DNA of 64,000 nt, from NCBI RefSeq assembly GCF_007750395.1, contig NZ_CP036281.1:5975001-6039000 (forward strand), read 5' to 3'. Of the stretch, positions 1-64,000 are shown one piece after another. Numbering within the stretch: the first letter of the stretch is position 1; each line of letters begins with the position of its first letter. The notes beneath the pieces were generated by a model that worked only from the letters and a program-made list of their open reading frames with translations, was not told where the DNA came from and did not search any database. Made by a program: the position numbers and the translations under genes. The DNA comes from Polystyrenella longa. GTDB taxonomy: Bacteria > Planctomycetota > Planctomycetia > Planctomycetales > Planctomycetaceae.

Positions 1-19
1 GACAGAATTCCTTCACAAA

Positions 20-964
20 TTAGACAGAGTTTGTACGCAGTTCGGACAAGTGATCCTGTCCAGATTGTGTCAAAATGCGTTTCCCCTGATCGTCTTTCGT
101 GATCAGTCCGCTTCGTATCAGGAAGCTTTCAGTGACATTGCTCACTGTTCTTGTGGGGAGTCCCAATAGGGAGGCGACCACGTTTAATCTTGTGGCTCCA
201 TTACTAACGATTTCCAGATATTTCTGCTCCGTGACGTCGAGTCCGAGATGATCGATTCCCTCCAATTCACATGCTCGAAAGAGATGATCAGGAACGATGT
301 GATGTTCACCCTCTGAACGGCAAACTCGGTGACACGACTGGAGCAGCCTAATAACAATACGGGGTGTCCCCCTTGACCGGATTGCGATCAATGGAAAGAT
401 GGTGTTTTCAACAGACCAGCCCAGCGAGAGAGCTCTTTGTTTGCATAAGGTGAAGAGTTCGTCGTCTGAGTAGTATTCGTAACGCAGCGTTAATCTCATG
501 CGATCTCTGAGCGGTTGCAACAGGCAATGTTCATCGGTAGTTGCAAGAAGCAAAGTGAAGTCTGCAAGAGCGATGCTCTTGGGAGACTTCCCACCACTAA
601 CGATGACCTTCCGCTTGTCCAATGCAAGGTACAGGGCGGTTTGGTATTCCTTTTTGAGTTCGTGTGCCTCATCGATGAACACAATCGATTTGTCTCTTGC
701 CGAAAGCAGGACGGCATTCAGATCAGAAGGTGTCGTAATTGATTGTCCTAATACCTCATGGAAATCACTCGCCATCTCAGAGGCGATGACCTGTGCTAGA
801 GCGGTTTTCCCCAAGCCGGGACCACCCGTTAAAAGCGAATGGTCGAAAATCTTTCCATCCATTTGGCATGCATCTAACGCCACGGTGACTTGATCGATCA
901 CCCTCGTCTGTCCGATGAGATGGGCGAGAGAAGAAGGTGAACTTGATCTGATATCGTTATTCAT
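20..964 (-). CDS. RuvB-like AAA+ ATPase
   Basis: About 314 residues, resembling the branch-migration ATPase RuvB. The order is Walker A (GGPGLGKTAL) near residue 47, Walker B (IVFIDEAHE) near 95, a sensor-1-like LLATTD, an arginine-rich RSRGTPRI sensor-2 segment, and a C-terminal winged-helix-like region. RuvB normally drives Holliday-junction migration with RuvA, but no ruvA or ruvC is nearby. The ATG at 964 is chosen over the longer frame because AAGGAG lies 7 nt upstream of it. The next gene in the visible part is another minus-strand accessory-type protein. I infer an element-borne RuvB paralogue acting in DNA recombination or loading, not the housekeeping ruvB. The fold is fairly sure, the role is not. 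Confidence 0.75.
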   Translation of the reverse strand: MNNDIRSSSPSSLAHLIGQTRVIDQVTVALDACQMDGKIFDHSLLTGGPGLGKTALAQVIASEMASDFHEVLGQSITTPSDLNAVLLSARDKSIVFIDEAHELKKEYQTALYLALDKRKVIVSGGKSPKSIALADFTLLLATTDEHCLLQPLRDRMRLTLRYEYYSDDELFTLCKQRALSLGWSVENTIFPLIAIRSRGTPRIVIRLLQSCHRVCRSEGEHHIVPDHLFRACELEGIDHLGLDVTEQKYLEIVSNGATRLNVVASLLGLPTRTVSNVTESFLIRSGLITKDDQGKRILTQSGQDHLSELRTNSV

Positions 965-1012
965 TTGTTTTCTCCTTGTAGGATATATAGGTGTCAATAT
1001 TTTTGTGAGGTG

Positions 1013-1612
1013 TCAAGGTGTGGCGACGAACTGTAGGTCATCGAACGCTTCCCGCAGTTCATTCTCATCTGGATATCCACCTTGATCGTCCCGGTTTTCG
1101 ATTGCTGACGGATTGTTGTCTGAGAGCCAGCAGTAGACTTTATCTTCCCATCCCTCAGGAAGGTCGTATTCGTCCTTTAGTCGCCTCGCAGCGTCCTCCA
1201 GATTGGCGAAGGTGGCTTCTGTTTCCCGTTCGCTGTAGTCGTCCTCGTCAAGGATAGGGTAGGTGTCCATTCTCTCCTGCAATTCGAGGTAAACCTTGAA
1301 TGCTTCGGTGATTTGACCATGTCTGATGACCCGAATAGAGAAGCCATCGACGTGCCCTACTGCCCAATGGTTGTGCGATTCGAAAATCACGTCAGGGTCG
1401 TCTGCTTCTGTGAAAGGTGTCATCTCTCTATCGATAACGGATGCGTTCGACAGATCGAGCAGCCCGCTGTCTCGATGGTGGGTGTAGATAATCGCCCAGT
1501 TATCAGCGTCATCTAGTTCTTCAAGTCGGTCCCAAATGAAGCAATCAAATCGTTTCCAGTTGCCAGCATATTGTTCAACAGCTTCTTCGTGTGATTGGTC
1601 ACAAATGGTCAT
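1013..1612 (-). CDS. Acidic protein of unknown function
   Basis: About 199 residues, strongly acidic, with no signal peptide, membrane segment or family I recognise. It contains aromatic/histidine-rich patches such as IIYTHHRDSG and SHNHWAVGHVDG and many Asp/Glu residues in the C-terminal half. A modest ribosome site (AAAGGA, about 9 nt before the ATG) supports the start at 1612. It is cotranscribable with the downstream RuvB-like gene, 48 nt away, and acidic proteins of this sort are common on plasmids and integrated elements. The reading frame is long and clean, so it is probably a real gene; no function is proposed. Confidence 0.6.
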   Translation of the reverse strand: MTICDQSHEEAVEQYAGNWKRFDCFIWDRLEELDDADNWAIIYTHHRDSGLLDLSNASVIDREMTPFTEADDPDVIFESHNHWAVGHVDGFSIRVIRHGQITEAFKVYLELQERMDTYPILDEDDYSERETEATFANLEDAARRLKDEYDLPEGWEDKVYCWLSDNNPSAIENRDDQGGYPDENELREAFDDLQFVATP

Positions 1613-1801
1613 CAGTGCGTTCCTTTCGATGGATTGTTGATCGTTATGAACGCTTACGAGGTGTCCTTTCTGGACTTCATATGTTGATCAGAGAAAGGAA
1701 GCGAATATTACGCAGAGAACATTCCTCGAAGTCTCACAGTTCAGTTACTGGCGGATCGTAAAGGCAAAGCTGTTGTGAACCATTGGAAAACCGGTATTTG
1801 A

Positions 1802-1830
1802 TTGACTTGGTTTGGTTGAGTCTCGAAAAT
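1802..1830 (+). promoter_or_regulatory. Candidate sigma70-type promoter
   Basis: TTGACT (1802-1807) is followed after 17 nt by GAAAAT (1825-1830), a -35/-10 pair with four or five of six consensus matches each. It sits about 55 nt before the start of the endonuclease/exonuclease/phosphatase gene, so it could drive that gene. It is a pattern match only. Confidence 0.35.
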
Positions 1831-1885
1831 GCTATTGTTCGGTATCCGAAATACGACAAAGACTTCTTGACCTAAGGAAAGCTTG

Positions 1886-2740
1886 ATGAAACGACTCTTA
1901 TTCGCTTTTGTGCTTCTGGTTGCGGTGGGGCAAAATGCAGTAGCCGAATCGCTAAACGTGATGACGTGGAATATTCGTTACAACAATTCAAACGACGGAA
2001 TTAACGCTTGGCAAAATCGAAAAGATTGGGTGGCAGAGATCGTTATCGAAAACAAAGTCGATATCGCTGGATTCCAAGAGGTTCTCGTCGATCAACTTGA
2101 GGATTTGAAAGCACGGCTACCTCAAATGGACGTTTATGGCGTAGGTCGGAATGATGGCAAAAAAGCTGGCGAGTTTTCTCCAATATTCTTCCGTAAAGAT
2201 CGATTTGAATTGCTCGATCAATCGACATTCTGGCTTTCCACGACACCCGATAAGAATGCCAGCAAGGGATGGGATGCAGACCTGCCTCGAATTGCAAGCT
2301 GGGTAAAGCTCAAAGACCGCCAGACAGGAACCGTCTTTTATGTGATGATTACGCACTTTGATCATCGTGGAAAGCAGGCACGAACTGAAAGTGCGAAACT
2401 TTTATTGAAACAGATGCGAGAACAGTTTACTGATCATCCTGTTATTCTCACTGGCGATTTTAACACGACCCCAGACTCGGCTCCGTATAAAATCCTGATT
2501 GGAAACGGTACTCAAACTCATCCAGTCTACCTTGATGCTTACAAGCATTCAGTCCAGCCCCCAGAAGGTCCAGATTCGACTTGGAACGGATTCAAAGCGG
2601 TTGTTCCTGATCGCCGAATTGATTTCGTTTTCGTTACCAAGAATGTCAAAGTCGAGTGGTTCAAGACTCTCGACGACCAGCGAGATGGTCGCTTCCCTTC
2701 GGATCACCTACCTATCGTCACGGAACTTGAACTCAAGTAG
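1886..2740 (+). CDS. Secreted endonuclease/exonuclease/phosphatase family protein
   Basis: About 284 residues of the DNase I-like EEP superfamily, metal-dependent phosphodiesterases. The family motifs appear in order: MTWNIRYNN at the start of the domain, AGFQEVL (metal-binding Glu), THFDHRG, TGDFNTTP, RIDFVFV and the terminal SDHLPIV with the catalytic Asp-His. A signal peptide (about 20 residues, ending AVA-ES) points to export. The ATG at 1886 is preferred to a TTG one codon earlier because AAGGA lies 7 nt upstream of the ATG. Substrate cannot be told; planctomycete paralogues are usually described only as EEP family proteins. It stands alone between two accessory blocks. Confidence 0.85.
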   Translation: MKRLLFAFVLLVAVGQNAVAESLNVMTWNIRYNNSNDGINAWQNRKDWVAEIVIENKVDIAGFQEVLVDQLEDLKARLPQMDVYGVGRNDGKKAGEFSPIFFRKDRFELLDQSTFWLSTTPDKNASKGWDADLPRIASWVKLKDRQTGTVFYVMITHFDHRGKQARTESAKLLLKQMREQFTDHPVILTGDFNTTPDSAPYKILIGNGTQTHPVYLDAYKHSVQPPEGPDSTWNGFKAVVPDRRIDFVFVTKNVKVEWFKTLDDQRDGRFPSDHLPIVTELELK

Positions 2741-3385
2741 GATTGATGAATTGTGATACTGATTGTGGGAGCAGCATGAAGTAAGTCAGGCTGAAAATGC
2801 TCTAGTACGGTCCAAGCAAGAAGTGAGTAGCCTGCAATGGAATGGAGCATGATATGGTGGAATCGATGAATGGTTCTTCGTCATACGAAAATCATCACTG
2901 GGGAATAATAGTTCGTAGTATGGAGATCTGGCTGATCCTGATCTGTGCCAAAACGAATGGTGAGTTCTGCTGGTCGGGATGCTGTTGGTTCCTTTAACTT
3001 CTCGTTTAGCGGCGTGGGGAATAATTGCTCGGTTGATCTGCTGTATTCTTTCTCGAATTGCCGCTGGCACTCAGTCAGTCAGGGAAAGTTAATCATACTG
3101 GTCCGTATGGAAAGCTTCGAACAATCGAAGGGCAAACCTCTCACTCAGGTAGACACCAACTTTGGGTCGTTCGTTCTCAGCTTTTGAGTTGCACGAAAGA
3201 CTGACATCGAGACACTTAGCAAGTCTCTGATGTGTGAATCCCCCTTCTTAACTATATGTCAGAGGCTGTTCTTCAAATCGTCGTACGAGTTAACTTGTTA
3301 CTCGATTGCTAAACTGAAAGCATCACTGTAGATTAGTGGTTCTCAATGGTCAAGCATTCAGTAGTGACGCTGTAAAGGGAGATTG
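2741..3385. other. Gene-poor gap before the restriction operon
   Basis: This 645-nt stretch has only short frames on both strands with no family motif, no ribosome site and no mutual support. One minus-strand frame (about 2786-3070) begins with a helical, transposase-like look but breaks into low-complexity sequence; at most it is a remnant. I searched it by eye for a copy of the tRNA-Ala 3' end that could mark the island's left junction and found none. Confidence 0.5.
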
Positions 3386-4915
3386 ATGGCGAACGGAAAC
3401 GGCAAACATTCGGATACAGTCTCTCAATCTGAGATCAATGGCATTCTCTGGAAGGCGTGTGATACGTTTCGGGGGGCAGTTGATCCTTCGGAGTACAAAA
3501 ATTACATCCTTGTGATGTTGTTTGTTAAGTACATTTCGGATGTCTGGCAGGATCATTATGCCAAGCTGGTCGAAGAATACGGCGATCCGAAGAGTAAGAC
3601 TGCTAAGGAACGTATTGAACGTCGATTGAAGCGGGAACGGTTCGTGCTGCCTGCTCACTGCGCATTCGATTCTCTGTACGAGCAGCGGAATGCTGCCAAT
3701 ATTGGCGAAGTCATTAACACCGTTCTCGATGAAATCGAAGACTCCAATAAGGAAAAGCTCGAAGGGGTCTTTCGCAATATCGACTTCAACTCAGAAGCCA
3801 GCCTTGGACAGACGAAGGAGCGGAACAACCGGCTTAAATCGCTGCTGGAAGACTTCAGTGATCCCAAGCTTGATCTGCGTCCCAGCCGGGTTGGGACAAT
3901 GGATGTCATCGGGAATGCGTATGAATACCTGATTGGCAGATTTGCCGCCAATGCCGGGAAGAAAGCGGGAGAGTTCTATACGCCCCCTGAAGTTTCGTCA
4001 TTGCTTGCTATGTTGGTCGATCCACAGCCGGGAGAACGTATCTGCGATCCAGCTTGTGGTTCAGGCTCTTTGCTCATCAAATGTGGTCAACAGGTTGGCT
4101 CGAAAGACTTTTCTTTATGGGGGCAGGAGAACATCGGGGCGACGTGGGCACTGTCCAAGATGAACATGTTTCTGCATGGGATGGACAATGCTCGTATCGA
4201 ATGGGGCGACACGATCCGTAACCCGAAGCTGCTGTCCGACGACAAGCTGATGAAGTTTGAAGTCGTCGTTGCCAATCCTCCTTTTTCGCTCGACAAATGG
4301 GGACAGGATGAAGCGGGGGCTGATCCTTACAACCGCTTTCACCGAGGCGTGCCGCCCAAGAGCAAAGGGGACTACGCCTTCATCTCGCACATGATCGAAA
4401 CGATTACCGAGACCAGCGGACGGGTCGGTGTGGTTGTACCGCATGGTGTGCTGTTTCGGGGATCGAGCGAAGGCAAGATCCGAAAACAACTCATCGAAGA
4501 GAACTTACTCGATGCAGTCGTCGGTCTACCTGCGAACCTATTCTACGGTACGGGCATTCCCGCCGCTATTCTGGTCTTCCGCAAACAGAAACCGGATAAG
4601 TCGGTTCTATTCATTGACGCCAGCCGAGAATACGACGACGCCAAGACTCAGAACCGCTTAGCCGACCAACATATCGAGAAAATCGTTGCCACGTATAAGG
4701 CACGGGGGAATTTAGAAAAGTACGCCTACGTCGCTGATTTCGAGGAGATCAAAGAGAATGATTTTAACCTGAACATTCCCCGGTATGTGGACACGTTCGA
4801 GGAAGAAGAAGAAATCGACGTTCGAGCGGTGCAGGATGACATCGACGAACTCGATGTCGAGTTAGCCCAAGTCCAAGAGCAGATGCAGGGGTTTCTGAAG
4901 GAGTTGGGACTGTGA
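3386..4915 (+). CDS. hsdM: Type I restriction-modification DNA methyltransferase subunit HsdM
   Basis: About 509 residues. HsdM is the N6-adenine methyltransferase subunit of a type I system; with HsdS it methylates the bipartite target and with HsdR it forms the restriction complex. Visible are an N-terminal HsdM helical domain (through about residue 150), the SAM-binding motif DPACGSGS near residue 221 and the catalytic NPPF at about residue 297. The ATG at 3386 is preceded by AAAGGGAG; a TTG directly before it is an alternative. The last bases overlap the GTG start of hsdS (GTGA), so the two are translationally coupled. Length and motifs are normal and there is no sign of decay. Confidence 0.96.
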   Translation: MANGNGKHSDTVSQSEINGILWKACDTFRGAVDPSEYKNYILVMLFVKYISDVWQDHYAKLVEEYGDPKSKTAKERIERRLKRERFVLPAHCAFDSLYEQRNAANIGEVINTVLDEIEDSNKEKLEGVFRNIDFNSEASLGQTKERNNRLKSLLEDFSDPKLDLRPSRVGTMDVIGNAYEYLIGRFAANAGKKAGEFYTPPEVSSLLAMLVDPQPGERICDPACGSGSLLIKCGQQVGSKDFSLWGQENIGATWALSKMNMFLHGMDNARIEWGDTIRNPKLLSDDKLMKFEVVVANPPFSLDKWGQDEAGADPYNRFHRGVPPKSKGDYAFISHMIETITETSGRVGVVVPHGVLFRGSSEGKIRKQLIEENLLDAVVGLPANLFYGTGIPAAILVFRKQKPDKSVLFIDASREYDDAKTQNRLADQHIEKIVATYKARGNLEKYAYVADFEEIKENDFNLNIPRYVDTFEEEEEIDVRAVQDDIDELDVELAQVQEQMQGFLKELGL

Positions 4916-6117
4916 AAACATGGAAGCACACAACAATCGGTCCGCATATAGATCTTCTTTCGGGGTATGCCTTCAAAAGCAATAAGTATTCTTCCAACGA
5001 AAACGATGTGATGCTACTGAGGGGGGACAATATAGTCCAAGGTCAACTCCGCTGGGATGGCGTCAAAAGGTGGTCTGTATTGGAAGTTGACGGCTTGTCC
5101 CGCTACGAGCTGAAAGAAGGTGATATAGTACTGGCAATGGATCGTACATGGGTTAAAGCCGGGCTTAAGTGTGCTAGGCTAACTGCCGAAGATTTGCCTT
5201 GCCTGCTAGTCCAACGAGTCGCAAGGATGCGAGGTTCGGATGACCTCGAAATCGAATTTCTCTATCACACCCTTTTGACTCATCGATTCACAGAATATGT
5301 CAAAGGTGTTCAAACAGAAACAGCTATTCCACATATTAGCACTCGGCAAATTCGAGAGTTTCCGATCCATCTCCCTCCCCTTCCCGAACAGCAGAAGATT
5401 GCCGCCATTCTTTCGACGTGGGATCGGGCGATTGAATTGACCGAGAAACTGATCGCCGCCAAGCAGAAACGCAAACAAGCCCTCATGCAGCAGCTTTTGA
5501 CCGGTAAGGTGCGATTGCCCGACTTTGATGAGGAGTGGAGCCTGCGCAAAGCTGGCGATCTCTTTAACGCTCGTTCGATGAAGAAGCACCCCAATGAGCC
5601 AGTGCTTTCAGTGACGCAAGATCAAGGTGTAGTTCGTCGAGATGAGCTTGATCGCAAGATCAGCATGGACGAGACCACCACAGGAACCTACAAGCTGGTC
5701 GAACCGGAAGACTTTGTAATCAGCCTAAGGTCATTTCAGGGTGGGCTAGAAATGTCTCGCCTCCGGGGGATCGTGAGCCCGGCATATCATGTCATTCGAC
5801 CAAAAGTAAAGCTCGACTCGGAGTACTTCAGGCATTTCTTTAAGTCGGCAGAATTTATCGGACGGCTTGCCGTTGCCATCATCGGAATTCGTGACGGTAA
5901 GCAAATTGCTTTTGACGATTTCTCGTTTTTGAATTTTCGATTTCCTCCCGTTGAGGAACAGTCAGAGATTGGTCGTGTGCTGACTCTGGCTGAAAACGAA
6001 ATCGAACTGTTGCAAAAGAAGCTGGCTTCGCTTCAGTCCCAAAAACGTGGACTGATGCAGCAGCTTCTCACCGGCAAAGTCCGGGTCAACGTGGACCAAG
6101 AGACGGAGGCGGGTTGA
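4912..6117 (+). CDS. hsdS: Type I restriction-modification specificity subunit HsdS
   Basis: About 401 residues with the expected two halves, each a target-recognition domain followed by a conserved helical spacer. The first spacer (LPEQQKIAAIL to QQLLTGKVRL, about residues 158-202) and the second (VEEQSEIGRVL to QQLLTGKVRV at the C terminus) are similar in protein and in DNA. The GTG start at 4912 overlaps the hsdM stop and has GAAGGAG 8 nt upstream. HsdS sets the DNA target, one half-site per recognition domain. The recognised sequence cannot be read from the protein. The repeated spacers are the usual sites where such genes exchange recognition domains. Confidence 0.95.
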   Translation: MKTWKHTTIGPHIDLLSGYAFKSNKYSSNENDVMLLRGDNIVQGQLRWDGVKRWSVLEVDGLSRYELKEGDIVLAMDRTWVKAGLKCARLTAEDLPCLLVQRVARMRGSDDLEIEFLYHTLLTHRFTEYVKGVQTETAIPHISTRQIREFPIHLPPLPEQQKIAAILSTWDRAIELTEKLIAAKQKRKQALMQQLLTGKVRLPDFDEEWSLRKAGDLFNARSMKKHPNEPVLSVTQDQGVVRRDELDRKISMDETTTGTYKLVEPEDFVISLRSFQGGLEMSRLRGIVSPAYHVIRPKVKLDSEYFRHFFKSAEFIGRLAVAIIGIRDGKQIAFDDFSFLNFRFPPVEEQSEIGRVLTLAENEIELLQKKLASLQSQKRGLMQQLLTGKVRVNVDQETEAG

Positions 6118-6120
6118 CGC

Positions 6121-9100
6121 ATGGCAGTTTCGGAGTTTCTCGAAGATTTGGTTTCACACCTACCTGCGTTACAACTTTTGCAACAGGTTGGCTACCAGTA
6201 CCTTACGCCAACTGAGGCACTTAAACTGCGAGGCGGTAAACGCAGTCGTGTCGTACTGGAATCGATTCTGCTCGACCAACTTCGCAATCTGAACCAGATC
6301 AACTTCAAAGGGCAGTCGCACGACTTTACTGAGACGAATCTGAAGAACGCCGTCGATGCACTGACCAGCATTCCCTTCGACGGTTTAGTGAAGACTAATG
6401 AGCAAGTATTTGACCTGCTGACGTTAGGCAAGGCACAAGAGCAGACCATCGACGGGAACAAGCGGAGTTATACGCTTCAGTACATCGATTGGGAACACCC
6501 CGAAAACAACGTCTATCATATCGCCGACGAGTTCGAGGTCGAACGGACAGCTTCTCACGAGCTACGGCGACCGGACATTGTGTTGTTTGTAAACGGCATC
6601 CCCCTCGCCGTTATCGAATGTAAACGTCCTGATGAACATGATGCGGTGGAAGTTGGCATCAGTCAGCATCTTCGTAATCAACGAAAAAACGAGATTCCCG
6701 GCTTATTCGTCTATTCGCAGCTTCTTGGCTCGATTTGTCAGAACGCAGGCAAGTACGCTACTGCGGGAACACCCAAGAAGTTCTGGTCTACATGGAAAGA
6801 GGATCACGCCGAGGATTTGGACTTGAAGCTGGCGAAGCTCATCAATACACCGCTATCCCAACTGCAACTTGACCGCATGTTTGAAAGTCGGAAGTTGTGG
6901 ATCGTAGACAAGATGAAGCAGCTATTGGCAGCGGGTGAGCGGTTACCTACCCCTCAGGATCGATTACTTTATTGCTTGTTCCGCCCTGAGCGTCTGCTAG
7001 AGATGGCATTCAGATATATCGTCTTCGACAAAACCCAGAAGAAGATCGCCCGCTATCAACAGTATTTTGCTATTGGTGAGACATTAGCCCGAGTGACTAA
7101 AGCTAAAGGTGATGAGCAGCGACCGGGCGGCGTCATTTGGCATACGACCGGAAGCGGAAAGAGTTTGACAATGGTGATGCTTGCGAAGGCATTGTCACTG
7201 GAACCATCGATTAAGAATCCCAAAGTAGTAATCGTTACGGATCGAGTCGATCTCGACCGGCAAATCTGGAAGACGTTTCTGGCTTGTCGAAAGTCAGTCG
7301 AACGAGCAGGCAGCGGCAAGCATCTTGTGGATTTGGTGTCGCAGGGAAAAGCCGACATCATCACCACGATCATTGACAAGTTCGAGTCAGCCGCATCGAC
7401 ACATGAACTACGAGACGAGGGGAGTAATGTCTTTGTGCTGGTCGATGAAAGCCACCGCAGCCAATATGGATTGGCTCATGCCAAGATGAAGCAGGTGTTC
7501 CCCAACGCCTGTTACATCGGTTTCACTGGTACTCCACTACTGAAGAAGGAAAAAAGTACCGCAACCAAGTTTGGCGGCTTCATTCACAGCTATCCGATGC
7601 GTAAGGCTGTTGAGGACAAAGCGGTGACGCCGATCTTGTATGAAGGTCGAATGTCGGAAATTCAAGGCGATCAAAAGGCTATCGACAAATGGTTCGACCG
7701 AATCACCAAGGATTTGTCTGACGAGCAGAAAGCTGATCTGAAGAAGAAATTTCGCCGTGAGGAAGAACTCACTAAAACCTCAGAGCGGTTGTATGAAATC
7801 GCTTTCGATCTGGTGACTCACTTCTGTGATAACTTCAAGGGAACCAAGTTCAAGGGGCAGTTTGCTGTCAGTAGCAAAGCGATGGCTCTGAAATACCACC
7901 AGTTGTTCGAAGATATCGGCAAGGAATACCCGGAGCGTAGGGTTTCGTCTCGTGTAATCATCTCACCTCCTGACACACGGGAGGATAATGAGACGATTGA
8001 AGAAGAGGACATGCCAGAAATTCAGAAGTTCTGGATAAAGACGATGGATGAGTTCGGTTCGGAGAAGAAATACCTCGAACGAACAATCGACGACTTCGAG
8101 AAGAAGCCCCAACCAGAAATCATTATTTGTGTGGATAAGCTGCTCACGGGCTTTGATGCACCCTGCAATACAGTTTTGTATATCGACAAACGACTGCGTG
8201 ACCACAACATCTTACAAGCCATCGCCCGTGTGAACCGACTCTTCGATGGTAAGGACTTTGGATTAGTCGTGGATTATCGGGGAATCTTCGGGGCACTTGA
8301 CAAGGCGGTAAAGAAATACGACGCCTTGAGTGGCTTTGAGGAGGAAGATCTTGAAGGGACGTTCACAGCGGTTGCAGAAGAGGTTGCCAAGCTTAAGGAG
8401 CGACATACCCATGTCTGGTCAGTCTTCAATCCAGTGCAGAATAAGCAAGACTTAGAAGCGATGCAGCAGCATCTTCGCCATGAGGATGTCAGGCAGGAAT
8501 TCTACGATACCTTGAATGATTTTTCAAAGACGCTGCAATTGGCGATGTCATCAGCTAAGTTTCATGACGAGACTCCACAGAGGGAAGTACAGCGTTACGT
8601 CGATGACCTGAAGTATTTCCGTAATCTGCGAGCCGCCGTCAAACAGCGATACAATGAAGCGGTCGACTATAAGGAGTACGAAGACCAGATTCGGAACATG
8701 GTCGATAAGTACATTGGTGCCGACGAAGTGAAGCAGATCGTCCAGCCGGTCAATATCTTTGAAGTGGATAATCTGGATGACGAATTGAAGGATATCGAAG
8801 GACAAGCCGCTAAAGCTGATTTCATTGCTTCACGGGTCAAGAAAACCTGCACTGAGAAGATGGAAGAAGACCCGGTTCTCTATCAGAAACTCTCTGAGGT
8901 GATCGATGAGGCGATTAAGGCATACTTGGATAAACGGATGAGCGAGGAAGAGTACCTTAAGAAGATGTTTGAGGTGTGGAACGAAGCCAAAGATCAGGGA
9001 TCATCCAAGGTGCCTTCCGAATTGCGAAGCGATCCAGAAGCCAAGGCATACTTTCGGTTACTATTGGATGGTTTTGAGAAGATTGCAGCCAGATCTGGTC

Positions 9101-9390
9101 AAAATGCAGAATCGGACGTTGGACATGCTGTTGATGAAACGCCAACCATGCGGAATGATCTCGCTGGTATCGCTGCGGAAACAGCGTTGAAGGCGAAGAA
9201 AATCATTGACGAAAAGAAGATTCGAGACTGGGTAGACAATCGAGACGTAGAGAACGCCATGATTAATGATCTTGATGATCTGATGTTTGCTACCAAAGGG
9301 CGTTACGAATTGGCTCTCACTGGTGAAGATATTGATGAAATTCTGGAAGGTATCATGCGAGTCGCCAAACGCCGAGAGGTTCAGAAATGA
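6121..9390 (+). CDS. hsdR: Type I restriction endonuclease subunit HsdR
   Basis: About 1089 residues. It is the translocating and cleaving subunit. The N-terminal nuclease domain carries a PD-(D/E)xK signature (RRPDIVL then VIECKRP, about residues 151-171). The SF2 motor follows with Walker A TTGSGKS near 342, motif II DESHRS near 441, motif III GFTGTPL, then KLLTGFDAP and the motif VI region QAIARVNRLF. A long charged C-terminal helical region should contact the methyltransferase core. The ATG lies 3 nt after the hsdS stop with GGAGG 11 nt upstream. The subunit is full length with all key residues, so restriction is probably active. Confidence 0.96.
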   Translation: MAVSEFLEDLVSHLPALQLLQQVGYQYLTPTEALKLRGGKRSRVVLESILLDQLRNLNQINFKGQSHDFTETNLKNAVDALTSIPFDGLVKTNEQVFDLLTLGKAQEQTIDGNKRSYTLQYIDWEHPENNVYHIADEFEVERTASHELRRPDIVLFVNGIPLAVIECKRPDEHDAVEVGISQHLRNQRKNEIPGLFVYSQLLGSICQNAGKYATAGTPKKFWSTWKEDHAEDLDLKLAKLINTPLSQLQLDRMFESRKLWIVDKMKQLLAAGERLPTPQDRLLYCLFRPERLLEMAFRYIVFDKTQKKIARYQQYFAIGETLARVTKAKGDEQRPGGVIWHTTGSGKSLTMVMLAKALSLEPSIKNPKVVIVTDRVDLDRQIWKTFLACRKSVERAGSGKHLVDLVSQGKADIITTIIDKFESAASTHELRDEGSNVFVLVDESHRSQYGLAHAKMKQVFPNACYIGFTGTPLLKKEKSTATKFGGFIHSYPMRKAVEDKAVTPILYEGRMSEIQGDQKAIDKWFDRITKDLSDEQKADLKKKFRREEELTKTSERLYEIAFDLVTHFCDNFKGTKFKGQFAVSSKAMALKYHQLFEDIGKEYPERRVSSRVIISPPDTREDNETIEEEDMPEIQKFWIKTMDEFGSEKKYLERTIDDFEKKPQPEIIICVDKLLTGFDAPCNTVLYIDKRLRDHNILQAIARVNRLFDGKDFGLVVDYRGIFGALDKAVKKYDALSGFEEEDLEGTFTAVAEEVAKLKERHTHVWSVFNPVQNKQDLEAMQQHLRHEDVRQEFYDTLNDFSKTLQLAMSSAKFHDETPQREVQRYVDDLKYFRNLRAAVKQRYNEAVDYKEYEDQIRNMVDKYIGADEVKQIVQPVNIFEVDNLDDELKDIEGQAAKADFIASRVKKTCTEKMEEDPVLYQKLSEVIDEAIKAYLDKRMSEEEYLKKMFEVWNEAKDQGSSKVPSELRSDPEAKAYFRLLLDGFEKIAARSGQNAESDVGHAVDETPTMRNDLAGIAAETALKAKKIIDEKKIRDWVDNRDVENAMINDLDDLMFATKGRYELALTGEDIDEILEGIMRVAKRREVQK

Positions 9391-10130
9391 TCAGCCATAA
9401 CAGAGACATCAGCCTGAAGCCACGTCGAATGACTATTCAGTATGGTCGAAAAAAGATCGACTATGAGCTTTCGTATTCTCCTCGAAAGACTTTGGCAATC
9501 GACGTACATCCTGACCTGTCTGTTGTCGTAACTGCTCCACATGACGCTACAGATTTCGCTGTTGAAAGAAAGTTGCAGAAGCGATCTTGTTGGATCATCC
9601 AGCAACAGCGTTTTTTCGAGAACTATCTTCCAGCCATCCCTACTCGCAAATACGTCAGCGGTGAGTCCCACCGCTATCTGGGACGTCAGTATCGTTTGAG
9701 GGTTCACGAAGGTGATGAAAATATCGTCAAGATGGCACGAGGGCAGATCAATGTTTATCTATCTGACCCCACAAATAAATCACGGATCAAGACTCTCGTT
9801 GTCGGTTGGTTTCGCCAGCGTGCCGAGATCGTGTTTGGTGAGCTATTCGATGCTATGGTAGCTAAAGCCAATCGACACGGGATCGGCGCCGACAACTTCG
9901 AAATTCGCAACATGAAGAATCGCTGGGGTAGTTGCACGAAAGAAGGTCGTATCCTTCTCAATCCCGATTTGATCATCGCTCCCAAAACGTGTATCGAGTA
10001 TGTAATCGCCCACGAGCTTTGCCACTTAAAAGAACACAACCATGGTCCACGTTTCTACCGCCTACTGAAGAAGCTTATGCCCGACTGGGAACAGCGACGA
10101 GAGCGGTTGAATGATTATCTGATTGGATGA
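9387..10130 (+). CDS. YgjP-like (DUF45) zinc metallopeptidase
   Basis: About 247 residues of the YgjP/DUF45 family, minigluzincin-like peptidases. The zinc site is IAHELCHLKEHNHGPRF (HExxH-type with a third ligand His downstream) near residue 207, preceded by the family segment MKNRWGSCT. The ATG overlaps the hsdR stop (ATGA), so it is the fourth gene of the hsd operon and coupled to hsdR. Peptidases of this family are often found in type I restriction operons. A role in controlling HsdR or other subunits is possible but unproven; I infer only that expression is tied to the restriction complex. Confidence 0.9.
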   Translation: MISHNRDISLKPRRMTIQYGRKKIDYELSYSPRKTLAIDVHPDLSVVVTAPHDATDFAVERKLQKRSCWIIQQQRFFENYLPAIPTRKYVSGESHRYLGRQYRLRVHEGDENIVKMARGQINVYLSDPTNKSRIKTLVVGWFRQRAEIVFGELFDAMVAKANRHGIGADNFEIRNMKNRWGSCTKEGRILLNPDLIIAPKTCIEYVIAHELCHLKEHNHGPRFYRLLKKLMPDWEQRRERLNDYLIG

Positions 10131-10152
10131 GCAACGATTCGGGAGTAAACGG

Positions 10153-10166
10153 TTAATGTACATTAA
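10153..10166. repeat. 14-bp perfect palindrome between convergent genes
   Basis: TTAATGTACATTAA sits between the end of the YgjP-like gene and the stop of the convergent unknown gene. It could be a protein-binding site or a weak bidirectional stop, but it is too AT-rich to be a strong terminator. A related string, AATGTACAT, recurs near 11081. Confidence 0.5.
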
Positions 10167-10675
10167 GACTTATAAGATCGAATAAATAACTTCAACGCCG
10201 TCTTGATAGGTAGCTGTGTCAGGTCGTGTTGCCGTACATATAGTAAGAAGTCATTTTTTAGACCTTCCATATCCGTCTCTTCGAAAGAGTAAACGAGATT
10301 TTCGTCATTTCCTAGGTCACTGACCAGAATGTGTCTCAGTGTTTCGGTGTCACATCGGAAAGAAGGATTCTGCAGTAATCCCATGCGATTAAAAAGAGAA
10401 TATAAATAGCTTATGGCATCCACATCCGCAGATTTCATGTGATCTCCAAACCACTTTTTCACCAGCTTTCGGAATTCCCTCCGTCTCTCCTTTCGAAATT
10501 CATCGTATTTATTGTAATCCACAATATTTGGATTTTTAATCATAAATTCGATAAGCTTCTCAAGTCGCTTCCATTCATCATAAGCGTCATCGAATCCCAG
10601 AACTTTCATGCGTTCTTCGATAAGAAGATCGCCCAGAAAACCAAGTGGTCGCTCCAGTTTGTATTTTTCTTCCAT
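10163..10675 (-). CDS. Unknown 170-residue soluble protein
   Basis: About 170 residues, highly charged and probably helical in the N-terminal half (basic RKERRREFRKLVKK segment), with no signal peptide, membrane segment or recognised motif. The start is well supported by GGAGG 8-9 nt before the ATG. It converges on the restriction operon and its upstream region is a dense set of inverted repeats. Composition is AT-richer than the chromosome, which suggests acquisition with the island. Context might suggest a defence or mobile-element accessory role; nothing in the sequence proves it. Confidence 0.6.
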   Translation of the reverse strand: MEEKYKLERPLGFLGDLLIEERMKVLGFDDAYDEWKRLEKLIEFMIKNPNIVDYNKYDEFRKERRREFRKLVKKWFGDHMKSADVDAISYLYSLFNRMGLLQNPSFRCDTETLRHILVSDLGNDENLVYSFEETDMEGLKNDFLLYVRQHDLTQLPIKTALKLFIRSYKS

Positions 10676-10711
10676 GAATATAATCCTCCGAGCAGCATAA
10701 ATACCCTACGA

Positions 10712-10832
10712 GGTACGTACCGTTCCTTCGTTATTTGATTTGAGCATCGCAACTTTTGTGAATTGCGATTATTTGCGACCTTCCCAACATGAAAAGGTAC
10801 AGAAGGCGCCTTAAGAGACCTCATTCCGAGGT
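10712..10832. promoter_or_regulatory. Cluster of four perfect inverted repeats upstream of the unknown gene
   Basis: Within 121 nt upstream of the gene starting at 10675 there are GGTACGTACC (10712-10721), ATCGCAA...TTGCGAT (10746-10769, 10-nt loop, plus a third TTGCGA at about 10773), AAGGCGCCTT (10803-10812) and ACCTC-ATTCC-GAGGT (10818-10832). Such density is unusual and may mark operators or a structured leader for the minus-strand gene. What binds there is unknown. Confidence 0.45.
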
Positions 10833-10962
10833 GCATGGCTTGCCAGTAGCTTTGTAGTAACTGTGTTCGTAATTCTTAGTAAATTTATAGTCGGAATATT
10901 ATAATTATAAATAAAAAGTGTCAAGATCACTTAGGAAAATATAACAGACTGAACAGGTCGAA

Positions 10963-11028
10963 TGTATGTTTGTGTGACGGCAGACATACAGCGACATACT
11001 GTATGTATATAAGTGGTATACATATATG
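10963..11028. repeat. CATAC/GTATG inverted-repeat array
   Basis: The stretch has TGTATGT (10963-10969) matched by ACATACA (10984-10990), then ACATAC-T-GTATGT (10994-11006), then the palindrome CATATATG (11021-11028). The same half-site recurs in both orientations at short spacing, as in recombination, replication or multi-site operator DNA. It lies in AT-rich DNA with no gene. Confidence 0.5.
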
Positions 11029-11225
11029 AATAGTCCGAGTTTCGAATAGTTTTGATATCAAAAACGAAAAGTGAACGAAAAATGTACATAAAGGTTTCGT
11101 TTGCAATATGACTTTATTGTCAAGAAGTCGGGTGGTATTTTAATCTCGAAAATACAAACAAAAATAAATGGCGATACTATATAATTATGAATGACAAAAC
11201 TGGTCTTCGTAAGGAAATCGGCTTG

Positions 11226-11234
11226 TGATATAAT
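11226..11234 (+). promoter_or_regulatory. Candidate extended -10 promoter
   Basis: TGATATAAT reads as TGn plus a perfect TATAAT. The -35 position (TTCGTA, 17 nt upstream) matches poorly, which an extended -10 tolerates. A transcript would begin near 11241 and run into the hairpin-rich segment that follows. Confidence 0.4.
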
Positions 11235-11240
11235 GTTACC

Positions 11241-11568
11241 ACATAGATTACGAATGAATTACTATACGATTACGAGAGGGAATGAAATGACTTCGTTGGG
11301 AGGAGCCTTCTGGACGGGCTGGATTTATCCAAGCAAAAAGGTGTCGTTTTGACACAAAAAATGGCTTCAGGTCGAAATGACCATGTATAGTGTGTACTTA
11401 CACCTCCACACTTGAGTAGATAAGCGGAAATGGAAAGTTTTCCTCGTAAGAGGTTTTATCTGGGCTACGGGCAGGTATTTGATCCTGCATAATACGGCGA
11501 CGTCCCAGTCTATTATCACAGTAAAAACTGCCAATATAAAGCGATGGTAAAATGTTGTGTGATTTACC
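11241..11568 (+). ncRNA. Candidate structured non-coding RNA
   Basis: Downstream of the -10 match there is no open frame, but the strand can form many local hairpins: GTGTC-GTTTT-GACAC (11341-11355), GGTC-GAAAT-GACC (11370-11382), GTGT...ACAC (11390-11403), CCTC-GTAA-GAGG (11442-11453) and GCAGG...CCTGC (11471-11488), the last enclosed by CTGGG...CCCAG (11460-11508). CAGT-AAAA-ACTG (11519-11530) and GGTAAA...TTTACC (11546-11568) follow. I recognise no known RNA family. The layout recalls RNAs of retrons or of regulated accessory genes, but no reverse transcriptase is present. Boundaries are guesses. Confidence 0.3.
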
Positions 11569-11800
11569 TGTAGTCTGCTCTTTATTACTTAAAAAATGTC
11601 ATTCAACTGTTCATGTATGTATAAATACCTGAAAGTGAGAGTAAGTAAGACAAGTGTAAGTGGGATCCTTATTTTTGAGGATAAAACTTATATCTTATTC
11701 ACTTTGCCTTTCAGTGTGTTAGGGATGCCGCTTTGTATAGAATCAGGTGGTAGAGACAACGGCTCAAGAGTAAAAGACAAAAGATAATAGCTGTCTTTGC

Positions 11801-12373
11801 ATGAATTTACACCGACAACACTCATTCAAACGCAATCTCAGAGAGCGTCTCCGGAGAGAGATGCTGACGCAAAAGCAGGCGTCGGAGAGGATCGGGGTGA
11901 GCTATAAATGGTTTCGCCGCCTCTGCCATCAAGATCTGGTTCGACCGGTCCACCGATCAAAAGGCGACCTCGAAAAGGTGGCTGCTTTTTTCGGCGTGGA
12001 ATTGTCAGAACTCTGGAGCGATCCGAACAACGTCGGAAGGAGTTATTCACCTGTCTTAATAAAATGGACAGGCAGTAAGCGGTTACAGGCGAAGCAAATA
12101 GTCAAAAGATTTCCAAGGACTAATGGGACATACTTCGAGCCATTCGTGGGAGGCGGATCGGTTTTATACGAACTTCTGAAAATTCCTATACTCAACATTG
12201 GCATCGTTTGTGTGAAGAGGGGGCACAGTACTTTCTCGAAGCGAGAGATGAGTTTAACGAGACTAAGGATCCTCTTCTCTTTTCTCCTACGTACCTGCCG
12301 TAATGGACTGGTACGATTCAATAAAGCTGGAAAGTTCACTCATGTTACGACAAGTTCGTCAAGAACTGGTTGA
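11801..12373 (+). pseudogene. Decayed HTH-DNA adenine methylase (D12/Dam class)
   Basis: The open frame begins with a helix-turn-helix-like region (about residues 10-75) and then a D12-class methylase N terminus: LIKWTGSKRLQAKQI followed by YFEPFVGGGSVLYELL, the SAM-binding motif. After that the frame is scrambled. The expected family sequence continues in another frame at about 12190-12285 (EEGAQYFLEARDEFN, then TKDPLLF), and returns to the first frame with LLRTCRNGLVRFNKAGKF. A segment between the SAM motif and EEGAQ is missing, and the catalytic DPPY and all C-terminal sequence are lost where the integrase 3' end begins. It is an inactivated remnant, at least one deletion and two frame changes, of a self-regulated or orphan methylase. 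Confidence 0.8.
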
Positions 12374-13902
12374 AACTTTCCCTTCAACTCCCTGATGGCA
12401 GTGTGAAGTTTGCCAAAGGGGCGACTGGTATAGCATTCGATAAGGCTGTCGGAGCCTGTCTCACCATGAGCGAGACATACCGACGAAATCTCCTGAGAGT
12501 ATTCGTGCCGTAAAATTGAGGGTAAAGTATCTCGGAGGGTGCCAAACGGATGAGCCGGAAAATCATCAGATAAGAATGGTTTTCTCAGAGCATTGAACCA
12601 ATTAGCGAAACTCGTTTGCTTATTCTTGGCATGATCTCTGTAGAATGGTCGGTTTCGCTTCGACAAGATTAGCCGATCTTGACCGACATTTTTTGCTCGA
12701 TCAATTCCCCATTCCACAAGAGGGATGACCTCCTCCCATAACAGCCACTCGCCATACACGTCGCTCTTGGGTCGATTCCAACGAAAATAACAAAACCAGT
12801 CATCGGGTGTGCTATCGAGATTTAATAGTTCAGCGTGAGGATGTACGCCTGAAAAGAAACATTCGGCTGTAATTCGACCAATTTCGGCAGCACCGAAGGC
12901 ACAATTGAGAGACAATCCCAGAATCAATTTTCCTTGATTATCGGCTGCCTTTGCAAGTTGTGCAAGTTGATGTACCTTGTATGTCTCAGGACCGATCTGT
13001 CCGAAACCGTTGTTTTTCTTGTCCTGCGGCAGTTTCAAAATCGTTCGATCAAGTTTTCCTTTGGGTTTATTCCAACGCAAGTCAGATTCATCACACCACT
13101 CGAAAAAAGCAGTCAGACAAGCAATCATATGTTTCGAGTGTGAATTACTACAGCGTTTCGATTTCTTGGTTTCAGGACGATTACCCCAATATGATACGAG
13201 TTTCTGGCACTCGGTTTTATTGAGTTGCCAAAGTGGTATGTCATCGTGAGTCTCGATCAACCACCTCGCTTGGTCTCGACGTTTTCGCCGGTTGTCGATT
13301 AACTGTCCCGCCTCTGTCTTTGGTGAGGTTTCCAACAGATATTGCCGGAATTGCCTAAGTGCCTCATGAAAAGTCGTGAGCTCAGCGGTCGATGGATCAT
13401 CTGGAACGACTGGTGGTTCATCGAGTTCTGGGTACTTGGATCGAACATCACGAATCGCTTGAGCAACTGCCTTGTCGATCTGCTCTTGAAACAACTGCTT
13501 TACGACCGCTTCACCACGCTGTAGTGCAAAAGGATCATCGGCAACGAGGTTTACGCCGACACGTTGAAGCTGGCGGAAGATGAAAAAGTCCTCGCTTGCA
13601 TGATATTGATCCCGCTTACCCATGTGGGAGACATTATAAATTAAAGGGTTTTGTTCGCCTCGTGCAATCTTGCGAGCGTAGGTCAGTGAGATCGGCTTCC
13701 AGTAGTCAACACCTTGCTCATCACACTGATTGCGATAGAGGCTCTTAATGGAATCTATTCGACGCTTCGCTTCGTTCTCAGAGGTGTCAGCGGGACGTCC
13801 AACAATGAACTCCACTTCCCTACCTTTATGGGTCTTTCCAATCCTCGGTCTCCATGCACCCTTCTTAAGTTTAGGTAGCTGTTTGGTTGCGTAGGTCGCC
13901 AC
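12340..13902 (-). CDS. Tyrosine recombinase (integrase) of the tRNA-Ala island
   Basis: About 520 residues, starting at a GTG with GGAGA about 9 nt upstream. The N-terminal part (to about residue 190) is arm-binding-like and charged, a SAM-like core-binding domain follows (about 180-290), and the catalytic domain is C-terminal. There LNCAFGAAEIGRI occupies the first Arg box, FGTLRDTLPSILR the HxLR position, LAHGETG the LGH position, and ECYTSRPF supplies the nucleophilic Tyr. The HxLR His appears replaced by Phe/Gly, so it is a divergent family. It reads away from tRNA-Ala, only about 200 nt from the tRNA 3' end, the standard place for an integrase of a tRNA-inserted element. Probably active, as the frame is intact. 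Confidence 0.85.
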   Translation of the reverse strand: MATYATKQLPKLKKGAWRPRIGKTHKGREVEFIVGRPADTSENEAKRRIDSIKSLYRNQCDEQGVDYWKPISLTYARKIARGEQNPLIYNVSHMGKRDQYHASEDFFIFRQLQRVGVNLVADDPFALQRGEAVVKQLFQEQIDKAVAQAIRDVRSKYPELDEPPVVPDDPSTAELTTFHEALRQFRQYLLETSPKTEAGQLIDNRRKRRDQARWLIETHDDIPLWQLNKTECQKLVSYWGNRPETKKSKRCSNSHSKHMIACLTAFFEWCDESDLRWNKPKGKLDRTILKLPQDKKNNGFGQIGPETYKVHQLAQLAKAADNQGKLILGLSLNCAFGAAEIGRITAECFFSGVHPHAELLNLDSTPDDWFCYFRWNRPKSDVYGEWLLWEEVIPLVEWGIDRAKNVGQDRLILSKRNRPFYRDHAKNKQTSFANWFNALRKPFLSDDFPAHPFGTLRDTLPSILRHEYSQEISSVCLAHGETGSDSLIECYTSRPFGKLHTAIRELKGKFQPVLDELVVT

Positions 13903-13950
13903 GATTTCTGTCTCCGATGAGAATGTTCCGGTGAACTCTCAAGTTATACG

Positions 13951-14104
13951 AAATCGGGGTTGTTGCAAGCCAAACCGGGATTGAAATCGGGGGCAAAATC
14001 GGGGTTTATCTGGTAGCAGAAGTGCGTTTATCAGCGGAAGGCATGATACAAGATCAATAAAAATACCCACTTACGATAAATCGCAAGTGGGCTATAAATC
14101 GGGA
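13951..14104. repeat. AAATCGGGG direct repeats between integrase and tRNA
   Basis: Exact copies of AAATCGGGG start at 13951, 13984 and 13996, with AAATCGGGA at 14096 and a looser AAACCGGGA at 13972. All are in one orientation within the 207 nt between the integrase start and tRNA-Ala. Their number, orientation and position fit arm-type binding sites of the recombinase or an excision factor; that is inference. Confidence 0.5.
14056..14091 (-). terminator. Intrinsic terminator of tRNA-Ala
   Basis: On the minus strand a CCCACTT...AAGTGGG stem (14066-14091, with an inner CGA/TCG) is followed by a U-rich run (complement of ataaaaata, 14057-14065), about 18 nt beyond the tRNA 3' end. Confidence 0.7.
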
Positions 14105-14109
14105 TCGAG

Positions 14110-14182
14110 TGGAGGATACCGGGCTCGAACCGGTGACCTTTTGGCTGCCAGCCAAACGCTCTCCCAACTGAGCTAATCCCCC
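14110..14182 (-). tRNA. tRNA-Ala (anticodon GGC)
   Basis: A complete 73-nt cloverleaf on the minus strand. The acceptor stem is GGGGGAT/ATCCTCC with discriminator A and contains the G3-U70 wobble that marks alanine tRNAs. The D arm is GCTC...GAGC, the anticodon arm TTTGG-CTGGCAG-CCAAA with anticodon GGC (reads GCC), the variable loop AGGTC, and the T arm ACCGG-TTCGAGC-CCGGT. CCA is not encoded. The neighbouring integrase makes its 3' end the likely attachment site. Confidence 0.97.
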
Positions 14183-14335
14183 GAAATTGGGCGTTCAAAC
14201 CCCTTTGGGGTCGGAACGTTCGGAAATTATCACGCTCGCCCGGCTCTGTCAAGCGGGAGGGGCGGGGTAATCGGGCCTGCTGCTCAATTGTGGCTGTATT
14301 ACCGGTATATTGGACCGATTTTCACCTTTTCAGGT

Positions 14336-14926
14336 TCACCCCTCTTCGAGCAGGTTTTCCATTTTTTCGAGGCTTTCAGTGTAAATGTCGATCCCTTCCT
14401 GATCACCCAGATCGCGGCAATGCTGCAGGGCGATGCGGGTGTGCAGAATGGCGTGCGGGAGCTCATCGGAAAGCGCCCAGGTGACGCCGAGTAACCCGTG
14501 AATGCGGGCCAGACCTTCCTGAACCGGGGTACCGAGCATATTGTCGTACTCCGTGATCATGCTCTCCAGTAGAGCTATAGCGGACGAATACTCTTTCTGA
14601 TTGATCAGCCGCTTGGCATCTTCCAGTTGGTCGTCGAGCCGATCGACCGGGTTTTGCGGGTCCTGTTTCTGCAAGGCATCCAGCAACTCCGGTTTGCCCG
14701 CACGATCAAACACCTGGGCCAACGTCACGAGGGATTCGGCGTAGGCCTCTCGCTGTACACGGTCCTGCCGAACCTCGGGAGGAACGGATTGCCATTCGAC
14801 GAAATGGGCTTTAATGGACTCTTCGTATTTCTCGCACAGAAATGCCAGTCGCTGCATGTCCCGATCTTCGATCGAATTTCGCAGCGCCGTCCACAGTTCG
14901 GAAGGATTAAGATCAGTATCAGACAT
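14336..14926 (-). CDS. TPR-like helical protein of unknown function
   Basis: About 196 residues, cytoplasmic, almost entirely predicted alpha-helical and acidic. The C-terminal half holds repeat-like helical pairs (LINQKEYSSAIALLESMI and HAILHTRIALQHCRDLGD) typical of tetratricopeptide repeats. TPR proteins are protein-binding scaffolds; no partner is visible. It is the first gene on the chromosomal side of tRNA-Ala and is followed upstream by two RDD membrane proteins on the same strand, 73 nt apart. The repeat call is moderate; the gene itself is convincing from its clean frame and start. Confidence 0.65.
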   Translation of the reverse strand: MSDTDLNPSELWTALRNSIEDRDMQRLAFLCEKYEESIKAHFVEWQSVPPEVRQDRVQREAYAESLVTLAQVFDRAGKPELLDALQKQDPQNPVDRLDDQLEDAKRLINQKEYSSAIALLESMITEYDNMLGTPVQEGLARIHGLLGVTWALSDELPHAILHTRIALQHCRDLGDQEGIDIYTESLEKMENLLEEG

Positions 14927-14999
14927 GAAAAACTCTGTTTGCAGTTAGAGACTAAAATGCACTTGGGAAGAAAACAGTTCGCAATGAAGTTGCTCTGAA

Positions 15000-15497
15000 T
15001 CAGAGGGGAGGTTCTATTGGCATAATCTCGAGTTCAGAATCATCAAATTCCTCTTCTGGAGGGTGCCGGTCAACGACCATGGTGCCGCTTAGCAAATCGT
15101 GCAGGGCCTGGTTTCGTTTGGTAAAGAGTATCGTCAGATAGCCGAGCAGACATGTCAATAAGGTAACCAAGCGAGCCCCGTGCCTGACGGTCGCCCGCAA
15201 CAGGCCGATGCGATTTCCGTGGAGGTCGGTGACTTGCAGGTTATTCATACTCTTAGCCCACGTCCCTTGCCGACGCGATCGCTCCAGAAAGGCATAGTAC
15301 ACCCACCAGCAGGCAATGAAATAATAATACCGATAAGTGAACGCGATCCGTTGCTCTTCCGTCCATTCCCGCTCTCCGAATATGAATGTTTCTGGGAACA
15401 GAAAAATCGAAACTAAGTAAGTCACGATGAACAGAAAAAAGTTATCGAAGAAAGCCGAAACGACGCGACGAAAGAGTAGGGAGATTTTCTGAATCAT
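15000..15497 (-). CDS. RDD family membrane protein (copy 1)
   Basis: About 165 residues with three or four hydrophobic segments. The RDD-domain hallmarks are a first segment beginning RRVVSAFFDNFFLF, a central GTWAKSMNNLQVTDLHGNR-like loop, and a last segment ending with NQALHDLLSGTMVV. RDD proteins are small integral membrane proteins, some implicated in Na+/H+ or osmolyte exchange, most of unknown function. It lies 42 nt downstream of a paralogue that shares the LQVTDLHGNR and RNQALHD motifs, so the pair arose by tandem duplication. Likely a two-gene operon. Confidence 0.85.
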   Translation of the reverse strand: MIQKISLLFRRVVSAFFDNFFLFIVTYLVSIFLFPETFIFGEREWTEEQRIAFTYRYYYFIACWWVYYAFLERSRRQGTWAKSMNNLQVTDLHGNRIGLLRATVRHGARLVTLLTCLLGYLTILFTKRNQALHDLLSGTMVVDRHPPEEEFDDSELEIMPIEPPL

Positions 15498-15539
15498 TTT
15501 GTACTGGTTCCAGTGTACGTCGTGAATTGAACTTCGACT

Positions 15540-16001
15540 TCAATAATGCACCGTTGGAGTAACAGGTTTTTCTGAATCGAAGTCGAGTTCGTCCTCTACT
15601 TCGGGATGGATATCAACGACCACCGTGCCGCTGATCCAATCGTGCAAGGCTTGGTTCCGTCTCGTATAGGTAATGGTTAAATAACCGAGCATAAAGGTAA
15701 AAAAGGTTAATATTCGAGCGATGTGTCGGACCGTTGCGCGAATGATTCCTACCCGATTTCCATGAAGGTCAGTTACCTGGAAGTTGTTTAACCTTTTGAA
15801 TAACGTCCCTTGCAGAGGCGATCTCTCAAGAAACGCGAAATAGATCCACCAACCCAATATCAGAGAGAAGTTGAAGTAAGCCACGTGATCATCGTTCGAG
15901 AATAGATATATCGCCGGTCCGAATACAGCAACTATCAAGAGGACATTATCGGCAACTGCGGAACCGAGACGTCTTGAGATGAGTGATGATCTTTGTCTCA
16001 T
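15540..16001 (-). CDS. RDD family membrane protein (copy 2)
   Basis: About 153 residues, parallel in layout to the next gene downstream: an N-terminal RRLGSAVADNVLLIV helix, a FAFLERSPLQGT-like loop, VTDLHGNR, a helix containing LTFFTFMLGYLTI, then NQALHDWISGTVVV. It is shorter because the extracytoplasmic loop between helices one and two is reduced. The tandem pair may form a heteromer in the inner membrane. Substrate unknown. Confidence 0.85.
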   Translation of the reverse strand: MRQRSSLISRRLGSAVADNVLLIVAVFGPAIYLFSNDDHVAYFNFSLILGWWIYFAFLERSPLQGTLFKRLNNFQVTDLHGNRVGIIRATVRHIARILTFFTFMLGYLTITYTRRNQALHDWISGTVVVDIHPEVEDELDFDSEKPVTPTVHY

Positions 16002-16098
16002 ATCACGTTTTTCTTTTTCGACGATTCCGAATAGTCCTTATTTTACTGTACTCAGATTACTTAGTAGTTCACTCGTCTTCTGAAGGCTGTAAGCGGAA

Positions 16099-17082
16099 TC
16101 ATTCCTGATTACCGTCCGGAGGTGTCAGTACGGCACGGTAGATACGGTCTTTCTGCTCGTAGAGAATGATCCACTGACCTTTAGCCTGGAATGGAGCGGA
16201 TAAGGTTTCAGCGGCGACGGAGGCTTTGATCGTGATGGACCGTCCCGCTTCCCAGTTGACTAAATCGTTCGATTGCCAGTACCGCCGTTCGGTCAATTTT
16301 TCAGGCTGGGAAATGCCCACATAACCCGCGGAGGTTTCTGCGGCTGCGAGAGACCGAACGTTTGCTTTGACGGGAATCACGGGTTGAGTGTTGGATTCGG
16401 AAGCGCGTTCCCAGTGAACCAAATCTTTGCTGACGGCCAGGCCCACAGCTTCGTCGAAGAAGAGACCCTTCATGCCTCGGTAAAGCAGGAAGTACTCATC
16501 TCCGCGTTGGAATACGGGAGAGGGATGCGTGGTGACGAACTGATCCCACTTCCCAACGCGTCGAGGCAAGACCGGATTGTCCTTCGATTTCGTCCAGGGG
16601 CCGGTCAGCTGTTTGGCTGTGGCCACGCCGACTTGTTTCGCCTCGCTGTTGCGGCCAGAGAAAAAGAGGTAATAAAGTCCATCACGTTTAACGACACCTG
16701 CGGGAAGTTTGGTGATGGGGTTGTCCCACGCTCCTGCGGGGCCTTCCTTCAAAATCGGATTGGTTGCATCCTGCTTGAGCCAATTAAGTCCATCTTCTGA
16801 AATCGCCAGGCCGATCCGTTCATGCCAGTCGGGTTGGGAACCGGGAATGTCCTGCGCTTCGAAAAAACAATAATACTTGCCGTCTTCAGCATAAACATAC
16901 GGGTTATCCACCGCGTAATGATCCCAAGCCCCCTCCGGACCGCGATCGACGACAGGTTTTCCAAACGGTGTTTCCACCCACTCCCAATCAAGCGGCAACT
17001 CGGCAGGCTCTGCCGCGACACCTACGGATATGCAGAGCATTAATAAACAGAAACCACTCAGGACGAGACGTACCGGATTCAT
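16099..17082 (-). CDS. Secreted GH43/GH32-type beta-propeller glycosidase-like protein
   Basis: About 327 residues from the ATG at 17082, which gives a clean signal peptide ending near GVAAEP; a TTG 18 nt upstream is the longer alternative. The mature part has the repeated propeller-blade pattern of clan GH-F/J enzymes: DGKYYCFFEA, ISEDGLNWLK, DGLYYLFFSG, GDEYFLLYRG and SKDLVHWERA. Family members cleave arabinan, xylan or similar glycans outside the cytoplasm. It lies immediately downstream of the sulfatase gene on the same strand, suggesting joint processing of a sulfated polysaccharide. Catalytic acids cannot be assigned with confidence. Confidence 0.75.
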   Translation of the reverse strand: MNPVRLVLSGFCLLMLCISVGVAAEPAELPLDWEWVETPFGKPVVDRGPEGAWDHYAVDNPYVYAEDGKYYCFFEAQDIPGSQPDWHERIGLAISEDGLNWLKQDATNPILKEGPAGAWDNPITKLPAGVVKRDGLYYLFFSGRNSEAKQVGVATAKQLTGPWTKSKDNPVLPRRVGKWDQFVTTHPSPVFQRGDEYFLLYRGMKGLFFDEAVGLAVSKDLVHWERASESNTQPVIPVKANVRSLAAAETSAGYVGISQPEKLTERRYWQSNDLVNWEAGRSITIKASVAAETLSAPFQAKGQWIILYEQKDRIYRAVLTPPDGNQE

Positions 17083-17115
17083 AATTATCGTTTTTTTCAA
17101 TTTCAGAATGGTGAT

Positions 17116-18480
17116 TTAGTTTTTATCGCCGGCCAACTCTGCACTCCATGAGTTGTGCAGTTGTTCCAATTCGCGAACTAGGTCGGCGTGCTGGAAGACG
17201 AGGTTATGCTGCTCGCCGATATCTTTCGAAAGGTCATAGAGAACTCGATCCTCAATCGGAGCATTCGGCTGTTCCTCTTGCGGAAGAGAAGTGTCTCGCG
17301 GGTTCGCGATCAGTTTCCAATTTCCTTTGCGAACCGCCCATTGATCTCTCTGTTGCCAATGAAAGACGTCATGGGGTGAAGCAGCCTCCTCAGAGCGGAT
17401 CAAGTTCGTCAGGCTTTTGCCATCCAGTTGATGTTCAGGCTGAGGAATGCCACACAGGTCGAGGATGGTCGGGTACCAGTCGCAACCGGTGGCGAGTTGG
17501 TCGCGAACGGCTCCTTCGGGCAACTGGCCGGGCCACGAAATGATCGCCGGTACACGGATTCCCCCTTCGTACAGACTGAACTTGGCCCCACGATAAGGAC
17601 CCGCACTTCCGCCACCACCAAACGCACGCGTCTCGGTAGAGTGACCATGGTCGGACTGATAAACAATGATAGTCTCTTCTCGCAGGTTCTGTTCATCAAG
17701 GTATCGCAGCAGTTCGCCAATTTTTTCATCCATGGTGGAAACGAACGCGGCATACTTATCGCGAGGAGACTCGAGGTTGGCATACACCTTCCGCCATTTC
17801 TCCGTCGCTTGTAATGGATAATGAGGAACGTTAATTGCCCAGTACATGAAGAAAGGGCGGTCATCTTCGGTCTGGATGAATGTCTTCGCTTCATCGACCA
17901 TCAGATCGGGGAAGAACTGACCATCGCGAAAGATCTCTTCACCATTCTTCCACAAGTCATGCCGGTTGGGGCCATGCCAGTAAAAGAAGTGAGAGTAGTT
18001 GTCGATGCATCCTCCCATATGCCCGAAGGAGTAATCAAATCCCTGGCTGTTGGGCATCGTTTCTTCGTCATAACCGAGGTGCCACTTGCCCACGTGGGCG
18101 GTTCGATATCCTGATTGCTGAAACATCTCGGCAATGGTGACCTGTTCGGCCGGCATGCCTCCATGACCGTGTGACGAAGAGACATTCCCCGGTACGCCCG
18201 CTCGTTGCGGTACGCGGCCAGTCAAAAACCCCGCGCGAGAAGGCGAACAAACCGGGGCCGCAGCATAGAACTGAGTAAACCGGGTTCCCTCCTTCGCCAA
18301 CTGGTCCAAGGCGGGAGTCACCAGGTCGGTGGCACCATAACAGTGGGCATCAACTGAGCCCTGGTCGTCTGTAAGAATCAGAATCACATTGGGGCGACCG
18401 GCGGCGAAAAGATCGCTCGTGAAGAGAGACAGAGTCGCAAGACCGATACAAGCCAGCGTGGTGGACAATCGGGATATCAT
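17116..18480 (-). CDS. Secreted arylsulfatase-family sulfatase
   Basis: About 454 residues. A signal peptide (about 26 residues) precedes RPNVILILTDDQG, the metal-binding Asp pair, and the formylglycine site CSPSRAGFLTGR, where the Cys is converted to the catalytic aldehyde. Further sulfatase features are HVGKWHLGY and the KFSLYEGGIRVPAI segment. It hydrolyses sulfate esters in the periplasm or outside the cell; planctomycetes carry many such enzymes for sulfated algal glycans. Cotranscribed with the GH43-like gene, about 34 nt downstream. A formylglycine-generating enzyme is not in this window. Confidence 0.93.
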   Translation of the reverse strand: MISRLSTTLACIGLATLSLFTSDLFAAGRPNVILILTDDQGSVDAHCYGATDLVTPALDQLAKEGTRFTQFYAAAPVCSPSRAGFLTGRVPQRAGVPGNVSSSHGHGGMPAEQVTIAEMFQQSGYRTAHVGKWHLGYDEETMPNSQGFDYSFGHMGGCIDNYSHFFYWHGPNRHDLWKNGEEIFRDGQFFPDLMVDEAKTFIQTEDDRPFFMYWAINVPHYPLQATEKWRKVYANLESPRDKYAAFVSTMDEKIGELLRYLDEQNLREETIIVYQSDHGHSTETRAFGGGGSAGPYRGAKFSLYEGGIRVPAIISWPGQLPEGAVRDQLATGCDWYPTILDLCGIPQPEHQLDGKSLTNLIRSEEAASPHDVFHWQQRDQWAVRKGNWKLIANPRDTSLPQEEQPNAPIEDRVLYDLSKDIGEQHNLVFQHADLVRELEQLHNSWSAELAGDKN

Positions 18481-18557
18481 GGGCTTTTAGTTTCAGTGAT
18501 ATGACGAAATGGGGTTGGTTTATGAAGTACTCAGTCCTCAATGACTTCGTTAATAAA

Positions 18558-18584
18558 GCCACTGCTGAACGAACCAGCAATGGC
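18558..18584 (-). terminator. Candidate terminator downstream of the ceramidase-like gene
   Basis: GCCATTGCTG / CAGCAGTGGC on the minus strand forms a 10-bp stem with one mismatch and a 7-nt loop, followed by TTTATTAA. It lies about 170 nt after the ceramidase-like stop, and the U-run is short. Confidence 0.45.
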
Positions 18585-18588
18585 ACCC

Positions 18589-18612
18589 GAAGAGAGAGAG
18601 AGAGAGAGAGAG
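18589..18612. repeat. (GA)12 microsatellite
   Basis: Twelve uninterrupted GA units lie in the intergenic space between the ceramidase-like and sulfatase genes. Dinucleotide runs of this length are uncommon in bacteria and prone to slippage; no coding frame depends on it. Confidence 0.9.
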
Positions 18613-18756
18613 CTAAGGGAAGGGTGGCCCAGACAATCGCGTCAGCGTTGCCTGGGTCGCGTAGCGACACTAAAGCATCAACAACGAAATCGACCGGAGA
18701 TACTCCCTACCCTTCGTCTCACAATAAACGCATCTTTCTTACCTTCGGTTTTCCAA

Positions 18757-20229
18757 TTACTTTTCTTCCGCGAGGTCGTTTAATAGACCAAGCAACGCGG
18801 TACGAATTTTAGGTTCCGCGTCGGTGGCCAGATAACTCGAACGGGCACGCCAGGTTTCGTAACCACCCCACTCATGTTGCTTCGGCGTGGGAAGGTAGCC
18901 GTTGTAACCGTTGGCCAGTTCCATCACGAAGGTCTGTTTGAAAGGGCTTTGATCCTTGATCGCGATACCGGTTTCGGCGAATGTTTCGCAGGGAGTACTC
19001 ACGATGGCGAGATCCCCGATACGAATTGCCTGCAATTTGACTTTCACGGAATCCGGGAAGTCGGCAAGATAAACGGTCTCGTTCGCGTAGACTCCTTCGA
19101 TGGCTTTATAGGAATCTTCCTGACTGGCAATATAAGCTTTGGCCTGGGCGACTTCTTCTTTTGTAGGTTTACGGACACCCAATTCGATTTCCGTCTCACG
19201 GACATCAATGGGCAGAGCAGAATGATATTCCACTTCTTCATAAGCAGTTTTAGTTGCAGAGGCGACCGAACCAGCGACGATCTGAATCTGCTCGAAGGGT
19301 TCGCGTCGAGGGGTGGATCCCAGACGGAAGTTGATGTTGTTAATGTCACCGCTGGTTCCATTCGACATAATGCCGACGAACTCTCCGTCCGCTCCCAGCA
19401 TCCCGGCGAGACGGGTGGCGTATTCACCATAATAATCGGCCGACAGCAATCCACCTGGAATGCCACCGACGTAATGCAGCGAATAGTTCGCTAGCACAGA
19501 GATCGGTTTTCCATCGGGAGTCTGTGCCGAGAGAAAAGCAATTTCCGGATCGATGGGACCGGCCGGGTTAATCAGCGCATCGATATTTCCTCCCGGATTC
19601 ATTTTCGCTTTATCCGTCGTGACACCGAAAGGGTTCGTGTATTCCGTCGTCGTAAACCAACGGCGATTGAAGACCTGAGTGGCATCGTGACCGGAACCGT
19701 AACCAACTTGTGCCGGTTGGCGTCGTTCCCATGCCTCGGCAATTCCTTCGACGATTTTGTCCGTAAGAAAATCACAATAAGGTTCGTCGACTTCGGCTTC
19801 GAAGACGGGAGTGACGGTCACGCCTGTGTGCGTATGTGTCGCTGAAATCAAAATGTTCTTCGCAGGAATGCCGACTGTTTTTTCAATCCGGCTTTTGGCT
19901 TCGTCCATAATTTCACGGGGAATCATGCAGTGATCGCAAACAGCGAAGGCAACAGCAGTACTCCCGTTATCCACGACGAGACAGCGAGCATGGAGTGGAT
20001 CATGCACCCCTTTTACCATACGGGCACGCAAGCTGCCGGCAGAAGAGATGGGGAAATTTTCCGGCGTAATGTCCATTGCGTAGGCTCCCACTTTCAGGGG
20101 AGCGGCGTCGGCTGCCAACGCGGCATTCGCCAGAAACAGTGCAGGAAGCAAAGCCAGGCTGAACAACGTGGCCGACGAGAAGCTGACGGTTGAGATCGGG
20201 AACGGGCGAACGAATCGCAGTGACTTCAT
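18757..20229 (-). CDS. Neutral/alkaline ceramidase-like secreted protein
   Basis: About 490 residues. The ATG at 20229 is chosen because AAGGTGA precedes it and a signal peptide (cleaved near ALAADA) follows; the longer open frame would run through the terminator of the next gene. The mature protein begins KVGAYAMDITP, the family start, and contains ISATHTHTG (zinc-ligand histidines), ILISATH and MSNGTSGDINN. Neutral ceramidases hydrolyse N-acyl sphingosines; bacterial relatives with only the N-terminal catalytic domain, like this one, are abundant in planctomycetes and may act on other amides or lipids. Exported by Sec. Confidence 0.85.
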   Translation of the reverse strand: MKSLRFVRPFPISTVSFSSATLFSLALLPALFLANAALAADAAPLKVGAYAMDITPENFPISSAGSLRARMVKGVHDPLHARCLVVDNGSTAVAFAVCDHCMIPREIMDEAKSRIEKTVGIPAKNILISATHTHTGVTVTPVFEAEVDEPYCDFLTDKIVEGIAEAWERRQPAQVGYGSGHDATQVFNRRWFTTTEYTNPFGVTTDKAKMNPGGNIDALINPAGPIDPEIAFLSAQTPDGKPISVLANYSLHYVGGIPGGLLSADYYGEYATRLAGMLGADGEFVGIMSNGTSGDINNINFRLGSTPRREPFEQIQIVAGSVASATKTAYEEVEYHSALPIDVRETEIELGVRKPTKEEVAQAKAYIASQEDSYKAIEGVYANETVYLADFPDSVKVKLQAIRIGDLAIVSTPCETFAETGIAIKDQSPFKQTFVMELANGYNGYLPTPKQHEWGGYETWRARSSYLATDAEPKIRTALLGLLNDLAEEK

Positions 20230-20371
20230 TATCAAATCACCTTTATCAATGGAGGCGCAAAGAGGATCATCTACCGGAGACAGTTTCTCCGGTTTGTTCC
20301 TATTCAGCGTACTCGATTCAGCAGGCGAGAGACAGTCTTCCCTTATTTCTGAGAACGAATTCGACCGGAAC

Positions 20372-20413
20372 AAAAAAAAGAGGAGTCGGAACAGCTTGCA
20401 CTCTTCCGACTCC
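20372..20413 (-). terminator. Strong intrinsic terminator of the large secreted-protein gene
   Basis: A perfect 10-bp stem (GGAGTCGGAA 20382-20391 with TTCCGACTCC 20404-20413) is followed on the minus strand by CTTTTTTTTG. It ends transcription of the gene at 20458-22425 before the ceramidase-like start. Confidence 0.88.
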
Positions 20414-20457
20414 TGTTGATGATGGTGACCGTCGCCACCTCTTTTTTAATTCATCCG

Positions 20458-22425
20458 CTATTGCTCGGGAGCAGGTAGAGGTAACGGCCGTGGTTTTCCC
20501 GGACGGGGACGAGGTTCGGGACGATCTAATTCCTTTTCCCGTCTTTCGAGGGGGCCGTTTTCCAGGTCGTATCCCTCTTGCATCTCTTGTCGTAGCTGCA
20601 CACGTCGAGCCGCTTCGCGGGCTTGTTGGACTGCGGGCAGTAATAGAGCCACCATAATACTTCCGGACGCGACGCCCAGCGAAACTTCGGGAACAGTTGA
20701 ATAAGTTTCGGCGTACAGTTTTTCCTCATCACGCCAGACGACCGTAAAACTTGGTTTGATATGTTGGGTCACCAACTCCACTGGCGGAAAGTCGGGCAAC
20801 GGTACATCCGGTGGCAGAACACCTTCTTTAATTAACGCCTGTTGCCCAATTCCAATATACATCGGAATGACCGACAGCAACTGCTGATAAGAAAACGTGG
20901 GGTCCGTGATTCCGTAAGAGATCGTGCCTTCGGGAAGATTCTTCAAGCGGGCCGCAGTGCGGGGTTCGGGTTCATAGGTTGGGAGTTTTCCCTGTTCCCG
21001 CAGCCAGTAGGATTTTAGCCCCTGAGTTGACGAGGAGATCATTAACCAACCATCAGAAACAACCAGGGAAGGAGTAAATGCCCCCGCCAGTGAGAAGGTC
21101 ATCACCTCTTTGTCATTAATAACGGACTGACGAATGGACACGACGCCTTCAGCTTCGATCAACAGAGGTTCAATCCGCTCAGCTAACATCGCCAGCATCT
21201 GTTTCAGTTTTTCTTCATCCTCCACCTTCTGGCGGATCCAGGCATTCGGGATCGAAAATATCCCGGGAGAAGCGGATAAACAGACATAGGTCCCTCCTCC
21301 TAAACAACCGAGAAGTTCCTGAGGATCAAAGCCGATGATCTCTGGCACGTGTGCTTTTAGCTCGCGAAATTCCTGTAGCTCTGCCGGGTTCAAGTGTGAC
21401 ACCATGCCATCTGCGATCTTCCAGCCTGCTGCATAAATGCGACTCCATTCCATGCTGTTCGCGCCAAACATGATCAGGTTCGGTGGTAGAGTAAATTCTT
21501 GATCGAGCTCCAGAGGGGCCGGATCCCAGAAGGTCATCACTCCCTGAGAGGGGGAGGGAACTTCGATCACAAAACTCCGAACGGTTTCTTCTCCCGCTAG
21601 CGAACTGAACATGATTGCCGCGCCGAATTCATGCAGCCCTATGATTTCCAGGAACTGATTTACCGTGATGAAACCTTTTTCGTCCGGTGCAGGGATGGGG
21701 ATCTGTCCGTAGTTCGTACGGATTTGAGCAAAGTCGAGCCAGCATCGGGAGACCATCGGATTCTCTGCTGCGGCAGGGACGATGTATTCCTTCCAGCAAC
21801 GGCTGTTAGTGATGTCGCCCACTTTTCCTTCGGCGACTTTAATTGTCGCGTGCGCCGCCCCAATTCCGACGGCAAGGACAAGATGATTCCCCTCGCTCCA
21901 TAAAGCGGCTTCTACCAGTGGTGGTTTGGGAGCGATCAATTTAAAGACCGTACGGCCTTCGATTTCGATTTCTTCTTGAACAACAGGAAGCTCTTCTTGT
22001 TCGAGGAACTGTATTACCAATGATTTCAATTGATCGTGGTAACCCGCAGCTTCGGGCAGGACGACCGTCACGCGCGGGATGGGAAGCTGTCCCGGTTCCG
22101 GCAGATTGACGGCGATGCTCGCTCCATGGTCGAGCAGATGCTGGCCAACCTCTTTCGCCAACTGGCCTTCTTCACCAAACTGGTCGACCAGTTTAAAAAC
22201 AGCATCGACCATTCCCGATTCATAAAAGGCTTTGTAGGCCGCCGTTTGTTCAAACGCCTCGCGATGCTGTTCCAGACCATCCGTAGAAAGATAAAACACA
22301 GGGTCGACCTGAATCAACGATTCGACAGTGACCTCTTCCTGGGCCATCAGCGAAGCTGTAGCTCCCCACGTCAGCCAACCGGCCAATCCCAGTAGAGCAG
22401 CAAAACAGCGAATTCCGTCCAACAT
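20458..22425 (-). CDS. Large secreted planctomycete protein with C-terminal pilin-like segment
   Basis: About 655 residues with an N-terminal signal (about 28 residues, ending LMAQEE). The bulk is an alpha/beta secreted region without a family I can name; it resembles planctomycete proteins of the DUF3352 type in length and composition. Near residue 590 a short hydrophobic stretch runs into LLLPAVQQAREAARR, the hallmark usually found at the N terminus of DUF1559 pseudopilins, here placed at the C terminus. A proline/arginine-rich tail follows. An AGGA about 10 nt upstream supports the start. Envelope location is likely; function unknown. Confidence 0.7.
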   Translation of the reverse strand: MLDGIRCFAALLGLAGWLTWGATASLMAQEEVTVESLIQVDPVFYLSTDGLEQHREAFEQTAAYKAFYESGMVDAVFKLVDQFGEEGQLAKEVGQHLLDHGASIAVNLPEPGQLPIPRVTVVLPEAAGYHDQLKSLVIQFLEQEELPVVQEEIEIEGRTVFKLIAPKPPLVEAALWSEGNHLVLAVGIGAAHATIKVAEGKVGDITNSRCWKEYIVPAAAENPMVSRCWLDFAQIRTNYGQIPIPAPDEKGFITVNQFLEIIGLHEFGAAIMFSSLAGEETVRSFVIEVPSPSQGVMTFWDPAPLELDQEFTLPPNLIMFGANSMEWSRIYAAGWKIADGMVSHLNPAELQEFRELKAHVPEIIGFDPQELLGCLGGGTYVCLSASPGIFSIPNAWIRQKVEDEEKLKQMLAMLAERIEPLLIEAEGVVSIRQSVINDKEVMTFSLAGAFTPSLVVSDGWLMISSSTQGLKSYWLREQGKLPTYEPEPRTAARLKNLPEGTISYGITDPTFSYQQLLSVIPMYIGIGQQALIKEGVLPPDVPLPDFPPVELVTQHIKPSFTVVWRDEEKLYAETYSTVPEVSLGVASGSIMVALLLPAVQQAREAARRVQLRQEMQEGYDLENGPLERREKELDRPEPRPRPGKPRPLPLPAPEQ

Positions 22426-22809
22426 AATTTCGGTCCTGAAATAAGAAGTGCATCCGGGCTAATGAGGTGAAGAGTGAATATCACTCCACCTAATAGAGTA
22501 CCAATTCTCAATTCGAGTAACAGGTCTTTTCGAACGGTTGGCGAAACATCCTGCACTTACGATCCGGCATCCGGGTTGGTTTCCGTAATCGATTCAGCTC
22601 GAGACTGGACGTACTTTTTAAGTACAGAAAGCTATTCTCCTCGTCTCCTGGAGAACACGAATCGGTCTGAAAACGTAAGTTTTGTGTCACCAAAACCTGC
22701 CTTGCTTCAACGTGCCTATTACCGAATCAGGATTTAAATATTTCGGAAATCTCCAGAAACACGTACCTGAACACTTTACCAGGAAGGAGATTGTGTCGAA
22801 TATATTCGC
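22426..22809 (+). promoter_or_regulatory. Leader of the Y-polymerase operon with palindrome at the start codon
   Basis: This 384-nt divergent intergenic region has no gene. A strong ribosome site, GGAAGGAG (22782-22789), lies 20 nt before the only in-frame ATG, and the perfect palindrome CGAATATATTCG (22797-22808) sits between them. The palindrome may be a repressor operator, or its 4-bp stem may shorten the effective spacing. CTCCTGGAG near 22640 is a second small palindrome. Confidence 0.45.
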
Positions 22810-24027
22810 ATGTACACAAAACTGATTGGCCATGTCGATTCTGACTGCTTTTACGTCTCGGCGGAACGAGTACGCAGGAGCCATTTGCAGAACGTGCCCT
22901 GCGGGGTTCTTGGCAACCAGGGGGCGTGTGTGATCGCCAAGAGCTATGAGCTGAAAGCGGATGGGGTTAAGACGGGAATGCCCATTTGGGAGGCGGTGAA
23001 ATATTCGGCTCACGCGGTCTTCGTTAAACGAGACTTCCGTTGGTATGAAGTGGTCTCCAAACGGATGTTGGACTTGCTCAAAACCGTGTCTCCCTCTGTT
23101 GAGTATTACTCCATTGATGAAATGTTCTTCGATGCAAACCAACTTCCCCGGATTTATAACTGCTCCATGGAAAAGGCAGCCTACTGCTTGCAAGAACAGA
23201 TTCGCGAAAAGGTGGGGATTCCGGTTTCCATTGGGATCGCCCCATCAAAAACACTCGCCAAGCTCGGCTCCGATACCGCAAAGCCTTATGGTTGTCGTGT
23301 GTTATTGAACTCGGATGATGATTTTCTAAAGTCGCAACCTGTCGGGGAACTTTGCGGAGTGGGTGGGAAGAGTAACCTGAAACTACAGGCCCAGGGAATC
23401 CACACTTGTTACGACTTCATCCAGGCTGACCGTATCAAAATCCGGAACCTGTTAACGGTTAAAGGAGAGGCTCTCTGGTACGAACTGCATGGCGAATCCG
23501 TTTGTCCCATCGTGACGCGCCGACCGACCCACAAAGCGATTTCCAGAGGAGGGTCGATTGGACACAAGTCAAAAGACTGGAACAAAATCACCGGCTGGTT
23601 AACCCGCAACATAGAGCGGCTCTCGGAAGCGTTGAACGCAGCGCAGTTGCATACTCATTTACTCACGCTCTCGATTCAGTTTGAAGACCATACCGGTTGG
23701 GGCCAGACAGTAAAACTGGAAGAACCGACTTCCGATTCCGGGGATCTCCTCGGTGCGGCCAAGCAGATGATGTCCTGTATGCCCCTGGATCAATGCGTTT
23801 CTTATATGCACTTAATCGCTGATCGTTTAACGCCTCACGGGTTAGTTCAAAAATCATTATTCAAACAACGCGCACCCTCGGCGATCGATCAACTCAAAGA
23901 AGCAGTAAACACCAAACTGGGAAGGTTTGTCATTCGCAGTGGTGACACCCTCGAAGTGAATGATCTTTACGGAGACGAGGCGAACAATTACGAGATCTGT
24001 GACGTATCTGGAAAAATGTGTTTTTAA
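22810..24027 (+). CDS. Y-family translesion DNA polymerase (UmuC/DinB type)
   Basis: About 405 residues. The palm opens with HVDSDCFYVSAERV (catalytic Asp), and YSIDEMFFD near residue 100 supplies the acidic pair of the active site. IGIAPSKTLAKLGSD and the helix-hairpin-helix region GELCGVGGKSNLKLQAQGI follow, then a little-finger domain from about 240. These enzymes copy past DNA lesions and are usually damage-induced. Length suits UmuC (about 420) better than DinB (about 350). The next gene, 8 nt downstream, is a short SRAP-like protein, so the pair looks like a damage-response operon. The start has an oddly distant ribosome site. Confidence 0.92.
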   Translation: MYTKLIGHVDSDCFYVSAERVRRSHLQNVPCGVLGNQGACVIAKSYELKADGVKTGMPIWEAVKYSAHAVFVKRDFRWYEVVSKRMLDLLKTVSPSVEYYSIDEMFFDANQLPRIYNCSMEKAAYCLQEQIREKVGIPVSIGIAPSKTLAKLGSDTAKPYGCRVLLNSDDDFLKSQPVGELCGVGGKSNLKLQAQGIHTCYDFIQADRIKIRNLLTVKGEALWYELHGESVCPIVTRRPTHKAISRGGSIGHKSKDWNKITGWLTRNIERLSEALNAAQLHTHLLTLSIQFEDHTGWGQTVKLEEPTSDSGDLLGAAKQMMSCMPLDQCVSYMHLIADRLTPHGLVQKSLFKQRAPSAIDQLKEAVNTKLGRFVIRSGDTLEVNDLYGDEANNYEICDVSGKMCF

Positions 24028-24035
24028 GGTCCCCT

Positions 24036-24449
24036 ATGTGCGACATCATTTCTGTTACCTGGCGTCAACTGCCGGAAGCTCTCATCAACCAGAGCGGGTT
24101 ATCTGCATTCCGTCGTGGGAGTGGTGACCTGGAATATCATTTTTCATTTAAGCAGCGTTCTCCCTGTCTCCCTGTTTGGACTGAGGGGCAACTCAGCATT
24201 CTCCCCTGGGCAGGGTATTGCCCACGGGAATCGCTCGATGCAGGATGCTGGTCCGAACGTCAACCAGAATCCGTAGAGATTGTTGCCACCCTGTGTTGCG
24301 ACAAAGGGATCTGGTTTACGGTCAACGAAGGGATCAGAGGGGTACTCGTTGCCCGTCGTGTTTATGTCATCACTGCACCGGCATCTCACTACTACCGAAT
24401 CATGACCCGACACGATCGCATGCCCGTCTTGATTGGGGAATCGATATGA
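24036..24449 (+). CDS. Short SRAP/YedK(HMCES)-like protein
   Basis: About 137 residues, starting MCDII so that Cys2 would be the N-terminal nucleophile after Met removal, as in SRAP proteins that crosslink to abasic sites in single-stranded DNA. Near the end VYVITAPASHYYRI then HDRMPVLI matches the family segment holding the active-site His. The middle retains LPWAGYCP (like the FWGYAPG loop) and VNEGIRG, but the RYNxAP segment with the Asn is not recognisable, and the protein stops right after HDRMP whereas the family usually runs to about 220 residues. TAAGGT precedes the ATG by 5 nt. Truncated or minimal version; DNA-damage role inferred from family and neighbour. Confidence 0.65.
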   Translation: MCDIISVTWRQLPEALINQSGLSAFRRGSGDLEYHFSFKQRSPCLPVWTEGQLSILPWAGYCPRESLDAGCWSERQPESVEIVATLCCDKGIWFTVNEGIRGVLVARRVYVITAPASHYYRIMTRHDRMPVLIGESI

Positions 24450-24478
24450 CCTTGGATCACTTTAATGTAGATCCCGCT

Positions 24479-25300
24479 TTAATAGCCGGGTTCATCGCCA
24501 CTAAGGCCCGCCCCCACGCGGTAGGCACTAAAAAATGCGAGTAGAATAAACAGCCCATCGAATAGCCCAACCGAAAGCACGGCGACGATGGAAGACAGGA
24601 CGACGTCACCTCCAAAAATCACGGTAAAGGCCATTACTTTTCCGAGGAAAATGGCAACCAGTGACATGAAGGCAGCCGTTAAGCCGGAGCCGAAGCCCTG
24701 AGACTCTCCACAGGCATTTGCCGCCACGAGGGCTCCCATACCAGTAAGCCCTCCCACAGCCCAGGCAATAAAGGCACTTTCACGCCAAGTGAAGTAGGCA
24801 ATCACGGCCCAAAGGACGGCGCCCACCAAGCCACCCGCGAAGCTACCACCCGCCCAGGCCAGGAACTGCACGAAAGGAGAGGGGCCGGTTGGTTGTCGGC
24901 GACGCCTCTGCTCAGGCGGGCGTTTTTTCTTTTTGGGCAATGCCTCACCATCAGAGGAAGAGCGACGTCGCCGAGGAACCGGGGCTGGCAAAGTATCGCC
25001 AAATCCGTAGTCCTCTTCTTCAGAGGCGGTACGACTTGATCGTTGACCCGAAGAACGTTGTTGACGGGGTTGCTCCAGTTCGCTGAAGTCTTCCAGCCAG
25101 TTGGAGGTTTCATCCGCCGTCATTTCACTGGTGGAAGTCGCTGGTTTTTGCGTTCGAGATTTCTTGCGGACGGGTTGTATTTCAAACTTCTCACTGCATT
25201 GAGGGCATTTAGTCCGTCGACCGAACAGGCTTTCGGATTTGATCTTCATGACTTTGCGGCAGTGAGGACACTGAGTCCGGGGTGAGGATGATGTGCTCAT
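24479..25300 (-). CDS. Zinc-ribbon (MJ0042-type) integral membrane protein
   Basis: About 273 residues from the ATG at 25300, where the zinc ribbon begins; the open frame extends farther but without a supporting start. Residues 10-45 contain CPHC and CPQC pairs of an MJ0042-type ribbon. A long basic, serine- and proline-rich linker follows (about 50-140), then four to five hydrophobic helices to the C terminus. This ribbon-linker-membrane layout is typical of planctomycete proteins of unknown role. It converges on the SRAP-like gene, with stops about 30 nt apart. Confidence 0.75.
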   Translation of the reverse strand: MSTSSSPRTQCPHCRKVMKIKSESLFGRRTKCPQCSEKFEIQPVRKKSRTQKPATSTSEMTADETSNWLEDFSELEQPRQQRSSGQRSSRTASEEEDYGFGDTLPAPVPRRRRSSSDGEALPKKKKRPPEQRRRRQPTGPSPFVQFLAWAGGSFAGGLVGAVLWAVIAYFTWRESAFIAWAVGGLTGMGALVAANACGESQGFGSGLTAAFMSLVAIFLGKVMAFTVIFGGDVVLSSIVAVLSVGLFDGLFILLAFFSAYRVGAGLSGDEPGY

Positions 25301-25724
25301 AGACGGGTTCCCATGACTGGGGTGAATTCGGAGTAAAATGCGACAGAAAACGGACCAATGGCGCGCATTTCCCGTGGGAACCTTCTCTCCGACAATGCCA
25401 GGAGCGGCTGGAATCAGAGACGTGATGAAAACCTGTGTCTGAGTGCCGTTGAAGACGAACGTCCTCGTGAAATGATACGGCGACACCGACACCTCTGAGC
25501 TGGTTTTGGGCTTAGAATCCAACCAATCTGCTGAAAAGACGGCACAGCCAAAGTACCGCGCCTGTGAAAAAAGGTCTAGGCTATGTTTGGATTTCCATAC
25601 GTTTTCGTCTGTTTATTCGAGAGGAGGAATAGATCGCCCTCTCCGCCGAACCTCAGCTCATTCGGAGAAAAACCGAATCACTTTCATACGCACAGACTCT
25701 GTCTAAACCGTTCCGAGGCAAGGC

Positions 25725-26510
25725 CTAACTCTGGCTAACACCCAGAGATTTGCCCCCGTCAATGGCGATCATCGTGCCGGTGACAAACTGGGCCGCGTCG
25801 CTGACCAAGTAACCGATCGTTTCAGCCACTTCTTCCGGTGTGATCATACGATTGTTGGCCTTGGCGAGAGGAGAGGCGTTGATGAAACCTCGTACCATCG
25901 CCTCGGGATCATTCGACTGGGCAAGGTCAGCGTTCATCATTCCTGTTTCACAAACAGGGCCAGGGCAGACAGCGTTGATGCGGATATTGTCTTTCGCATG
26001 ACAGAGTCCCAGCGATTTCGTCATTCCAACTAATCCCATTTTGCTGATCGAATAAACCGGGTCATGTTGTCGGGGCAAGAGCCCCGCGTTGCTCGCCGTG
26101 TTTACAATGGCGCCACCTCCATTTCGCTGCATCTGGCGAATGGCGTGCTTGCAGCCGAAGAAAGCCCCTTTTAAATTGACGCCCATGCAGGCGTCCCACT
26201 CTTCTTCAGTCACCTCCGTGATCGGTTTCACCATACCGATCCCAGCGTTATTCACAAGGATATCCAGTCGCCCCGATTCCCGAACGGCCTGTTCGATCAA
26301 ACCCTGCACGTCCGCTTCGATTCGTACATCGCATCGTTGTTCAGAGATATTCAGATCGGCGAAGTCCTGTTGGTTCTCGTCCAACAGATTCACATCGCCG
26401 ATGAAGACCTTGGCCCCCCGTCGAGCGAGCCATTTCGCTGTGGCTCGTCCAATTCCGTTCGCGCCACCGGTCACCACAGCTACTTTGCCAGTCAGTTCCT
26501 GAGTTGTCAT
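25725..26510 (-). CDS. SDR-family NAD(P)-dependent oxidoreductase
   Basis: About 261 residues of the classical short-chain dehydrogenase type: TGGANGIGRA nucleotide-binding motif near residue 14, LVNNAGIG, the catalytic Ser in TASNAG, YSISK (Tyr and Lys) and a PGPVCETGM loop. An Asp after the second strand (GDVN) suggests NAD rather than NADP. The ATG at 26510, with AAGGGA upstream, is preferred to one ten codons earlier. Cytoplasmic. Substrate cannot be assigned; no pathway partner is adjacent. Confidence 0.9.
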   Translation of the reverse strand: MTTQELTGKVAVVTGGANGIGRATAKWLARRGAKVFIGDVNLLDENQQDFADLNISEQRCDVRIEADVQGLIEQAVRESGRLDILVNNAGIGMVKPITEVTEEEWDACMGVNLKGAFFGCKHAIRQMQRNGGGAIVNTASNAGLLPRQHDPVYSISKMGLVGMTKSLGLCHAKDNIRINAVCPGPVCETGMMNADLAQSNDPEAMVRGFINASPLAKANNRMITPEEVAETIGYLVSDAAQFVTGTMIAIDGGKSLGVSQS

Positions 26511-26745
26511 CGGTCCCTTCCTGTTCACGTTGTTTCCCAATTTAGTCGCTGTTATTCATCTCGCTGATTTCATGTCGTCTCACATCGGTTGTCGGGGCCT
26601 ACTTTCGTCCCTCTTGAGCAGATTCGCAAGGAAACCTACCGGACTGTTTGTTCACTGTTCGTTAAAATCGCCGAATATCAGGTAGTAAGCATCAGGTTTT
26701 CTCCGTATTATAAAGGGACGGGAGAATTTTACGCACCGTTCGTAT

Positions 26746-26829
26746 CTGCGTTTGATTTCTCTGCGTTTGATTTCTCTGGGTTTGATTTCACTGGGTTTGA
26801 TTTCACTGAGTTTGATTTCACTGAGTTTT
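26746..26829. repeat. 15-bp minisatellite upstream of the DUF1549 gene
   Basis: Five head-to-tail 15-bp units of the form CTGnGTTTGATTTCn plus a partial sixth. Units 1-2 are identical, 3-4 are identical, and 5-6 share a third variant, so position 4 steps C-C-G-G-A-A. The array stays open in frame on both strands, but no start signal supports translation. It lies 60 nt before the DUF1549 start and may affect expression or simply be slippage-prone DNA. Confidence 0.9.
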
Positions 26830-26888
26830 CCCGACATCCCTGCCGTTCGGCATTCACTTCGCGATCACTACTGAGGAACACCTGATTG

Positions 26889-28553
26889 ATGTTCTCATCT
26901 TTTTCAAACAGCGGCAGCGTTCCCTTCATTCGATACTCATTCTGCTTCGGCCTGATGTTGATTGTGAGCGGGATGGTCGTGTCCGCTTCGGCGGCGCCTA
27001 AAACGCAAGGGTTCAGCACCGGTTCGCGGGATCCGTTCGTGACCGAAATCAATCAACGGTTGGATCAGCATTGGAAAGACAACGAAGTTGTTCCCTCCGA
27101 TATCGCCGACGACGAAGAATGGCTCCGTCGCGTGTACCTCGATCTGACGGGCCGCATTCCTTCCACTGAAGAGGTGCGAAGGTTTCTGGGAGAAAAAGAG
27201 GAAGCCCCCAGCCGAACGCAGATCATTGAGGAATTACTGAGCAGCGATGAATACATTTCCAACTGGACCACTGTCTGGACGAATCTGTCCATCGGTCGGC
27301 AGACACCTCGCCGGGTCAGTCGTCGAGGTATGGAAAAATTCTACCGCGAAGCTTTTGCGAGAAACCGTCCCTGGAACGAAGTCGTTACCGATCTCATTCT
27401 GGCCGAAGGTCACTACGAAGAAAATGGCGCCGTCAATTATCTACTGGCACAGATGACGATGCGGGACGAACAAGTACTGCTCACCGCGAAGACCGCCAAA
27501 CTCTTTCTTGGACAACAGCTCCAGTGCGTGCAATGTCACAACCATCCATTCAATCAATGGAAGCAAGAACAGTTCTGGCAGTTCAATAGCTTCTTTCGAC
27601 AGATCGATAAAATTGATCACCGCAAAATAGACCCCGATTCAGGTCGTCGAGTTGATGACTATTCAGAAGTCGTTCTCCGTGATTTTTCTGGTCCCGTCCA
27701 TTTCGATCGACGTGATGGTCTGAAGCAAGTCGCTTACCCGATTTTCAACGGAGAGTCGGTGAATCCCGATGTCACCACCGACCGCCGCGAAGGCCTGACT
27801 TCACTTCTGGCTCAGGGAGAACGCCCCGCCATTGCCTCGGCGATGGTGAACCGGATGTGGTCACACTTCTTCGGTTATGGCTTCGTCAATCCTGTCGATG
27901 ACATCGGCCCGCACAACCACTCGGCCATGCCCGAACTGTTTGACCGTATGGCGGACGAGTTCGTCAAAAACAACTACGACGTTAAAAAGCTGATGAACTG
28001 GATCGTCAACTCGAAAGCGTACAACCTGACCAGCAAGTTCAACCCTGGCAATGAATTCGACGACCCCGCCGCGGGCGAGACGCCTCTGTTCAGCAAGATG
28101 TATCTGAAATCACTCGAAGCGGAACAACTTTACGATTCACTACTCGTCGCAACCCGGGCCGACGCCGCTGGTCGTGCTGACTACGAAGAACAATTGAACC
28201 GCCGCGAACAATGGTTGCGGCAATTTGTAATCGAATTCGGTAACGATGAAGGCACCGAAGCGACCACTTTCAACGGAACAATTCCACAAGCGCTGATGTT
28301 GATGAACGGACAACTTGTTCGTAACGCAATGTCGATGGAAGGGGAAAGTTTCCTGCAGCAGTTGAAGAACAACAGCAAACTAAAACCGCTGGAAAAAGTG
28401 AACGAAGTTTACCTTGCCACGTTAAATCGATACCCAACCAGCCGCGAGCGAAGTGCGTTGACAAAACTGTTCAAAGGGAATCCCGAAGAAGCCGCCTTGC
28501 AGGATCTGTTATGGGCCCTGCTGAATTCGAACGAGTTTATTACGAATCATTAA
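26889..28553 (+). CDS. DUF1549/DUF1553 secreted protein
   Basis: About 554 residues. An N-terminal signal peptide ends near SASAAP. The DUF1549 domain (about 45-250) contains LRRVYLDLTGRIP and the diagnostic CVQCHNHPFNQW; DUF1553 (about 270-540) has AIASAMVNRMWSHFFGYG and NSNEFITNH at the end. The CxxCH could bind heme, but these proteins are best known as planctomycete-specific partners of DUF1501 proteins, one of which is next downstream. GAGGAA lies 10 nt before the ATG at 26889; a TTG just before is an alternative. This form lacks an N-terminal cytochrome module. Confidence 0.9.
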   Translation: MFSSFSNSGSVPFIRYSFCFGLMLIVSGMVVSASAAPKTQGFSTGSRDPFVTEINQRLDQHWKDNEVVPSDIADDEEWLRRVYLDLTGRIPSTEEVRRFLGEKEEAPSRTQIIEELLSSDEYISNWTTVWTNLSIGRQTPRRVSRRGMEKFYREAFARNRPWNEVVTDLILAEGHYEENGAVNYLLAQMTMRDEQVLLTAKTAKLFLGQQLQCVQCHNHPFNQWKQEQFWQFNSFFRQIDKIDHRKIDPDSGRRVDDYSEVVLRDFSGPVHFDRRDGLKQVAYPIFNGESVNPDVTTDRREGLTSLLAQGERPAIASAMVNRMWSHFFGYGFVNPVDDIGPHNHSAMPELFDRMADEFVKNNYDVKKLMNWIVNSKAYNLTSKFNPGNEFDDPAAGETPLFSKMYLKSLEAEQLYDSLLVATRADAAGRADYEEQLNRREQWLRQFVIEFGNDEGTEATTFNGTIPQALMLMNGQLVRNAMSMEGESFLQQLKNNSKLKPLEKVNEVYLATLNRYPTSRERSALTKLFKGNPEEAALQDLLWALLNSNEFITNH

Positions 28554-28636
28554 TCGAATACAAACTTTATTTGACATCGCTCCGACTTCATCACCAAATA
28601 CAAATCTACTAACCGCAAGCATTGCGGGAGCCAAAC

Positions 28637-29902
28637 ATGAATTTACCGACTCCAACTGGAATGAACCGCCGTCACTTTCTCCGACATATGGCGACGAGTG
28701 CAGCGACTGTTCCTGCGCTGCAGTTCATGTCGCATCTTGAAGCGAACGCCGCAACCGTCAAAAGTAATCAGAAGTCGTGCATTCTGATGTGGATGGGGGG
28801 CGGTCCTCCTACGATTGATATCTGGGACCTCAAACCGAAATCCACCAACGGCGGAGAATTCAAACCGATCTCAACAGCAGGTGACTTCCAGATCACCGAA
28901 GCGCTCCCCGAAACGGCCAAGATCATGGACAACCTATCCATCGTCCGTTCGATGAGCACACGCGAAGCCGATCATGATCGCGGACGTTATTACCTGCATA
29001 CGTCGTTCGTCCCCAATCCCACCGTGGTACACCCTCCCTTTGGATCGGTCATCAGTAAAGAGCTGGGAGACAAACGGGAGAACCTGACGATTCCCTCCTT
29101 CGTTGCCGTTGGTGGTTCTCCCGGTTCACCAGGTTACCTTGGCATGTCCCATGCACCCTTTAACGTCGACAGCAACGGTCAGATCCGTAATGCGAACATG
29201 GAAGGGCTCAACCCGACTCAGATGGCGTCCCGATTGTCGATGTTGAAAACAGTGGAGACCCAGTTCATTGATTCCAACCGCGGGTCAATGTCTAAAGACC
29301 ATCAGGATATTTATCGCAAAGCCCTGACGCTACTGTATTCCGATCAGATGACCGCTTTCGAAGTTGCCCAGGAGCCTGCTGAGGTTCAGGAAGCCTACGG
29401 AGACACTGGCTTCGGTCGCGGACTGCTGCTGGCCCGTCGCCTCGCTGAACGTGGCGTTCCCTTTATTGAAGTCGACATGGGAGGCTGGGACCTGCATCAG
29501 GATGTTTTCTCTACTCTGCGGGACAACCGCATGCCTACAGTCGATAAAGCGATGTCCACACTTGTGAAAGACCTCAAAGAACGGGGCATGCTGGACAACA
29601 CGGTTCTCGTCTGGATGGGTGAGTTCGGTCGGACACCGCGCATTAATCAGAATACTGGCCGCGATCACTGGGCCCGCAGTTGGTCGGTCGTGATTGGTGG
29701 TGGCGGAATTAAAGGTGGTATCGCCGTCGGCGCCACCGACGATGAAGGAATTGAAGTCATCGGCAAAGGGTATCAACCGGGCGATATCTGGGCGACTGTG
29801 GCCCAAGCCATGGGTGTCCCCGTGAATACCGAATACCGTTCCGCCAACGGTCGTCCCATGAAAATGGTCAACACCGGTCAACCCATCACCGAGCTGATTT
29901 AA
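28637..29902 (+). CDS. DUF1501 (sulfatase-fold) exported protein
   Basis: About 421 residues. The N terminus [14 protein letters not shown] resembles a twin-arginine or Sec signal with an RR motif, then the DUF1501 body: [56 protein letters not shown] and [10 protein letters not shown]. The fold is alkaline-phosphatase/sulfatase-like but lacks the formylglycine motif; biochemical activity is unknown. The ATG at 28637 has CGGGAG 6 nt upstream. It follows the DUF1549 gene by 83 nt, the standard two-gene planctomycete operon. Confidence 0.92.
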
Positions 29903-30161
29903 ACCGAGCGATGTGAGTGGAATAGAGTTCCATCATGTTCTCGTGCGTAAATCAGGCAGGCATGGTTTCTGGCAATCTCATTCCGAAATCTCATTCCGCG
30001 ATCTCAACGAAAAGTATGGTCCGGCTGTCCGCTCATTGGTTCCTGCCTTCCTTATACATTCGGGGACGCATAGAATTCGGATAAAGACGCTCGATTCACG
30101 CGGCACCATTTCACCTCGGGAAGATTCTGGCGGGGACTGCTGGAATAACTGACAGAACATC

Positions 30162-30995
30162 ATGACAGAGAACACCACCACGAATCCGTTGCGAGTTTGT
30201 AGTTTCGAGAGCCGACGTTCGGAAGAAACGCGAACCTTGATCACCAAAATGGGCGGCGTCGCGACGGTGGTTCCTTCCATGAAGGAAGTACCGCTCACCG
30301 AAAATGAACATGGCCTGAAGTTTGCCAAACAGATTTTCGCGGGCGAAATCGATTACGTCGTCTTCATGACGGGCGTGGGTACGCGGCAATTGTTCAACGT
30401 CATTGAAACCAAATGGCCGCTCACTGAATTTCTGACCGAACTCCAGAAATACGTCGTCATTAGCCGCGGCCCCAAACCTGTAAAAGTACTCAAGGAAGAA
30501 AAAGTTCGCATCGACTTCGTCGCTCCCGAACCGAACACCTGGCACGAACTGCTCGAAACAATGCAGGCCGGACTCGACCTCAAAGACAAGGTGATCGCTG
30601 TTCAGGAGTACGGAATCCCGAGCACCGAGTTCTACCAGGAACTGGCCGGTCTCGGCGCCGAAGTGCGGTCTGTCCCCGTGTATTCCTGGGCATTCCCGGA
30701 TGACCCCGCCCCCTTGTATAAATCCATCCATCAAACCATCGCGGGCGAGTTCGACGTGCTGGCATTCACCAGCGCCAATCAGGCGACGCACGTCTTTCAG
30801 GCAGCGCATGAGCAGGAAGTCTTCGACGAGTGGCTCGCCGCCGCACAAAAGTTGGTCATTGCCTCGATTGGACCAACGGCAACCGAACATCTGACCAAAC
30901 TCAATCTTCCTCCACAGCTGGAAGCCAGCCCCCCCAAATTGGGCCCCTTTATTCGCACAATCATGACCGAGGGTCCCGCGCTGGTGAACCGATGA
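30162..30995 (+). CDS. hemD: Uroporphyrinogen-III synthase
   Basis: About 277 residues. HemD closes and inverts ring D of hydroxymethylbilane to give uroporphyrinogen III. The family's bilobed pattern is visible: CSFESRRSEE start, FMTGVGTRQL in lobe 1, VISRGPKPVK at the linker, VPVYSW, AFTSANQATH, and the final SIGPTATEHL. Sequence conservation in this family is low, but hemE, the next enzyme in the pathway, follows 108 nt downstream on the same strand, which supports the call. No good ribosome site precedes the ATG. Confidence 0.88.
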   Translation: MTENTTTNPLRVCSFESRRSEETRTLITKMGGVATVVPSMKEVPLTENEHGLKFAKQIFAGEIDYVVFMTGVGTRQLFNVIETKWPLTEFLTELQKYVVISRGPKPVKVLKEEKVRIDFVAPEPNTWHELLETMQAGLDLKDKVIAVQEYGIPSTEFYQELAGLGAEVRSVPVYSWAFPDDPAPLYKSIHQTIAGEFDVLAFTSANQATHVFQAAHEQEVFDEWLAAAQKLVIASIGPTATEHLTKLNLPPQLEASPPKLGPFIRTIMTEGPALVNR

Positions 30996-31103
30996 TTTAA
31001 AGAGAGTCTGTCCTCCGGGAATTCAAAAACAGGTCGCCATTCGTTATCCTTATCGATGTAACGTGGACCTACTTTTATTACCCTCGAGCGGAAGTCTTCT
31101 CTC

Positions 31104-32165
31104 TTGATTACCCCCGAATTAGCGAACAGCCGGTTCATGAAAGCGGCCCGTTGCGAGCCGACCGACACGACCCCTATCTGGTTAATGCGACAGGCAGGGC
31201 GGTACATGCCGGAGTACATGGCCGTACGGAACAAGGTGACCTTCCTTGAGCTTTGTAAAACGCCCGAACTGGCCGCGCAGGTGACATTGGAGGCTCGTGA
31301 GATACTGGGGGTCGACGCTGCGATTCTCTTTGCTGACTTGCTTCCGATTTTGCAACTCGTTGGCTTCGACCTGACCTACGAAAAGGGCGAAGGACCCCAA
31401 ATTCATAACCCGTTTCGGGAACCGGCCGATCTCAAGCGGATTCAACGCGTTCAGAATATCGACGACCTTGGTTACGTGTTCGACGCCATCCAGCTCATTC
31501 GCAAACAATTGCCCCCCGATATTCCTCTGCTGGGGTTTGCCGGGGCGCCTTTCACTCTTGCTTCGTATGCGATTGAAGGGGGCGGTTCCCGTAATTATCT
31601 GGACACCAAACGGATTATGTATTCGCACCCGGAAGTCTGGGACGAATTGATGAACACGCTCGTCGATTCGGTTTCGGGTTATCTTAATCGGCAGCTGGAA
31701 ATGGGTTGTCAGGCGGTACAAATCTTTGACAGTTGGGCCGGTTGTCTGAGCCCCGACGATTACCGGCACTTCGCCTTCCCCTACACCAAAAGGCTGATCA
31801 GTTCGCTTCCCGCCGATACACCGGTGATCAACTTCCTGACAGGCAACCCCGCATTACTTCCGTTACAGGTCGCTGCAGGTGGTACGGTGCAGGGACTCGA
31901 CTGGCGTGTTGATATGGCAGAGGCCTGGAAATCGATGGGCTACCATCAAGCTGTGCAGGGGAACCTCGATCCGGCTTCGCTCTTTTGTGAGTTCGATGTG
32001 CTCAAAGAGAAAGCTCAGGATGTGCTCGACAAAGCCGCCGGGCGCCCAGGTCACATATTTAATCTTGGCCACGGTATCATGCCGGGCGTCAATCCTCAGA
32101 ACGCGATCGACCTGGTGAAGTTTGTCCATGAGGCAGGAGCCCAGATTGCGGAAACTCAGATTTAA
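31104..32165 (+). CDS. hemE: Uroporphyrinogen decarboxylase
   Basis: About 353 residues. HemE decarboxylates the four acetate side chains of uroporphyrinogen III to give coproporphyrinogen III. Motifs seen are PIWLMRQAGRYMPEY, the signature with substrate-binding arginines, ILFADLLPI, FAGAPFTLASY, FDSWAG and the final GHGIMPG. The TTG start at 31104 is preferred over an internal ATG at 31137 because the residues before that ATG match the family's NDRF-type N terminus. Cytoplasmic; adjacent to hemD. Confidence 0.96.
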   Translation: MITPELANSRFMKAARCEPTDTTPIWLMRQAGRYMPEYMAVRNKVTFLELCKTPELAAQVTLEAREILGVDAAILFADLLPILQLVGFDLTYEKGEGPQIHNPFREPADLKRIQRVQNIDDLGYVFDAIQLIRKQLPPDIPLLGFAGAPFTLASYAIEGGGSRNYLDTKRIMYSHPEVWDELMNTLVDSVSGYLNRQLEMGCQAVQIFDSWAGCLSPDDYRHFAFPYTKRLISSLPADTPVINFLTGNPALLPLQVAAGGTVQGLDWRVDMAEAWKSMGYHQAVQGNLDPASLFCEFDVLKEKAQDVLDKAAGRPGHIFNLGHGIMPGVNPQNAIDLVKFVHEAGAQIAETQI

Positions 32166-32289
32166 GTATCTGTAAACAACGACTCGGAATAACAACTTCG
32201 AGTAATTACACGAAGCCATCAACTGGGCGCGATAACCTGACCACAGCAACTGTCCGTTCTGATTGAGATCAAACAAGGATTCCATCAAC

Positions 32290-33075
32290 GTGAGTGCCGG
32301 GGAGATCATTCTACTGGGAACAGGAACGTCCGTCGGTGTGCCGGTGGCGGGCTGCGACTGCGAAGTCTGTCTGTCAGAGAATCCCAAAAACAATCACACG
32401 CGGTCGGGCGTGTACGTCGAGGCGCCCGAGGGAAACTTCGTTATCGACACCGCTCCCGAGCTTCGTATTCAACTCGTACGAGAGCGTGTGCAGGCAGTGC
32501 ATGCGGCCCTCTTCACGCATGGCCACGCAGATCACATCTACGGACTGGATGACCTGCGTATCTACGGTCATCGTCAGGATGCACCCGTTGACTTATACTG
32601 TGAAGAGATCGTTGAACAGCATCTGCGTCAGTCCTTCAGTTATGCCTTCGACACGAACAGCCCCCGACCGCATAAGTTTGCCGTACCGCGATTTGAATTT
32701 CGATCTATCTCGATGGAGCCCTTTACTATTCTGGGGTTACCCGTCCAACCCATCCGTCTGCTTCACGGTCAGTTGCCTGTTCTTGGTTACCGCATTGGAA
32801 ACTTTGCATTCTGTACTGATGTCAGTGAGATTCCCGAAGAAAGCTGGCCACTGCTGGAAGGGCTCGACACGCTTATCATCGACGCTCTGCGTCATAGTCC
32901 GCACCCGACGCACTTCAACGTCGATCAGGCATTGGAAGCGATCCGGCGTTTGAAACCACTGCAAACCTACCTCACCCACATTTCGCACTCACTCGAATAC
33001 GAGGCGACGAACGCCATTCTGCCCGAGGGAGTGGAAATGGCATATGACGGATTGCGTGTGAACTACGAGGTATAG
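32290..33075 (+). CDS. MBL-fold metallo-hydrolase (PhnP/RNase Z-like)
   Basis: About 261 residues from a GTG at 32290 with AAGGA 10 nt upstream. It has the N-terminal LLGTGTSVGVP strand-loop, CDCEVC, and the metal site THGHADHIYGLDD (HxHxDH), with later ligands in LHGQLPVLGYRI, FCTDVSEIP and the terminal THISHSLEY. Domain order and the two-Cys segment after the first strand resemble PhnP-type phosphodiesterases acting on cyclic or small phosphate esters. Function in this organism is not shown; it sits after hemE without an obvious pathway link. Confidence 0.88.
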   Translation: MSAGEIILLGTGTSVGVPVAGCDCEVCLSENPKNNHTRSGVYVEAPEGNFVIDTAPELRIQLVRERVQAVHAALFTHGHADHIYGLDDLRIYGHRQDAPVDLYCEEIVEQHLRQSFSYAFDTNSPRPHKFAVPRFEFRSISMEPFTILGLPVQPIRLLHGQLPVLGYRIGNFAFCTDVSEIPEESWPLLEGLDTLIIDALRHSPHPTHFNVDQALEAIRRLKPLQTYLTHISHSLEYEATNAILPEGVEMAYDGLRVNYEV

Positions 33076-33262
33076 GTTTCTGCTCGATCAGTTTCTCACG
33101 GGCGTCTTGTTCTGGACAGTTGGGCAGGGTATAAGGGGAGTCTAGAATTCATGAAGAATTGTTGATGCGTTCCGAGTTCTCCACTCGGCAAACAGAGTAT
33201 TCCCAATTCCTCGAAGACTCTCCTCTCTGCTTTACTCACTTCAGACACAAAGATCGCGTTCG

Positions 33263-34927
33263 ATGAGCCAGCCCCCCTCCGACGAACAAACTCACAATCC
33301 GGCCACACCGGAGAACACCGTCGAAGACCTGCATGTTCAGGATCCGCCCACCCGCTTCCTCGGTATTGTTAAACAACTAGGCCCGGGGCTTATTATTGCG
33401 AGTGCGATTGTAGGTTCGGGTGAATTAATCGCGACGACGAAGACTGGCGCTCAAGCAGGCCTGTCACTTCTCTGGTTAATCTTCTTTGGTTGTCTGATCA
33501 AAGTCTTCGTACAGATTGAACTGGGGCGATTCACCATCAGCGAAGGACAAACTTCGCTCGCGGCACTCAACAGTGTGCCCGGCCCACGCTTAAAAATCAA
33601 TTGGATTATCTGGGTCTGGTTTGCGATGATGCTCACCAGTATGGCCCAACTGGGCGGGATCGTCGGTGGTGTCGGACAGGCGGCTGCTATCGCCCTGCCG
33701 ATCACGGGTGACTATGCGGAGGTCGTCAGGGCTCCTTCCGAAAAGCAGATTGACTGGTACCTCACCTATAAAGCGGACCGGGAACTTGCCGATCAAACAC
33801 AATCCAACTTCAGTCAACTTCCCCCCGTTCACCAAGAACGGGCCGAGTTTGGCATGCAGTATCTGGAGACTCGTTTTGAAAGTCTGCGAGCAGAAGGATA
33901 TCCGATTGATGAACTGATCTCGCGCGTTGATGGTGGGGAAACACTGATCGATCCGAATACCTGGGATGATCGGCTCTGGGCGCTGCTTGTGACCATCTTC
34001 ACGGCGATACTGCTCTATTTAAGCCGTTACAACCTGATTCAGACCGTGGCGATGGTATTAGTTGTTTCGTTTACTCTAATCACCATTGGCAATGTGATTT
34101 CACTGCAGGCGACCGAATATTTCTCGGTGACGTTCAATGAGCTCATGTCGGGACTGGCATTTAAGCTACCGGAACCCATAGGCGGAATCGACCCGGTTAA
34201 AACCGCGATTGCCACGTTTGGAATCATTGGAGTAGGGGCATCCGAGTTGATCGCCTATCCCTATTGGTGCCAGGAAAAAGGATACGCGAAGTTCACCGGA
34301 CCACGACAGAATTCGGATGCATGGAGTAACAGAGCGAAAGGGTGGCTGCGGGTAATGCGGTTTGACGCATTTAACTCGATGATCATCTACACGATCGCCA
34401 CAATGGCGTTTTACTTCATGGGAGCGACGGTCCTGTTCCGTCAGGGGCTCGACCCCGATGGCATGCGGATGGTGACCACCTTGTCGAGTGCCTACGTCCC
34501 CATCTTTGGCAACTATGCCCGTTGGCTCTTCCTGATCGGGGCGATTGCCGTTCTCTATTCGACCTTCCTGGTGGCGAATGCATCCAATGCCCGAATGTGG
34601 TCGGACTTCTTCCGGATCGCTGGCTTATTCAAAATCAACACTGAAGAAAAGTTCATGAAGTGTGTCGGCATCATGAGTGTCGTACTTCCCTGCATCAGCT
34701 TTTGTGTCTTCGCCAGCCGCGCAAACCCGGTGACAACAGTTCTCATCGCCGGAATGATGCAATCGATCATGCTACCGATGATTGGTTTTGCGGCCCTCTA
34801 TTTCCGCTATAAGCGAATCGACCGACGACTGAGGCCCGGTCTGGTATGGGACATCTTCCTGATTCTCTCGTTCCTGGGGCTACTGGTAACGGGATCCTGG
34901 GGCTTGATCAAAGTCCTCACGGAATAA
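33263..34927 (+). CDS. Nramp-superfamily transporter lacking canonical metal motifs
   Basis: About 554 residues with 11 or so membrane helices. The first helix reads GPGLIIASAIVGSGELIATT; the family fold is clear but the DPGN of metal-transporting Nramp proteins is replaced by GSGE. Helix 6 reads IGVGASELIAYPYW in place of the MPH motif. A large soluble insertion (about residues 155-240, charged) lies between helices 4 and 5. Inner membrane. It is therefore an Nramp-fold carrier probably not specialised for Mn or Fe; substrate unknown. No metal-homeostasis gene is adjacent. Confidence 0.85.
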   Translation: MSQPPSDEQTHNPATPENTVEDLHVQDPPTRFLGIVKQLGPGLIIASAIVGSGELIATTKTGAQAGLSLLWLIFFGCLIKVFVQIELGRFTISEGQTSLAALNSVPGPRLKINWIIWVWFAMMLTSMAQLGGIVGGVGQAAAIALPITGDYAEVVRAPSEKQIDWYLTYKADRELADQTQSNFSQLPPVHQERAEFGMQYLETRFESLRAEGYPIDELISRVDGGETLIDPNTWDDRLWALLVTIFTAILLYLSRYNLIQTVAMVLVVSFTLITIGNVISLQATEYFSVTFNELMSGLAFKLPEPIGGIDPVKTAIATFGIIGVGASELIAYPYWCQEKGYAKFTGPRQNSDAWSNRAKGWLRVMRFDAFNSMIIYTIATMAFYFMGATVLFRQGLDPDGMRMVTTLSSAYVPIFGNYARWLFLIGAIAVLYSTFLVANASNARMWSDFFRIAGLFKINTEEKFMKCVGIMSVVLPCISFCVFASRANPVTTVLIAGMMQSIMLPMIGFAALYFRYKRIDRRLRPGLVWDIFLILSFLGLLVTGSWGLIKVLTE

Positions 34928-35001
34928 AGAATAACTCCTCAGACGTGCGGACGTCCTGTACAAAGCAACTTCCTGACTGAGCCGGTTGAGACCAAATTGT
35001 A

Positions 35002-35667
35002 ATGTGGATAAAAATTTGCGGTGTCAAAGAGATCGAAGCCGCCAATCAGGTGGCCCGGTCCGGAGCGTCTGCGATCGGACTGAACTTCTTTGCGAAGTCT
35101 AAGCGATCCACCAATCTCAAACAGGCTAGAGAGATTGCCACAGCGGTGCGCGGTCAGCTCGAACTGGTCGGCCTGTTTGTGAATCACTCCCCTGCAGAAG
35201 TGGTGGAACATGCTCGGCAATTGCAACTCGACTGGATCCAATTGCATGGCGATGAACCCCCCGCTTATCTTGCAGGGCTTCAGTCCGAACTCGTTCTCGA
35301 TCTTCCTTCCATCAAATTGATGAAGGCTTTCCGCGTTGGCCCCCAGGGGCTGGACGAAGTTGCTAACTACCTTGACGAATGTCGTCAGGCTGGCGTCAAG
35401 TTATCGGCCTGTCTGATTGATGCCGCGGTGCAGGGCGAGTTCGGCGGCACAGGTCATGTCGCTCCCTGGGACCTGGTGCGGGATCAATACGATCGAACCA
35501 ACTGGCCTCCACTCGTTCTGGCAGGAGGCCTGACTTCAGCCAATGTTCGCGCAGCGACAGCAGCTGTGGATCCCTGGGGAATCGATACTGCGAGTGGCGT
35601 CGAGTCGTCGCCGGGTGTCAAAGACGCACGGATGATCAATGAATTCGTAAACGCCATTCGACAGTAA
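35002..35667 (+). CDS. trpF: Phosphoribosylanthranilate isomerase
   Basis: About 221 residues, a TIM barrel converting N-(5-phosphoribosyl)anthranilate to CdRP in tryptophan synthesis. It opens WIKICGVKE, with the catalytic Cys, and continues GLNFFAKSKR, VGLFVNH, LDWIQLHGDE, LLIDAAV-like and LAGGLTSANV, with the catalytic Asp region ACLIDAAVQGEFGG and the phosphate loop GIDTASGVESSPGVKD at the end. It stands alone rather than in a trp operon, common in this phylum. Cytoplasmic. No clear ribosome site. Confidence 0.95.
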   Translation: MWIKICGVKEIEAANQVARSGASAIGLNFFAKSKRSTNLKQAREIATAVRGQLELVGLFVNHSPAEVVEHARQLQLDWIQLHGDEPPAYLAGLQSELVLDLPSIKLMKAFRVGPQGLDEVANYLDECRQAGVKLSACLIDAAVQGEFGGTGHVAPWDLVRDQYDRTNWPPLVLAGGLTSANVRAATAAVDPWGIDTASGVESSPGVKDARMINEFVNAIRQ

Positions 35668-35691
35668 CTGCAACCGAAAGCCGCTTCTCTG

Positions 35692-36444
35692 TTATGGCAG
35701 TTCACGAAGGCGGATGTTTTTGAACTCAACCGGGGCACCTTCTGCTTCCAGACAGAAATGGCCGGTTGCCGGATCGCAGTTATTTCCACCAGAGACTTCT
35801 TCGCCGTTCACCCACAGACGAATTTCTCCGTTGATTCCACGGACGTAATAGTGATTCCATTCGCCGTGCCCATTACTCAGGTTTTTGCTGGGAAAGCTTC
35901 GACTTCCATTTGGAGAGAGTGGCGGGAAAGGATCCATTTTGGATTTCCCCACAGCAAAGATGTCGCCGTTCGTCGAGAACCAGTCTCCCTCTTTACCAGT
36001 TCTTTCTTTGTATTTTGTGGCGTAACCGTGATCGAGTGCCTGAATTTCGATGCCAAATTCGGGCAGCTTATTGGGGGGCAAGTCGGTCAATGCTTCCATC
36101 GGGACCCAGGCGAAGATTCCGCTATTTCCACCGAATTCCAAGTGACGCCATTCCGCGACCAGCTCAAAGTTAGTGAACGTCTCTTTGGTTCGCAGAACCC
36201 CGATGGGTTTACCAGTGGAGTGAATCGTACCGTCTTCCTGCCAGACCCATGTTTCAGGCTCTCCGTTGACGTCTGTGAAGTCGTCTTCGACCAGAGTTTT
36301 CCAGCCGGGTCCAGTTCCGTCAATAAACGCTTTTTTCGCTTCACCTTCTTCAGCAACGAGTCCTGTCGTCGCAACCAGCATCGTGAAGGAAGACAACAGT
36401 ATGGCGAAAGAGAAACAGCGCATAGGGGAAAGGAGGGCTGGCAT
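35692..36444 (-). CDS. Secreted DUF1080 (3-keto-disaccharide hydrolase-like) protein
   Basis: About 250 residues with a signal peptide (cleaved near LVAEEG). The jelly-roll DUF1080 domain shows GPGWKTLVEDDF, TNFELVAEWRH, GNSGIFAWVP, GIEIQALDHG, GEWNHYYVRG and GHFCLEAEGAPVEFKNIRLREL. Family members are lectin-like glucanases or 3-keto-glycoside hydrolases, abundant in planctomycetes. AAAGG lies about 10 nt before the first ATG. Acts outside the cytoplasm. The exact sugar is unknown. Confidence 0.9.
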   Translation of the reverse strand: MPALLSPMRCFSFAILLSSFTMLVATTGLVAEEGEAKKAFIDGTGPGWKTLVEDDFTDVNGEPETWVWQEDGTIHSTGKPIGVLRTKETFTNFELVAEWRHLEFGGNSGIFAWVPMEALTDLPPNKLPEFGIEIQALDHGYATKYKERTGKEGDWFSTNGDIFAVGKSKMDPFPPLSPNGSRSFPSKNLSNGHGEWNHYYVRGINGEIRLWVNGEEVSGGNNCDPATGHFCLEAEGAPVEFKNIRLRELP

Positions 36445-36506
36445 ATTGCGAAACCTTTATGGGGCGGGAGGCGTGGCGGGTCGTCGGTCTGCGTGGTGAG
36501 AAACGT

Positions 36507-37361
36507 CTATTGCGGCAAACGAGAAGCGAGTTCGTCGTTATTAGTCAGCAATTCGTTGATTTCATCGGTCGTTGCTTTGATCTCGCGGCGAAGCTGATCG
36601 ACTTCCTGTAGAATTTCCAGATGTTCGTTCTGAGTTTGTTCAATCGCTTTAATGTAGCCCACACGAATCTCGATGGGAAGGTTATCATCTCCAGCGAATT
36701 CAGGGTCGCCATCCAATTGGAGATGTCGGTTCTCGAGCATTTTTTTCGCGCGGGTCAACAGTTCTTCTTGTTTCGCTACGGATCGCTGTTGGATTTCCAA
36801 AGTGAAATTCGTTTCTGCACGGCGGGCATCAAGAGCGCTCAGTGTGGAAAAGTAAGAGCTGGGAATCATTTTCCAGAAACGCCAGTTACCGGCATCCCAT
36901 GACGCGATTTCCTCTTCTGTCGTGTAACCTTCGGCAGTCAACGTCGAACGATCATTCTGAACGTCGGTGACTTTGAAGGACTTCACAAAGACCGTTTCCC
37001 CTTCATTCTGAGGGTCGGGACGGAAGCCGTACAGCACGACGGGGACGTTTCCACCGGGAGCCGGAAGTCCTTGATTGCTACCCGCGTCGATCGAAATACT
37101 GCCATCGCCATTAGAAACCGTATTCACGTCGGCCCATGTCTGATACCAGCGATTAATCAACTTATCATGTTCGGTATTAACCCGTTCGAGTTCCAACTGA
37201 CGATCGAATTTCTGTTTCCGTTGCGCCAGCATTTCAGTTTCATCAGCTTCGTAGGCTTTGATCCAAAAACTGTGCGTTGCAGTCACTCTTGCCATCAGGA
37301 ACAAACCGACAATGCCGGCGAGGATGACAATAACTACGAAAATTTTGCCGGAGGTCGTCAT
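36507..37361 (-). CDS. Membrane-anchored coiled-coil protein of unknown function
   Basis: About 284 residues from the ATG at 37361. One N-terminal transmembrane helix (IFVVIVILAGIVGLFLMA) is followed by an extracytoplasmic or periplasmic domain, with predicted coiled coils at both ends (about 40-70 and 190-280, rich in Glu, Gln, Leu and Lys). The centre contains a beta-rich SISIDAGSNQGLPAPGG segment like those in envelope scaffold proteins. I recognise no named family. Similar anchor-plus-coiled-coil proteins occur in planctomycete envelopes. Confidence 0.65.
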   Translation of the reverse strand: MTTSGKIFVVIVILAGIVGLFLMARVTATHSFWIKAYEADETEMLAQRKQKFDRQLELERVNTEHDKLINRWYQTWADVNTVSNGDGSISIDAGSNQGLPAPGGNVPVVLYGFRPDPQNEGETVFVKSFKVTDVQNDRSTLTAEGYTTEEEIASWDAGNWRFWKMIPSSYFSTLSALDARRAETNFTLEIQQRSVAKQEELLTRAKKMLENRHLQLDGDPEFAGDDNLPIEIRVGYIKAIEQTQNEHLEILQEVDQLRREIKATTDEINELLTNNDELASRLPQ

Positions 37362-37900
37362 GTATATAAACCAATGCGATCGTGGCGAGAATGTTTGAGA
37401 TTTTATGTCTGTCCGCTCGAAAGCGGGGAAAATGATGAACCTGAAAACGAGGCTCATCCCTTATCTACGATATCGTATCTACAGACCAGTAAGAATACGC
37501 CGTCCAGGTAGTATACGGCCATTTTGCCGATCTTTTCATGATAAGCCGGTCTAAAATGGCGGGTCAAGCAGAATAATGCCTGACGCCATGTCGGCAGGAA
37601 CTGTTTATGCCAGTTGTAACGCCCGCTAATAAATCCATCACGACCGAACAGGATGTGCTCAGAAGTACACATTCACTGCAGTTCCTGCCAATTGCGATGA
37701 GCCTCATGAAGACCGCGCCGTTTCGGGAACGAGCGGATTGCTTCCGTGTTCAAATCAATTACACTAGCTGAATACATCCGCATTCTTACAACAGCGAGTG
37801 TTAAATATTCGCGATCTCTGTTCTCAGAGAGATCGTTGTTTTCATTCATTTCGCGAGCTCAAGTCGGAAATCGACTCCGACGGCAGGAAGAAAAGACGCA
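37362..37900. other. Divergent intergenic region
   Basis: No supported gene in about 540 nt. An 8-bp stem CGATCTCT/AGAGATCG (37812-37835) followed by a T-rich run sits about 65 nt before the YkgJ-like gene; with no plus-strand gene upstream it may be a leader attenuator or coincidental. Confidence 0.45.
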
Positions 37901-38332
37901 ATGCCAGCAGCCCAGAAGTTTCGTCGCAAGGATCTTAAAAAAGGAGAGAACCTTTGCGATCATTGCACCGCCAAATGTTGTCGTTATTTTGCCTTGCCGA
38001 TTGACACTCCCAAAAAGCGGGAAGACTTCGATCATCTTCGCTGGTACATGATTCATGGTGCCGTCTCCTTGTTTGTGGAAGACGGTGTCTGGTACTTGAT
38101 GGTGCATGCCGATTGCCAGCATCTCCAGGCAGACAACATGTGCGGCATCTACCATACACGACCACAAATTTGTCGCGACTACTCGACCGACAACTGCGAG
38201 TTCGACGACGATGTCTGTTACGAAAAGTTTTTCGAGACAGCAGACCAACTCTGGGAATACGCCGAGGCGATTCTTCCTCAGCGGGCCCCCGCCGAACGGG
38301 AAGCGCATATGCAGTTGCCAGTACTGAATTAG
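37901..38332 (+). CDS. YkgJ-family cysteine-cluster protein
   Basis: About 143 residues. It carries the CDHCTAKCCRYF cluster near residue 19 and later CQHLQADNMCGIYHTRPQIC, together the Cys8-type pattern of YkgJ/UPF0153 proteins, thought to bind zinc or an iron-sulfur cluster. Soluble, with no signal peptide. Function in the family is unsettled. It is followed by hisS 185 nt downstream, without obvious linkage. Confidence 0.9.
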   Translation: MPAAQKFRRKDLKKGENLCDHCTAKCCRYFALPIDTPKKREDFDHLRWYMIHGAVSLFVEDGVWYLMVHADCQHLQADNMCGIYHTRPQICRDYSTDNCEFDDDVCYEKFFETADQLWEYAEAILPQRAPAEREAHMQLPVLN

Positions 38333-38517
38333 TTTCGACTGGCATATTAAGCTGAATGATTCTGGAAATCGCTTTCGAGTTTACTTCGAATAAACCATCC
38401 TGTTGATGATCGACTTTACGTAGTCTGAACTCCCCCATCATTCAACGAAGGTGTGAGAGAACCTCGACAGAATCGAACTCAATATCTCCATCCAATACCA
38501 CTGGGAAACAAGTTACC

Positions 38518-39873
38518 GTGTCTTCGAAAGAGAAAACTAAAACAACGTTGATCAAACCGCAGGTCTTAAAAGGGTTCCGCGATTATCTGCCCGCGCAGAT
38601 GATTGCCCGTGAAGGGTTGATGGAGACAGCCCGGGAAGTTTATCGCAGCTTCGGATTCAGCCCGATCGACACCCCCGCTCTGGAGCGGACCGAAGTCCTG
38701 TTGGGAAAGAGCGGCGACGAAACCGAAAAGCAGATGTTTCGCTTTCGTGATCAGGGTGACCGTGACGTAACGATGCGGTTCGACCTAACCATTCCCTTCG
38801 CGCGCTTTGCCGCTCTGCATCTGAATGAAATCGGGACACCCTTCAAACGTTATCACTTGGGCACTGTCTGGCGGGGCGAAAACCCGGGGAAGGGTCGGTT
38901 CCGCGAATTCATGCAGTGCGACTTCGACACGATCGGCACTGACTCAGTCATGTCGGATATCGAAACGTTGCTCGTGATTCACGAATTGATGTGCCGACTT
39001 GGGTTCGATCAATTCATGATTCACATGAACAACCGACAGATCCTGAATGGTTGGCTCGATAAACATGGTCTGCTTGATCAGGCGACGGTTGTCCTGCGAG
39101 CCCTCGACAAGATTCTAAAAATCGGTCGCGAAGGAGTCATTGCGGAAATGGGAGCCCAGGCAGGTATTGCCGTGGAACAGGCTGAAGGCATTCTGCGCTT
39201 GACCGAATTAAAAGGTAACGCGAACGAAATGCTGACTCAACTGGAAGCGGTGTTGGCCGACCATGAGTCAGGTCTCGCCGGAGTCAAACGAACCCGGACG
39301 ATTTTTGAAACGGTCATCGCTGCGGGTGTTCCGGAAGAGCGGCTGAAACTCGACTTGTCGATTGCGCGTGGTCTCGATTATTACACCGGCGTCATTTTTG
39401 AAACCTTTCTGACTGAACGTCCTGATTTTGGATCGGTCTGTTCAGGAGGACGGTATGACAATCTGGCCGGGATGTTTACCAAACAGGAACTCCCCGGCGT
39501 CGGGGCTTCCCTTGGACTGGATCGACTGCTGGCTGCCATGATCGAGATGGATTGCCTGGAACTGCGTGAATGCCCGGCCGATGTGATTGTAACAATCATG
39601 GATAACGACCGGTTGCCCGAGTACTACCGCCTTGGCCAGCAGTTGCGTGCTGCTGGAATCCGCAATGAAGTCTATCCGGAAGACAAGCAGTTTAAAAAAC
39701 AGATGAAATACGCTGACCGCAAAGGGTTTCGATTCGCCATCATTGCTGGGTCCGATGAATTCGAACAGGGTATCTGGCAAGTCAAAGACTTGAAGGCACA
39801 GGCACAACAGGCTCTCAGCGAAACAGAACTGATCGCATTCCTGAAGTCCGAACTCGCTCCGGCGGCCACTTGA
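38518..39873 (+). CDS. hisS: Histidyl-tRNA synthetase
   Basis: About 451 residues, class II synthetase charging tRNA-His. GFRDYLP, motif 2 YHLGTVWRGENPGKGRFREFMQCDFD, the histidine-specific ARGLDYYTG, GGRYDNLAGMF and motif 3 GVGASLGLDRL are all present, followed by an anticodon-binding domain (about 350-440). It starts at GTG with GGGAAA about 11 nt upstream. Full length; cytoplasmic. Confidence 0.97.
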   Translation: MSSKEKTKTTLIKPQVLKGFRDYLPAQMIAREGLMETAREVYRSFGFSPIDTPALERTEVLLGKSGDETEKQMFRFRDQGDRDVTMRFDLTIPFARFAALHLNEIGTPFKRYHLGTVWRGENPGKGRFREFMQCDFDTIGTDSVMSDIETLLVIHELMCRLGFDQFMIHMNNRQILNGWLDKHGLLDQATVVLRALDKILKIGREGVIAEMGAQAGIAVEQAEGILRLTELKGNANEMLTQLEAVLADHESGLAGVKRTRTIFETVIAAGVPEERLKLDLSIARGLDYYTGVIFETFLTERPDFGSVCSGGRYDNLAGMFTKQELPGVGASLGLDRLLAAMIEMDCLELRECPADVIVTIMDNDRLPEYYRLGQQLRAAGIRNEVYPEDKQFKKQMKYADRKGFRFAIIAGSDEFEQGIWQVKDLKAQAQQALSETELIAFLKSELAPAAT

Positions 39874-40132
39874 AAAAGAGAATTGGCAGGCCGTCTGAAA
39901 GAACATCTAGACGGACTTTAGCCAAATTGCTAAGATCCTCGCGAAATTCGAAAAACTTTTTGCGCCTCCCGGAAGTGTGGGCCGCTTCTTTAACTGTAAG
40001 TCATTGCAGAAGTGGAAGTTAAGCCAATCCGGTTGAACTGGTTTTTCTCACGTGCATCTCCGCGAAGATATGGATGTTTTTCGCGGTACGAGAGACCAGT
40101 CTGGCGTTCTATCAGATTATTCGTCAGCCAGA

Positions 40133-41329
40133 ATGGAGTCTGTCGTGCGAATCAATTATCGCCTGATTACCTGTCTATTAACGCTCCTCCTGACCTTCAA
40201 TTGCGGGGTTTGGAATGTTGAGGCGCAAGCCGCAGGTATCGATGCCCGCAAAGGCTTTCATTACCACCTGACCGAGAAACATGGCCCATGGATGATCATG
40301 GTCGCCGTTTTCTCGCCTCCTCCACCAGAACGTCGTTCCAAGGAGGGGCTGAGTCCTCAGGAGGCTGCGAACGAGTTGGTTTACGAACTCCGTTCCCACG
40401 GTTTGCCGGCCTATACGTTCGAGCCGCACGAAGCCTCCGAGAAATTCAAAGTCGTTCGCAACAAGCGAGACGAACTGGGGCCATCGAACCAGTTAGTACA
40501 TATGGTTGGCGAGGGCAGCATCTGCGTGCTGGCGGGCAACTTCGACATTATGGCGAGCGAAAAAGATAACGCGCAAGCGGAAAAAACACTTGATAAAGTC
40601 AAAGAATTCGTCCCCAAGTTTCTGGACCAGGAGACTCAACTGGAAGTTTCGGCACCACTCAGTCCCAATGGAAACAGCAACGATCCACGTCAATACGGCG
40701 TCTTCCAGAAACTGAAAAATGGTGCTGTCTTCGCCAGTACTCCCGGAAATCCCAAACCACTGAGTGGGGCATTTCTGACGATCAACCCATTACGTTCCGC
40801 AGAAGACATGAACGAATCCAAACGGAATCGCTACCTGCTCGATCTTAACAGCGGTGGCGAATTTTCACTGTTGGATAATCCTGCCAAATACACGTTGATC
40901 GTGGCTACCTTCTACGGAAACTCCAAAACGCAAGCGTTGAACACGGGTGGGCTTTTCAAGAAGAACAACAACTCCCAGGAACTGGGGACTTCACTAGACG
41001 ACTCTGCCTTCAAAGCCTGGGAATTCTGTAAAGCTATGCGTACTGCCAGTAACTATGGATATGACCAGAACTACGAAGCGTATGTTCTGCACACTCGTTA
41101 CAAATCTTATGTGACCATCGGCTCATTTGATAATGCGGAAGACCCGCGAATCGAAGAAATGAAACAACTGATGGGCGCGAAGGTCCGGCAGACATCGGGA
41201 GGAAGTTCGGCATCCATGTTTGCTGAAATGTTCTCCATTCCCAAACAGCCAGCTCCAGGACAAGCGCCTCAGAAAAGCTGGATGTTCGACCCGGAACCGC
41301 AACTTTCAGCGATTCCCAAAATCAAATAG
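40133..41329 (+). CDS. Secreted protein with two SPOR-like segments
   Basis: About 398 residues from the ATG at 40133, which gives a signal peptide ending near EAQAAG. Two regions look like SPOR-type repeats: WMIMVAVFSP through LRSHGLPAYTF, and YTLIVATFYG through EAYVLHTRYKSYVTIGSF. SPOR domains bind denuded peptidoglycan glycans. The match is weak and based on pattern (a strand, a helix with A..L, then Y-P/A-Y). Envelope location is likely from the signal. A family name is not assigned. Confidence 0.6.
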   Translation: MESVVRINYRLITCLLTLLLTFNCGVWNVEAQAAGIDARKGFHYHLTEKHGPWMIMVAVFSPPPPERRSKEGLSPQEAANELVYELRSHGLPAYTFEPHEASEKFKVVRNKRDELGPSNQLVHMVGEGSICVLAGNFDIMASEKDNAQAEKTLDKVKEFVPKFLDQETQLEVSAPLSPNGNSNDPRQYGVFQKLKNGAVFASTPGNPKPLSGAFLTINPLRSAEDMNESKRNRYLLDLNSGGEFSLLDNPAKYTLIVATFYGNSKTQALNTGGLFKKNNNSQELGTSLDDSAFKAWEFCKAMRTASNYGYDQNYEAYVLHTRYKSYVTIGSFDNAEDPRIEEMKQLMGAKVRQTSGGSSASMFAEMFSIPKQPAPGQAPQKSWMFDPEPQLSAIPKIK

Positions 41330-41435
41330 TCCGCATCACAAAAGGGGGGAGCCATTCTGTTGATCGTCGGACAGCCGGATACTGGAAATTTATTTCCAGA
41401 TCTTGCGGTGACGATCAGAATGGTCTTTTAATCAG

Positions 41436-42908
41436 ATGACGCAAGTCCACGAACCAACAGCAGGAGTTCGCCGACTTTCGCTACGGAAAAATTTTTCGTG
41501 GGCGTTAGCCGGCAATTTTCTGTACGCGTTGTGCCAGGTGGGCATTCTGTTCGTCATCCAAGCGGTAGGCAGTCTGGAAATGGTCGGGGCCTATTCACTC
41601 GCCCTTTCCTTGTGCGTGCCGATCTTTCTTCTGACCAACCTGCAGTTGCGAACATTACAAACGACCGATTCGCATCGGGAATTTCATTTCTCCGATTATG
41701 CCGGTGTGCGATCACTGATGAGCCCGCTGGCTTTTTTGATCCTGTTAGCGATCTGCTCTTCCGGTCAATATTCACGAGAGACAGTCTACATCATTCTGGC
41801 GATGGGTTTCGCCAAAATGATCGAGACGGCCAGTGAGCTTTGTTACGGAGCATTTCAACAGCACGAACGGCTCGACTATGTCTCCCGCTCGCTCTGTCTG
41901 AAAGGCATTCTGTCTTTATTTCTGATTGGGACAACCATCGCCCTGACCGGCAGCTTGGTATTAGCACTCGGCCTTGTCGCCGCGAGCTGGTTTTTGCTGT
42001 TTGTTTTCTTCGATTTTCGACATGTTTACTTGTTGTTCCGTGAAGATCACCAGCATGACACGAACAAGACCGGACTAAAAACAGTCTGGTCCGAACTGAG
42101 ACCGCGCTGGCGTCGGTTTACGATCTGGAAAATCGCTCTCGGTGGATTGCCGCTCGGGATGGGGGCATTACTACTCTCGACCACTGAAAGCCTGCCGAAC
42201 ATTTTTATTGAATGGCAATTCGGAACGCGAGAACTGGGAATCTTTGCCCTGTTAATGACGCTCAGCTTTGCCGGGTTACCCGTCATTAACGCAATGGGAC
42301 AGGCCGTCACTCCTCGGTTAGCACAAAATTATGCTGACGGGAATGTGAAAGGCTTTCAACAAGTCATGCTGAAAGCGGTTTTGCTGGGAACAGGCCTGGG
42401 CATTGGCTTAATCATCGGCACGCTCTTATGTGGCGAATGGTTCCTGTCGACCTTCTTCGGGCCGGAAGTCGCTGTACACTCTCCTCTGCTGTTCATTCTG
42501 ATGGGGCTGGCTCCCTTCAAGTACGGTTTCCGTTTCTTTGGAAATGGATTAACCGCCACACGCCGGTTCTCTCTCGTCCTCCGATTTCAATTCATCGTAC
42601 TCATGCTGGTCGTCGTACTCGTCCCAGTAATGGGTGCCCTGTGGAATATCACCGGCGTCGCCGTGGCTGTGTATCTGACGACTGTCATCCGGGCGTTGAT
42701 GTTCGCCTGGCAAACACGGGTAGAGCTACGAGCAATCGCGGAAAACCCTCAGGACGTTCAATTTGTGCGAGGACTCATTCAAGCCGCTAAATCGCTCACG
42801 AACGACCTGCATCGATTAATGGCGATGTTAAAAACACGAATGGCCGGTTCGTCAGGATTAACGACCCACGAATCAGATCTGGGGCCTGTCTCCCCTGTGA
42901 AAAGGTAA
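41436..42908 (+). CDS. Polysaccharide flippase-like membrane protein (Wzx/MOP type)
   Basis: About 490 residues with some 12 to 14 membrane helices, basic loops and the MOP-superfamily look of oligosaccharide-lipid flippases. It heads a run of polysaccharide genes: 11 nt downstream begins an adenylate-forming enzyme, then glycosyltransferases and an initiating sugar-phosphate transferase. Wzx proteins move undecaprenyl-linked repeat units across the inner membrane. Sequence identity in this family is low, so the call rests on topology and neighbourhood. Confidence 0.8.
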   Translation: MTQVHEPTAGVRRLSLRKNFSWALAGNFLYALCQVGILFVIQAVGSLEMVGAYSLALSLCVPIFLLTNLQLRTLQTTDSHREFHFSDYAGVRSLMSPLAFLILLAICSSGQYSRETVYIILAMGFAKMIETASELCYGAFQQHERLDYVSRSLCLKGILSLFLIGTTIALTGSLVLALGLVAASWFLLFVFFDFRHVYLLFREDHQHDTNKTGLKTVWSELRPRWRRFTIWKIALGGLPLGMGALLLSTTESLPNIFIEWQFGTRELGIFALLMTLSFAGLPVINAMGQAVTPRLAQNYADGNVKGFQQVMLKAVLLGTGLGIGLIIGTLLCGEWFLSTFFGPEVAVHSPLLFILMGLAPFKYGFRFFGNGLTATRRFSLVLRFQFIVLMLVVVLVPVMGALWNITGVAVAVYLTTVIRALMFAWQTRVELRAIAENPQDVQFVRGLIQAAKSLTNDLHRLMAMLKTRMAGSSGLTTHESDLGPVSPVKR

Positions 42909-42919
42909 TTGAATCCAAT

Positions 42920-44269
42920 ATGAAAATCCTCCGAAAAACGACCGCCCAAGGCGTGTATCAACTCCGAAAGCTGGAACGCGACGTTCGTGAACTCGACCGC
43001 TTTGCCGCGCTGACGCCGGGTGAAATGCGAACCGAGATGAATCAGCGGTTGTGGGATCAGATGCAATATTTCGGAAACAGAGCGGACGCGTTGCCGGAAT
43101 GGAAAGAGGCTGCCCGCATCCAGAACCCTCAGGAACTGCGAGAAGTCTGGTCGCAGTTGCCCATTCTCACCAAACAGGATTTGCAATCCCAGTTCGATCC
43201 AAAAGAGATGCAGCAGCAATTCGGCCTGAAAGGAATCTCGGCCTCTACCGGTGGATCAACAGGAGAGCCAGTTCATTTCTTCCATGATGAAGCGATGATG
43301 AGACATAAAGCCGCCGCACGCATCTTCTGTCGTAAACAGTTTGGCTGGCGACCGGGCATGCCTATCGTCTGCATCTGGGGTTCCGAACGGGATGTGGGAC
43401 ATTCGCAAACAATGAAAGGCCGGTTCACGTCGTTCGTTCAAAATGTGCATATCGTTGATGGCTATCACCTCGACGAGAAGACAGTCCAACGCGTGCGGGA
43501 GCAAATCCGTCGTCATGCGCCCGTCGCTCTGTACGGCTTCACGACCATGCTGGAGTACATCGCCCGCGAAATGCTGGCGGCAGGTGAGAACTACATCGGA
43601 CAGGTCGCTACCGCCTGGAATGGGGGCGAGATGCTGTACCCTGAACAATCCCGTTTATTTCAGCGTGTCTTTGGAGTGCCCATTCTGAACTTCTACGGTG
43701 GACGGGAACTCTCCTCCATGGCGTATCAGACGGGTCACGGCGAACCAATGAAGTTGATTAGGCCTAACTTGTTTTTAGAAATCGTCGATGAAGCAGGTCA
43801 ACCCGTAGCACCGGGAACTCCCGGGAGGCTGATCTGCACAAACACCATTAATCGGGGAACTCCGTTTCTGCGGTTTGATATTGGCGACCTCGGCATGAGC
43901 AGCGCCGAAGGTCAGGACGAGTCGGGTATTCATTCGCTCTCGTCGTTACACGGTCGTTCGGCAGGGATTATTCATCTGTCGAACGGTAAAACGATCAACA
44001 ATTTGTACTGGAATCACCTTTTCAAAGACTACGATAACGTGCGCCAGTTTCAAGTGGCGATTATCGACGGACAGGAACTGGAGATTCGTCTTAGCGGAAC
44101 TCCTCTCTCTGCCGACAAGGAAGAGAAACTCAAACAGGTGATTCGGAAATTTGTCGATCCGCTGCCGTTTAATATCCGCTGGGTTGAGTCAATTAAACGA
44201 ACCAAACAGGGCAAGCTGGTCCAGGTAGTGCGAGAGTCGCGCGATGCGGAGGTGATGCATGCCGCGTGA
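42920..44269 (+). CDS. CapK/PaaK-like adenylate-forming enzyme
   Basis: About 449 residues of the phenylacetate-CoA ligase-like branch of adenylating enzymes. The phosphate loop is ASTGGSTGEP near residue 110, followed by NFYGGREL (the YG aromatic segment), LRFDIGDLG and a C-terminal domain with a conserved Lys region (FNIRWVESIKRTKQGK). CapK-type members occur in capsule and exopolysaccharide clusters, where they may activate an acyl or amino-acid substituent. Overlaps the following glycosyltransferase by 11 nt. Confidence 0.88.
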   Translation: MKILRKTTAQGVYQLRKLERDVRELDRFAALTPGEMRTEMNQRLWDQMQYFGNRADALPEWKEAARIQNPQELREVWSQLPILTKQDLQSQFDPKEMQQQFGLKGISASTGGSTGEPVHFFHDEAMMRHKAAARIFCRKQFGWRPGMPIVCIWGSERDVGHSQTMKGRFTSFVQNVHIVDGYHLDEKTVQRVREQIRRHAPVALYGFTTMLEYIAREMLAAGENYIGQVATAWNGGEMLYPEQSRLFQRVFGVPILNFYGGRELSSMAYQTGHGEPMKLIRPNLFLEIVDEAGQPVAPGTPGRLICTNTINRGTPFLRFDIGDLGMSSAEGQDESGIHSLSSLHGRSAGIIHLSNGKTINNLYWNHLFKDYDNVRQFQVAIIDGQELEIRLSGTPLSADKEEKLKQVIRKFVDPLPFNIRWVESIKRTKQGKLVQVVRESRDAEVMHAA

Positions 44270-45479
44270 GACCGAAGCTCCTCCTCGTAAACCAAAGATT
44301 TGCCACATCATCAACGCACTCTATGTCGGTGGGGCGGAGATGATGTTATGCAAACTGCTGGAATCGCTACAAAAGCGAAATGAGTTTGAGTTCTCCGTCA
44401 TCACCTTGCTCGACGGAGGCCCCTTGGTCGATCAGATCGAGCGATTGGGAATTCCCGTCCAACGTTGCCACATGCAACAGGGAAAATTCCGCTGGAAAGA
44501 AGTCAAACATCTGCGCAATCTGATTCGCAGTGAACAGCCAGATTTGGTTCAAACCTGGATGTATCATTCGGACTTGCTGGGAGGCGTCGCAACCAAACTG
44601 GCCAACCGCCGGACACCGGTGGTCTGGAATATTCGCCACAGTCATCTCAGCCAGGAGAGCGACAAGCGGAGTACGCGTCTCGTGGGAAAGCTACTCGCCC
44701 GGCTTTCCCATTACTTGCCCCATCGCGTCATTGTGAATTCCCAAGTAGGAAAATCAACTCATTTAGACCTGGGATACCGGCCGGAATTATTTGAAATGAT
44801 TCCTAATGGATTCGATCTCGAAAAGTTCCGCCCCAGTCATCAGGACCGCCATTCCGTAGTCAAAGAATTGGAATTACCCGATTCGGTCAAACTGATCGGT
44901 CATGTCGGTCGGTTTCACTCGATGAAACGGCATCAACTATTCATTGAAGCCGCCGGTCGACTAGCCAGCGAAGGTCCTCAATATCATTTTGTGATGGTGG
45001 GACGTGGCGTCGGTCGCGAAAACGACGAGTTAATGGAATGGATTAAGGCAACCGATTACCCACACCGGTTTCATCTCCTCGGACCGCGTCAGGACCTTCC
45101 TCGATTACAGGCCGCGTTTGACTTGATGGTCTCTTCGTCCGGACCGGGCGAAGGTTTTTCCAACGTGTTGGGAGAAGCGATGGCGAGTAGCACTCCGTGC
45201 GTCGCCACCGACGCGGGAGACGCAAAGTTCATGCTGGGTGAGACGGGCTTGATCGTGCCGGTCGATGACCTGGACGCATTGCACCTCGCGATGCGACAGT
45301 TATTAACCGCCCCAGAAGCGGAGCTTTGGGGAAGGGGGCTCGCCGCGCGGAAACGCATTCGCGAGAACTTCACCATGTCCCGCATTACGGATCGCTACAC
45401 CGAATTATGGAACTCCTGTTTGCCTGCATTAGAGGAATCCGTTGAGCCAGAAGAGAAATTAAAACGTAAGTCTGCCTGA
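44259..45479 (+). CDS. GT4 family glycosyltransferase
   Basis: About 406 residues, GT-B fold. N-terminal HIINALYVGGAEMML is the typical GT4 opening, and the donor-site motif SSSGPGEGFSNVLGEAM with following TPCVATDAGD (EX7E type) is near residue 290. It transfers a nucleotide-activated sugar to a lipid-linked acceptor in the cytoplasm. Start overlaps the upstream gene, so the two are coupled. Sugar and linkage unknown. Confidence 0.92.
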   Translation: MPRETEAPPRKPKICHIINALYVGGAEMMLCKLLESLQKRNEFEFSVITLLDGGPLVDQIERLGIPVQRCHMQQGKFRWKEVKHLRNLIRSEQPDLVQTWMYHSDLLGGVATKLANRRTPVVWNIRHSHLSQESDKRSTRLVGKLLARLSHYLPHRVIVNSQVGKSTHLDLGYRPELFEMIPNGFDLEKFRPSHQDRHSVVKELELPDSVKLIGHVGRFHSMKRHQLFIEAAGRLASEGPQYHFVMVGRGVGRENDELMEWIKATDYPHRFHLLGPRQDLPRLQAAFDLMVSSSGPGEGFSNVLGEAMASSTPCVATDAGDAKFMLGETGLIVPVDDLDALHLAMRQLLTAPEAELWGRGLAARKRIRENFTMSRITDRYTELWNSCLPALEESVEPEEKLKRKSA

Positions 45480-45538
45480 CCTTTACCCGATTTCAAACAC
45501 CTTCAGTATTTTAAAACGACTGCTAACGGATCGTATCC

Positions 45539-46873
45539 ATGTCCACCGATTCAGCCGATATCACCTGGTGCATCTGTCTGGGCCTGCTGTTGCAGGGACT
45601 GACATTGTACTACTGCAGCAAGAATGATCGCCTGAACCGGTGGCGATTCCTGCTGCACATCTCGGCGTTCCTGTGGATTGCGATGGTGTTTCTGAAGCGA
45701 TTTTATATCGATCAGATACTTCCCCCTCGCGATGCCATCAGTCACGAGATGTGGGCGCGGCACGTGGCCGAATGTCTGGCGCACCAGGACTTTGATAATC
45801 TGACGCATATCCTGGGGATTGGGAACCGAGGTTACCGGTTGGTCCTGGGTGCCTTTTACTGGCTTACTGATGCGCCACAAACGGCTACCTACGCCGTGCA
45901 TGCCTCGCTGGCCTATTGGGGCCTGCTGTCGATGGTGGATCTCTATTCACAGCATTTCCGCGCGAGTCGAATCCCTTTCGTGGTGATTGCCTTAAGTGTC
46001 TTCTGCCCCTCTGCCCTGTTCTGGACAGTGGGGAATATTAAAGAAGGTGCTGCCCTGTGGGGTATCTGTATGACGACCCGGTTCACTTACATGTACCTGT
46101 CGAAACGAAAACGGAAGATACAGTTTCTCACAATATTGGGCGCGGGGACGATCGCCTTTTTTCGACCGCAGATGGCTGTTCTCTGGATCGTTGGGTTGGC
46201 AGGAGGAACGATTAAAAAAGATGTGAAGCCCGGAATGATCGTCGTGTCGCTGGTGGGAGTCGTCGTGACGTTTTACCTGATCCAGATGGTGGCTCCGGCG
46301 GTGGTTGACAAGATCGTCAAGAATGGGTTGCTCGAAACAGCCCAGGAAGAATACGAACTGCGGGCCAGCATCGGGAATTCGGCGATTAATTTTCGTAATG
46401 GAGTGCCCACGCCATTTATCTCGGGAGGAATTCTACTGTTAACCCGTCCGTGGCCGAATGAAGTTCATAACATTTCGAGTCTGTTCGCGGGTGTGGAAAC
46501 CTGGTTTGTATTCGTCATTCTCTGCTACCAGTGGATTCGCTGTCCCGACCGAAAAATGGTGTTAATGCACCCACTAACGATGTCTCTGCTGGGAGCTCTA
46601 TTCTGTTTCAGTTTTTATTTCAGCTTCATGTACAATATGGGGTTGATGGTGCGACAAAGGTTAATGGTCTATCCCGCCATTCTAGGGCTGGTAGCGATTC
46701 CCGCCTTTGCCCGCGTTATGAAAGAAGACTGGATGCAGCGGCAGGCAGCTGAGAAAAAGCGAAACGCCGTCGCTCAATTGCATTCAGTTGCTGCGAAGAA
46801 AAGTGAATCCGATTCGGAAGTGGCCGACGTCGAAACATCTCGACAGAATGCTCGTGATCGTCGCTCCGCCTGA
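45539..46873 (+). CDS. Polytopic membrane protein, possible polysaccharide polymerase
   Basis: About 444 residues with about ten hydrophobic helices and a charged cytoplasmic tail (from about residue 400). The position between two GT4 genes in a flippase-containing cluster, and large loops between helices, are what a Wzy-like polymerase would show. I see no diagnostic motif, so the function is inferred from context. It could equally be a membrane glycosyltransferase of the GT-C sort. Confidence 0.6.
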   Translation: MSTDSADITWCICLGLLLQGLTLYYCSKNDRLNRWRFLLHISAFLWIAMVFLKRFYIDQILPPRDAISHEMWARHVAECLAHQDFDNLTHILGIGNRGYRLVLGAFYWLTDAPQTATYAVHASLAYWGLLSMVDLYSQHFRASRIPFVVIALSVFCPSALFWTVGNIKEGAALWGICMTTRFTYMYLSKRKRKIQFLTILGAGTIAFFRPQMAVLWIVGLAGGTIKKDVKPGMIVVSLVGVVVTFYLIQMVAPAVVDKIVKNGLLETAQEEYELRASIGNSAINFRNGVPTPFISGGILLLTRPWPNEVHNISSLFAGVETWFVFVILCYQWIRCPDRKMVLMHPLTMSLLGALFCFSFYFSFMYNMGLMVRQRLMVYPAILGLVAIPAFARVMKEDWMQRQAAEKKRNAVAQLHSVAAKKSESDSEVADVETSRQNARDRRSA

Positions 46874-46901
46874 AACATATCATCCACGAAAATAGACTCG
46901 T

Positions 46902-48179
46902 ATGAAATCTCCCTCCAATACAAAGAGCTCAACTCGTTCGCCGGTGTTAGTCCATGTGACCACCGTGCCAGGGGCACTGCGTGTGCTGCGCGGGCAACTG
47001 GCGCATATGCGAGAACAGGGTTACGAAGTTCACGCCGTTTCTTCTCCAGAACCATTACTGGAAGAGATTGGTCAATCTGATCAAATTCAGATTCAACCAT
47101 TGACGATGGCACGCGAGATTGCCCCCTTTCGTGATCTGGTCTCATTGTGCAAGTTGATACTGTTATTCCTCCGTCTCAAACCGGACGTCGTGCATTCGCA
47201 TACACCCAAAGCGGGAATGCTGGCGATGATTGCAGCGTTTGTCACGCGAGTTCCTGTTCGCGTTTATCATATCCGCGGTTTACGATTTGTAACGGCCCTC
47301 GGATTCAAACGAAAACTACTCAAGACCTGTGAATGGATCGCCTGTCGGCTAGCTCATCGGGTGCTGTGCGTCAGTCGCTCTGTGCGCCAAGTCGCTATCG
47401 AGGAACAGATCGTGTCCGCCCAACGCATTCAGGTCCTGCTACGTGGGAGTCATGGAATTGATGCCGAAGGGTTCTTTCACCCTGATCGTCTTCCGACTCA
47501 GACAAGATCAGCCACTCGCCAGCAATGGAGTATCCCTGAAGAAGCGACCGTAATTGGTTTCGTGGGACGCTTGGTGCGTGACAAAGGGATCAGCGAGTTC
47601 TACGAAGCTTTCCAGTTGTTAAAAGATGACTATCCGCAGTTGCATTATCTCATCGTCGGATTCTTTGAAGAGGGCGACCCGTTGCCGGGAGGTTTACGGG
47701 AAAAACTGGAACAGGAATCACGAATTCACCTCACCGGAAAACAGTTTAATACGCCTCCTTTGTTTGCCGCCATGGATGTGCTTTGTCTGCCGACCTACCG
47801 GGAAGGTTTGCCGTTCGTGACTCTCGAAGCGGCCGCAATGGAATTGCCAATCGTCGCTACGGACATCCCGGGTTGCATTGATGCGGTTGAAAACGAAGTC
47901 ACTGGGTTGCTCGTGGAGGTCGCCAATGGTCCGGCCCTTTCGGATGGACTGGCGGCTTATCTTTCGAGTCCGCTTTTTCGACGCGAGCATGGCGCAGCGG
48001 GACGGGAACGAGTGCTGCGTGATTTCCGACCTTTCGACATGTGGCGGGCGACAGACGCAATGTATCGCGAAATGATGGGTGCCCGGAAAATATCGATTCA
48101 ATTACAGGACAACGTCTCTGCGAATTCCGTAATCACTGGAAAACCAGAACAGCCACCTGTCACTTCCGCTGCGGCGTAA
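46902..48179 (+). CDS. GT4 family glycosyltransferase
   Basis: About 425 residues, GT-B fold. Features are HVTTVPGALRVL at the N terminus, HSHTPKAGMLAM in the acceptor half, IGFVGRLVRDKGI at the start of the donor half, and PTYREGLPFVTLEAAAMELPIVATDIPGC (EX7E). It resembles WcaL/PglA-like enzymes that extend lipid-linked glycans. The unusual C-terminal tail (last ~35 residues, Thr/Pro/Ala) is probably disordered. Part of the same operon as the polymerase-like protein. Confidence 0.92.
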   Translation: MKSPSNTKSSTRSPVLVHVTTVPGALRVLRGQLAHMREQGYEVHAVSSPEPLLEEIGQSDQIQIQPLTMAREIAPFRDLVSLCKLILLFLRLKPDVVHSHTPKAGMLAMIAAFVTRVPVRVYHIRGLRFVTALGFKRKLLKTCEWIACRLAHRVLCVSRSVRQVAIEEQIVSAQRIQVLLRGSHGIDAEGFFHPDRLPTQTRSATRQQWSIPEEATVIGFVGRLVRDKGISEFYEAFQLLKDDYPQLHYLIVGFFEEGDPLPGGLREKLEQESRIHLTGKQFNTPPLFAAMDVLCLPTYREGLPFVTLEAAAMELPIVATDIPGCIDAVENEVTGLLVEVANGPALSDGLAAYLSSPLFRREHGAAGRERVLRDFRPFDMWRATDAMYREMMGARKISIQLQDNVSANSVITGKPEQPPVTSAAA

Positions 48180-48222
48180 TCAGGCCAGATCAAACACGAA
48201 TAGTAAACAGGATGTTATCCCC

Positions 48223-48864
48223 GTGACGACTCGACCCACCTTTTATCAACGACGTGGAAAACGCGGGTTTGACGCCGTTTCGGCGAGCCTGTTGCTGATT
48301 CTGCTAGCACCCTTGACTGGTTTGCTCTGGTTGCTTGTACGCACACAACTGGGTAGCCCCGCATTTTTCCGACAACACCGACCGGGGAAGGGGGGCCATA
48401 TTTTTCAGATGGTGAAGTTTCGTTCGATGACCGATGCCCGCGATGCCCAAGGGAACCTGCTGTCCGATAAAGATCGCTTGCCCCGCTTTGGACAGTTGCT
48501 CCGCAGTAGCAGTCTGGATGAATTACCAGAGCTATGGAACGTTGTCAAAGGTGAGATGAGCCTCGTGGGGCCACGCCCCTTGCTGGAACGATACCTCGAT
48601 CGCTACACGATACGTCAGGCCCGCCGACACGAAGTCCCACCAGGTGTTACTGGTTGGGCGCAGGTGAATGGCCGGAATGCACTTAGCTGGGAAGAGAAGT
48701 TCGAACTCGATGTCTGGTACGTCGAGAATCAATCGCTCGCACTCGATCTGAAAATTCTGTGGATGACGGTCTGGAAAGTCCTGCGACGCGATTCCATCTC
48801 CGCCGCTGGGGAAGCGACCGTAAGCGAATTTATGGGAGCGGAAGCCGAACGCCGCGCTGCTTAG
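48223..48864 (+). CDS. Initiating sugar-phosphate transferase (PglC/WcaJ C-terminal type)
   Basis: About 213 residues, starting at GTG 48223. One re-entrant or transmembrane helix (about 18-40) precedes the bacterial sugar-transferase core: VKFRSMTDA, LDELPELWNVVKGEMSLVGPRPL and VPPGVTGWAQVNGRN. It moves a sugar-1-phosphate from UDP-sugar to undecaprenyl phosphate, the first step in building the repeat unit. Length fits the short PglC-like class without extra N-terminal helices. Catalytic Asp-Glu pair present (DELPE). Confidence 0.94.
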   Translation: MTTRPTFYQRRGKRGFDAVSASLLLILLAPLTGLLWLLVRTQLGSPAFFRQHRPGKGGHIFQMVKFRSMTDARDAQGNLLSDKDRLPRFGQLLRSSSLDELPELWNVVKGEMSLVGPRPLLERYLDRYTIRQARRHEVPPGVTGWAQVNGRNALSWEEKFELDVWYVENQSLALDLKILWMTVWKVLRRDSISAAGEATVSEFMGAEAERRAA

Positions 48865-48943
48865 AACGACAAGAAGCCACGTTTTAAGTATGGCTGTTGG
48901 ATAATGACTGAGGGTCACCACGATCATCCTGGACGAAAACCGA

Positions 48944-49384
48944 ATGAATTACACGATTCGAGAATACGAAACATCTGATTTGGAAGATTTGTTAAACACT
49001 TGGGAAAACGCTGCTTATCTGGCTCACCCTTTTTTAACGAAAGAATTCCAGGATCAGGTTCGACACGACATTCCCAACGTCTATCTGCCCAATACACAGA
49101 CATGGGTTGCTGTATATCAGGGGAAAGTGATTGGTTTTATTTCGATGATGGGAAATGAAATCGGAGCTCTGTTTGTCGAGCCAGAGTTTCATGGTACAGG
49201 TGCAGGACGATTACTGGTGGGGAAAGCCCTGGAACTTCAAGATGAACTCGAAGTGGAAGTCTTCGAAGCTAATTCAATCGGTAGGAATTTTTATCATTCC
49301 TATGGATTCGAACCGATCGAGGAAAAAGTTCACACAGAAACCGGCCAGATAGCTCTTCGGCTGAAATACAGTTCCAGTAAATGA
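48944..49384 (+). CDS. GNAT family N-acetyltransferase
   Basis: About 146 residues. The acetyl-CoA loop is in GALFVEPEFHGTGAGRLLV (the R/Q-x-x-G-x-G/A position reads FHGTGAGR) and the C terminus ends with FYHSYGFEPIEE, typical GNAT. It may modify an amino sugar of the polysaccharide, or be an unrelated regulator such as PanZ/YjaB-like proteins; it is last in the cluster and followed by a terminator. Cytoplasmic. Confidence 0.85.
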   Translation: MNYTIREYETSDLEDLLNTWENAAYLAHPFLTKEFQDQVRHDIPNVYLPNTQTWVAVYQGKVIGFISMMGNEIGALFVEPEFHGTGAGRLLVGKALELQDELEVEVFEANSIGRNFYHSYGFEPIEEKVHTETGQIALRLKYSSSK

Positions 49385-49532
49385 CTGCCGAATCGGACCT
49401 GAATCTCATGCATTAAGTTCGCTTAACGCTGAAGTGAGGCTATCGACTTTCTACAACAGGCTTCCAGCAACTTCACACTGGTTTTAGCATCAATTTGGTC
49501 CTCGTTTCCCCGGCGGCCAAGTATAGAAATCA

Positions 49533-49570
49533 AAAAAGGAGACGCATCCGTTTAGATGCGTCTCCTTTTT
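49533..49570 (+). terminator. Strong bidirectional terminator after the polysaccharide cluster
   Basis: A perfect 16-bp stem AAAAAGGAGACGCATC / GATGCGTCTCCTTTTT with a 6-nt loop, flanked by A- and T-runs, works on either strand. Confidence 0.95.
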
Positions 49571-49669
49571 GATGTTGATGAATACCACCCGCTCCATACG
49601 GGAATTTATTCGTAATCAGGCCGGGAGCGAGTTACAGTCGAGATTCACATCTTCAGAAAGATTCGACTT

Positions 49670-50602
49670 ATGAAAACGCTCCTGTTCAATATTGCCGTCA
49701 TTCCCGGTCTACTCTGTGGATCTCTGTTCGCTCAGAATAGTCCGTCGCCTCCCGCAAGCAACGAAGTAGAGACGATCACGAAGGACCAGTTCGGTGGTGA
49801 AATCCGAACGCGGCCGGGCGGGTATACTTATACTCCCGAGAGCAAATACCTGACTCCACCGCCCTCTCCCTACGGAACGCCCCCCTACGGTAATCCGGGA
49901 ATCATTCTATCCCCGCTGTCTCCTATTGTACCGATGTCGCCGCTGCAACCTCTTCTGCAACAAGAGCGATTACCGCAGTCGTTACAAGGGGCGTGGTACG
50001 AGACTTCTGCAAATAACACTTACATTGCTTATGTGTTCCGCGGTACCGACTACGACACCTACGAAATTGATCCGATCACATCTCAACTGGTGATCGCCCA
50101 GAATGGACAGCCGGTGCGATTGATGCGGGATCAGCTCGTCTACACTAACAACCGGTTGACTCTTTCTCCCGGTAACAATACCCAAGGGCCATTTGTAGTA
50201 ACGGATGCTCCCGCTCCATTGCCACAGGGAATCATCCTCGCTCCTCTCCGCGGTACAGAATCACATTATCTGACACGAAAGCCGCAACCCCTTCCTGGAC
50301 AAAACGGTCAGGGAGGCCGACTCTGGAACGGACCTCCAGGACGAGGCCGGGTTATGGGAAGAAACGTGAAGATGGTCACCTTCACTGTGGGCCCGTCGAC
50401 AGCAATCTTTTATGAGTCTGCTCAAGGACTGTGGATAGAGAGTAATCCGCAAGGCCAGACGATCTACCAGGAGCTGAACCGAGACAAGTGGTCCGTTTTC
50501 CTGCAGGACCGCAAGAGCGGTTCCGTCGTCCAACTCGATCTGAATCGGAAAGTCATCGGCCTGAACGGACAGGACACCTTCAACATTGACGAGGCGTATT
50601 GA
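49670..50602 (+). CDS. Secreted proline-rich planctomycete protein
   Basis: About 310 residues. A signal peptide (about 21 residues, ending SLFAQN) is followed by a Pro/Tyr/Gly-rich linker (about 45-90) and a beta-rich domain with WYETSANNTYIAYVF and a second half ending LDLNRKVIGLNGQD. No named family. Likely periplasmic or surface. The strong terminator upstream and its own start make it an independent unit. Confidence 0.65.
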   Translation: MKTLLFNIAVIPGLLCGSLFAQNSPSPPASNEVETITKDQFGGEIRTRPGGYTYTPESKYLTPPPSPYGTPPYGNPGIILSPLSPIVPMSPLQPLLQQERLPQSLQGAWYETSANNTYIAYVFRGTDYDTYEIDPITSQLVIAQNGQPVRLMRDQLVYTNNRLTLSPGNNTQGPFVVTDAPAPLPQGIILAPLRGTESHYLTRKPQPLPGQNGQGGRLWNGPPGRGRVMGRNVKMVTFTVGPSTAIFYESAQGLWIESNPQGQTIYQELNRDKWSVFLQDRKSGSVVQLDLNRKVIGLNGQDTFNIDEAY

Positions 50603-50634
50603 TCGTATGGTTTTTAAGTAGCCTGTTGTACGCC

Positions 50635-50766
50635 TTAGTCAAACATCTCTTCTGACTCAAGTGTGCCATCCTCACGTCGATACACAGCGATTACGTCAAA
50701 CGGTTTCCCGTCATACCAGTGGGTCTGATCGCTGGCCACTTCTAACTGCTTGAAGTTCACTTTCAT
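50635..50766 (-). CDS. Small 43-residue protein with MORN/YwqK-like repeat character
   Basis: An ATG-to-TAA frame of 43 codons: it begins MKVNFKQLEVA and has YDGKPFDVIAVYRREDGTLESE, like a single repeat of MORN- or YwqK-type proteins (DGKPF..V...DGTL.SE). Codon use looks ordinary for the region, and the frame fills most of the gap between two clear genes. The ribosome site is weak. Real-gene status is moderate; function unknown. Confidence 0.5.
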   Translation of the reverse strand: MKVNFKQLEVASDQTHWYDGKPFDVIAVYRREDGTLESEEMFD

Positions 50767-50936
50767 ATTTTAATACTCTCGTTATTCGGTAAGCATATTA
50801 ACACCACCTCTCAGAGGCCGACAATAACCGTATTGAGAAGCCGCTGGTGCAGGGTTGGTGAGCCACCGATTGACCTCCAAACTCATTGAGATTGATCTGT
50901 AACCCCGACCGCTAAGTGGATATCGCGGTATAAATA

Positions 50937-50980
50937 AAAAGAGCCTTTGGGGAACGGGTAAGTTCCCCAAAGGCTCTTTT
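50937..50980 (-). terminator. Strong bidirectional terminator
   Basis: A perfect 19-bp stem (50937-50955 with 50962-50980; AAAAGAGCC...GGCTCTTTT) and a 6-nt loop, just after the stop of the secreted-protein gene at 51004. Confidence 0.95.
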
Positions 50981-51003
50981 AGTCTGATTACGACTCGTCA
51001 CCT

Positions 51004-52029
51004 CTACGGAACGAGCAGAATTGCTCCGGCGGTGGCTCCGGCCTGAACGGCGGCGGCTTTGGTGTTCCAGGGGATCTGGTAGTGCAACTTGGGAGCACAT
51101 TCACCCGGTCGGTAATAACCCAGCGGATAGACTTTCTTGAGCGGTGGATCGATTGCCATCTGGTAGGGAAGTCCCACCAGTTGGGTGCTGAACTTACCGA
51201 TAGAAACGAAGGGTTGGATCGGTTCCCAGTAGGTGTGACCGTAGCGTTCCAGCTGGACGTCTTCGAAGTAGAGCGGATTGTAGTACAAGTTGGGAGCTTC
51301 CCAGGCGTAGTGTGCGGGAGGAATGTGGCGACTTACATATTCGGCGTCGGTAAGCTCTTCAATTTCAGGACAGACTTTGTATTCGTCGTTTTCTCCCTGG
51401 GCACAATCTTCCGGACGAGGGCAAAGGTTACGACAGGGATCGTTGGCCGCGACGTTGGGGTCGGGTTCGTAATCGGAGAAGGGATCGATTTCGGTCACCT
51501 TCTTGATTTTGTAGGCGTCTTCAGTAATGCCCAGCGGATCGTTCTGTTTGACTTTGTTCAACTTGCTGGCGGTGCGGTAGTAGACGTCGGAAGATTTGCT
51601 TGGCACCATCTTCACAACCGGTTTGGTGGGAGACGCAGCTGGAGCGGGTTGGATAGCCGTCTCAACCGGTTCCAATTGAGGAGCCGTCTGCAGCGGAAGC
51701 ATCCGTGGGCCAGAAGTAGAAGTTTGATCTTCGACTGATTTCTGTCGTCGGTTGGTCCAGCCATCGCTGAGTGATTTCCAGCGATCCAGCGCGGAGCGTT
51801 GACGAAGCCGTTCGATCGGATCGTTCGGGCTCGCGTCGATTCCGTCCACTTCGGACTGTTTCAGAGAAGAGGTTTGCTCGTCAGCGGCCAGATCGGGTGT
51901 GTGAGTACCCAGGAAACAACCGATCACCAGGCCGCACAGTAACAGCTTACCGGAGGCGCGTTTACTGGCCTTCGAAAGGTCCGTGTTGCGCTGAGTAGTT
52001 GGGTGCTTCTCTTGTGATGACAATATCAT
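51004..52029 (-). CDS. Secreted planctomycete-specific protein
   Basis: About 341 residues if it begins at the ATG at 52029, which overlaps the 3' end of guaB by 68 nt. A signal-like helix ([14 protein letters not shown]) follows a basic N terminus. The rest is Pro/Asp-rich, then a conserved-looking C-terminal half with [30 protein letters not shown] and [20 protein letters not shown]. This C-terminal pattern is one I associate with planctomycete surface proteins of unknown role. A Cys cluster ([11 protein letters not shown]) is notable. Probably cotranscribed with guaB. Confidence 0.7.
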
Positions 52030-53443
52030 GAGGATGGTTCTCCCTAACCGTCGCTGCCGATATTTTGATGAACTTCGCTTTCGTGCGAAGATCGTTAATT
52101 GTATTGACGCCGAGGTAGCCCATACCGGCCCGGAGTCCTCCGACCAACTGGTAGAGCAAACCGTTGAGCGGCCCTTTATAGGCAACTCGTCCCTCGACTC
52201 CTTCTGGAACCAGTTTACGGCCATCTTTGTCGTCTGCTAACGACTGTCGATACCGGTCACTACTTCCTTTCACCATGGCTCCCAGCGATCCCATTCCCCG
52301 GTAGCGTTTAAAACTACGTCCCTGGAAGAGGATCATTTCGCCCGGACTTTCGTCCAGACCAGCTAAGAGGCCACCCAACATCACGACATGGGCACCGGCG
52401 GCGAGCGCCTTACAGATGTCACCGCTGTACCGAATTCCCCCATCGGCAATCAGAGGAATATCGGTTCCGGCAACACCTCGAACCGCCTCTGAAACCGCTG
52501 TAATCTGAGGCACACCTACTCCCGAAATGATCCGCGTGGTACAGATGGAGCCAGGCCCGATCCCGATTTTGACGGCATCGACTCCCGCTTCCACCAAGTC
52601 GCGAGTCCCTTCGTAAGTGGCGACATTGCCGGCAATTACGTCGATTTCATACCGCTGTTTGATGTTGCGAACAGTTTCAATTACGTTTTTGGAATGACCG
52701 TGGGCACTGTCGACAGTGATCACGTCGACTCCTTTTTCGATCAGAGCCTCGATTCGATCATAGTCGCCCACTCCGACAGCCGCCCCGACTCTTAATCGCC
52801 CGCGAGCGTCTTTGGAGGCCAGGGGATACCGGAGGTTCTTGTCGATATCCTTTATCGTAATTAAACCCTTCAATTGATATTTCTCGTCAACCAGAAGCAA
52901 TTTCTCGACCTTATTTTCGATAAGTATGCGTTGAGCTTGCTGAAGAGAGGTATTTTCGTCCCCGGTGACCAGATTTTCCTTGGTCATGACCTGAGAAATG
53001 GGTGTTTCGGTAGAATCCATGAAACGGAGGTCGCGGCTAGTCAAAATCCCCTTAAGTACCCCATCTACCGTAACGGGCACTCCGCCGATGTTCCGTTCTT
53101 CCATCAGTCGTCTTGCTTCGCCGACCGTGGTTTCGGGTGGCAAAGTGACGGGATCGACGATCACACCATGCTCGGACCGCTTAACGCGGTCGACCTCCAG
53201 GGCCTGCTGTTCAAGCGTCATATTCTTGTGAATAATGCCGATCCCCCCTTCCTGAGCCATGGCGACCGCCATTTCGCTCTCGGTCACCGTGTCCATCGGG
53301 CTACTGATGATCGGAAGATTAAGCGAGATGTTCCGGGTCAGTCGAGAACTGGTATCGACTTCGGAAGGCATCACTTCACTATAGGCAGGTTGCAAAAGAA
53401 CATCGTCGAATGTCAGACCTTCGAACAAAATCCTGTCTTGCAT
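51962..53443 (-). CDS. guaB: Inosine-5'-monophosphate dehydrogenase
   Basis: About 493 residues. GuaB oxidises IMP to XMP with NAD, the committed step to GMP. Present are [18 protein letters not shown], a pair of CBS domains (about 95-210), the catalytic loop [15 protein letters not shown] with Cys, DGGIRYSGD and the flap-region [10 protein letters not shown]. Full length; cytoplasmic. Its last codons overlap the next gene's start region. Confidence 0.97.
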
Positions 53444-53529
53444 CGGGTAGGCTCACTTATTCCTGTTTAAGGGTGTCTGAAGAGGGTTGAGGGAACAGTT
53501 TAGTTGCGGGTTTGTTTACTGATTTCAGT

Positions 53530-54450
53530 TTATAGTGACCGGGTGGCCATGACGGCGGCGTAGACCCGGTTGCATAATTGAACGAGAACTTCGACCGGCA
53601 ATTCTTCGGCACGGGTTTTGGGATCGAGTTCTAATTGCCCCATCATGAGATCGACGTCGTTTTTATTCAATTCTTTACGATACATGCCGGCCAGAACTGA
53701 ACGCATCAGCTTGCGACGCTGGTGGAACAGTCGACGGACAAAGTCTTGAAAGAACGGTCGATTCTTAATCTTCTTCGCCTTGGTTGGTGCCGGTTCAAGC
53801 CGGACGATGGCCGAGAAGACTTTCGGACGAGGCCAGAAGACTTTCGGGCTGACCTTCTTGATGACTTTCACGTTACATTGTGATTGCAGCCAGACAGAAA
53901 GAGCCCCGTAGTTACTGCTACCCGGCCCTGCCTCCATACGCAGCCCCAGCTCTAGCTGGATCGTCACGACCATCCGTTTCCAGTCGTAATCACTCGCTAC
54001 CATATTCGAGATCAGAGGGGTCGCAATCGAGTAGGGGAGGTTGGCGACCAGCTTCAGGCGATATCCAGGGTTCTCGGCAAGTTTGGCATCGATTACATCG
54101 GTGACGGTCTTGGAGAAATTGTTTTTGTTTCTGAGAGCATCCGTGTTAAGTAATGTGACATTATCGCGAGTCGCCGTCACTTCACTCGCCAACTCAAACA
54201 TGTTTGGGTCGATCTCGACGGAGATGACATGTCCTGCCTCTTCGGAGAGGAAGGTCGTCATACCGCCTGTTCCCGATCCAACTTCGAGGACCAGGTCTTC
54301 CGGGGTCAGGTCTGCTTTTTCGACGACGTAGTCAACCAGGTTGACGTCGATCAAAAAGTTCTGCCCCAGAAAATGGCGCGGACTGAAGCCCCGGCGTTCA
54401 AACAACTCCATCAGATACGATCGGGTTTGCCGTTCAGCGGGACTTGTCAT
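53530..54450 (-). CDS. ksgA: 16S rRNA (adenine1518/1519-N6) dimethyltransferase
   Basis: About 306 residues. KsgA dimethylates two adjacent adenines in helix 45 of 16S rRNA during 30S assembly. Motifs are RHFLGQNFLID, the SAM site VLEVGSGTGGMT, VEIDPNM, and NLPYSIATPLI (catalytic N/D-PPY-like), then a C-terminal helical domain (about 205-300). The ATG overlaps the ribE stop by 4 nt (ATGA), an unusual but clear coupling. Cytoplasmic. Confidence 0.95.
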   Translation of the reverse strand: MTSPAERQTRSYLMELFERRGFSPRHFLGQNFLIDVNLVDYVVEKADLTPEDLVLEVGSGTGGMTTFLSEEAGHVISVEIDPNMFELASEVTATRDNVTLLNTDALRNKNNFSKTVTDVIDAKLAENPGYRLKLVANLPYSIATPLISNMVASDYDWKRMVVTIQLELGLRMEAGPGSSNYGALSVWLQSQCNVKVIKKVSPKVFWPRPKVFSAIVRLEPAPTKAKKIKNRPFFQDFVRRLFHQRRKLMRSVLAGMYRKELNKNDVDLMMGQLELDPKTRAEELPVEVLVQLCNRVYAAVMATRSL

Positions 54451-55070
54451 GCGTTGAATGTTTCTCCCAGAGGGGGGCGTTCCCCCTCGGTTAGTTTTTG
54501 AATGTACTTGCCCAGGATGTCGGTCTCTATGTTGACCATGTCGCCGACTTTTCGCTGACCAAGGGTGGTCACTTCCAATGTGTGGGGAATCAGAGCGACG
54601 CTGAATTCGCCCAGGCGAACATCAACCAGAGTCAGGCTGATTCCATCTACAGTGATAGACCCTTTCGAGACCATCTGTTTATCGAGTTCGGCGGAGACTG
54701 CGAATCTCATAAAGATCCACTCGCCTTCTTCTTCAATACCAGCGACTTTGCCGCAAGCATCGACATGGCCTTGCACAAAATGTCCACCCAATCGAGCCCC
54801 GACGGCTAATGCCCGTTCGAGGTTAACTCGATGTCCCGGTTGCAGAACTCCCAGGTTTGTCCTCGACAACGTTTCCGACCCGGCCTGAAAATCAACCAGA
54901 TTCTCATCCACCTCGATGACCGTCAGACAGCAACCGTTAATGGCAATGCTATCGCCCAGTTGAATACCGGTGACCAGCTCGGCGGGAAGTTCAACTCGGA
55001 GGCGCACGGCAGACTCTTCGGGAATTAACTCCCGAATTGTGCCAAGACCTTCAACGAGTCCAGTGAACAT
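54447..55070 (-). CDS. ribE: Riboflavin synthase alpha subunit
   Basis: About 207 residues, two similar lumazine-binding halves: MFTGLVEGLGTI and GGHFVQGHVDACG mark the first and second repeat starts, with SIAINGCCLTV and SITVDGISLTLV in matching positions. It dismutates two 6,7-dimethyl-8-ribityllumazine molecules to riboflavin. It is upstream of and coupled to ksgA. No FMN riboswitch is recognisable before it. Confidence 0.96.
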   Translation of the reverse strand: MFTGLVEGLGTIRELIPEESAVRLRVELPAELVTGIQLGDSIAINGCCLTVIEVDENLVDFQAGSETLSRTNLGVLQPGHRVNLERALAVGARLGGHFVQGHVDACGKVAGIEEEGEWIFMRFAVSAELDKQMVSKGSITVDGISLTLVDVRLGEFSVALIPHTLEVTTLGQRKVGDMVNIETDILGKYIQKLTEGERPPLGETFNA

Positions 55071-55508
55071 ATCAGCCAGAGGGTGAGTGGATAGGAAATC
55101 GTGCCCGAGGCAATCGGTCAGTCTGTTTCAGAGAACTGACGACTGAAATCAATAAAGCCTGTTGAACACGCAGGACGGATAACGTATCCCAATAGGGAAT
55201 GGAAATCGTCGCAGTTCGCGATAGCGTTGGACAACCGATTAATATCGGACTATCGGGGCAGCACAGGACTCCGTGGAACCAGTCTGCCGACCGTCTGGAG
55301 AGGCCATCTCACCAGAAACACATTGTGCCACGTACGACCGGTTTTGGGTAGTCCTAGATTCCCCTTCTTCAGTACATTCGCGTCAATCTGCGCCGTTATC
55401 GCCGGTTTTCAAGCCGAATTCCATGCGGAACGTGCCCCGTTTTCTTCTCGCTCCGATGAGGTCGCCATGTGTCGAGTTCTCTCCTGCCGAAACCAACTCC
55501 ACCGAATT
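55071..55508. other. Divergent region between ribE and the YHYH gene
   Basis: No supported gene. A long open frame upstream of the YHYH protein exists, but it has neither ribosome site nor plausible protein character before the signal peptide. I checked for an FMN (RFN) element on the ribE side and saw none of its conserved strings. Confidence 0.5.
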
Positions 55509-56450
55509 ATGGTCAGACGGCGGTTTCTGTGCTCTTTCGTAGTGACTCCATTCATCCTGATTTTGGGCACCGTTCTGGCTTCGGGGCACGAGGGGACACA
55601 CCCTGGTGGAAGTTCCGAAGAGCCACTGAAGAGCCGAGTCGATATCGAAATCGAGGGCGACTTCCGACTGATTGAAGCGAATGGACTTCCCGATCATCAG
55701 CATGGACAATTTCCGAATCGGCGGAACCCGCATTCGATTACCACCCAGCGATACGCTTACCGGGTCCCGGCCAAACCAGAGACTGCATCTCGACTGACTT
55801 ATCTGGGAAGATCCCCTTTTGGAATCGCCACAAATGGAATTCCATTCGATCCGGGAACGGCCGAGTATTGGCAGAACGACCCCGACTCGGGTTGGAGATA
55901 TGAAGCGCTCGCGGGACAAATCGATCTTGGCGTCGACGAGTCCCATGCCCATGTTCAACCAAATGGAGCGTATCACTACCATGGATTGCCCACAGCACTG
56001 GTTGCCGCGTTGGGGGGAAACTCCGAGAAAATGTTGTTACTCGGATATGCGGCAGACGGGTTTCCGATTTACGCACCGAGGGCTTATGCTGACTCTGACG
56101 ATGCTCAAAGCGAGTTAAAGGAAATGAAGTCCAGCTATCGACTCAAAGAAGGAAACCGTTCGACTGGGCCACAGGGACGTCACGATGGTTCGTTCACGGA
56201 AGATTATGAATACATCGAGGAGGCAGGCGACCTGGATGAATGCAATGGTCGCACAGGAGTCACCCCGGAGTATCCAGAGGGATCGTATTACTACGTGCTG
56301 ACTGAAGGGTTTCCCTGGATTCCGCGTGCTTTCAAAGGGAGCCCTGATCTCAGCTTCAAACGTAGAGGTCCGGCAGGAGGTGGTCCGGGACCGCGTGGCA
56401 ATCGACGACCGCCACCCCCCTTCCGAAACGACAGGCCCCCTCGTCCTTAA
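55509..56450 (+). CDS. Secreted YHYH-domain protein
   Basis: About 313 residues from the ATG at 55509, chosen because a basic N terminus and a hydrophobic signal helix (FVVTPFILILGTVLAS) follow. The defining NGAYHYHGLP is near residue 160, with LLGYAADGFPIYAP shortly after, as in YHYH proteins. The C-terminal tail is Gly/Pro/Arg-rich. The domain's biochemical role is not settled. Periplasmic or secreted. Confidence 0.85.
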   Translation: MVRRRFLCSFVVTPFILILGTVLASGHEGTHPGGSSEEPLKSRVDIEIEGDFRLIEANGLPDHQHGQFPNRRNPHSITTQRYAYRVPAKPETASRLTYLGRSPFGIATNGIPFDPGTAEYWQNDPDSGWRYEALAGQIDLGVDESHAHVQPNGAYHYHGLPTALVAALGGNSEKMLLLGYAADGFPIYAPRAYADSDDAQSELKEMKSSYRLKEGNRSTGPQGRHDGSFTEDYEYIEEAGDLDECNGRTGVTPEYPEGSYYYVLTEGFPWIPRAFKGSPDLSFKRRGPAGGGPGPRGNRRPPPPFRNDRPPRP

Positions 56451-56516
56451 ATAGTAACAGAAGGGAGCCTTCGGCTGGGGTTCGTTCCCTCTATCTCGAC
56501 TCTTACATCTCGGCTC

Positions 56517-57662
56517 TTACGGTTTCAGATCGGCGAGGCTGGCCTCGAATTTGATCTCCGACATTCGTCCGTTCTCAGACATCTTCAGGTAACTGATGCG
56601 GCACATCAGGTTTGGCTTAAGCCAGGTGGCGTCTTTATCAACCACTTTGACAAGAGGTCGTTTGGTGCGGTAGTGAATCATCCGCTCTCCCAGTTCGCGC
56701 TGGGTTTCCTCAGGAAGTTCGTAATAGTTAAGAGAGCCGACGTACTTGAGTTCTCCCCCGACTAGGGCGGACAGCAGAATTTTCTCAATGTAGGAATCAC
56801 TCAACTTAACATAACCAACAATAATGCAGTCGATCTCTTGTCGTTTCGCATTGGCAGTCGCCTCTGCTTCGGCTTCGAGGTCTTCGGCGTTGGCGTCACC
56901 GACGAATTGATTCATCGCGTCTTCCAGGTTTTCGGGACCTTCATCTTTCTTCTTCTGGCGTGCCTGCGAGACGACTGCCTGGAGCAGATTCGGTTTGGCT
57001 CGTTCTTTAACGCCCCAGTCTTCGAAAACGGCGTTGTAGGGAATGCTGCCGATGATGACGATGGAACCAAAGATAGAGGTGATGGACCAACCCAGGAGGC
57101 AGAATAACCAGGCCCCCTTTGGCAGTCGGTAGGTGTTTGCTTTCCAGACTTCAACCGGCTTGAGCAGTATGTCAAACGGGGTGAAATCCGAAGATCGGAA
57201 CGCGGCGAGTACGCCTGCAATGACTTGACTACATAATAAAACAAATACGCCAATCGCCAGTTGGCTCAAAGACCAGATCATCCGTTCGCCCATCTGATTG
57301 GAAACCATCAGGCGAGCAAACAAGCTCTCGGCGATAACAGCCAGAAAACCGGCGGCCAGTACGAACGACCAAAGCGGCAGTTTGGGAATCGTCGTTTCTT
57401 CTTCGTCCCAACGGGCGTGCATCCCTTCCATGTTGGCAACGGATTCTGCTTCGTTTCCGAGTGAAGGGTAATAGCCACAGGTCGGGCACCACGAAGTCAT
57501 GCCCCAGTCCTCGGTGGATTTACATTTGGGACAGCACTTTTCCGTCACCGCCGCGGCTTCCGCGTTTCGACTGGGAGGAAGCACATCAGTAGCGGAACGA
57601 TCCGATTCTCGGGCTTCGTCCTGATCAAGATATTCGGTGGTGACTTCGGAAATCGGGGCCAT
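56517..57662 (-). CDS. Zinc-ribbon membrane protein of unknown function
   Basis: About 381 residues; the second of two adjacent ATGs (57662) has better spacing to a GGAG. Residues about 43-66 hold CCPKCKSTEDWGMTSWCPTC, a zinc ribbon. Then a linker and three strong transmembrane helices (about 98-120, 130-155 and 190-215), and an acidic C-terminal cytoplasmic domain ending in beta-rich sequence. Another planctomycete ribbon-plus-membrane protein (compare 24479-25300), though not a close paralogue. Confidence 0.75.
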   Translation of the reverse strand: MAPISEVTTEYLDQDEARESDRSATDVLPPSRNAEAAAVTEKCCPKCKSTEDWGMTSWCPTCGYYPSLGNEAESVANMEGMHARWDEEETTIPKLPLWSFVLAAGFLAVIAESLFARLMVSNQMGERMIWSLSQLAIGVFVLLCSQVIAGVLAAFRSSDFTPFDILLKPVEVWKANTYRLPKGAWLFCLLGWSITSIFGSIVIIGSIPYNAVFEDWGVKERAKPNLLQAVVSQARQKKKDEGPENLEDAMNQFVGDANAEDLEAEAEATANAKRQEIDCIIVGYVKLSDSYIEKILLSALVGGELKYVGSLNYYELPEETQRELGERMIHYRTKRPLVKVVDKDATWLKPNLMCRISYLKMSENGRMSEIKFEASLADLKP

Positions 57663-58118
57663 CATCTACTCCACAAGTTCAGTATCTGGTGCCGGCTCGC
57701 GCGGCGAGATTTGCTGTTTTTAATCAGTAACCAAGGGGAGAAATTAACCGGGCACAGCCGGGAGAACTCCACTTTTCCAAGAATAGGTCATGATTTGCAG
57801 GAGGTCCCCATGACTTGCTGCTGCAGTAAAAAAGACGTCCCAAAGCCCCACCCCTACCCTTTTTAACGTTTATCCGGCCTGAAATCCGACCAAACAGGAC
57901 CCTTCCTAAGTCTTTGCAGAGCCAGAGTTAACGAGATCAGTCACTCGTATTATCCGGAAAAGCGTTAATACCGTCCCGGAAAGTTCTTTATCGCGTGAAG
58001 TCAGGACTGGTATGCTGGGTAGTACGGCAACATTCCCTTCTCAGGCTTCACCTCTTCAGCCTCCTCGCCGAAACGATAACCTTCTTCATTTCTTTCTTTA
58101 ACTCTGAAGGTGCCAACA
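57663..58118. other. Divergent intergenic region
   Basis: No supported gene in about 455 nt between the zinc-ribbon membrane gene (minus) and the CBS gene (plus). Pyrimidine-rich runs near 58020-58100 precede the CBS gene; no promoter stood out. Confidence 0.45.
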
Positions 58119-58589
58119 ATGAAATCAGATTTAACCGCGCGCGATATTATGGTGACGAAGCTGGTCACACTCCGACCGGGGATGGACATCTTTGAAGCCA
58201 TTGATCTGTTATTGAAACATCGCATCTCCGGGGCTCCGGTGGTGGATCATCAAAAAAACTACTTAGGAATCTTCTCCGAACGTTGCTGCATGAGCATCCT
58301 CGTTGAAGCAGCTTACGATCAGCTTCCCACGAGCCAGATCGACGGTTTCGTAGATCGTAATGCGGCGACCATTAGTGAAGAAGCTGACTTGTTTACGATT
58401 GCCCATGTCTTCCGTGACACGCATTTCCGCCGTCTGCCCGTGCTGCGGGACGGTGTACTCGTTGGACAGATTAGTCGACGAGACGTACTGAAGGCGATTC
58501 ACTCCGTCATCAAGCCCACGACCGGTCATGAGAGTGCTCTGCTGTACCTCAGCTCGCTACTCGAACGAGACCAGCAACCCATTGTTTAG
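58119..58589 (+). CDS. CBS-domain pair protein
   Basis: About 156 residues from the ATG at 58119 (GAAGG 8 nt upstream; a GTG three codons earlier is less well spaced). Two CBS motifs fill the protein: TARDIMVTKLVTLRPGMDIFEA to GAPVVD and FVDRNAATISEEADLFTIAHVF to RRLPVLRDGVLVGQISRRDVL. Such stand-alone pairs usually bind adenine nucleotides and regulate a partner. Cytoplasmic. It lies before hslVU but with a strong terminator between. Confidence 0.9.
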   Translation: MKSDLTARDIMVTKLVTLRPGMDIFEAIDLLLKHRISGAPVVDHQKNYLGIFSERCCMSILVEAAYDQLPTSQIDGFVDRNAATISEEADLFTIAHVFRDTHFRRLPVLRDGVLVGQISRRDVLKAIHSVIKPTTGHESALLYLSSLLERDQQPIV

Positions 58590-58727
58590 GTTTGCCAGGT
58601 TCGAGAACTCATATTCAAGCCCATATTAAGAATCGTAGAGGACGGCGTTCCGAAAGCGCCGTCCGCGATCCATTTTCTCCATGAGTTTACCCCTTCCTTG
58701 TGAATGGTGACCTGCGTTACCATTTTT

Positions 58728-58766
58728 CAGGCCATTCAGCTCGTTAGCTGAATGGCCTGTTTTTTT
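58728..58766 (+). terminator. Strong intrinsic terminator after the CBS gene
   Basis: Perfect 14-bp stem CAGGCCATTCAGCT / AGCTGAATGGCCTG with a CGTT loop and seven Ts. A second GC-rich hairpin (GGACGGCG...CGCCGTCC, 58640-58664) lies just upstream without a T-run. Confidence 0.93.
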
Positions 58767-58921
58767 GTATCGCCCCCATTCCCCGCTACCTTGAGAAGGT
58801 TCGGCACACTTGATACCGTTAGCCGAGCGACGTGGGGAAGTCCTTACAATCTAATGGGAATGCCCGTCGCGACCTTTGTCTGTCCGATTCCAACCGGAGA
58901 TGTTTGACCGGAGAAGTATAT

Positions 58922-59491
58922 ATGTCTGAGTTCGGCGGTTCCGAAAAACCGAAATGGCGATCCACCACCATTCTCACAGTCCGTCGTGGCGATAAAGTTG
59001 CGATCGGAGGAGATGGCCAGGTGACGTATGGTAATACGATCATGAAGGGGGATACCCGTAAGATTCGTACCATGATGGGGGGCGAAATTGTCGTCGGCTT
59101 TGCTGGCTCGACGGCGGATGCCTTTACCCTCCTTGACCGATTCGAAAACAAGATGAAAGATTACCCTGCCAACGTTATTCGCGCAGCCACCGAGCTGGCG
59201 CGAGACTGGCGAACCGACCGGATGCTGCGGCGTCTAGAAGCAATGATGGTCGTTATTAACAGCCAACACAGCTTGCTGATCACGGGCCAAGGGGACGTCG
59301 TCCAACCGGCCGATGCGATTATCGGGATTGGCTCCGGTGGTCCTTACGCCACGGCCGCCGCCCGGGCACTGCTGCGAAACTCGAAACTGTCCGCCCCGGA
59401 GATTGTGAAAGAGTCGTTGAAGATTGCCTCAGAGATCGACATTTACACGAACGACAACATTATTGTGGAGGAGCTCCCGTGCGCGAAATGA
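58922..59491 (+). CDS. hslV: ATP-dependent protease subunit HslV
   Basis: About 189 residues from the ATG at 58922 (GGAGAAG upstream). HslV is the proteolytic dodecamer of the HslUV protease; its catalytic residue is an N-terminal Thr exposed by cleavage. TTILTVRRGDKV matches the mature N terminus, so about 15 residues (MSEFGGSEKPKWRS) precede the predicted Thr as a short propeptide. GDGQVTYGNTI and GIGSGGPYATAAA are also diagnostic. hslU overlaps by 13 nt. Confidence 0.96.
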   Translation: MSEFGGSEKPKWRSTTILTVRRGDKVAIGGDGQVTYGNTIMKGDTRKIRTMMGGEIVVGFAGSTADAFTLLDRFENKMKDYPANVIRAATELARDWRTDRMLRRLEAMMVVINSQHSLLITGQGDVVQPADAIIGIGSGGPYATAAARALLRNSKLSAPEIVKESLKIASEIDIYTNDNIIVEELPCAK

Positions 59492-60825
59492 CCCCACGCG
59501 AGATCGTCGAAGAACTCGATCGACATATCATCGGACAGGACGACGCCAAACGCGCTGTCGCCATTGCCTTGCGCAATCGCTGGCGCTGGAAACAACTGCC
59601 CGAAGAAGTGCGCAAAGAAATCACTCCTAAGAACATCATTATGATTGGCCCCACCGGTGTCGGGAAAACCGAAATCACGCGTCGGTTGGCCGACCTGACC
59701 AGTGCGCCGTTCGTCAAAGTCGAAGCGACCAAATATACCGAAGTCGGTTACTACGGTCGCGACGTCGAAAGCATGGTGCGCGATCTGGTTGAAGCAGCCA
59801 TCACTATGCTGTTGCGCAAAAAACGGATCGAAGTCGAAGAACCGGCGAAAGAACGAGTCGAAGACAGACTGCTTGACTTGCTCGTTCCTGAAGTCGAATG
59901 GAACCCCGTCGATGAAGAGGAACGCGAGAAGGCCCTCGCCCGCAAAGAGCGGACCCGGCAGAAGTTTCGCGAAAAGCTTCGCAATGGGGAACTCGAAGAT
60001 AAACAGGTCGAGTTAAATGTCGAACAGCGGCAGGCCCCCGTGCAGGTGATGTCGAATGTCGGCATGGATCAGATGGACATGGACCTGCAATCGATGTTCG
60101 AAAAGATTATGCCCCGGCAAAGTAAGACTCGTCAGGTCACCGTGCAGGATGCTCGTAAGATTCTGCTGGAACAGGAAGCCGAAACGCTCATCGACCGCGA
60201 CGCCTTGAACGAACAGGCTCTTCGCCTGGCCGAAGACCAGGGAATGATCTTCCTGGACGAACTCGACAAAGTTGCTGGCAATCAGGAAGGTCGCAGCAGT
60301 GCTGATGTAAGTCGATCAGGAGTGCAGCGTGATCTTCTGCCGATCGTCGAAGGGACAACTGTCCAAACGCGGTACGGTATGATCAAAACGGATCACATTC
60401 TCTTCATCGCCGCCGGCGCTTTCCACTCGACGAAACCGTCGGACCTGATGCCCGAACTTCAGGGCCGATTCCCGATTCGTGTCGAATTACAGGACCTGAC
60501 TCGCGATGACTTCGTCCGCATCCTGACGGAGCCACATAACTCGCTGACACAGCAATACGAGCAGCTTCTCTCCACCGAGGGAATCAAGCTCAAGTACAAG
60601 GCGGACAGCATTCAGGAGATCGCCAACATTGCGTTCCAGGTCAATCAGGATACGCAGAACATTGGCGCCCGCCGGTTATATACGATCATGGAACGTCTGT
60701 TGGAAGAACTGAACTACACTGCTTCCGACCTCAAGAAAAAGACCGTCACCATCGACGCCAAATACGTTCAGTCACAACTGGGCGAAATCTCCCAGGACGA
60801 AGACATGAGCCGGTATATTCTGTAG
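59479..60825 (+). CDS. hslU: ATP-dependent protease ATPase subunit HslU
   Basis: About 448 residues, starting at GTG 59479 with GGAGGAG 5 nt upstream. HslU unfolds substrates and feeds them to HslV. Features include the pore/early region LDRHIIGQDDAKRAVAIA, Walker A GPTGVGKTE, the I domain (about 100-240), Walker B IFLDELDKV, the sensor-2 region GARRLYTIMERLLEEL and the C-terminal DEDMSRYIL tail that docks into HslV. Translationally coupled to hslV. Confidence 0.97.
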   Translation: MREMTPREIVEELDRHIIGQDDAKRAVAIALRNRWRWKQLPEEVRKEITPKNIIMIGPTGVGKTEITRRLADLTSAPFVKVEATKYTEVGYYGRDVESMVRDLVEAAITMLLRKKRIEVEEPAKERVEDRLLDLLVPEVEWNPVDEEEREKALARKERTRQKFREKLRNGELEDKQVELNVEQRQAPVQVMSNVGMDQMDMDLQSMFEKIMPRQSKTRQVTVQDARKILLEQEAETLIDRDALNEQALRLAEDQGMIFLDELDKVAGNQEGRSSADVSRSGVQRDLLPIVEGTTVQTRYGMIKTDHILFIAAGAFHSTKPSDLMPELQGRFPIRVELQDLTRDDFVRILTEPHNSLTQQYEQLLSTEGIKLKYKADSIQEIANIAFQVNQDTQNIGARRLYTIMERLLEELNYTASDLKKKTVTIDAKYVQSQLGEISQDEDMSRYIL

Positions 60826-60852
60826 TCCGGTTGAAGCTGTTCAAAGAAAAAC

Positions 60853-60892
60853 AAAACACCCGCGTAGGTTGAAGAACCGACGCGGGTGTTTT
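60853..60892 (+). terminator. Bidirectional terminator after hslU
   Basis: Stem AAAACACCCGCGT / ACGCGGGTGTTTT with an inner GGTT/AACC extension and T-rich flank. It serves hslU on plus and the AlkA-like gene on minus. Confidence 0.93.
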
Positions 60893-60941
60893 GTTGACTA
60901 TAAACTACTACGTAACGCCTCGTAATTCTGCTAGTCTCTTC

Positions 60942-61562
60942 TCAACCAATCACTCCACGATCTAACCCTTGCCAGCAGTACCAGGCGCCGATGCTCGCGT
61001 AGTTGGACCAGGGGGCGGCGAGGTCGGTCATTTGCTGGGGGGTGGGGAGTTCGGAGAGACCGTAGATCTGCTGAAAGGCGGAGCGAATTCCCAGGTCGGT
61101 GTGGGGCAGAACATCGAGGCGACCGAGGCTGAAGATCAGGAACATCTGGGCCGTCCAGGGACCGATTCCCTTGAGCTGAGTCATCGTATTGACGATCTCC
61201 TCGTTCTGCAGGCGCCCCAGAGTCTTGAGCGGCAGGTCACCCGCTTCAACTGCGGTAGCAATACGAAATATCGTCGCGTGTTTGTTGCGGGAAAGCCCGG
61301 CGGAGCGAATCTGCTTTTCGCTCAGTTTAAGAATGTCCTCGTGCGAATAATCGTCAGGTAATAAATCGCAGAAGCGAGCATAGATCGTGCGGGACGCTTT
61401 GGTGGAAAGCTGTTGACCGACAATGGAGCGGGTCAGCATGTGCAGACGATTGCGACGTAACGTCAACCGGCAGTCCCCGACGGCTCGAATCACCTTTCGC
61501 ATGTGAGGATCCACATCAGCGATGAACAGGGCCGCGGCAATTCTTTTCTTAATGAACGACAT
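60942..61562 (-). CDS. DNA-3-methyladenine glycosylase II-like protein (AlkA)
   Basis: About 206 residues of the HhH-GPD superfamily. The helix-hairpin-helix is LKGIGPWTAQMFLIF and the catalytic Asp lies in PHTDLGIR. LTRSIVGQQLSTKAS is the helix preceding it. AlkA-type enzymes excise 3-methyladenine and other alkylated bases. This version is the short catalytic core without the Ada-type N-terminal domain. Cytoplasmic. Confidence 0.9.
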   Translation of the reverse strand: MSFIKKRIAAALFIADVDPHMRKVIRAVGDCRLTLRRNRLHMLTRSIVGQQLSTKASRTIYARFCDLLPDDYSHEDILKLSEKQIRSAGLSRNKHATIFRIATAVEAGDLPLKTLGRLQNEEIVNTMTQLKGIGPWTAQMFLIFSLGRLDVLPHTDLGIRSAFQQIYGLSELPTPQQMTDLAAPWSNYASIGAWYCWQGLDRGVIG

Positions 61563-61597
61563 GCAGGAACTTTCTCACCGGTGAATCAGCACTCTTT

Positions 61598-61897
61598 TTA
61601 GTTCCAGACATCGACCACCTGCCGTGCGTCCTGTAACACTTTGGACAGGTCGGTATCAAACAGGCGAAGAGATGTTTGGGTGTCATCGCTTTCAAGCACG
61701 CCGGTTGGCCATTGCTGGAGAACTTGTTGAATACGTTCCTGCTGTCTCGTCGAAACGGGCCGGTCGGTGAAGCTGATTTGCCAACCCGGATTATCGCAGG
61801 TTTCAATCGTCAAACCGTAACGGTGTTCCCACTCGCCATCGCAGCGATAATGATACCAAGCCTGCAAGGCGAGAAGATCGTCTTCGACGGAAGTCAC
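61598..61897 (-). CDS. Imm53-family immunity-like protein
   Basis: About 99 residues with LQAWYHYRCDGEWEHRYGLTIETCDNPGWQISF, close to the family signature W..(Q/R)CDG(D/E)WEH.YG..IET.DNPGW. Imm53 proteins are predicted antidotes for polymorphic toxins. It starts at GTG overlapping the DoxX stop (GTGA), so it is coupled to doxX, and no toxin gene is adjacent. Either a solitary immunity gene or a domesticated protein with another job. Confidence 0.8.
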   Translation of the reverse strand: MTSVEDDLLALQAWYHYRCDGEWEHRYGLTIETCDNPGWQISFTDRPVSTRQQERIQQVLQQWPTGVLESDDTQTSLRLFDTDLSKVLQDARQVVDVWN

Positions 61898-62307
61898 GGG
61901 GTGATTTCCTCATCCTTTTTCTTGCGACCGAAGATGCATTTGTCGATGGAAAAACAACCCGCCCCTGTGAACAGGAGTGAGGCGTAGATCACCAGGTAAA
62001 GAGCGGAGAGTTCTTTATCTCCCCAGGGTTTGTCCGCCATAATTTGAAAGTGGGCGATGATCATCGTGAAGGCGAGCGGAATGACTGCCAAGCGGGTGAG
62101 CAGTCCGGCGATGACAAGCACGGAGCAACCCAACTCCGCACCAATCGCCAGGATCAGGCTCAGCTGTGGACCGACACCAATGGGATCGGCAAACTCGGTC
62201 GACAACGCTTCGAAGTTCTGGAACTTCTGCAGACCATGCACCATCATCATGCCCCCCACGCCAATGCGGAGAACGAGTAAACCGAATGACGTTAATTTAG
62301 AAGACAT
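61894..62307 (-). CDS. DoxX family membrane protein
   Basis: About 137 residues with four transmembrane helices. GLLVLRIGVGGMMMVHGLQKF and LAIGAELGCSVLVIAGLLTRLA are typical DoxX sequence. DoxX proteins are inner-membrane proteins variously linked to oxidative stress or terminal oxidases; no single function is established. Coupled to the Imm53-like gene downstream. Confidence 0.85.
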   Translation of the reverse strand: MSSKLTSFGLLVLRIGVGGMMMVHGLQKFQNFEALSTEFADPIGVGPQLSLILAIGAELGCSVLVIAGLLTRLAVIPLAFTMIIAHFQIMADKPWGDKELSALYLVIYASLLFTGAGCFSIDKCIFGRKKKDEEITP

Positions 62308-62368
62308 AATTAATATTCCTTCGATGGTGAAAGTCAGGCCATGATCAGGCGGTTAATTACCCCCGTCT

Positions 62369-63022
62369 TTATTCGATCGAATCCAACATCTGCATGACCG
62401 CTTCTTCGTTGTAGTCTTCTTCAGGAATTTGCATCATCAGGAAGGCAGTTCCCTGTTTGGCGGGAAACGTTCCTTGAATCTGGCGGAACTTTCCACCATC
62501 GTCCTTGTCGGTTGCCTCGGAAAAAGTGAAGTCATGGTTTTGACCGTTGATATCGATCTGACGGACTTCGCTGGAATCGATCTGCAAGTTGTTCCCCTGT
62601 CCCTGTTGGCCCATGGAATCTTTCATCGAAGTTTCCATCTCATCTGCGCTCAGGTTGGCGATCTGCATATTCATCAGAAACAGCGTATTTGCACCTTTCC
62701 CATTTTCATCAGAATAGATTGCCATTTTCATGGAGTAGAACCCGAAGAAATCCATCTTCATGCTTCCCTTAGGAGGAAATTGCTCCTGAGGAATGCTGAT
62801 GGTGGTAATCTCGTTGGTGGTGGCGATAGCATCTGCTGGTTTATCTGAGAAGGACATCATGTTGGAAGCAAAATAGATTCCCACCCCGCAGCAAATCAGC
62901 ATGCAGACTCCACCCCCGACCAAGATCCAGAGAAAGACTTTCATGCCCGTGGACATGCCACTTTTTTGGGGGCCGGGTCCATCGTCGTATTCCAACTCAT
63001 CTTCGAAACGATCGCGTGACAT
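62369..63022 (-). CDS. Membrane-anchored protein of unknown function
   Basis: About 217 residues from the ATG at 63022 (AGGAAA upstream). An acidic cytoplasmic N terminus, one transmembrane helix with a Cys pair (about 30-52) and a beta-rich extracytoplasmic domain to the end. Repeated KM..DFFGFYSMKM and strands suggest a compact sandwich. No named family. The design is seen in many planctomycete inner-membrane proteins. Confidence 0.65.
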   Translation of the reverse strand: MSRDRFEDELEYDDGPGPQKSGMSTGMKVFLWILVGGGVCMLICCGVGIYFASNMMSFSDKPADAIATTNEITTISIPQEQFPPKGSMKMDFFGFYSMKMAIYSDENGKGANTLFLMNMQIANLSADEMETSMKDSMGQQGQGNNLQIDSSEVRQIDINGQNHDFTFSEATDKDDGGKFRQIQGTFPAKQGTAFLMMQIPEEDYNEEAVMQMLDSIE

Positions 63023-63392
63023 TTTGTTTTTCCTGACTGCTGCGTGTGGGTTGGGTCTCTGGGCAACTTCGTCCATGGACCATCGTGAAGGAGTCTCTAT
63101 TTTGAATGGTATCTGGTTGCCATACAATGAACAGAGAGTGCTGGCGGTTCAATTCCGCAAAACTGGCGCGAACGACTCCTTTAAAATGCATTTCGCTGGC
63201 GGAAGCGTTTTATGGAGCGATTTTGAGATCCATTGTCCACTTTTTTGAAATCATTCCGAGCGGCATGTCGGAGCGAGAGCAGTTCGCCGGTCACCGTATC
63301 TCATACTGGGAACGCGTTCTGGCAGCATAGAACGCGAGATGATCAGGCGATACGTGATCTGTAAGCAATGGCAGGCAAATTGAACCTGTCGA
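63023..63392. other. Gene-poor gap
   Basis: About 370 nt without a supported gene or a clear terminator. Short frames on both strands have no motif. Confidence 0.5.
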
Positions 63393-64000
63393 TCAGGATG
63401 CCTTGCGGGTCTGCTGTCGCTGCATTTTCTTGAGCTTTTTGCGGTCTTTGCGGCTCATGTTTTCCAGTTCAGAATCCATCGGGTAAGATTCCGAATCGTC
63501 CTCTTCGACTTCTTCCCATTGCGAATCATCATCCGATGAGGATGCCGGGTCTTCCGTGTTCACTGAATCACTTTTCAGACGGAACCGAGGTTTCTTCTTG
63601 GGTGCTTCCTCTTTCTCTTCGATCTCGTCGGCCTGATCGACCTCTGCAGTCGGTTTTGCTTTTTTCGCGACGGGTTTGTCTTTAGCCTGTGGCTGTTCGA
63701 CCTTTTTCTTTTCCTTCTTGGGTTTGTTCTGACGATTGATTTCGCGTTGATGTTGCCACTCGGCCAACCGTCCGGTGAATAAGCCAAGTACGTCGCCCAA
63801 CCGTTCTCGAACGATGTTCAGGGCAGAGGGTTTCTGTACTACGACGGGGGCTTCTGCTGTTTCATACAGCACAAAGCGAGCGTGCAACAGCATGCTCATG
63901 AAGAAGGCGAGGGCACCGATCATACCGATGGCTGCATGAGCCGCCTGTTGGTTATTTGTACCAGGGAAATCAAATCCGATCTGCATGAAGGCGACAATCA
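63393..64000 (-). CDS. C-terminal part of a membrane protein with a charged tail
   Basis: The frame stays open to the window edge, so the true start may lie beyond 64000; an internal ATG at 63986 would give 197 residues. A transmembrane helix (HAAIGMIGALAFFMSMLL) is followed by a long cytoplasmic tail that is first Lys/Pro-rich (KKEKKKVEQPQAKDKP) and then acidic Ser/Asp/Glu-rich, ending basic. Low complexity and probably disordered. Function unknown. Confidence 0.55.
   Translation of the reverse strand, partial: IVAFMQIGFDFPGTNNQQAAHAAIGMIGALAFFMSMLLHARFVLYETAEAPVVVQKPSALNIVRERLGDVLGLFTGRLAEWQHQREINRQNKPKKEKKKVEQPQAKDKPVAKKAKPTAEVDQADEIEEKEEAPKKKPRFRLKSDSVNTEDPASSSDDDSQWEEVEEDDSESYPMDSELENMSRKDRKKLKKMQRQQTRKAS

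Follow-up and report, generated by a model that had tools for sequence, protein, structure and literature searches.

What does a gene for a short SRAP-like protein do directly behind the gene for a Y-family DNA polymerase? The question is raised by a 64,000 nt stretch of Polystyrenella longa DNA (the window), which is set in a 6.1 Mb single-contig genome. A first-pass annotation had described the two genes as a minimal unit for lesion bypass and abasic-site shielding, in which a truncated SRAP-like protein follows the polymerase. The features that define this locus are:

22810..24027, + strand: 405-aa Y-family DNA polymerase with intact active-site motifs (ORF, Pfam, PDB match and motifs)
23848..23862, + strand: QKSLF, beta-clamp-binding-like motif in the polymerase (position read from the sequence)
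23893..23943, + strand: LKEAVNTKLGRFVIRSG, polymerase segment that is RecA-NT-like by eye (hhalign not significant)
23962..24024, + strand: polymerase C-terminal tail, DLYGDEANNYEICDVSGKMCF (tails of relatives; co-occurrence with the small protein)
24026..24029, + strand: AAGG on the polymerase stop codon, 6 nt ahead of the small-protein ATG (sequence reading)
24036..24449, + strand: mini-SRAP protein, 137 aa (sequence, fold and family)

The polymerase matched the Pfam families IMS (E 2.1e-37) and IMS_C (E 4.5e-12), and its top PDB sequence match was a DNA polymerase IV (7yll, E 2.8e-35). The acidic active-site motifs HVDSDCFY (aa 8-15) and SIDE (aa 101-104) were both located, and a spacer of 8 nt separates the ORF from the small-protein gene, confirming the motifs and the gap that had been reported. 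The AAGG that overlaps the stop codon is a possible coupled ribosome-binding site for the second gene. The QKSLF segment, which we take to be beta-clamp-binding-like, has similar LF segments in many relatives. Homology of LKEAVNTKLGRFVIRSG to RecA-NT was not significant when compared by hhalign with 19 RecA N-termini from relatives (probability 0.1).

Fold and family of the small protein

The small protein has the sequence pattern MCDII...HDRMP over its 137 aa, falls 77 residues below the 214-position SRAP model, and does not contain the RYNxAP Asn segment, all as the first-pass annotation had described, including its estimate of about 80 missing residues. The label "truncated" given there is nevertheless misleading, since short length is normal for the family. 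Relatives span 136-177 residues and most have 153-157; a small number of members with 136-138 residues, the window protein among them, lack one further loop. Sequence searches against Pfam, NCBIfam, PHROGs and the PDB returned no credible family for the small protein. None of 46 members matched PF02586 up to E 10, with HMMER filters dropping most matches above about 0.1. Comparison of the small protein with full SRAP by sequence-only hhalign was weak (probability 15; 30-34 in three further settings and 0.02 in a fourth), and its C-terminal half gave 69 and 0.06. The case for SRAP kinship rests on the fold. Profile matches to beta-lactamase inhibitor protein II (E 0.0002-0.0003) were rejected, as they cover 43 positions around a WG...P motif that is repeated there.

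We built a structure model from a 46-row alignment, taken from 55 rows after removal of near-duplicates, of one sequence lacking a start and of those beginning with GTG or TTG. The model was confident (mean pLDDT 94.8, pTM 0.88). Foldseek placed HMCES, BT_1218, HMCES and BB2244 at PDB ranks 1-4 (probability 0.82-0.99, E 0.01-0.11), with only noise below them. With a second structural aligner, 20 of 947 chains scored Z 2 or higher, and all 15 entries listed were SRAP proteins (HMCES, YedK). These SRAP matches reached Z 8.3-10.1 over 112-126 of the 137 residues, covering model residues 2-135. By the aligner's own caution, a Z of 7-8 is possible without kinship; we find the assignment convincing because SRAP entries alone appear among the matches listed. 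YedK beyond residue 169 had no counterpart in the structural alignment. A viral structure library gave no clear match to the model (best probability 0.72, E 0.16). The structure prediction that had been proposed as a check on the first-pass reading supports a SRAP-like fold for the small protein.

Of the 170 genomes examined from the same family, 30 carried the small protein. Across 397 genomes of the class, a broader profile detected it in 107, and it was found in 13 of 392 genomes of a phylum sample; both of these surveys scored at most nine candidates per genome, so that misses are possible. A canonical SRAP (PF02586) match was present in 29 of the 30 carrier genomes of the family, the window's own included (one of the 29 has an internal stop), and for at least 5 of the 30 it is the direct neighbour of the pair. 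Among 54 loci retrieved from named databases, four have a full-length SRAP gene beside the polymerase and mini-SRAP pair: L105 (1023-1646), L088 (3186-3827), L082 (3044-3721) and L094 (2911-3696). More divergent paralogs occur in two related genomes (L061 2045-2479, L062 1983-2540, L063 1887-2378), at loci from which a polymerase match is absent.

Linkage to the polymerase and its C-terminal tail

The first-pass annotation had proposed a survey of whether short forms always follow this polymerase. In a first set of loci (L001-L030), drawn from the 170 family genomes, all 30 small genes lay directly behind a polymerase on the same strand. In the second set, the 54 database loci (L066-L119), which overlaps the first in organisms, the polymerase was adjacent in 51: 47 pairs were on the same strand within 195 nt and 4 were divergent. 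At one further locus the polymerase lay 2.7 kb away, and at two it was not found. One of these two (L101) is near a contig end, and the other (L107) is an exception, with no polymerase within about 5 kb on either side. The pairing is more than chance, and adjacency holds for most members. It is not strict, however, since stand-alone copies exist.

By title, 51 of the 54 database loci come from planctomycetes, two from a "bacterium" and one from Candidatus Peribacteria; the nearest pair-carrying relative of the window is L105 (Planctomycetaceae). The Peribacteria pair (L071 2306-4152) is on a contig binned outside Planctomycetota and branches with a planctomycete sequence, suggesting that the two genes were transferred together, provided the bin is not mixed. 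At one of three Paludisphaera soli loci, the partner polymerase match is split over two frames (L118 3673-5549).

The polymerase partners share a C-terminal tail of the form IYxDxANxYDICDVxGKxCF, with a Cys-Phe terminus in all 53 tails printed. A tail profile made from 24 of these 53 matched 31 of the 170 family genomes, namely the 30 that carry the small protein plus G007, where the match is confined to positions 2-23, ahead of the tail proper. Among the 397 class genomes, 103 had both tail and small protein, 4 the small protein only, 2 the tail only (G007 and G626) and 288 neither. The small-only genomes comprise two with near-full-length copies (G569, G620) and two with partial copies (G673, G695), and one genome counted among the 103 (G574) matched the tail profile at positions 2-36 only. 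Tail and small protein were each found in 54 of 185 genera. Because the genomes are related, the Fisher value overstates the independence of this co-occurrence, which is partly a product of linkage and common descent. Seven carrier genomes examined have two Y-family genes each and a single tail match each, so tail and small protein are specific to one polymerase of the carrier genome. The linkage and the co-occurring tail together support the two-gene unit that the first-pass annotation had proposed.

The docking of the tail was not supported by a single-chain AF2 model of a relative's read-through chain of polymerase and small protein: overall pTM was 0.80, and the tail end and linker (402-421) had pLDDT below 50.

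Of 48 regions upstream of polymerases (window included), 9 contained a LexA-like box, TGAACNNNNGTTCA, with no more than one mismatch, against 0.3 expected. The box had been spotted by eye in relatives before the test, and one of the 48 regions (L080) is invalid, its polymerase start being off the contig. The window itself has no LexA-like box above chance (best 3 mismatches, p 0.34). The box was also seen with at most one mismatch upstream of relatives' recA (2 of the 19 scored out of 20, against 0.1 expected) and lexA (3 of the 16 scored out of 20, against 0.1 expected), which are few, and several start codons used in this scoring were guessed. On a Methylophaga thalassica plasmid, a distant relative stands in the order lexA, polymerase (annotated DNA polymerase IV), small protein.

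Distant mini-SRAP relatives, annotated as hypothetical, are found on Methylophaga, Pseudomonas and Nitrosomonas plasmids (L197 3974-4414, L196 3986-4399, L199 3519-3929, L200 3501-3929, L201 3483-3887). For four of these five, the polymerase was absent from flanks of 3.5-4 kb, in which the gene table is incomplete. Three of four aligned plasmid-relative sequences have IHxRWP near the place of HDRMP. No homolog of the small protein came up when the planctomycete profile was run against IMG/VR or when two queries were run against GenBank phages, and a weak IMG/VR match to a plasmid relative was discarded, with no credible ORF of the family nearby. Elsewhere in the window, at 26746-26828, a 15-bp unit is repeated in tandem 5.5 times (95% matches) inside short ORFs on both strands.

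Active-site residues across the family

Residue counts refer to 54 members, the window protein and 53 of the 54 database loci; L101 was left out, being without a start codon. Three codons of the window gene are of particular interest:

24039..24041, + strand: Cys2, the SRAP crosslinking residue (kept in 40 of 54 members)
24300..24302, + strand: Asp89, putatively equivalent to YedK Glu105 (acidic, D or E, in all 54 members)
24411..24413, + strand: His126 of HDRMP, counterpart of YedK His160 (His in 9 of 54)

The first-pass annotation had called Cys2 and the His conserved. Both are indeed present in the window protein, but across the family neither is constant, and all 9 members with the HDRMP His also have Cys2. 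The state of Cys2 changes 6 times by parsimony on the tree, with at least 3 of the changes forced by well-supported branches. His126 aligned with the SRAP His in all five alignments. Asp89 was paired with YedK Glu105 in one of five sequence alignments, the other four not supporting it, and its proposed equivalence to Glu105 is an inference from strand order and spacing from the IPA motif. If Asp89 does equal Glu105, the core triad is retained in the window protein. The position of YedK Asn75, paired in four of the five alignments, is Tyr in the window protein and Trp in 51 of 54 members. The window protein resembles the SRAP superfamily (YedK, HMCES; Pfam PF02586) in its fold over residues 2-135, its N-terminal Met-Cys and its HDRMP, whereas the mini-SRAP family differs in length, in the missing RYNxAP, in the Tyr or Trp at the Asn75 position, in the lack of PF02586 matches among 46 members and in the inconstancy of Cys2 and His.

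With the start codons used here, 45 of 54 members have Cys, Ser or Ala as residue 2, and the other 9 have F, L, M, D or Y. The initiator Met is, as a rule, removed when residue 2 is Cys, Ser or Ala. In YedK, according to PMC9436759, Cys2 and Glu105 are the most important residues, loss of His160 costs about tenfold, E105D has a mild effect and N75A a very modest one, at internal sites. The same paper describes the C2A variant as a lyase whose dependence on Glu105 far exceeds that on His160.

A subunit of the polymerase or an abasic-site protein

Our preferred reading, which we consider reasonably likely, is that the adjacent Y-family polymerase has the 137-aa protein as an accessory subunit with a SRAP fold, which plays a UmuD'-like role in a complex resembling Pol V. 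The small protein would bind the polymerase, probably at the conserved C-terminal tail, and would control or target it at damaged DNA. The two would act as a bypass complex in which the SRAP-derived protein takes the part of UmuD' and the polymerase that of UmuC. Like Pol V (UmuD'/UmuC), the locus pairs a Y-family polymerase that has a C-terminal tail with a small partner encoded next door; unlike in Pol V, the partner has a SRAP fold and not the UmuD' fold, and RecA-NT homology of the polymerase was not significant by hhalign. In a published model (PMC11791011), the last residues of UmuC, terminal carboxyl included, touch UmuD'. The computed observations behind our reading are the SRAP fold, the pairing, the tail co-occurrence, the intact polymerase motifs, purifying selection and the drift of SRAP catalytic residues. 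The LexA-like boxes ahead of relatives' polymerases and the plasmid row of lexA, polymerase and small protein speak for an SOS setting. We favour a structural or regulatory subunit because the partner is kept more strictly across the family than the crosslinking residues are. Since the small protein is cut down and most relatives have lost part of its chemistry, it probably helps the polymerase as a subunit and is not a stand-alone DNA shield. Counting against the subunit reading are the ability of the small protein to stand alone (L107 and four of the five plasmid relatives), the near-full-length copies without a tail match in G569 and G620, the low-confidence tail end in the read-through model and the chance-level LexA score of the window.

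A different view, to which we give a minor share of belief, is that the protein is a working minimal abasic-site shield, with Cys2 covalently capturing abasic sites and the neighbouring polymerase seeing to the bypass of other lesions. The window protein retains Cys2, His126 and an acidic residue at Asp89, and abasic-site capture may be possible in members that, like it, keep Cys2 and His126. Losing the Asn is not necessarily fatal, because in YedK the effect of N75A is very modest at internal sites (PMC9436759); that of E105D is likewise modest. Against a shield, Cys2 is missing in 14 of 54 members and the His in 45, and most such members keep the polymerase adjacent. Moreover, nearly all carrier genomes of the family contain a canonical SRAP match, it is unproven that Asp89 corresponds to Glu105, and the part of YedK beyond residue 169 is unmatched.

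An intermediate reading, also unlikely in our estimate, is a reduced abasic-capturing subunit that is still reactive in lineages like this one, tying the polymerase to the lesion, and elsewhere has a structural role only. If this were true, the active-site drift seen among members of a single paired family would offer a natural gradation leading from enzyme to scaffold.

An abasic-site lyase or Schiff-base sensor, in which a free N-terminal amine and an invariant acid act and the thiol is optional, appears improbable. It is consistent with the D or E at position 89 in every member, with residues at position 2 that are mostly compatible with initiator Met removal, and with the Glu105-dependent lyase activity of YedK C2A reported in PMC9436759. 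The initiator Met would, however, be kept in the 9 members with F, L, M, D or Y at residue 2, unless their starts are miscalled, and this reading too needs the unproven equivalence of Asp89 and Glu105. That the small gene is a SRAP gene which has decayed or suffered a frameshift and no longer has a function is very hard to credit: SRAP residues have been lost and a few partial copies in other genomes, some with internal stops, do exist, but the ORF is kept in 30 family genomes whose main matches are free of internal stops, relatives are under purifying selection (dN/dS 0.04-0.23 in four pairs, the window's nearest pair being saturated at synonymous sites), the fold is confident, and relatives' genes are short too, contrary to the frameshift that the first-pass annotation had named as its refutation.

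SRAP and its SOS contexts were defined by Aravind and colleagues (PMC3765255), and for Y-family polymerases both the RecA-NT motif and the C-terminal tails have been described (PMC6511836). A Y-family polymerase has been specifically linked to SRAP-related proteins, proposed as putative polymerase-binding regulatory subunits (PMC12926913), so that a pairing of polymerase and SRAP-type protein is known in outline. The passages of PMC12926913 on this link give no organisms, lengths or residues, and four planctomycete genera looked up by name do not appear in its main text; its SRAP-related group is likely to be the mini-SRAP family. Among the results listed by literature searches, no further description of the pair appeared beyond the papers cited here. 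Relative to the accessible literature, what is new is the drift of residues, the tail common to the polymerases and the distribution of the mini-SRAP family.

If our preferred reading of a polymerase subunit is right, a fold for crosslinking abasic sites has been re-used as a subunit of a polymerase, as an alternative to UmuD' in controlling error-prone synthesis. A two-gene system with natural variants that have or lack the crosslinking residues would allow a direct test of whether the capture of abasic sites competes or cooperates with translesion synthesis.
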